Source of the DNA: an uncultured Algibacter sp.
GTDB taxonomy: Bacteria; Bacteroidota; Bacteroidia; Flavobacteriales; Flavobacteriaceae
Direction of reading: 5' to 3'
DNA: 32,175 nucleotides
Assembly: GCA_937936645.1 (NCBI GenBank)
Contig: CALHCQ010000023.1
Span: 1-32,175 of the forward strand
Shown: positions 1 through 32,175 of the stretch, piece by piece
Layout of the letters: each line of letters starts with the position of its first letter
How positions within the stretch are numbered: position 1 is the stretch's first letter
Position numbers and translations under genes: made by a program
Notes under the pieces: generated by a model
Databases searched by the model: none
What the model was told of the DNA's origin: nothing
Seen by the model: the letters and a program-made list of their open reading frames with translations, nothing else

Positions 1-3000
1 TCGTTACTTGGGTAGGGTACATTAATAAAGACTCTGTTTGTGTTAAAGCTGTTAAATGCAGCATAACTGTAGTTCATGTAAAAGCCTCCTAAATCGTTTT
101 TGTTAATAGGTATGGTTATACTTTTACTATTGTTATTTAGGGTTATTATTTGTGTTTTAACAATGGTGTTGTTTTTTTCTATGTGCAGTGTTATAGAAAT
201 AGGGTTTGCAGCACTTTGTAAAGTTACTATGGCAGACTCGTTTGTGCTATAGCTGTCTTTGTTTGTTGTGATATTAAAAAGAGCATGGTCTGCTACTAAT
301 TTGCTATCTGTATCATGTAATATCGTTTTTGCTTGGTTGGTTACAGTAAGTCCGTCTTTGTCTTTAGTTTCTAGAGTTATTAAGTAGGCACCAGGTTTCC
401 ATGTTTTAATTTTATTTAAAGCTATGTTTTTTGATAGGCTGGTGTTAAAGTCTTTTTCTAATACCAAATCACCTTTTTTCCAGTTTGCTTCTAAGTCTTC
501 GTTATTATAAGCATCGTGCGGAAAGCGTGCTTTAAATTCGCTTTCATTTAATATTTTATAATCGGGAGTTTCCCAAGGTCTTGGTCTAAAAACTTGGTTT
601 GGAGCTAATAATTTATATATTTTAATTTGGCCTTTTGCTGGTGTAAAAACACCATCAAGATTTGTTGTGTTTATATTTATTTGTTGTTCTTTTTTCGATT
701 TATAGATGTTATCAGCAACATCTATTTGTGCTATTAAACTATGGTAGCCAACATTAACATGGGTTGTGTTGCTTCGAGTTTCACCATTAATATCTGTTAC
801 ATCTACAGTTATTGTATACGTAAATATAGGGCGGTTTTCTTTTTTTGCTCCTGGGTCTGGTATCGCTTTAAAGTTTATAGTGAACTCGCCTTTATTATTT
901 GTGATGCTATTGCCTTGTGCTATTTCTTGATTTTGATTGTTGTAATAAGGTTTGCGCCAAAAAGACCAGTGTAGGTGTCTTGTTTTTCTTTCTACACGAA
1001 ATACAACTTTTGCATTTGTAATTGCGCTACCTGTAAAGGCTAAGCTTTTACCTTTTAAACGCACTGTTTCGTTAATTTTATAGTTTTTACTAATTGGTAA
1101 AAAGTCTACGTTAAATTTAGGGCGTTTGTAGTCTTCTACCGCGAAATAATGTCTGTCTTTAATACCGTTACTCGAGTTGCCAACCACAAGATAGTATTGC
1201 CCGTTTAAACCCATTTTTGGTAATATAAAAGCACCATGTATAGATCCGAAATTATTAGTTTGTAGGCTAAGTGTTTTTAATTTTTCGTTATTAGCATTGT
1301 AAAGCGTTGCGTAACAGTTTTGGTTTGCTAATACTGTAGTTTTTAAAGTGTCTTTTTTTATAAAAATAGATTTAAAGTAGACCGTTTGAGCAGGTCTATA
1401 TATGGCGCGGTCTGTAAATGTAAACGCTTTGTGGGTTGTTGTTTTTTTATGTTGCTTGTAAGTTTTACTTAGATAATAATTGTTAAAAATAACCTTGTTA
1501 TTTGGAGCTTCCACTTCTATAGATAAGTTGCGGTAATAATGAGTGTCTTTTTTTATTTTTACTTCTCCAAAATTATTAGTGGTGTAATGTTTAGAGGTGT
1601 TATTCTTTAGGTTGTCTACGGTGTAATTAAATGTTACCATCGTGTTTTTTAATGGCGCACCGTTGTTTCGGTTTATAAACTGAAATATGTTAAAGTTTTT
1701 ATCTGCGTTCTTTACTACAGCTACATCAGTAACATAAAAGCTGTTAATGGCAAATATTTTAGAGGCAGTATCTGTTTCTGCAAAAATTATATAATTGCCT
1801 TGGTTTAGTTTTGGAACTGTAATTTCTACACGATGTGCTTGGTAATCGTTTTTGTTAGGTAACTTACTACTCCAGTTTTTATGAATTTTAAGTTTGTTTA
1901 AAAAAGCTTTTTTACTTTCAGGATCACGATTAGTTTTATGCCATTTTTCTAATTGCGTATTAGTAATTTTAAATATTTTAAAATTAACATTGTTTATGTT
2001 TTTATAGTAAATAAGTGTTCTTGCATCTTTTTGAGTTGGTAAAAAGTCTTCTGCTGTAATTTGTAACAAAGGCTGTGTTATGTTTTGTTTTAAAATAGCA
2101 CATTTTTTTGCGGCTCTGCTGTTAGGGTGTTTACTTATAATGTGGTTACATGTTTCTAGAGCTTCTTTGGCTTTCCAACGGTGTTTTTCTTCGGTTATAG
2201 GTACAAAGCTTGAGGCTAAAGTATTGTTTAAGTAAGCAATCTCGTATTCGTATAAACTACTACTTGAGTGATTTTTTATTTGAGATAATTCTTGGTTAAG
2301 CGTTTTTAAAAAGAGAGCGTTAATGTTAGCAAAGGTTGCATGCCGTCTAACATATTTTAATCGGTCTATATTTATTTCGGTTAGTGCTTCTATATTATTG
2401 TTTTTTAAATGAAAAGCAATAAGTTTTTGGTATATTTTTAAGGCGTTTAGTTGTAGAGAGTTATTGTGTTTTGAGGTGATGCTAAGTTTAGAAAACATTT
2501 TCGCATCGCTTAAAAAATCTATATTATCAATTTTAAAATTATAAGCAGGTTTAGTAATGTTTCTTTCTTTGGTTTTGTAGAAATTTAAGGCATCATTACA
2601 TAAAAAATCGTAAAGTGTTGGGCGGTATGTTTTAGAGTTTTTCTTTAAGATTAAAATATCATTATAGGTGCTTAAATCTTCCAGCTGCAGCATTAATGCT
2701 GGCTTTAAAGCTTCGTTATATAGACTACTAATATCTGTGAAAAGAGTTTGTAGATCCCAGGTTCTAAAATCGTTAGGATTTACTTTTTTTAATGTTTTAC
2801 TTCTATTATAAAAGCGCCATCTGTTTTGTTTAAAATAATCCCAATATAGATTCGCTAAAACGTTTTGTAATATGTTTTTTTTAGGAAAAGCACTCGTGTT
2901 AATACTCTGCTTTATGGTGTTTACAATTTTTAATTGCGCATCTTCTTCTAGCGTTAATATGTATTTACTTTTGTATAGTAATGTTTTAATTTGTTGGGTT

Positions 3001-3170
3001 TGGTTATTATCTTTTTGGGCAAGAACTTCTATACTTTTAAGTTTTTTAAATGCCGATTTTGTTAAACCTTTGTTTTCTAGAGTTTCAATTTCTTTCCAAA
3101 GTGCATTATAATCTTGGCTGTATGTTGTTATAGAAAAAAATAAGATTAAAATGATTAAAATATTTTTCAT
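1..3170 (-). CDS. Alpha-2-macroglobulin family protein with N-terminal signal peptide (C-terminal part outside window)
   Basis: Reverse-strand ATG at 3170 gives MKNILIILILFFSITTYSQDYNALWKEIETLENKGLTKSAFKKLKSIEVLAQ... (signal peptide). The same frame reads FYVTDVAVVKNADKNFNIFQ near 1739-1681 and PINKNDLGGFYMNYSYAAFNSFNTNRVFINVPYPSN at 110-3, typical of bacteroidetal A2M-like proteins. Open to the left edge (at least about 1056 codons). Not in the ORF track because it has no stop in the window. Confidence 0.85.
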   Translation of the reverse strand, partial: MKNILIILILFFSITTYSQDYNALWKEIETLENKGLTKSAFKKLKSIEVLAQKDNNQTQQIKTLLYKSKYILTLEEDAQLKIVNTIKQSINTSAFPKKNILQNVLANLYWDYFKQNRWRFYNRSKTLKKVNPNDFRTWDLQTLFTDISSLYNEALKPALMLQLEDLSTYNDILILKKNSKTYRPTLYDFLCNDALNFYKTKERNITKPAYNFKIDNIDFLSDAKMFSKLSITSKHNNSLQLNALKIYQKLIAFHLKNNNIEALTEINIDRLKYVRRHATFANINALFLKTLNQELSQIKNHSSSSLYEYEIAYLNNTLASSFVPITEEKHRWKAKEALETCNHIISKHPNSRAAKKCAILKQNITQPLLQITAEDFLPTQKDARTLIYYKNINNVNFKIFKITNTQLEKWHKTNRDPESKKAFLNKLKIHKNWSSKLPNKNDYQAHRVEITVPKLNQGNYIIFAETDTASKIFAINSFYVTDVAVVKNADKNFNIFQFINRNNGAPLKNTMVTFNYTVDNLKNNTSKHYTTNNFGEVKIKKDTHYYRNLSIEVEAPNNKVIFNNYYLSKTYKQHKKTTTHKAFTFTDRAIYRPAQTVYFKSIFIKKDTLKTTVLANQNCYATLYNANNEKLKTLSLQTNNFGSIHGAFILPKMGLNGQYYLVVGNSSNGIKDRHYFAVEDYKRPKFNVDFLPISKNYKINETVRLKGKSLAFTGSAITNAKVVFRVERKTRHLHWSFWRKPYYNNQNQEIAQGNSITNNKGEFTINFKAIPDPGAKKENRPIFTYTITVDVTDINGETRSNTTHVNVGYHSLIAQIDVADNIYKSKKEQQININTTNLDGVFTPAKGQIKIYKLLAPNQVFRPRPWETPDYKILNESEFKARFPHDAYNNEDLEANWKKGDLVLEKDFNTSLSKNIALNKIKTWKPGAYLITLETKDKDGLTVTNQAKTILHDTDSKLVADHALFNITTNKDSYSTNESAIVTLQSAANPISITLHIEKNNTIVKTQIITLNNNSKSITIPINKNDLGGFYMNYSYAAFNSFNTNRVFINVPYPSN

Positions 3171-3315
3171 AAGTCTTGCAGTTTGTGTGTAATTAAGCTT
3201 CAAAAGTTATTCCAAAAAAAATGAATTTCTTAAGAACAATATTTTTAGTTTAGTGAAGTTAGTTATTTTAGTGCGATATAAGAAAGTTTAACCTTGTGTT
3301 TTCGACCTTAAAAAT

Positions 3316-4278
3316 ATGATTAGATTATTGTTAGTGCTCTTGTTTCCGTTTTGCTTACTAGCTCAAAATGGTTTAGATGAGGTGCCAAATTTATTTAAAG
3401 ATAAGCAATTTGTTTTGGCAGAACAGTTGGTGAAAGAGTATCTCGTAACATCGCCTAAAAACATACAAGCCATAGAGTATTTAGGTGATGCATACGGTTA
3501 CCAAAAGCAATGGGACAAGGCTATTTTACATTATAAAACACTAGTAGATAGTTTGCCAAATAATGCAAATTACCATTATAAGTATGGTGGTGCTCTTGGC
3601 ATGAAAGCTTTGTCTATTAGTAAAATAAAGGCATTAAGTCTTATAGGAGATATTAAAGAATCTTTTTTAAAAGCAGCCTCGCTAGATCCAGAACATATAC
3701 AAGTTCGTTGGGCTTTGGTAGAGCTTTATATGCAACTGCCGGGTATAATTGGAGGTAGTAAATCGAAATCTTTAATGTTTGCAAACCAATTAGAAGCTTT
3801 GTCTTTAGTAGATGGTTATTTAGCAAAAGGTTATATTTATGAATATGATGATGCGCCAAAAGAAGCCGAGTTGTATTACAAAAAAGCCATTAATATTGGT
3901 AACGATTTATCTTGTTACAGTAAACTAACAGCTTTTTATGAAAAACAAAACGAACCAACTAAGGCTATAAGAAATATAGAAGAAGCGCAAGCAAGACACA
4001 AAAACAAGCGCAATGCCTTGCATTACCAAATAGGAAAAGTTGCTGCAGAGTATAATTTACAGTTAGACAAAGGAGAACAATGTTTAAAAAATTACATAGA
4101 AAATTACACGCCTGCAGATGGTGTGCCAAAAGCTTGGGCTTATTATAGGTTGTCTCAAATATACACACACAATAAAAACAAGCGTATGGCACTAACTTAT
4201 ATCGATTTAGCGCTACAAGAAATTCCTCGAAAAAAACCTTTCGAACTTCAAAAAGAAAAGATCTTAAGTTTAAATTAA
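3316..4278 (+). CDS. Secreted tetratricopeptide repeat protein
   Basis: Signal peptide MIRLLLVLLFPFCLLAQ followed by TPR-like helical repeats (IEYLGDAYGYQKQWDKAILHYKTLVDSLPNN; AYYRLSQIYTHNKNKRMALTYIDLAL). Confidence 0.8.
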   Translation: MIRLLLVLLFPFCLLAQNGLDEVPNLFKDKQFVLAEQLVKEYLVTSPKNIQAIEYLGDAYGYQKQWDKAILHYKTLVDSLPNNANYHYKYGGALGMKALSISKIKALSLIGDIKESFLKAASLDPEHIQVRWALVELYMQLPGIIGGSKSKSLMFANQLEALSLVDGYLAKGYIYEYDDAPKEAELYYKKAINIGNDLSCYSKLTAFYEKQNEPTKAIRNIEEAQARHKNKRNALHYQIGKVAAEYNLQLDKGEQCLKNYIENYTPADGVPKAWAYYRLSQIYTHNKNKRMALTYIDLALQEIPRKKPFELQKEKILSLN

Positions 4279-4411
4279 CGTCATTTAAAATAATTTAAAA
4301 CACACCAATTTAAAAATTAATACAAGATTATGGTGGCTTAAATGTAAAACCGTGTTTCAAAGAATCAATAAATAATTTGGAATTTGGTAATTTGAGCTTG
4401 ATATTTGTTTT

Positions 4412-5770
4412 ATGAACGTACATTTTATAGCCATAGGTGGCGCAGCTATGCATAACCTAGCCCTAGCATTACATCACAAAGGATATCAAGTAACAGGAAG
4501 CGACGATGTTATTTTCGATCCTTCAAAAACAAGACTAGAAGCTCAAGGCTTATTACCAGAAGCTTTTGGTTGGTATCCAGAAAAAATAACAACAAATTTA
4601 GACGCTGTTGTTTTAGGTATGCATGCTAAAGCCGATAACCCTGAGCTAATAAAAGCACAGGAATTGGGTGTAAAAATATACAGTTATCCAGAATTTCTTT
4701 ACGAACAGTCTAAACATAAAACGCGTGTAGTAATAGGCGGTAGTCATGGTAAAACCACCATTACTTCTATGATATTGCATGTTATGCATTACCACGACAG
4801 AGATGTCGATTATATGGTTGGCGCCCAGCTAGAAGGGTTCGATGTTATGGTAAAGCTTACTGAAGATAACGATTTTATAGTTTTAGAAGGAGACGAGTAT
4901 TTAAGCTCTCCTATAGATAGAAGGCCTAAATTTCATTTATATAAACCTAATATAGCGCTATTAAGCGGTATTGCCTGGGACCACATAAACGTATTTCCAA
5001 CCTATCAAAATTATGTAGAACAGTTCGATATTTTTGTTAACTCCATAGTAAATGGAGGGAGTATAAGTTATAATGAAGAGGATGCCGAAGTTAAACGTGT
5101 CGTAGAAACCAGTGATAATCCTATAAGGAAAATAGCTTATAATACGCCCACTTATACTGTTGCGAATGGCGAAACGTTACTAGACACACCAGATGGTGAC
5201 TTACCCATAGAGATTTTTGGTAAACATAATTTAAATAATTTAGCAGGGGCCAAATGGATTTGCCAACACATGGGCATCGACGAAGACGATTTTTACGAAG
5301 CTATAGCTACCTTTAAAGGCGCTAGCAAACGCTTAGAAAAAATTGCAGAAACCACCGAAAGTGTTATTTATAAAGATTTTGCACACTCGCCAAGTAAAGT
5401 TCTTGCAACAACTAATGCTGTAAAAGAACAATATGACCATCGCGAATTAATAGCCTGTTTAGAATTACATACCTATAGTAGTTTAGATGCTAATTTTTTA
5501 AAAGAATATAAAAATGCTTTAAATAAAGCCGATAAAGCCGTTGTTTTTTATTCTCCAGAAGCATTAAAAATAAAAAAATTAGAAGCAGTAAGTGAAGACC
5601 AAATAAAAGATGCTTTTAATAGAGACGATTTAATTGTTTTTACAAACCCAGATGCTTTTAAGACCTTTTTATTTAATCAAGACTTAAAACAAAAGGCATT
5701 GTTATTAATGAGTTCTGGTAATTACGGAGGTTTAGATTTTCAGAATGTGAGCGAATTGTTAAAAAAATAG
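4412..5770 (+). CDS. mpl: UDP-N-acetylmuramate:L-alanyl-gamma-D-glutamyl-meso-diaminopimelate ligase-like Mur ligase
   Basis: Mur ligase start MNVHFIAIGGAAMHNLALALHHKGYQVTGSDD; P-loop GGSHGKTTITSMILH; YKDFAHSPSKVLAT; FGKHNLNNLAGA. Mpl-type rather than MurC-type sequence. Confidence 0.88.
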   Translation: MNVHFIAIGGAAMHNLALALHHKGYQVTGSDDVIFDPSKTRLEAQGLLPEAFGWYPEKITTNLDAVVLGMHAKADNPELIKAQELGVKIYSYPEFLYEQSKHKTRVVIGGSHGKTTITSMILHVMHYHDRDVDYMVGAQLEGFDVMVKLTEDNDFIVLEGDEYLSSPIDRRPKFHLYKPNIALLSGIAWDHINVFPTYQNYVEQFDIFVNSIVNGGSISYNEEDAEVKRVVETSDNPIRKIAYNTPTYTVANGETLLDTPDGDLPIEIFGKHNLNNLAGAKWICQHMGIDEDDFYEAIATFKGASKRLEKIAETTESVIYKDFAHSPSKVLATTNAVKEQYDHRELIACLELHTYSSLDANFLKEYKNALNKADKAVVFYSPEALKIKKLEAVSEDQIKDAFNRDDLIVFTNPDAFKTFLFNQDLKQKALLLMSSGNYGGLDFQNVSELLKK

Positions 5771-5944
5771 TGATTTTGCATAAAAATTAAGGTTTTAATG
5801 TAAAATTAACATCATTTTTTATTCTTCTAAGTTATTTTTGTAGGTTTTTTATTCTGATAATTGTACTTTTGTGGATGAAAAACGATAAATTTCGTTAAAA
5901 AACTAATTCACATCATTAATTGATATTTAAAGTTATAATTTAAG

Positions 5945-7687
5945 ATGTCAAAACCTGTTCTACATAGCTTATTAAAAAAGCAATTAGAAAAATCGAATTT
6001 AAAAGTCGACGATCCAAAGTATGCGTCTTTTTTAGAAATGATTAGTGCATCTTATAAAAGCTATGATGGAGATGTGCTTAACCTTGCCAATGCTTACCAA
6101 CAAAACTCTAAAGAGCTAATTTCGGCCAACAAGAAATTAGTTTTCGAAAGAGATCACACCAAAACACAGTTAGAGAATATTGTAGCCAATGTAGAAGGTG
6201 TTATTTTTGAAACCGATTTACATGGTTGTTTTACTTTTTTAAATAAAGCATGGGAAACATACACAGGACATGCTGTAGAGCGGTCTTTAGGAAAAAGCTA
6301 TAAATACTTTTTAAATGTAACCGGCATTCAGGAAGTAGATGAGTTCAAAGAGCTTTTTTCAAGAGAAAAGAAGAATGAAAAGTTTATATTCAAATTTAAA
6401 AAGAAAAAGAGCTACATGTGGTTCGAGATTAAAGCAAAACTGAACTACTGCTCCCAAGGTAAACCTTGTGGTTTTATAGGTACTATTGTAGATGTAACTA
6501 CTTTAAAAAACACCGAGTTAGAACTTAATAAAGCCAGTAAGTCTAAAGATAATTTTTTATCTACAATGTCTCATGAAATACGAACGCCTTTAAATGCTGT
6601 AACAGGTTTGTCAAATATTCTTTTAATGGAAGAGTATTTACCCGAACAAGCCGAAAATTTAAAAGCTTTAAAATATTCTGGAGAGCATTTACTAGGTTTA
6701 ATAAACGACTTGTTAGACTTTAATAAAATTAAATCTGGTAAGTTAAAAATAGCCGAAAAAGATTTTAGTTTAAAACATTTTTTAGAAAATATAAATTCTC
6801 ACTTTAGTATACGTACCAAAGAGAAAGGTTTGCGTTTTAATTTGGTAAAACAAAGAGACGTGCCAACCAATGTTATTGGAGACCAACTTAAACTCGCTCA
6901 GGTTATAAAAAACTTATTAAGTAATTCGCTTAAATTTACAGAAAAAGGTAGCGTATCGTTATTTGTAAGAAGTCTAGGTATAGATGAGAATAAAGTAAAA
7001 CTAGAGTTTAAAGTTGTAGATACAGGAATAGGAATTCCTAAAAGTAGACAGAATGCTATTTTTGAAAGTTTCATGCAAGCAAAAACAGAAACTGCAATAA
7101 AATATGGAGGTTCAGGCTTAGGCTTGTCTATAAGTAAAAAGCTATTAGAACTTCAAAATAGTAGTTTAAGTGTAGAGAGCGATTCAGGTAAAGGTGCTGC
7201 ATTTACTTTTGTTATAGATTATAAAGTTAGTAATAGGTTAAATCTATACGAGCCAGAAATGGTTAAAATGCAACCTGATTACGATCCTTTAAATGTTAAA
7301 GTATTAGTTGCAGAAGATAATAAGATGAATGTTTTGATATTGAAACGTTTCTTTATGAAATGGAAGGTGACTTTTGAAGTTGCCGAAAATGGTCGTGAGG
7401 TTTTAGGTTATTTAGAAAAATCAGACTACGATATCATTTTAATGGATTTGCAAATGCCAATATTAGATGGATATCAAACCACAAAAATTATAAGAAACCT
7501 ATCTTCATCTAAATCTAAAATACCTATAGTAGCCTTAACAGCCTTTGCACAAACCGATATAAAAGAGAAAACGATACATTATAAAATGAATGGTTTTTTA
7601 GGAAAACCTTTCGATCCTATTAAATTATACAACATATTAAAATCGTATGGCAAAGAAGGGAGCGCATACAAAAAAAGGTTAGCATAA
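5945..7687 (+). CDS. PAS domain hybrid sensor histidine kinase with C-terminal receiver domain
   Basis: PAS-like region (ENIVANVEGVIFETDLHGCFTFLNKAWETYTG), HisKA H-box STMSHEIRTPLNAV, N box KNLLSNSLKFTEKG, G boxes DTGIGIP and YGGSGLGLSISKKL, REC domain VLVAEDNKMN...DIILMDLQMPILDGYQ...VALTAFA. No obvious TM segments. Confidence 0.93.
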   Translation: MSKPVLHSLLKKQLEKSNLKVDDPKYASFLEMISASYKSYDGDVLNLANAYQQNSKELISANKKLVFERDHTKTQLENIVANVEGVIFETDLHGCFTFLNKAWETYTGHAVERSLGKSYKYFLNVTGIQEVDEFKELFSREKKNEKFIFKFKKKKSYMWFEIKAKLNYCSQGKPCGFIGTIVDVTTLKNTELELNKASKSKDNFLSTMSHEIRTPLNAVTGLSNILLMEEYLPEQAENLKALKYSGEHLLGLINDLLDFNKIKSGKLKIAEKDFSLKHFLENINSHFSIRTKEKGLRFNLVKQRDVPTNVIGDQLKLAQVIKNLLSNSLKFTEKGSVSLFVRSLGIDENKVKLEFKVVDTGIGIPKSRQNAIFESFMQAKTETAIKYGGSGLGLSISKKLLELQNSSLSVESDSGKGAAFTFVIDYKVSNRLNLYEPEMVKMQPDYDPLNVKVLVAEDNKMNVLILKRFFMKWKVTFEVAENGREVLGYLEKSDYDIILMDLQMPILDGYQTTKIIRNLSSSKSKIPIVALTAFAQTDIKEKTIHYKMNGFLGKPFDPIKLYNILKSYGKEGSAYKKRLA

Positions 7688-7746
7688 TATTTGTAATAAC
7701 GCTATTAAATATTTTTTACCATTGTGTAATCTTTAGATCTTAAAAA

Positions 7747-8442
7747 ATGACTAATAAGACCTCGTTTTCAATAAAAGAATGGTCTCAAGACGATAGACCA
7801 CGAGAAAAATTGTTGCTCAAAGGTCAGTCTGCATTAAGTCATGCCGAATTATTAGCAATTCTTATTGGTTCTGGCAATAAAAACGAAAGCGCTGTAGCCT
7901 TATGTAAGCGTATTTTTAACAGTGTAAACAATAATTTAGGGACGCTTGGTAAATGCTCGATACAAGAGCTAACAAGTTTTAAAGGTATTGGAGAAGCTAA
8001 AGCAATTACAATACTAGCGGCATTAGAGTTAGGTAGAAGGCATCGCAGTGAGGCTGCTTTAAATCAAGATAAAATTACATCTAGTCGTTCTGTTTTTGAA
8101 TTAATGCAACCATTAATCGGGGCGCTTAGTCATGAAGAATTTTGGATACTATATTTAAACAACTCCAATAAAATAATTACTAAAAACCAAGAAAGTAAAG
8201 GGGGCATAACAGGAACTTTGGTAGATGTGCGCTTGGTTTTAAAAAAAGCACTAGAAACAGGAGCGACAGGACTTATTTTAGCACACAACCATCCGTCTGG
8301 TACTTTACAAGCAAGTGAGGCAGATAAGCAAATTACTCAAAAATTGAAAACTGCAGCTCAAAGTTTAGACATAAAAGTTTTAGATCATCTTATTGTAACA
8401 GAAAAAGCATATTTTAGTTTTGCAGACCATGGTTTGTTGTAA
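7747..8442 (+). CDS. radC: RadC family JAB-domain protein (DNA repair protein RadC)
   Basis: IKEWSQDDRPREKLLLKGQSALSHAELLAILIGSG; HhH FKGIGEAKAITILAALELGRR; JAMM motif LAHNHPSGTLQASEAD. Confidence 0.95.
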   Translation: MTNKTSFSIKEWSQDDRPREKLLLKGQSALSHAELLAILIGSGNKNESAVALCKRIFNSVNNNLGTLGKCSIQELTSFKGIGEAKAITILAALELGRRHRSEAALNQDKITSSRSVFELMQPLIGALSHEEFWILYLNNSNKIITKNQESKGGITGTLVDVRLVLKKALETGATGLILAHNHPSGTLQASEADKQITQKLKTAAQSLDIKVLDHLIVTEKAYFSFADHGLL

Positions 8443-8494
8443 GTTTAGTATCATTACTTTTACAAAAAAATATAAATTGATACTTAAGTAAACA

Positions 8495-9793
8495 ATGCTT
8501 TTAGTTTATACACACAAAATATCACCTCGAGTAAAATATATATTTAAACATATATGTACACGAATTTTAGGTTTAGAAGTATCTTTTACAACAAAAATAG
8601 AAACCTTTATTGCTCACGATAGTTTAAAAATGTCTTACGCAAAACAACCGTTGGGTAATGAGTTTTTTATAAAAAGTCACGACTTGTTGTTCGAGCAAGG
8701 CTTGTCGGATATAGATATTAACGTGCAAAAATGGGACGATACTAAAGGCTTTTTTTTTAGTGGTGATAAAAGTAACTTACCGTTCGATGTTTTTGCTTCG
8801 GCATTTTATTTGCTTTCTAGGTATGAGGAGTATATGCCGCATGTAAAAGATGCTTACGGTCGGTTTTTAGCAACAGAAAGCATGGCTTATAAACATGATT
8901 TTTTACACCAACCGGTTGTAGATATATGGGCTTATAAATTTAAAGCTGCTTTAAAAAAATACTATCCAGACTTTTCGTTTCCAGAGGACAGAGTATATAA
9001 AATAAAACCAATTATAGATTGCCCAAGTGTATACCAATATAAATTAAAAGGAGTTTTTAGAACCTTAGGGGGAGCTATTAAAGATTTATTTTCTTTAGAG
9101 TTTAAAGAAGTATACATACGTTTTATGGTGGTTTTAGGTCTAAAAAAAGATCCTCATAATACATTCAATTATTTAATAAATAAACAAAAACAAACGGATT
9201 CTCAATTTGTTTTTTTCTTTTTAATAGGCGCTTTTTCTACTTACGATAAAGGCATTAGTATCAACAAAAAAAAGTTTATTTCTTTAATTAAGCAAGTAGC
9301 AGATTACTGTAAAGTAGGGTTAAAAACCTCGTATTTTTCCATTGATGATATTAATATCTTGAAAAAAGAAAAGTTAAAAATGGAATCTGTAATAAATAGA
9401 AATCTTTTAGCCTCTAGGCAATCTTACTCAAAATTAAATTTACCAGAATCTTATAGAAATTTAATAGATTTAGAAATTTATGAAGACTATACCATGGGCT
9501 ATGTAAATCATATTGGTTTTAGAGCCGGTTCTTGCACGCCTTTTTTGTTTTACGATTTAGACTACGAAATACAAACACCCTTAAAAATATACTCGTTTCA
9601 CCTTATGGATTATACGTTATTAAAAACTAAATCGTTGTTAGATAAGAAAGCGGTTTTAAATAATATTATAAATAGTGTAAAGCAAGTAAACGGACAATTT
9701 GTGCCAGTGTTTCATAACTATACTTTTAGTAATACTAAAAAATGGACAGGATTTAAAGCTTTGTTTAATATTGTGTTAAACTCCATAAAATAA
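8495..9793 (+). CDS. Polysaccharide deacetylase-like (NodB-fold) family protein, flavobacterial type
   Basis: LLSRYEEYMPHVKDAYGRFLATESMAYKHDFLHQPVVDIWAYKF and YRNLIDLEIYEDYTMGYVNHIGFRAGSCTPFLFYDL match my recollection of flavobacterial proteins annotated as polysaccharide deacetylase family. Confidence 0.75.
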   Translation: MLLVYTHKISPRVKYIFKHICTRILGLEVSFTTKIETFIAHDSLKMSYAKQPLGNEFFIKSHDLLFEQGLSDIDINVQKWDDTKGFFFSGDKSNLPFDVFASAFYLLSRYEEYMPHVKDAYGRFLATESMAYKHDFLHQPVVDIWAYKFKAALKKYYPDFSFPEDRVYKIKPIIDCPSVYQYKLKGVFRTLGGAIKDLFSLEFKEVYIRFMVVLGLKKDPHNTFNYLINKQKQTDSQFVFFFLIGAFSTYDKGISINKKKFISLIKQVADYCKVGLKTSYFSIDDINILKKEKLKMESVINRNLLASRQSYSKLNLPESYRNLIDLEIYEDYTMGYVNHIGFRAGSCTPFLFYDLDYEIQTPLKIYSFHLMDYTLLKTKSLLDKKAVLNNIINSVKQVNGQFVPVFHNYTFSNTKKWTGFKALFNIVLNSIK

Positions 9794-9829
9794 TCCGTTT
9801 CAAAAAATAAATAATTAATAATTTATCAC

Positions 9830-10396
9830 ATGATAAAACAATCTTTAAATAAAAATTTGCTTTTTGTTTTGCTACTCGTTTTTATACAATCTTGTACAAA
9901 AGATGTCGATTTTTCTCAAGCAGATGCTATAGAGGCTAACCCAGTTAACCAAGTAAGTTTTTTGTTTTTTGAGGCTGAAGCTGGCGATTTTTTTGTTGCA
10001 GGTAACCAACCTGTAGCATTAAGCGATTTTATTAACATAGATGCTTTTAATAATACATTTGTAGACGAAAGTCTTGTAATGGCAGAATTCGAGTTTGAAA
10101 CCATAAATTCCATTAATAGATCTTATGAAATTCAAATGGATTTTTTTGACGAAGCAGGAACTGTGGTGCATACGTTTAGTTTTCTAACCCCTCCATCTGT
10201 AAATAATCAACCTTTGGTAACGAATCATATCGAGCCTTTTGCAGAGAACAATAATTTAAATGCTTTAAAGCAAACACGCTCTATTACCTTTACATTACGT
10301 TTATTACCAGGGCAAGCTTTGTCTCCTACAGCACCAGGAACTATAACTTTAAGATCGCAGGGTAAATTTTATTTTAATATTAAAAATCAAGAATGA
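9830..10396 (+). CDS. Hypothetical lipoprotein
   Basis: Lipobox-like LVFIQSC followed by TKDVDF; continuous 188-codon ORF; overlaps the next gene by ATGA. Confidence 0.75.
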   Translation: MIKQSLNKNLLFVLLLVFIQSCTKDVDFSQADAIEANPVNQVSFLFFEAEAGDFFVAGNQPVALSDFINIDAFNNTFVDESLVMAEFEFETINSINRSYEIQMDFFDEAGTVVHTFSFLTPPSVNNQPLVTNHIEPFAENNNLNALKQTRSITFTLRLLPGQALSPTAPGTITLRSQGKFYFNIKNQE

Positions 10397-11811
10397 GATC
10401 ATTTAGTTACCTAATATTTATTTTAACCACGTTTTGTTTTGGGCAAAATAAGCAGTTGTTATATGGGTTTTCAAATATACCTCAGGCTTTGTTACAAAAT
10501 CCTGGTGGTAAAGTAAAAAACGATTGGTATTTTGGTATACCAGCCTTATCCCACATTCATGCTAATGTAGGAAGTTCTGGTGTGTCTGCTTTCGATTTGT
10601 TTGCAGATGATGGTGTCGATTTTAACGATAAAATAGAAACCCATATATTAAGTTTAAGCGCAAACGATTTTTTTGCGGCAAACCAGCAATTAGAGATTTT
10701 TTCTGGAGGGTTTTCCTTTGGCGATAGGTTTAATAAAAACAAATATTTATCTTTTGGTCTGTATCAAGAATCAGATTTTATAGCCTATTATCCAAAAGAT
10801 GTTGTCGATTTTCTTTACGAAGGAAATGCTAACAATATAAATAGAGAATTTTCATTAACTGATTTAAACGCTAGTGCCGAAATTATATCGGTATGGCATG
10901 TTGGATTTAATAAAAAAGTAAATGAAAATTTTAGCTACGGTATTCGAGGTAAAATTTATTCAAGTTTAGTTAATGTAAACTCAACAAATAATCGAGGCAC
11001 CATAGTTACACGAACAGGACGAGATAATTTCTTAGACCATGTAATAAATATTGATGTAGAATTAAGAACATCTGGCATTAATTCTTTTGTAGAAAACGAC
11101 AGCATACAAGGGACCGATGTTATAAAAGATTTAAGAAAACGTGTTTTATTTGGGGGTAATTTAGGTTTAGGCTTCGATATTGGTTTCACAAAAAAAATAA
11201 ATAAGCAATGGACTGTAGATGGAAGTCTTTTAGATGTAGGTTTTATAACTCATAAAAAAGATGTAGAACGTTACCGTGTTTCTGGAGTTTTTCAGTTTGA
11301 TGGAATACCAGAATCTACCATTACTAATTTTGGGCAAGGAAGAAATGCCGATGTTGTTTTTAGTGAAATAGAGGAGGAGTTAGAAGACGTGTTTGAGGTA
11401 GATACCATAAGATCTAGTTATACCACATTTCGACCTGTAAAACTAAATGCATCTATAAATTATGCTTTTGGCGAAAAGTATGAAGATTCCTGTAATTGTA
11501 CAGAAAATAAAAGTGATTACTTAAATGCTGTAGGTGTGCAATTGTATGCTATTTCTAGACCTAAGCAACCTCAATTGGCATTAACGGCTTATTACTACCG
11601 CTCACTATTTAAAGGGTTACAAGCCAAAGCTACTTATACTGTAGATTCTTTTTCTTTAACAAATATAGGACTTGGTGTATCTGCAAATCTTGGGCCTTTA
11701 AATTTTTATATTTTAGCCGATAATTTACTTGAATACCAAAACATATACGATGCAAGAAGTGCATCTTTACAATTAGGATTTAATTATATTTTTAATAAAA
11801 ATGAAAAATAA
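10393..11811 (+). CDS. Secreted/outer-membrane beta-barrel-like protein (DUF5723-like)
   Basis: Signal peptide FSYLIFILTTFCFGQ; KQLLYGFSNIPQALLQNPGGKVKNDWYFGIPALSHIHANVGSSG; alternating beta-strand pattern and C-terminal LQLGFNYIFNK. Confidence 0.75.
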   Translation: MRSFSYLIFILTTFCFGQNKQLLYGFSNIPQALLQNPGGKVKNDWYFGIPALSHIHANVGSSGVSAFDLFADDGVDFNDKIETHILSLSANDFFAANQQLEIFSGGFSFGDRFNKNKYLSFGLYQESDFIAYYPKDVVDFLYEGNANNINREFSLTDLNASAEIISVWHVGFNKKVNENFSYGIRGKIYSSLVNVNSTNNRGTIVTRTGRDNFLDHVINIDVELRTSGINSFVENDSIQGTDVIKDLRKRVLFGGNLGLGFDIGFTKKINKQWTVDGSLLDVGFITHKKDVERYRVSGVFQFDGIPESTITNFGQGRNADVVFSEIEEELEDVFEVDTIRSSYTTFRPVKLNASINYAFGEKYEDSCNCTENKSDYLNAVGVQLYAISRPKQPQLALTAYYYRSLFKGLQAKATYTVDSFSLTNIGLGVSANLGPLNFYILADNLLEYQNIYDARSASLQLGFNYIFNKNEK

Positions 11812-12583
11812 CTTTTTACTAATATTTGCTTGCTGTTTTTTAGTGGCAAATACCTATGCACAAACTAATTTAAATAGTTATAAGTATGTTGTTGTTCCTA
11901 AAAAGTTTTCTTTCTTTAAGCAAGCCGATAAGTATAGGTTAAATGGTTTAACGCACTTTCTATTTAATAAGTATGGTTTTCAAGCATTTTTAGAGGACGA
12001 GCCTTATCCTAAAGATTTAATTTTTAATGCTTGCAATGTGTTACATGCCGATGTTGTTAAAGAGTCTAGTTTGTTTACAACTAAACTTAAAACCATATTA
12101 AAAGATTGCCATGGTAAAATAGTATATACATCGGTATTAGGGGTGAGTAAAGAAAAAGAATTTAATAAATCGTATTCAGAAGCTTTACGCAACAGCTTTA
12201 AGTCTATACAAAAACTTAATTATAAGTATAACCCAAAATTAGATAAGGCTACGTTGTCTTTACAATATGATGTAGGCTCTAACAGTGCTAAAGAACCCAA
12301 AGAAAAATTAAAACCGTCTTTACCTTTAGACGCTCCTATTTCTACTAATAACCAGCAAGTTTTTAATTATGATGAGGTGTTTAAAGCAAGTAGCGTAAAA
12401 AACGGATATCAATTAAAAAATAGCAAAAACAAAATTGTTTACACTTTACTATCAACTAGTTTACCTAATATATATTTGATCGCTAATGAAGATGCGATAT
12501 TACATTTAGTAAATGAAGAATGGATTTTAGAGTATTATGATAATGATATAATAAAGCGCAACGTATTAGATATAAAATTTTAA
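11801..12583 (+). CDS. Hypothetical secreted protein
   Basis: Signal peptide MKNNFLLIFACCFLVANTYAQ; overlaps the upstream gene by 11 nt; no recognised domain. Confidence 0.7.
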   Translation: MKNNFLLIFACCFLVANTYAQTNLNSYKYVVVPKKFSFFKQADKYRLNGLTHFLFNKYGFQAFLEDEPYPKDLIFNACNVLHADVVKESSLFTTKLKTILKDCHGKIVYTSVLGVSKEKEFNKSYSEALRNSFKSIQKLNYKYNPKLDKATLSLQYDVGSNSAKEPKEKLKPSLPLDAPISTNNQQVFNYDEVFKASSVKNGYQLKNSKNKIVYTLLSTSLPNIYLIANEDAILHLVNEEWILEYYDNDIIKRNVLDIKF

Positions 12584-13866
12584 TAATTGTATTTGTCTTT
12601 CCAACGTTGTTTTAAAAAATCACGTTGAGCTTGTTCTCTAGCGTTATTTCCTGGCTCGTAAATTTTTGTGTTTTTAATGGCTTCTGGTAAGAACTCTTGT
12701 TCTGTAAAATTGTTTTCGTAGTTATGTGCGTATTTATAATTATCGCCATAACCTAACGCTTTCATTAATTTTGTAGGTGCATTTCTAATATCAAGAGGCA
12801 CAGGTAAATCTCCGGTTTGTTTTACTATTTGTTGTGCTTTACCAATAGCCATATAGTCGGCATTACTTTTTGGAGAGCAAGCTAAATAAGTGGCACATTG
12901 ACTTAATATTATACGAGATTCTGGAAAACCAATGGTACTTACTGCCTGAAAAGTGTTATTTGCCATAACCAACGCTGTAGGGTTGGCATTACCAATGTCT
13001 TCGCTAGCCAAAATAATAAGTCGTCGTGCAATAAATTTAACATCTTCTCCACCCTCTACCATTCTTGCTAACCAATATACGGCAGCATTAGGATCGCTAC
13101 CACGTATAGATTTTATGAAAGCCGATATAATATCGTAATGTTGTTCTCCTGTTTTGTCGTATCTAGCTGTGTTATTTTGTATTTTGCTTAGTACGGCTTC
13201 GTCTGTTATAACAATATTATTTGCATCAGGATATGTATTTACAATAAGTTCGAAAATGTTTAATAATTTTCTACCATCCCCACCAGAAAGTCTTAATAAA
13301 GCACTTGTTTCTTTTAGGTTGATGTTTTTTTTAACTAGATAAGTATCTGTTTTAATAGCGCGTTGTAAAAGCGTTTCTAGATCCTCTTTTGTAAACGCAT
13401 TTAGTATGTATACTTGGCATCGCGATAAAAGTGCAGGAATAACTTCAAAACTCGGGTTTTCTGTAGTTGCGCCAATAAGCGTAATCCAACCTTTTTCTAC
13501 GGCCTGTAGTAAAGAGTCCTGCTGCGATTTACTAAACCTATGAATTTCATCAATAAATAAAATAGGGTTTTTAGTTGTAAATAGACCGCCACTTTGTTTG
13601 GCTTTATCTATAACATCTCTAATGTCTTTAACTCCAGAATTTATAGCACTTAAGGTATAAAAAGGCCTATCAGATATATGAGCAATAATATTGGCTAAAG
13701 TTGTTTTTCCTGTGCCAGGAGGTCCCCAAAATAACATAGAAGGTATTAAGCCTTGTTTAATATGTTGTGTAAGCACGCCGTTTTTACCAACTAAATGCGC
13801 TTGACTTACGTAGTCTTCTAAACTTTTGGGTCTTAAACGCTCTGCTAAAGGTTCATTTACATTCAT
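12580..13866 (-). CDS. rarA: Replication-associated recombination protein A (AAA+ ATPase)
   Basis: PLAERLRPKSLEDYVSQAHLVG; Walker A FWGPPGTGKTTLANIIA; Walker B ILFIDEIHRFSKSQQD; SIRGSDPNAAVYWLARMVEGGEDVKFIARR. Confidence 0.96.
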   Translation of the reverse strand: MNVNEPLAERLRPKSLEDYVSQAHLVGKNGVLTQHIKQGLIPSMLFWGPPGTGKTTLANIIAHISDRPFYTLSAINSGVKDIRDVIDKAKQSGGLFTTKNPILFIDEIHRFSKSQQDSLLQAVEKGWITLIGATTENPSFEVIPALLSRCQVYILNAFTKEDLETLLQRAIKTDTYLVKKNINLKETSALLRLSGGDGRKLLNIFELIVNTYPDANNIVITDEAVLSKIQNNTARYDKTGEQHYDIISAFIKSIRGSDPNAAVYWLARMVEGGEDVKFIARRLIILASEDIGNANPTALVMANNTFQAVSTIGFPESRIILSQCATYLACSPKSNADYMAIGKAQQIVKQTGDLPVPLDIRNAPTKLMKALGYGDNYKYAHNYENNFTEQEFLPEAIKNTKIYEPGNNAREQAQRDFLKQRWKDKYNY

Positions 13867-14068
13867 AATGTAAAAATACTTTAAATTTTAATGTGATAAT
13901 CTGCCTTTTTAAAAATTACAGACCTGTTTTGTTTTACTGTCAATTTAGCATTAAATAAATAAATGGTTAGTTATTTGTATATTATACTATATAATCACAC
14001 ATTTATTTTTATAATTATTTAGTAAACAGACCTATTTTTAACCGACTATAAAGTTGCTATTACATTTT

Positions 14069-14821
14069 ATGATGAACTCAGATTACAATCCGTTTAGATT
14101 TTCGACAGGGGTTATAGCATATCCTTTGTTTTTTGTTTTACTACTTTGGTTTGTATTTTGGTTCGAAGTACGTTTTGGTTTCGACTTTGGTAATTATGGT
14201 ATTTACCCCCAAACAATAAAAGGATTGCGAGGTGTTTTATTTAGCCCATTTGTACACGGCGATATTACACATTTGTATCATAATAGCATGCCTCTTTTGG
14301 TACTTACTACAGCACTGTTTTATTTTTACAGGCCTTTAGCATGGAAAGTTATTTGCTATGGTATATTGCTTTCTGGATTTTTAACTTGGTGTATTGGTAG
14401 ACCTTCTTACCATATAGGAGCTAGTGGCCTTGTTTATGTATTAGTTAGTTTTACTTTTTTTAAAGGTATTTTTGCTAAATATTATAGGTTAATAGCCTTG
14501 TCTCTTTTGGTTGTTTTTTTATATGGAAGCATGATTTGGTATACTATGCCTGTAGAGCAAGGTATTTCATGGGAAGGACATTTATCTGGTTTAATAACAG
14601 GTTTACTATTTGCATTGATATTTAAAAAAGAAATAGCAAAACCAAAAAAATACATTTGGGAAGAAGATAATTATAATGAAGAGGATGATGTGTTTTTACA
14701 GCACTTCGACGAAAATGGAAATTTTATAGAAATTGAAGAGGCACCAATATACTTGGTGGAACCACAACAGGAGCCTCTAATAAACTACATATTTAAACCA
14801 ACGCCCAAAGACGAAAATTGA
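14069..14821 (+). CDS. Rhomboid family intramembrane serine protease
   Basis: Multi-TM; HLYHNSMPLLV, catalytic GASG (YHIGASGLVYVL) and C-terminal GHLSGLITG. The ORF track starts at a TTG (14054); ATG at 14069 or 14072 is more likely. Confidence 0.92.
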   Translation: MMNSDYNPFRFSTGVIAYPLFFVLLLWFVFWFEVRFGFDFGNYGIYPQTIKGLRGVLFSPFVHGDITHLYHNSMPLLVLTTALFYFYRPLAWKVICYGILLSGFLTWCIGRPSYHIGASGLVYVLVSFTFFKGIFAKYYRLIALSLLVVFLYGSMIWYTMPVEQGISWEGHLSGLITGLLFALIFKKEIAKPKKYIWEEDNYNEEDDVFLQHFDENGNFIEIEEAPIYLVEPQQEPLINYIFKPTPKDEN

Positions 14822-14827
14822 TAGTTT

Positions 14828-15574
14828 TTATTTTTCTAAACTAACGCGTTGTCTTACTGCTTCGTATAAAAAAGCACCACAAGCAACAGACACATTTAAA
14901 GACTCTATCTCACCAAGTAAAGGTAACTTAGCCTTAGCGTCTACTACTTTTAGTGTAGATGGATTAATACCTCTACCTTCACTACCCATAATAATAGCAC
15001 AAGGTTCATTAAAAGTAACATCGTATAATGTTTGGTTCGTTTTTTCTGTGGCAGCAATAACTTTTATGCCAGATGCTTGCATGTAAAATACAGCATCTTT
15101 AATATGGTCTACCTTACATAATGGGATTTTAAAAACAGCACCAGCGCTTGTTTTTATAGTGTCTCCATTTACAGGGGCACCTCCTTTTTTTTGTACAATA
15201 ATACCATCTACCCCCGTACATTCTGCGGTTCTAATTATAGCACCAAAATTTCTAACATCACTTAATTGATCTAAAAGTAAAAATAAAGGTGTTTTACCAG
15301 ATGCTATCACTTTAGTAACTAAAGTTTCCATGTCATGAAATGCAATAGGCGATATTTGTGCTACAGCACCTTGATGGTTTTTATTACTTAATCTATTTAA
15401 CTTTTCTACAGGAACATAAGATTTGTTTATAGATTTCTTATTTAATAAAGATTCTAATTCAGTAAAAAGATCACCGTTAAGCCCTTTTTGAAGAAAAACC
15501 TTATCTATGGTTTCACCTGCGTTAACAGCTTCTATAATTGCTCTAATTCCAAAAATTTGTGTTTGTTCTTGCAT
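14828..15574 (-). CDS. rlmB: 23S rRNA (guanosine-2'-O)-methyltransferase RlmB (SpoU/TrmH family)
   Basis: IFGIRAIIEAVNAGETIDKVFLQKG; LLDQLSDVRNFGAIIRTAECTGVDGIIV; IIMGSEGRGI; LPLLGEIESLNVSVACGAFLYE. Confidence 0.95.
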   Translation of the reverse strand: MQEQTQIFGIRAIIEAVNAGETIDKVFLQKGLNGDLFTELESLLNKKSINKSYVPVEKLNRLSNKNHQGAVAQISPIAFHDMETLVTKVIASGKTPLFLLLDQLSDVRNFGAIIRTAECTGVDGIIVQKKGGAPVNGDTIKTSAGAVFKIPLCKVDHIKDAVFYMQASGIKVIAATEKTNQTLYDVTFNEPCAIIMGSEGRGINPSTLKVVDAKAKLPLLGEIESLNVSVACGAFLYEAVRQRVSLEK

Positions 15575-15640
15575 GGCACAAATGTATAAAAAAAACGTTG
15601 CTATTACTTCATGTTTTATATAATGTGTGTAAAATAAAAA

Positions 15641-15666
15641 AGCAGGTACTTTATATAGTACCTGCT
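15641..15666 (-). terminator. Rho-independent terminator downstream of the aminotransferase gene
   Basis: Perfect 10-bp stem AGCAGGTACT (15641-15650) / AGTACCTGCT (15657-15666), 6-nt loop, T-tract on the minus strand. Confidence 0.85.
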
Positions 15667-15692
15667 TTTAAATATGTTGTAAGTAATCTTGT

Positions 15693-16877
15693 TTAACTCA
15701 CGGCTTCTTTAATACGTTTTATAGCCTCTATAATCTGTTCTTGAGACGCCGCATAAGATATTCTAATACAGTTAGGGTTACCAAAAGCTTCACCTGTTAC
15801 CGTGGCAACTAATGCTTCTTCTAATAGATATAAAGAAAAATCTGTAGCGTTGTTTATTGTTTTTCCTCTTAATGTTTTACCAAAGTAGTGTGTTACATCT
15901 GGAAATACGTAAAATGCACCATCTGGAGTGTTAGACTTAAAGCCTTCGATGTCATTTAATAAACCTAAAATTAAATCGCGACGTATTTTAAATTCGTCTA
16001 TCATATATTTTACAGACGATGGTTCTGCTTCTAAAGCAGTAATTACTGCACGTTGAGCAATACAGTTAGCTCCACTTGTAATTTGTCCTTGTAATTTATT
16101 ACAAGCTCTAGCTATTTTTTCTGGAGCTCCAATAAATCCAATACGCCAACCTGTCATAGCAAATGCTTTCGATACGCCGTTTACAGTAATCGTTCTGTCA
16201 TACATATCGTCAAATTCAGCAATACTTGCGTGACCTTGTCCGTAGTTAATGTGTTCGTATATCTCGTCAGATACTATATAGATGTTAGGGTGCTTAGCTA
16301 ATACATCAGCTAAAGCTCTTAACTCTTCTCTTGTGTATACCGATCCACTTGGGTTACAAGGCGAGCTAAACCACATCATTTTTGTGTTTGGTGTAATTGC
16401 TGCCTCTAGCTGTGCTGGAGTCATTTTAAAATCAGTGTCAATAGATGTAGCCACTTCTACAGGTACACCATCGTTTAATTTTACGATATCCGAGTAGCTT
16501 ACCCAGTATGGGCAAGGTAAAATAACCTCGTCACCTTTGTTAAGCATAACACCAGCAATATTTGCAAGTGCTTGTTTAGCTCCTGTAGATACTACAATTT
16601 GTGGTAAAGTATATGTTAAATTATTATCGCGCTTAAATTTAGTTATAATAGCTTCCTTTAGCTCAACATACCCGTCTACTGGTGTGTAAGAGTTATAATT
16701 ATCATTAACAGCTTGAATAGCTGCGTCTTTAATAAAATCTGGCGTATTAAAGTCTGGCTCTCCAAGGCTCAAACCAATAATATCTTTTCCTTCTCCTCTT
16801 AATTCTCTTGCTTTTGCAGCCATTGCTAAGGTTGCAGAAGTAGCCATGTTTAAAATTCTATCAGATAGTAATTGCAT
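15693..16877 (-). CDS. PLP-dependent aminotransferase, aspartate aminotransferase class I
   Basis: LRGEGKDIIGLSLGEPDFNTPDFIKDAA; IYIVSDEIYEHINY; PLP lysine motif VNGVSKAFAMTGWRIGF. Confidence 0.93.
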   Translation of the reverse strand: MQLLSDRILNMATSATLAMAAKARELRGEGKDIIGLSLGEPDFNTPDFIKDAAIQAVNDNYNSYTPVDGYVELKEAIITKFKRDNNLTYTLPQIVVSTGAKQALANIAGVMLNKGDEVILPCPYWVSYSDIVKLNDGVPVEVATSIDTDFKMTPAQLEAAITPNTKMMWFSSPCNPSGSVYTREELRALADVLAKHPNIYIVSDEIYEHINYGQGHASIAEFDDMYDRTITVNGVSKAFAMTGWRIGFIGAPEKIARACNKLQGQITSGANCIAQRAVITALEAEPSSVKYMIDEFKIRRDLILGLLNDIEGFKSNTPDGAFYVFPDVTHYFGKTLRGKTINNATDFSLYLLEEALVATVTGEAFGNPNCIRISYAASQEQIIEAIKRIKEAVS

Positions 16878-16907
16878 GTTTTATTCTTTGTTAAATGTAA
16901 ATATATT

Positions 16908-18002
16908 TTAAGCTATTTTAGGTTTTAAACCTAAAACTTTTAATTGATTGTAATGTTCTGAAACGGCTTTCCAAAACGTATTATATTCGTTGTATGGTAA
17001 GCTAAATTCATGAGCTGTTTCCTTTACTATTTTTGCTATTTTACTGTAATGTATATGACTAATATTTGCAAATAAGTGGTGTTCTACTTGTCTGTTTAAT
17101 CCGCCTGTATAAAACTCTGCAAGCCAGCTTTTTGGCGAAAAGTTTGATGTTGTAAACAATTGGTGTATGGCCCAAGTATTTTTCATGTTTCCATTCTCGT
17201 CGGGTAATGGCATATCGGTATTTGGCATTACATGCGCTAATTGAAATATAACACTTAATATTATTCCTGCCGTGTAGTGCATGATAAGAAAACCAATTAA
17301 TACCTGCCACCATGAAAAACCAACAGCAAGAGGTAATGCTACCCAAATAGAATAATACACTATTTTACCTATAATTAATTTTGTCCACTGTGTTGCAGGT
17401 TTAGGCAATTTACCGTAAGCTAATTTTCTTTTTAGGTATTGGTATGTTTGTATAAAATCAGTAGTAATAGCCCAATTAACAGTAAGCAAACCATATAATA
17501 AAAAAGCATAATATTTTTGGTATTTATGCATTTTAGACCATTTGGTATGTTTAGAGAATCTAATTATTCTACCAGAATCAATATCTTCATCATGACCTTG
17601 TATGTTTGTGTAAGTATGGTGTAGCACATTGTGTTGTACTTTCCAATTATAATCATTTCCAGATATAATGCAAATACTGCTTCCCATTAATTTATTTACC
17701 CATTTTTTACTAGAAAACGATCCATGATTAGCATCATGCATAACATTCATGCCAACACCAGCCATGCCAATACCAACCACAACCATTAGTAAAGCTTGTG
17801 CCCAACCTGGTAGCGACAGTGTTAATATTAAAATAGCAGGTAAAATAAGAAGCGTAAACATAACCATTGCTTTTATGTAAAGTTTCCAATTACCCGTACG
17901 TTTTATATTGTTTTCTTTAAAGTAATTATTAACACGTTTGTTAAGTGTTTTAAAAAACTTTGCAGAATCTGTTCTAGAAAATGAAACTACTTGTTTATCC
18001 AT
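16908..18002 (-). CDS. Membrane fatty acid (acyl-CoA/acyl-lipid) desaturase
   Basis: Three His boxes: HDANHGS, HNVLHHTYTN, QVEHHLF; multiple TM segments. Confidence 0.93.
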   Translation of the reverse strand: MDKQVVSFSRTDSAKFFKTLNKRVNNYFKENNIKRTGNWKLYIKAMVMFTLLILPAILILTLSLPGWAQALLMVVVGIGMAGVGMNVMHDANHGSFSSKKWVNKLMGSSICIISGNDYNWKVQHNVLHHTYTNIQGHDEDIDSGRIIRFSKHTKWSKMHKYQKYYAFLLYGLLTVNWAITTDFIQTYQYLKRKLAYGKLPKPATQWTKLIIGKIVYYSIWVALPLAVGFSWWQVLIGFLIMHYTAGIILSVIFQLAHVMPNTDMPLPDENGNMKNTWAIHQLFTTSNFSPKSWLAEFYTGGLNRQVEHHLFANISHIHYSKIAKIVKETAHEFSLPYNEYNTFWKAVSEHYNQLKVLGLKPKIA

Positions 18003-18147
18003 GCTGTTGTTTTTTATCTAATTAACTCTAATGAAGACTTTAATGCTGTCTTATGCAAAGATAGGTATAAACCAATTCAACTAATACCATTTTTTTGTAA
18101 AAAAATGGGGTTAAAAAGCATATTTTTGCTCAAAAAATTAAGAACTC

Positions 18148-18777
18148 ATGGAGCTTATATTAAAATACTTCCCAAATTTAACAGACGATCAAATTGATAA
18201 ATTTACTAAGCTTGAAAGCTTATATCAAGATTGGAATTTAAAAATAAATGTTGTTTCTAGAAAGGATATTGATGAGTTGTATTTGCGCCATGTACTCCAT
18301 GCATTAGCTATTGCTAAGGTTATTAATTTTAAAGACGGAACAAAACTTCTAGATGTTGGTACCGGTGGCGGTTTTCCTGGTGTACCTTTGGCTATTTTAT
18401 TTCCAGAATGTTCTTTTCATTTGGTAGATAGTATTGCTAAAAAATTAAAAGTTGTTAACGAAGTTGTAGAAGGTTTAGGTCTTACTAATGTAAAAACAAC
18501 CCATAGTAGGGTAGAGGCCATTAACGATACTTACGATTTTATTATAAGTAGAGCTGTTGCTGCCATGCCAACTTTTGTACATTGGGTAAAAGGTAAAATA
18601 GCAAAAAATCAAAATAACGAGCTTAAAAACGGAATTCTGTACTTAAAAGGTGGTGATTTAACCGAAGAGCTAAAAGATTATAAAACAACAACTATTTATG
18701 ATTTAAAAGATTTCTATGAAGAAGATTTTTACGAGACAAAAAAAGTAGTTTATTTACCTATGAAATACCGAGGTTAG
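18148..18777 (+). CDS. rsmG: 16S rRNA (guanine-N7)-methyltransferase RsmG (GidB)
   Basis: LTDDQIDKFTKLESLYQDWNLKINVVSRKDIDELYLRHVLHALAI; LLDVGTGGGFPGVPLAILFPE. Confidence 0.95.
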   Translation: MELILKYFPNLTDDQIDKFTKLESLYQDWNLKINVVSRKDIDELYLRHVLHALAIAKVINFKDGTKLLDVGTGGGFPGVPLAILFPECSFHLVDSIAKKLKVVNEVVEGLGLTNVKTTHSRVEAINDTYDFIISRAVAAMPTFVHWVKGKIAKNQNNELKNGILYLKGGDLTEELKDYKTTTIYDLKDFYEEDFYETKKVVYLPMKYRG

Positions 18778-18865
18778 TTTTATGTTATTTCTACACTATA
18801 GTTAGAAATAAGCTGTTTGAACTAAAATACTTGTTCCTATTGGAAATGATAACAACATGTAAAAT

Positions 18866-18908
18866 TAGCTTGTCATAATTTGGGAATAATTCCCTTTACA
18901 ACAAGCTA
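18866..18908. terminator. Possible structured intergenic hairpin/terminator between convergent rsmG and msrA
   Basis: Outer arms TAGCTTGT (18866-18873) / ACAAGCTA (18901-18908) enclose inner GGGAAT-A-ATTCCC (18882-18894). No strong T-tract. Confidence 0.4.
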
Positions 18909-18940
18909 TATTTCATTTAGTTTAATGTTATTTGTACTAA

Positions 18941-19606
18941 TTAATGATGATGTGGGTGTTGTTTTACTAGTTCAGGAAACTTGGCTTGAAAACGTTTAAG
19001 CCTTGGTATAGAAACGCCTCTAATATAGCCTTGATTTGGATGTAGACGTTCGTAATTTTGATGATAATCTTCAGCTTTCCAAAACTTAAGAAAAGGATAA
19101 ACTTCAGCTGCTATTTTTGCATTTAACTTTTTAGCTAAGCTTTTCTTCTTTTCTAAAATTATCTTTTTCTCTGTATCGTTTTGGTAAAATATAATAGAAC
19201 GATATTGTGGGCCATGATCTGGACCTTGGCCGTTAACTTGTGTTGGGTTTTGAGATCCAAAGTAAACATCTACAAGTTGCGAAAAGCTAATAATTTTTGG
19301 GTCGTATATAATTTCTACAGCTTCAGCATGTCCTGTTCTTCCTGTATTACTTGATGCATAATCTGGGTTTTGTGTAAATCCTCCAGAATAACCACTAATA
19401 GATTCTTCTACGCCTTTTACGCTTTCATATATAGCTTCTACACACCAAAAGCATCCGCTAGCAAAATATGCTCTAGCTTTTCCGTTTTTTATGGGTACTT
19501 GTACCGGTTTAGCATCTACAATGGCTTGTTGCTTAGCGTTAGTTTGTGCTGTATTTTGACAACTACTAAGTAGAAGTAGTATTAACAATGTGGCTGTGTA
19601 TTTCAT
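18941..19606 (-). CDS. msrA: Peptide-methionine (S)-S-oxide reductase MsrA, lipoprotein form
   Basis: ARAYFASGCFWCVEAIYESVKGVEESISGYSGG; NPDYASSNTGRTGHAEAVEIIYDP; lipobox LLLSSC. Confidence 0.95.
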   Translation of the reverse strand: MKYTATLLILLLLSSCQNTAQTNAKQQAIVDAKPVQVPIKNGKARAYFASGCFWCVEAIYESVKGVEESISGYSGGFTQNPDYASSNTGRTGHAEAVEIIYDPKIISFSQLVDVYFGSQNPTQVNGQGPDHGPQYRSIIFYQNDTEKKIILEKKKSLAKKLNAKIAAEVYPFLKFWKAEDYHQNYERLHPNQGYIRGVSIPRLKRFQAKFPELVKQHPHHH

Positions 19607-19686
19607 AATAAATGTTATTTTATTTAATAGACGTAACTAAGCCATAAACCTTAATAAAATAACAGAATCTTAGATGTAAAACAAAA

Positions 19687-19717
19687 AAACGCTTCAAAGT
19701 ATAAATTTGAAGCGTTT
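19687..19717 (-). terminator. Rho-independent terminator downstream of groEL
   Basis: 12-bp stem AAACGCTTCAAA (19687-19698) / TTTGAAGCGTTT (19706-19717), 7-nt loop, A/T-rich flanks. Confidence 0.85.
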
Positions 19718-19738
19718 ATTTTTGATTTAATTATGATA

Positions 19739-21373
<1,635 letters not shown>

Positions 21374-21415
21374 TTAATAGTTTTATGTTCTATAAATTAA
21401 ATTATAGTGTACTCT

Positions 21416-21691
21416 TTATATAATTGCTAAAATGTCGCTTTCTCTCATGATAAGGTAATCTTTACCTTCTAATTTAAGATCTGTTCCTGCATACTTACCG
21501 TATAAAACAGTATCGCCAACTTTTACTGTAATAGGATCGTCTTTAGTACCTTTTCCTGCTGCTACTACAGTGCCTTTTTGTGGTTTTTCTTTTGCGTTGT
21601 CTGGTATAATAATTCCAGATGCTGTTTTAGTTTCTGCTGCAGCAGGCTCTATTAGAACTCTGTCTGCTAATGGTTTAATGTTTAAGCCCAT
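21416..21691 (-). CDS. groES: Co-chaperonin GroES
   Basis: [44 protein letters not shown]... immediately upstream of groEL. Confidence 0.99.
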
Positions 21692-21744
21692 TTTATATGT
21701 TTTTTTAATTTGTTAAATTATGATTTAATGATTTTGTGATATTC

Positions 21745-21776
21745 GAAAATTATGCCATTTATAGTAACATGACAAA
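21745..21776 (-). promoter_or_regulatory. Candidate groESL promoter, Bacteroidota type
   Basis: On the minus strand: TTTG (21776-21773), 20-nt spacer, TAATTTTC (21752-21745), compared with the TTTG-N19-21-TANNTTTG consensus (one mismatch). Confidence 0.6.
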
Positions 21777-21790
21777 CTTGCAGAAACAAA

Positions 21791-21817
21791 AAATGCCAAC
21801 TTAACAAGTTGGCATTT
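21791..21817 (-). terminator. Rho-independent terminator downstream of secG
   Basis: 12-bp stem AAATGCCAACTT (21791-21802) / AAGTTGGCATTT (21806-21817), AAC loop, T-rich tract on the minus strand. Confidence 0.85.
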
Positions 21818-21843
21818 TGTATAATTATTTTGTGTGTAATTTA

Positions 21844-22182
21844 TTATTTTTCTGGTGCAGCTTCTGGTTGTGGTAAAGCCTCTGGCGCTGTTGGTAACGC
21901 TTCTACAGCTTCTGTATCTAGAGCTTTAGAGTCTGAACCGTTTCCTCCTTTATTAATAGCCATATTAGACGCTAATATTAATATTAATAAAAACGTTGCT
22001 AAATACCATGTGCTTTTATCTAAAAAGTCTGTTGTTTTTTTTACACCTCCTAATTGTTGTGTGCCACCGCCACCAAAAGAAGAAGATAAACCACCACCTT
22101 TAGGGTTTTGTACCATTATAACTACAATTAATAAAAATGCTACAACGACTATTAATGCTAGAAATATTATAAAATTACTCAT
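21844..22182 (-). CDS. secG: Preprotein translocase subunit SecG
   Basis: IFLALIVVVAFLLIVVIMVQNPKGGGLSSSFGGGGTQQLGGVKKTTDFLDKSTWYLATFLLIL: typical SecG NPKGGGL core. Confidence 0.93.
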   Translation of the reverse strand: MSNFIIFLALIVVVAFLLIVVIMVQNPKGGGLSSSFGGGGTQQLGGVKKTTDFLDKSTWYLATFLLILILASNMAINKGGNGSDSKALDTEAVEALPTAPEALPQPEAAPEK

Positions 22183-23096
22183 TACTCTTTATTATTTTGT
22201 TCTTGTAAAAGTTCTATTGCCTTGATTTGGTCTGCAAATAAACCACTTTTTTTTGGATATTTCAAACTTAAAATCCTGTAAGATTGTATTGCTTTTTTAT
22301 AATTTCCTTGTTCTACATAAATTCTGGCCAACGTTTCTGTCATTAAAGCTTCGGGTTTTATCATTTGTGCCTTAGCAATATTGCCCTTTGATGTGGTTTG
22401 TTTTTTAGGATTTATTTTAGGGTTCTTAGCAATAAAATCTTCTATAAGTTTAAATTTGTCTTCCCGTTTTTGTTGGGTTTCCGATTTTTTTTCTTCTGGA
22501 GCAGGTGTTTCTCTTTCTATAGGTTTTAGTTTGGCTATTTTTAACCATTCGTTAAAAGAGTGCGTTTCTGTTTTGTTAAATTCTAAAGGAGCTCCTATGT
22601 TAAGAATTTCGTTTGCTTTTTCTTGATCGGTTTTTGCTTTTTTATCCCCGGAAGGGATATTTTTGTCAATATTTTGATTGCGTTTTTCTTTTGGCTGAAA
22701 CAGTTGTGGGTCTAAAACCCCCGATGTATCCTTTATTTGTTGCTTTAATGTATCGTCTATCGTTACTTTTTTATCAATACTACTCGTAGCGTCTGTAGTA
22801 TCTATGTCTTTAAGATGGGTTGCGTTTTGTTTTATAAACTCGGATATTTCATTTTGTAAAAACTCATCCGAAGTAATAAACTCGAACAAAACACTGCGAT
22901 CGGTTGTGTAAGCAGCTGTTGTTTTTAAAGCGTAATTATACTTAAAACTATCTTGATTTTTTAAACCTTTTAAATATAAAGCTCTAGCAGACTGGCAATA
23001 AGGGTGTGCTGTAATTATAGATTTTAATGCGTTAGTTTGCGCCTCGTTAATATGTTCGCTTTTCTTTAATATATCTGTAAAACTACTTGTATTCAT
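22182..23096 (-). CDS. TPR-containing hypothetical protein (C-terminal tetratricopeptide)
   Basis: C-terminal ETLARIYVEQGNYKKAIQSYRILSLKYPKKSGLFADQI; stop overlaps the secG start (TAATG). Confidence 0.8.
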   Translation of the reverse strand: MNTSSFTDILKKSEHINEAQTNALKSIITAHPYCQSARALYLKGLKNQDSFKYNYALKTTAAYTTDRSVLFEFITSDEFLQNEISEFIKQNATHLKDIDTTDATSSIDKKVTIDDTLKQQIKDTSGVLDPQLFQPKEKRNQNIDKNIPSGDKKAKTDQEKANEILNIGAPLEFNKTETHSFNEWLKIAKLKPIERETPAPEEKKSETQQKREDKFKLIEDFIAKNPKINPKKQTTSKGNIAKAQMIKPEALMTETLARIYVEQGNYKKAIQSYRILSLKYPKKSGLFADQIKAIELLQEQNNKE

Positions 23097-23127
23097 GGTG
23101 TTTGGGCTTATTGCTTTTGTAAATGGT

Positions 23128-23640
23128 TTACCACTTAGCTAAAGATGCATTAAAAATATCTTGAGTAATACGTTCAAAAATTTCTTCTAGAGCAGTGTCT
23201 CTTATAGAACCTATAAGTTGTTCGCTAGCAGGGTAGTCGACAAAGAAGGTGAAATCTTGATCAAACTCTGCTGTTTCATCATTTTTATCTGTAAAATGAA
23301 CTTTAACACCAACAGTTAGCCTGTTTTGGGCTGCTGTGTTTTGCGATGTGGCTGTTGTAGGTGATATTCTATAGGTTGTTATTTCGCCCTCGTAAACAAT
23401 ATCGCCATTCGAGTTTACATTGTTTAAGTTGGTTTGATTTTCTAAAAGTTCTATTAAAGCGTTTCTAAAATCGATTTCTAAACCTGGTTCTACTAATAAA
23501 GCGTTATTTTCAAAACGGTTTACTTGAAATGTTTTAGTGTCTTTGGATATAGATGCTCCTGTAAAAGAGTATACACCACAGCTTACCAATAATAGAGATA
23601 ATGAAAGTGTGCATATGTGTTTTAAGTATGGCATGATCAT
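23128..23640 (-). CDS. lptE: LptE-like lipoprotein (LPS assembly)
   Basis: Lipobox LLLVSCGVYSFTGASI; IDFRNALIELLENQTNLNNVNSNGDIVYEGEITTYRISPTTATSQNTAAQNRLTVGVKVHFTD; short conserved gene next to the sigma-54 regulator. Start at 23640 or 23634. Confidence 0.8.
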   Translation of the reverse strand: MIMPYLKHICTLSLSLLLVSCGVYSFTGASISKDTKTFQVNRFENNALLVEPGLEIDFRNALIELLENQTNLNNVNSNGDIVYEGEITTYRISPTTATSQNTAAQNRLTVGVKVHFTDKNDETAEFDQDFTFFVDYPASEQLIGSIRDTALEEIFERITQDIFNASLAKW

Positions 23641-23645
23641 GTAAT

Positions 23646-24917
23646 TTACAAATCGTATTGTTTAATTTTTCTATAGAGTGTGCGTTCGCTAATACCAAGC
23701 TCGGCAGCTGCTAATTTGCGTTTTCCTTCATGGCGCTCTAAAGATTTTTTTATTAACTCTAGTTCTTTATCGTGTAAAGAGAGTGTTTCTTCTTCTTCAA
23801 TTTCTTCTGCAAAATGATACTTGTCTACAGGGGGTATAATTTCTGTGTTGTTGGTGTTTATTTCTGGTATAGACAAAACCTCTGTTTCTTCTCTAGGTGA
23901 GTCGTAAGCTTGTTTTTTAGGTGTTTCTTTACCATATATTTTTTGTATGAGCGATTCGTTGTCTTTTTCTACATCGGCTACATTGCCATTTTTCATGAGC
24001 TCTAGCGTAAGTTGTTTAAGATCGTTTAAATCACTTTTCATGTCAAACAAAACCTTGTATAATATTTCGCGTTCGCTGCTAAAATCGCTTTCGTCTTTTT
24101 TTGTTTTTATAACGGCTGGTAAGTTGCTTGTACCATAAACGGGTAGGTAAGCTTTTAAGGTGTTTGCTGTTATATTTCTGTCTTGCTCTAGTACAGACAC
24201 TTGCTCTGCAACGTTACGTAATTGCCTTATGTTACCACTCCATCTGTGTTTTAGTAACAATGCCACAGCAGCCTCGTTAAGTTTAATGGTTGGCATTTTG
24301 TATTTTAAAGCAAAGTCGCTTGCAAATTTTCTAAATAATAAAAAAATATCGCCTTGTCGCTCCCTTAATGGAGGTAAATTAATGTCTACGGTACTTAGTC
24401 TGTAATATAAATCTTCTCTAAACTTGGCTTTCTCTATGGCTTCAAACATATTTACATTGGTAGCAGCTACAATACGTACATCTGTTTTTTGCACTTTACT
24501 AGAGCCTACTTTTATAAATTCGCCATTCTCTAAAACACGTAATAAACGCACTTGTGTGGTAAGCGGTAATTCGCCCACTTCATCTAAAAAAATAGTACCA
24601 CCGTTAGCAACCTCAAAGTAACCATTACGTGTTTGTGTTGCCCCTGTAAAGGCACCTTTTTCATGACCAAAAAGTTCGCTGTCTATTGTGCCTTCGGGTA
24701 TGGCGCCACAGTTTACAGCAATGTATTTGTTATGTTTACGATGCGATAATTGATGTATAATTTTAGGAATACTTTCTTTACCAACACCACTCTCTCCTGT
24801 TACTAAAACCGATATATCTGTTGGGGATACTTGTATCGATTTTTGTATGGCACGATTTAGTGTTTCACTATTTCCTATAATACCAAAACGTTGTTTTATA
24901 GCTTGTACTGATTCCAT
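23646..24917 (-). CDS. Sigma-54-interacting AAA+ transcriptional regulator with Fis-type HTH
   Basis: Walker A TGESGVGKE; ELFGHEKGAFTGATQTRNGYFE (GAFTGA loop); IFLDEVGELPLTTQVRLLRVL; C-terminal HTH KRKLAAAELGISERTLYRKIKQYDL. No N-terminal receiver domain. Confidence 0.96.
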   Translation of the reverse strand: MESVQAIKQRFGIIGNSETLNRAIQKSIQVSPTDISVLVTGESGVGKESIPKIIHQLSHRKHNKYIAVNCGAIPEGTIDSELFGHEKGAFTGATQTRNGYFEVANGGTIFLDEVGELPLTTQVRLLRVLENGEFIKVGSSKVQKTDVRIVAATNVNMFEAIEKAKFREDLYYRLSTVDINLPPLRERQGDIFLLFRKFASDFALKYKMPTIKLNEAAVALLLKHRWSGNIRQLRNVAEQVSVLEQDRNITANTLKAYLPVYGTSNLPAVIKTKKDESDFSSEREILYKVLFDMKSDLNDLKQLTLELMKNGNVADVEKDNESLIQKIYGKETPKKQAYDSPREETEVLSIPEINTNNTEIIPPVDKYHFAEEIEEEETLSLHDKELELIKKSLERHEGKRKLAAAELGISERTLYRKIKQYDL

Positions 24918-24929
24918 ACTTAGTTTTAA

Positions 24930-26375
24930 TTATTGTTTAGACAAACCAACTGCTTCGCCAATAAGAGTGGCACTCGTACAGTCTGTAATTTTAACATTTA
25001 CAAAATCGCCTATTTTATAATTTTCTTTTGGAAAAACGGCAACAATATTATGCTGTGTTTTTCCCGACCATTGGGTGTTCGATTTCTTAGACTCCTTTTC
25101 TATTAAAACCTCTACAATGGTGTTTAAATTTGTTTTTGTTTTTATTTCGCTATGCGTTCTCTGTAAATCTACAATTTCTTGTAAACGTCGTTTTTTTATG
25201 TCATGAGGTACGTCGTCTGCCATTTTACGTTCGGCCATTGTTCCAGGTCGTTCGGAGTAGGCATACATATAACCATAATTATATTTTACATATTCCATAA
25301 GGTGCATGGTGTCTTTATGGTCTTGTTCTGTTTCTGTTGGGAAACCAACAATCATGTCTTGACTAATTGCGCAGTCTGGTATAATTTGGCGTATGCTATC
25401 TATAAGTTTAATATATGCTTCTCGACTATGCAAACGGTTCATTTCTTTTAAAATACGATTACTACCACTTTGTACAGGTAAATGTATGTGGTTGCAAATA
25501 TTTCTGTATTTAGCCATAGTTTCTACAACATCTAGCGTTAAATCTTGTGGATTAGATGTAGAAAAGCGAATACGCATTTTAGGTTGCGCTTTTGCACAAA
25601 TATCTAATAAGGCTGCAAAATTTATGGCGGTTGCTTTTTGTATATCGCTAGCCTTTTCGAAATCTTTTTTAAGTCCGCCACCGTACCACAGGTAACTGTC
25701 TACATTTTGGCCTAACAAGGTTATTTCTTTAAAGCCTTTTTGCCATAAATCATTTATTTCTTCAATAATACTTTGTGGGTCTCTACTGCGTTCTCGGCCT
25801 CTTGTAAAAGGAACGACACAAAACGTGCACATGTTATCGCAACCTCTAGTTATAGATACTAGAGCGGTAACACCATTACTATTTAGTCTTACTGGTGCAA
25901 TATCGCCGTAAGTCTCCTCTTTAGATAAAATAACATTAATAGCATCGTTACCATGATCTACTTCGGCTAGTAAATTTGGTAAATCTTTATAAGCATCTGG
26001 TCCAACAACAAGATCTACTATTTTCTCTTCTTCAAGAAATTTTGTTTTTAAGCGCTCTGCCATACAGCCTAAAACACCTACTTTCATTTTAGGGTTATGG
26101 TCGCGTTTTACGGCATTATATTTTTCTAGTCTTTTTCGTACTGTTTGTTCGGCTTTGTCTCTAATAGAACATGTGTTTACTAAAACGAGATCGGCTTCTT
26201 CTAGATTTTGCGTGGTGTTAAAACCTTGGTCTTTCATTATGGAAGCAACAATTTCACTGTCACTAAAATTCATAGCGCAGCCGTAACTTTCTATAAATAG
26301 TTTGCGCTTGTTTTCCTTTTTATTGTCAAGAACTAAGGCTTGTCCTTGTTTGTTTTCGTCTATAATTTTTTCCAT
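24930..26375 (-). CDS. miaB: tRNA-2-methylthio-N6-dimethylallyladenosine synthase MiaB
   Basis: FIESYGCAMNFSDSEIVASIM; radical SAM RGCDNMCTFCVVPFTRGRERSR; IHLPVQSGSNRILKEMNR. The ORF track uses TTG at 26396; ATG at 26375 (MEKIIDENKQ) is more likely. Confidence 0.95.
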   Translation of the reverse strand: MEKIIDENKQGQALVLDNKKENKRKLFIESYGCAMNFSDSEIVASIMKDQGFNTTQNLEEADLVLVNTCSIRDKAEQTVRKRLEKYNAVKRDHNPKMKVGVLGCMAERLKTKFLEEEKIVDLVVGPDAYKDLPNLLAEVDHGNDAINVILSKEETYGDIAPVRLNSNGVTALVSITRGCDNMCTFCVVPFTRGRERSRDPQSIIEEINDLWQKGFKEITLLGQNVDSYLWYGGGLKKDFEKASDIQKATAINFAALLDICAKAQPKMRIRFSTSNPQDLTLDVVETMAKYRNICNHIHLPVQSGSNRILKEMNRLHSREAYIKLIDSIRQIIPDCAISQDMIVGFPTETEQDHKDTMHLMEYVKYNYGYMYAYSERPGTMAERKMADDVPHDIKKRRLQEIVDLQRTHSEIKTKTNLNTIVEVLIEKESKKSNTQWSGKTQHNIVAVFPKENYKIGDFVNVKITDCTSATLIGEAVGLSKQ

Positions 26376-26409
26376 AATATATTCAAGTTTTAGCAACTTG
26401 TTACAAAGG

Positions 26410-26449
26410 CAAAGATATCAATAATATGTGTTATATGACAAGCTGTCAT
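26410..26449 (-). promoter_or_regulatory. Candidate miaB operon promoter with a dyad overlapping the -33 element
   Basis: On the minus strand: ATGACAGCTTGTCAT (26449-26435), then after TTG a 21-nt spacer to TATCTTTG (26417-26410), a perfect TANNTTTG. Confidence 0.6.
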
Positions 26450-26520
26450 GTTTTATTATTAATAATTTTAAAAAATCAAATTTTAGTTACTCTGTTTAGT
26501 TCTTTTTTTGTTAAAAAACA

Positions 26521-26528
26521 TATATTTG
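26521..26528 (+). promoter_or_regulatory. Candidate -7 element (TATATTTG) for the 26562 membrane protein gene
   Basis: Perfect TANNTTTG 33 nt upstream of the ATG; TTAG 21 nt further upstream is a weak -33. Confidence 0.4.
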
Positions 26529-26561
26529 ATGGGTGTAAATTTTTAGTAAAAAATATAGATT

Positions 26562-27371
26562 ATGAATACTTTAGAGTCATTACAAGACAAAATAAACAGT
26601 AATGAAGAGTTAGATTTTGGAACCGTTTTAACAGATACTATAACGCTGTTTAAAAAAGCATGGTTACAAGGTTTTTTACTAGTGGTATTGCTTTTTGCGG
26701 TAATTACTCCTATTCTTTTAACTATTTATATTCCTATTTTTTCTGAGACATTTTCTCAGTTAGATCAAGGTGCATCTAATCCATTGCCTATAAGAAGTTT
26801 ACAACAATTGGATGATAATTACAGATATATGATTATCGCAATCTCGTTTATTATTACTTTTTTTACAACAGCTTTTGTTGCTGCTTTTTATAGAATTATT
26901 AAAAATATAGATTACGATGAGTCCTTTAAGTTTCTAGATTTTTTCTTCTTTTTTAAAGCAAAATATTTAGGAAAGATATTTGCCTTAGCTTCATTTTCTT
27001 TATTAATTGCTTTGTTAAATTTTGCTTTCGAAAAATTTTTACCACCAAGTGCTGCTGGACTAATTAATGCTATTTTAGGTATAACCTCTAGTGTTTACAC
27101 GATGCTATTTGTTGTGTTTTTTGCGTTTAATTCGCATTTAGAGAGTGCCGATTTTTTTACACTTAGCTTTAGTTTAGGAACAAAAAAATGGTTTTTTATT
27201 TTTGGGATTTTATTTGTTAGTTTACTAATGGCTATGGTAGGTACAATAGCTTGTTTTGTAGGAATTTTGTTTACCATATCTATTGTTTATTTACCTTGTT
27301 ATTTAATCTATAAAACTATTTTTGGTTTTGGAGAGCTTAGTGATATAGATCGTATAGGGAGCGACATTTAA
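26562..27371 (+). CDS. Hypothetical multi-pass membrane protein
   Basis: Several hydrophobic segments (GFLLVVLLFAVITPILLTIYI, MIIAISFIITFFTTAFVAAFY, LLMAMVGTIACFVGILFTISIVYL). Confidence 0.75.
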   Translation: MNTLESLQDKINSNEELDFGTVLTDTITLFKKAWLQGFLLVVLLFAVITPILLTIYIPIFSETFSQLDQGASNPLPIRSLQQLDDNYRYMIIAISFIITFFTTAFVAAFYRIIKNIDYDESFKFLDFFFFFKAKYLGKIFALASFSLLIALLNFAFEKFLPPSAAGLINAILGITSSVYTMLFVVFFAFNSHLESADFFTLSFSLGTKKWFFIFGILFVSLLMAMVGTIACFVGILFTISIVYLPCYLIYKTIFGFGELSDIDRIGSDI

Positions 27372-27468
27372 TCTTGTTTTTTTACATTTTATAGATAGTT
27401 TTTTTGTTTTTTTCGACATAAATTAAACAAGTGCTCTAAATTTACTTTTTAAATAGTCCCTTTTTTTT

Positions 27469-28380
27469 ATGTCTAAAACACTTTATGTCTGTTTATTTTT
27501 ATTCATATTACATGTTCCCTTTTTTGTAGCACAAAATCAACAAATTGATTTTAATATAGCTAATGATAAATTTTTTTTAACCGACAGGTATTTTACCAGT
27601 GGTGTTTATGTGTCTTACAAAAGGAAAATTAATGGTCCGTCTGTATTTAAAAAACAAGCCAATCATGTTTTACAGCTTAACGTTACTTTGGGCAACGAAG
27701 TATATACACCACAAGACATAAGTTCTTTTAGAAGTTTTGAATTTGATAGGCCATACGCTGGTTGGTTTTCTTTAAATTTAGAACTAGGTAAAATAGCCCC
27801 GCAATCGGCGTGGTTTTTTACACTAGAAACAGGTATTACAGGGCAGGAATCATTGGCAGGGAAATCTCAAATTAAGTTTCATGAGCTATTTAACATTCAA
27901 AGTAGACCAACTTGGGTGGACGAAATAGCCTTTAGTTGGTTAACTAATGTTAAGTTTTTACAGGTTAATAATTTTATTTTAAATAAAAAAAATGAAATTC
28001 AAAACCACGCTAATTTTGCTTTTGGAAGCAAAGATGTCTATGTGCAAAATAAGGTATATTACTTTTTAGGAAACTTTAATAACTTTCAAAATTCATCCAG
28101 ATTAAGTAATACCATTGGAAGCATAGATAAAGAGTTGTTTTGTTTTGCATCTATAGGTTATAAATATGTGTTGTATAATGCTTTAATACAAGGTAATCTA
28201 CTTGATAACGACGACCCTTTTACAACACAAATTGTACCCGATGTTTTTCTTTTTAGCATTGGTTCTGGACTAAAAATTAACAAAAATAAATTTCGCTTAG
28301 AATTGTTTTACAACACCAAAGAGACTCCAGATTCGCGTTCTCATGCATACGGTTCTCTAGCTTATGGTTTTGTGTTTTAG
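27469..28380 (+). CDS. LpxR-like outer-membrane lipid A deacylase family protein
   Basis: Signal peptide; IANDKFFLTDRYFTSGVYVSYKR, FDRPYAGWFSLNLELGK, IKFHELFNIQSRPTWVDEI match the LpxR-type pattern. Confidence 0.75.
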   Translation: MSKTLYVCLFLFILHVPFFVAQNQQIDFNIANDKFFLTDRYFTSGVYVSYKRKINGPSVFKKQANHVLQLNVTLGNEVYTPQDISSFRSFEFDRPYAGWFSLNLELGKIAPQSAWFFTLETGITGQESLAGKSQIKFHELFNIQSRPTWVDEIAFSWLTNVKFLQVNNFILNKKNEIQNHANFAFGSKDVYVQNKVYYFLGNFNNFQNSSRLSNTIGSIDKELFCFASIGYKYVLYNALIQGNLLDNDDPFTTQIVPDVFLFSIGSGLKINKNKFRLELFYNTKETPDSRSHAYGSLAYGFVF

Positions 28381-28456
28381 TCATAGAATTCATTTTTTTT
28401 AAGCCATACTTGTTCTAAAAATGTAATCAAATTAGGAACATAAGTGTTTTTTCATA

Positions 28457-28464
28457 TACATTTG
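28457..28464 (+). promoter_or_regulatory. Candidate -7 element (TACATTTG) for topA
   Basis: Perfect TANNTTTG 20 nt before the topA ATG; a clear -33 TTTG is not evident. Confidence 0.4.
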
Positions 28465-28484
28465 TAGTATTCAAAAAAATAATT

Positions 28485-31040
28485 ATGGCGAAGAATCTAG
28501 TAATTGTTGAGTCACCTGCAAAGGCTAAAACTATCGAGAAATTTTTAGGAAAAGATTTTAAAGTAGAGTCTAGTTTTGGGCATATCTCCGATTTGCCTTC
28601 TAAAGAATTGGGTATTAATGTAGATGGTGATTTTAAACCAACTTACGAAGTATCTAAAGACAAAAAAGCGGTTGTAAAAAAACTTAAAGATTTAGCAAAA
28701 AAAGCAGAAATTGTATGGCTAGCCAGTGATGAGGATCGCGAGGGAGAAGCTATTGCATGGCACTTAGCCGAGACTTTAAAGCTAGATAAAGAAACCACAA
28801 AGCGTATTGTTTTTCACGAAATTACAAAGACGGCCATAAAAAAAGCGATAGAAAACCCTAGAGGCATAGATTACGATTTGGTAGATGCCCAACAAGCACG
28901 TCGTGTTTTAGACAGGATTGTGGGTTACGAATTGTCTCCTGTACTTTGGCGTAAGGTAAAAGGAGGGTTATCTGCAGGACGTGTACAATCGGTTTCTGTT
29001 AGATTAATTGTAGAGCGCGAACGCTCTATACAAGATTTTAAACCTGTGGCGTCTTATAGAATAGATGCCGAATTTTCTAATGAAGATGGTCAAGCCTTTA
29101 AAGCTAAATTGCCAAAAACATTTTCTTCAAAAGAAGAAGCGTATGCTTTTTTAGAAAAAAATAAAACGGCCGATTTTAAAGTTGCTGATTTACAGAAAAA
29201 ACCAGCAAAAAAATCTCCAGCAGCACCATTTACAACGTCAACTTTACAGCAAGAGGCTTCAAGGAAATTATACTTTTCTGTAAGTAAAACCATGACTATG
29301 GCACAACGTTTATACGAAGCCGGTCTTATAACTTACATGAGAACAGATAGTGTAAACCTATCTGATGAAGCAAAAAAAGGAGCTCAAGAAGAAATAGAAA
29401 ATGTTTACGGAGCAAAATACAGCCAGCCTAGAAATTATAAAGGAAAATCTAAAGGAGCACAAGAAGCTCACGAAGCTATACGTCCAACAAATTTTGCGAC
29501 ACATTCTGTAGATATAGATTACGACCAGGCGAGACTTTACGATTTAATATGGAAGCGCTCCATAGCATCGCAAATGAGTGAGGCACAATTAGAACGTACA
29601 AATGTTAAAATAAGCGCATCTACACATAAAGAAACCTTTACTGCAAATGGAGAGGTTATTACTTTTGATGGTTTTTTAAAGGTGTATTTAGAAGGTACCG
29701 ACGATGAAGATGGCGAACAACAAGAAGGTATGTTGCCAGCCATGAATACTGGAGAAACATTGCTTAATAGCTTCATTTCTGCTACAGAACGTTACACGCG
29801 TGCACCAGCACGATTTACAGAAGCATCCTTAGTAAAAAAATTAGAAGAATTAGGTATTGGACGTCCGTCTACATATGCGCCAACGATATCTACCATTCAA
29901 AATAGAAATTATGTAGAAAAAGGAGCTGTAGATGGTAAAGAACGTAGCTATACACAGTTAAAACTACAACACGGCGAGCTAACCGATACTTTATTGTCGG
30001 AAAAAGTAGGGTCCGACAAAGGAAAACTTGTACCTACAGATATTGGTATGATTGTTACAGATTTTTTAGTAAATCACTTCGAAAACATTTTAGATTATAA
30101 CTTTACAGCCAAAGTAGAGGCCGATTTCGATGAAATAGCAGAGGGGAAAGAAGATTGGATTAAAATGATGAAGACCTTCTACACAAAGTTTCATCCTCAA
30201 GTAGAAGACGTTAAAGAAAATGCCGATAGAGAGTCTGGCGAGCGTATTTTAGGTACCGACCCAGAAACAGGTAAACAAGTAAGTGTACGTTTGGGCAAAT
30301 TTGGACCCATGGTGCAAAAAGGAACTGTAGATGATGAAGAGAAACCTCAGTTTGCAAGTTTAAGCCCAGAGCAACAATTAAATACAATTACCTACGAAGA
30401 GGCTATGGATTTATTCCAGCTTCCAAAAAACCTAGGACATTTTGAAGATGAAGAAGTTGTAGTAAACAATGGTCGTTTTGGTCCCTATGTTAAATTTGGA
30501 GCTGCCTATGTTTCTTTGCCTAAAGGAACCGATCCTTTAAGTGTCGAGTTAGACGATGCTATTGTTTTAATAAAAGAAAAGCAAAAAGCAGACGCTCCAA
30601 TTTATATGTATAAAGATTTGCCCGTGCAAAAAGGTAAAGGTCGTTTTGGTCCTTATATAAAATGGAATAACATGTTTATTAACGTAAACAAAAAATATGA
30701 TTGGGATAACTTATCCGATGATGATATTGTAGAGTTAATAGAAGTTAAAATTCAAAAGGAGATAGACAAAGTTATACATAATTGGGAAGAAGATGGCATC
30801 CGTGTAGAAAAAGCACGCTGGGGTAGACACAATGTAATGCAAGGTAAAATAAAAGTTGAGTTGCCAAAAACAGTCGATGTTACAGAGATGACTTTAGACG
30901 AGGCTAAGGCTCACATTGCAACCAAAGCACCTAAAAAGAAAGCCGCCAAGAAAAAAGCGGCGCCAAAAAAAACAGCAGCTAAAAAAACGGCTACAAAGAC
31001 AAAAACAACCGTAAAGAAAACGACAACGAAAAAGAAATAA
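28485..31040 (+). CDS. topA: DNA topoisomerase I (type IA) with Lys-rich C-terminal tail
   Basis: MAKNLVIVESPAKAKTIEKFLGKDFKVESSFGHISDLP; SDEDREGEAIAWHLAE; active site LITYMRTDSVNLS; C-terminal KAPKKKAAKKKAAPKKTAAKKTATKTKTTVKKTTTKKK. Confidence 0.97.
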   Translation: MAKNLVIVESPAKAKTIEKFLGKDFKVESSFGHISDLPSKELGINVDGDFKPTYEVSKDKKAVVKKLKDLAKKAEIVWLASDEDREGEAIAWHLAETLKLDKETTKRIVFHEITKTAIKKAIENPRGIDYDLVDAQQARRVLDRIVGYELSPVLWRKVKGGLSAGRVQSVSVRLIVERERSIQDFKPVASYRIDAEFSNEDGQAFKAKLPKTFSSKEEAYAFLEKNKTADFKVADLQKKPAKKSPAAPFTTSTLQQEASRKLYFSVSKTMTMAQRLYEAGLITYMRTDSVNLSDEAKKGAQEEIENVYGAKYSQPRNYKGKSKGAQEAHEAIRPTNFATHSVDIDYDQARLYDLIWKRSIASQMSEAQLERTNVKISASTHKETFTANGEVITFDGFLKVYLEGTDDEDGEQQEGMLPAMNTGETLLNSFISATERYTRAPARFTEASLVKKLEELGIGRPSTYAPTISTIQNRNYVEKGAVDGKERSYTQLKLQHGELTDTLLSEKVGSDKGKLVPTDIGMIVTDFLVNHFENILDYNFTAKVEADFDEIAEGKEDWIKMMKTFYTKFHPQVEDVKENADRESGERILGTDPETGKQVSVRLGKFGPMVQKGTVDDEEKPQFASLSPEQQLNTITYEEAMDLFQLPKNLGHFEDEEVVVNNGRFGPYVKFGAAYVSLPKGTDPLSVELDDAIVLIKEKQKADAPIYMYKDLPVQKGKGRFGPYIKWNNMFINVNKKYDWDNLSDDDIVELIEVKIQKEIDKVIHNWEEDGIRVEKARWGRHNVMQGKIKVELPKTVDVTEMTLDEAKAHIATKAPKKKAAKKKAAPKKTAAKKTATKTKTTVKKTTTKKK

Positions 31041-31090
31041 TGGGTTTGTTTTAACTTTTAAAAGTGATAGTTATTTAAAATATTAAAATA

Positions 31091-32175
31091 ATGAGTTTAA
31101 GTTTTTTATCACCAGTACCAGATTCTGTGGTTTTGCATAACGATGTGCTATCGCAACAAGCGCTAGGCAATAAGTTTAAAATACATACAACTAAATTAGG
31201 TTTGCCAGATTTAGAAAATGTGCAAATAGCTATTGTAGGTGTTCTAGAAAACAGAAACGATGTTAATTATATAGGTCAAGATTTTAACTTAAACGAAGTG
31301 CGAGAAGCATTATATGCGCTTTTCCCTGGCAGTTGGCGCCTTAATATAGCCGATTTAGGCGATATTTATAAAGGCGAAACGGTACAGGATACTTATTTTG
31401 CCTTACAAAGTACTTTAACACTTTTAATAGAAAAGAAAATTATACCTATCATATTAGGAGGCACACAAGATCTTACTTATGCAAATTACAGGGCGTACGA
31501 TAATTTGGTTCCCATGGTAAATATTGTAAACGTAGATTGTAAATTCGATTTAGGCGATTCTACAAAAGCCATTAAAAATAATAGTTTTGTTGGTAAAATT
31601 ATTTTAGACGAGCCTTGCAATCTTTTTAGTTACGCCAATATAGGTTATCAAACTTATTTTAATTCTCAAGAAGAAATAGATTTGATGCAAAAGTTATATT
31701 TCGAAACCTATAGGTTAGGAGAAATAACCAACGATATTAAAGTTGTAGAACCGGTGCTTAGAGATGCTAATGTTGTTACTATAGACTTAAAGTCTGTTAA
31801 AGGTGCCGAAGTTAGTTTAAAGCAAAAGTTCTCGCCTAACGGTCTAGATGGCAAAGAAATATGCGCTATATCTCGTTATGCAGGTATAAGCAATAAAGTA
31901 ACATCGTTTGGTATATACGAATACAAACCCTCTACCGATAATGAAATAACATCTATGCTTATTTCGCAAATGATTTGGTACTTTATAGAGGGCGTTAATT
32001 ATAGAGTTAAAGATGATGATTTTGCAGATGAAACAGGTTATCAAAAATACATAACCCTTGTAGATTCTCAAGAATTGATTTTCTATAAAAGTATTAAAAC
32101 AGGAAGATGGTGGGTCGAATTATCTTTTTTATCAAATGTTAATAATAAATTAAAAAGACACACGTTATTACCTTG
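31091..32175 (+). CDS. Arginase/formimidoylglutamase-family protein, apparently missing canonical metal ligands (3' end outside window)
   Basis: ATG at 31091: MSLSFLSPVPDSVVLHNDVLSQQALGNKFKIHTTKLGLPDLENVQIAIVGVLENRNDV...LFPGSWRLNIADLGDIYKGETVQDTYFALQSTLTLLIEKKIIPIILGGTQDLTYANYRAYDN...; open to the right edge, absent from the ORF track. Confidence 0.8.
   Translation, partial: MSLSFLSPVPDSVVLHNDVLSQQALGNKFKIHTTKLGLPDLENVQIAIVGVLENRNDVNYIGQDFNLNEVREALYALFPGSWRLNIADLGDIYKGETVQDTYFALQSTLTLLIEKKIIPIILGGTQDLTYANYRAYDNLVPMVNIVNVDCKFDLGDSTKAIKNNSFVGKIILDEPCNLFSYANIGYQTYFNSQEEIDLMQKLYFETYRLGEITNDIKVVEPVLRDANVVTIDLKSVKGAEVSLKQKFSPNGLDGKEICAISRYAGISNKVTSFGIYEYKPSTDNEITSMLISQMIWYFIEGVNYRVKDDDFADETGYQKYITLVDSQELIFYKSIKTGRWWVELSFLSNVNNKLKRHTLLP

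Follow-up and report, generated by a model that had tools for sequence, protein, structure and literature searches.

The open reading frame at the end of the window (the whole stretch of 32,175 nucleotides analysed, from an uncultured Algibacter sp.) encodes an arginase-like protein, named ARG here. We read it as an ancient, dead derivative of HutG or arginase that would act as a cytosolic binding or scaffold protein and that, in most lineages, would be expressed with topA and not with gldKLMN; we give this reading a probability of about 0.6. Judged from its sequence, ARG would be an old and conserved non-enzyme, the loss of metal ligands being common to nearly all its relatives in the Bacteroidia. 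The nearby genes for the gliding and secretion motor seem to be under separate control and are not proven partners of ARG.

The reading frame at the contig end

ARG starts with the ATG at 31091, and its frame stays open up to where both the window and the assembly contig (C23, 32175 b) end. Complete orthologues are mostly 372-390 amino acids long, about 388, so around 27 C-terminal residues are absent from the window copy. The sequence matches Pfam PF00491 with E = 2.3e-15 and reaches 59 bits with the NCBIfam hutG profile (TIGR01227 equivalog), below the curated cut-off of 229. No signal peptide was seen in ARG on inspection of the sequence by eye. The features used below are:

28485-31040, + strand: topA (DNA topoisomerase I), upstream neighbour of ARG, at a gap of 50 b in the window and 0-15 b in most relatives
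31091-32173, + strand: ARG, putative arginase-fold pseudoenzyme, 361 codons, cut by the contig end, assigned by profile matches and alignment
31457-31471, + strand: GGTQD, first Mn ligand (His101 of rat arginase) changed to Gln126; in 75 relatives Gln 53, His 12
31532-31549, + strand: VDCKFD at the DAHxD place, Asp149 and Asp153 kept, His126 equivalent changed to Lys151; His151 in 0/73
31748-31762, + strand: E220-P221...R224, family-specific motif; E220 and R224 in 73/73, not in the intact arginase-family sequences compared
31778-31810, + strand: TIDLKSVKGAE at the SxDxDxxDP place, Asp232 kept, second Asp changed to Lys234; Asp234 in 3/73, all family f5
31862-31864, + strand: Cys258, near-invariant, its conservation paired with that of Cys362, located past the contig end
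31919-31921, + strand: Glu277, equivalent of the guanidinium-binding Glu of ureohydrolases, kept here; Glu in 49/75
31976-31978, + strand: Trp296, invariant, in the last helix of the arginase domain
32003-32173, + strand: family-specific C-terminal extension, residue 305 onward, with F331, W340 and W341; cut by the contig end

In the assembly of the window, which is 77% complete, GldL and an above-cut-off GldK were not found outside the contig end, and in the one other genome of the genus that was searched ARG, GldK and GldM were likewise not found; the ARG/gld region is thus missing from both drafts.

Loss of metal ligands across the family

The preliminary description had placed GGTQD, VDCKFD and TIDLKSVKGAE exactly where they lie, and had correctly read Gln, Lys and Lys at three Mn-ligand positions. 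Among 40 near genomes 34 have a relative of ARG, as do 188 of the 197 genomes sampled from the class. Seventy-five relatives from the class Bacteroidia were aligned at the ligand positions and two were too incomplete, leaving 73 usable. Residue 151, which corresponds to arginase His126, is never His in these sequences and is Lys or Arg in 45, while residue 234 is Asp in three, all of family f5, where the other ligands are gone. The A-site Asp trio (149, 153 and 232), by contrast, is kept in 66/73 relatives, Asn being counted as kept at 153, and the A site is complete, with His at the first-ligand position, in 12. The window copy retains the three Asp ligands and the substrate Glu277. Hence the term metal-ligand-deficient, applied earlier to this protein, holds for the B site, which is gone, and not for the A site, which is mostly kept. 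Since the loss is common to the whole family, it is not a chance event. Gln126 alone is not decisive: structure 3m1r, solved as formimidoylglutamase, reads GGDNS at the first-His motif, and this, together with the His found there in 12 relatives, means that the first His is no strict marker of activity. The diagnostic losses are those at residues 151 and 234.

No other His is conserved in the family, the top column reaching 48% among the 73 relatives, so there is no hidden relocated ligand. A still-working formimidoylglutamase or arginase that takes its ligands from other residues would account for the Pfam match and the weak hutG match, and some HutG proteins do without the first His; nevertheless, the lack of any conserved His, a residue 151 that is never His and an Asp234 confined to three sequences devoid of the other ligands make it hardly credible. 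The earlier suggestion that the protein is neither arginase nor formimidoylglutamase, and is perhaps a binding or scaffold protein, gains support from the loss of the B site, the lack of a replacement His and the strong conservation elsewhere.

Arginase-fold deacetylases use only one metal. An enzyme with a different, mononuclear chemistry at the A site (Q/H126, D149, D153, D232) would explain the Asp trio in 66/73 relatives, the full A site with His in 12 and E277 in 49/75, and some formimidoylglutamases carry Asn where the first ligand would be; the retained Asp could indeed mean that one metal is still bound and used, which counts against our main explanation. However, the ligands lost are those of the B site, common to the ureohydrolases and the deacetylases of this fold, f5 and a few other sequences lose the A site too while the rest of the family signature stays, and conservation is not centred on the active-site face. 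We consider such chemistry rather improbable.

In the three f5 sequences (L060, L194, L240) every A-site Asp is gone and E220, P221, R224, R208, Q187, C258, W296, W340 and C362 stay, which argues that the constraint acts on a new site and not on the metal site. These f5 proteins lie on a very long branch of 2.2 changes per site, and their genes are still near topA and far from gldKLMN.

Fold, descent and constraint

An AlphaFold2 model was made from a complete orthologue 77% identical to the ARG of the window (mean pLDDT 75.8, pTM 0.81, from a shallow alignment). It is predicted to have the arginase fold: agmatinase and formiminoglutamase structures match it in Foldseek with E to 1e-13 and a TM to target of about 0.6, residues 149 and 232 are at strand ends, and residue 126 is just past a strand, the places expected for ligands. 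By its predicted fold and its PF00491 match ARG belongs to the arginase superfamily, of whose ligands it has the A-site Asp but lacks the B-site His (0/73) and Asp (3/73).

In a maximum-likelihood tree the 70 family members form one clade with 100/100 support, and the other arginase-family proteins of the phylum in the tree, 13 sequences with intact or near-intact ligands, fall outside it. Groupings inside the clade broadly match the genome families, as vertical descent would give, and the family looks old. A recently duplicated pseudo-subunit of an active ureohydrolase was considered and dismissed: ARG is a separate clade, and in half of the 36 genomes with ARG no second match to the arginase superfamily was found with the family profile.

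The family evolves under purifying selection, with a median dN/dS of 0.058 among 72 close pairs. The most conserved residues, W340, W296, C258, C362, W341, R224, R208, E220, P221, Y75, G265 and F331, are family-specific. Their clustering on the ancestral active-site face was tested and is not significant, a result that also weighs against the main explanation. From this family-specific conservation, and from the f5 sequences that keep the signature without the A-site Asp, we infer that the working surface consists of the new C-terminal extension and the arginase-domain helices bearing the signature, not of the old metal site.

Gene order and the type IX secretion system

The order topA-ARG-gldKLMN, given in the preliminary description, is real. 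In 31 of 34 near Flavobacteriales loci, a few of which start or stop at contig edges, the genes run topA-ARG-(porP)-gldK-gldL-gldM-gldN, with ARG beside gldK or porP-gldK; of 80 named Flavobacteriaceae loci, 75 have it in full, and the order is seen in many more families of the class. At most 8 kb separate ARG from gldL in 85 of the 140 genomes compared (25 families). The two are apart in 21 families, contig breaks accounting for some of these. It is away from topA also in f17, f18, f19, f22, f23, f56, f78 and f86, so several families depart from the arrangement on which the main explanation draws. In f17, f56 and f76 (L181, L182, L183, L195, L196, L200), where ARG has left both topA and gldK, a NAD-dependent epimerase-family gene stands divergently beside it. 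A common partner gene for ARG away from topA was sought here and rejected, as the other unlinked families have different neighbours.

This order could reflect an accessory protein of the T9SS or gliding motor that acts in the cytosol and, for instance, binds the cytoplasmic part of GldL or aids GldLM assembly, and its deep conservation (topA-ARG-porP-gldKLMN over many families) is a point against our own explanation. Co-occurrence favours the accessory too: all 36 genomes of the phylum sample with an above-cut-off GldL carry an ARG-family match; the class sample has 186 genomes with both ARG and GldL, 2 with ARG only, 5 with GldL only and 4 with neither, and the order sample 327, 5, 7 and 58, respectively, these two sets being compared by eye from tables. 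However, the 58 double-negatives are mostly small endosymbiont genomes of one group that lost both ARG and the gld genes, so the association does not represent many independent events. Co-occurrence, strong in raw form, was therefore dismissed as evidence, being confounded by that single group and by the vertical descent of both partners.

T9SS-positive genomes without ARG occur in at least nine families (f9, f10, f12, f13, f15, f62, f72, f90, f99), so ARG does not accompany every T9SS. The gap left by ARG is visible in two loci, where topA is followed directly by gldK (L218) or by porP-gldK (L219). Genomes with ARG only are mostly explained by contig ends (G674, a draft of 690 contigs, may or may not be such a case), with one clear exception, G583, in which stops and frameshifts disrupt each of gldK, gldL, gldM and gldN, and topA and ARG are intact with a 4 b overlap (L239). 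There ARG retains 48 of 54 near-invariant residues, inside the control range, in this one genome. G583 is a small-genome relative in the Flavobacteriales whose T9SS motor operon (L239:6542-10293) is in decay. The presence/absence pattern shows that ARG is no obligatory component of the T9SS or gliding motor and that the two are separable, either occurring without the other. A link to gliding of the GldJ type was also dismissed: f17 (G041) has ARG but no full match to GldJ, and GldJ occurs without ARG in G032, G033 and G035.

Probable transcription units and sequence elements before gldK

In most named loci 0-15 b separate topA from ARG (the median in a wider set is 6 b, and the window has 50 b), which leaves no room for a promoter in most of them, and the gap between ARG and gldK is mostly 146-187 b, about 155 b. 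Within the latter, TTG-N20-TATGTTTA was found in 76 of 79 loci against 7 expected from shuffles, with the spacer and the last base relaxed, and the promoter-like block is 90% identical compared with 66% for the remainder of the gap (79 Flavobacteriaceae loci). The element resembles the sigma-A pattern of flavobacteria, TAnnTTTG (PMC9723704). It became clear only once the 79 Flavobacteriaceae loci were aligned with the last base relaxed; the strict -7 motif gave only 5 hits in the gap from ARG to the next gene of a mixed 44-locus set. A search for an RNA family near gldK found none. The gene spacing and the promoter-like element ahead of gldK suggest that gldKLMN would have its own promoter and that ARG would be expressed with topA.

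In about half of the 79 loci a direct repeat in 21 b register, CGATGAAATG-N11-CGATGAAATG, is placed 30 and 51 b upstream of this TTG element; 45/79 have two copies, against 0.2 in shuffles, and 9 looser hits occur elsewhere in 1.6 Mb. It is located in the ARG-gldK gap of L072-L151 (in L072 at about 11168-11325) and looks like a putative activator site for the T9SS/gliding motor operon.

The partial correlation of lineage rates is 0.51 (p 0.003) between ARG and topA and 0.07-0.25, not significant, between ARG and gldK-N, in a comparison of 33 related lineages in which several tests were made, a limit that counts against the main explanation. The rates agree weakly with an ARG-topA unit. They would also suit a dedicated cytosolic partner of TopA in the Bacteroidia, a protein-binding arginase fold co-expressed with TopA, whose rates track those of TopA and which adjusts or recruits it; we hold that to be of low probability. 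The T9SS or gliding role proposed earlier from gene order is weakened by the promoter-like element before gldK, the abutment of topA and ARG, the T9SS-positive lineages without ARG and the intact ARG next to broken gldKLMN in L239, and the rates of ARG have no significant correlation with those of gldK-N. A motor accessory is therefore possible but, in our judgement, unlikely.

Proposed model for ARG

We propose that a HutG- or arginase-like ancestor in early Bacteroidia lost both ligands specific to the second metal, and that its descendant is a vertically inherited, single-gene pseudoenzyme. The binuclear Mn centre would no longer be held, and so, by established chemistry, guanidino substrates would not be hydrolysed. 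Lys/Arg151 is probably at the place of the second metal, where it would neutralise the remaining Asp cluster and keep the fold stable without that metal. As the pattern of conservation suggests, function would reside on a family-specific surface, made of residues 208-224, 258-267 and 293-305 and the C-terminal extension, that may bind a partner or ligand in the cytosol. ARG would in most lineages be placed for expression with topA, not with gldKLMN.

No paper on the gene was found in a literature search that covered few subscription journals. Arginase-family pseudoenzymes are already known; what is new is this family, with its class-wide spread, its extension and its genomic position. Metabolic reconstructions are misled by database entries, in which ARG tends to be labelled as arginase or formimidoylglutamase. 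In this pseudoenzyme the functional site seems to have shifted, and its gene makes a clear test case for deciding whether conserved proximity to the T9SS motor genes marks a partner or a bystander.

Comparison with known systems

MetCb/MfmB (PDB 8x3g, 8snf, 8ryi) is the metal-free subunit of metformin hydrolase, a binding partner that has lost its ligands (PMC11271267). ARG resembles it as an arginase-family protein with metal ligands lost, with no membership implied, and MetCb gives a precedent for reading ARG as the inactive subunit of a heteromeric ureohydrolase. However, the active paralogue with which MetCb pairs is encoded next to it, and a subunit of this kind would be expected to have such a paralogue in its genome, usually adjacent; by the family profile 18 of 36 ARG-positive genomes have no other arginase-superfamily match, PF00491 matches only ARG in the draft genome of the window, and a paralogue beside ARG was not seen in the loci examined. 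A heteromer with an active paralogue is thus very improbable.

HutG (TIGR01227; PDB 3m1r, 4mxr) has the arginase fold and includes the best sequence relatives outside the ARG family, some of them without the first His. Unlike ARG, it keeps DAHxD and the SxDxD Asp pair, and it has neither the C-terminal extension nor the E-P..R, Cys and Trp signature; the score of ARG against its profile is far below the cut-off. The arginase-like protein of Trypanosoma (PDB 4rhi-4rhq), which we take to have the arginase fold without the usual metal centre, shares the fold and a weak sequence match with ARG, but it is eukaryotic and its gene neighbourhood is unrelated. Finally, gldK, gldL, gldM and gldN are frequent downstream neighbours of ARG in an ancient shared order, yet they have no sequence relation to it, are preceded by a separate promoter-like element, and can occur without ARG, as ARG can without them.
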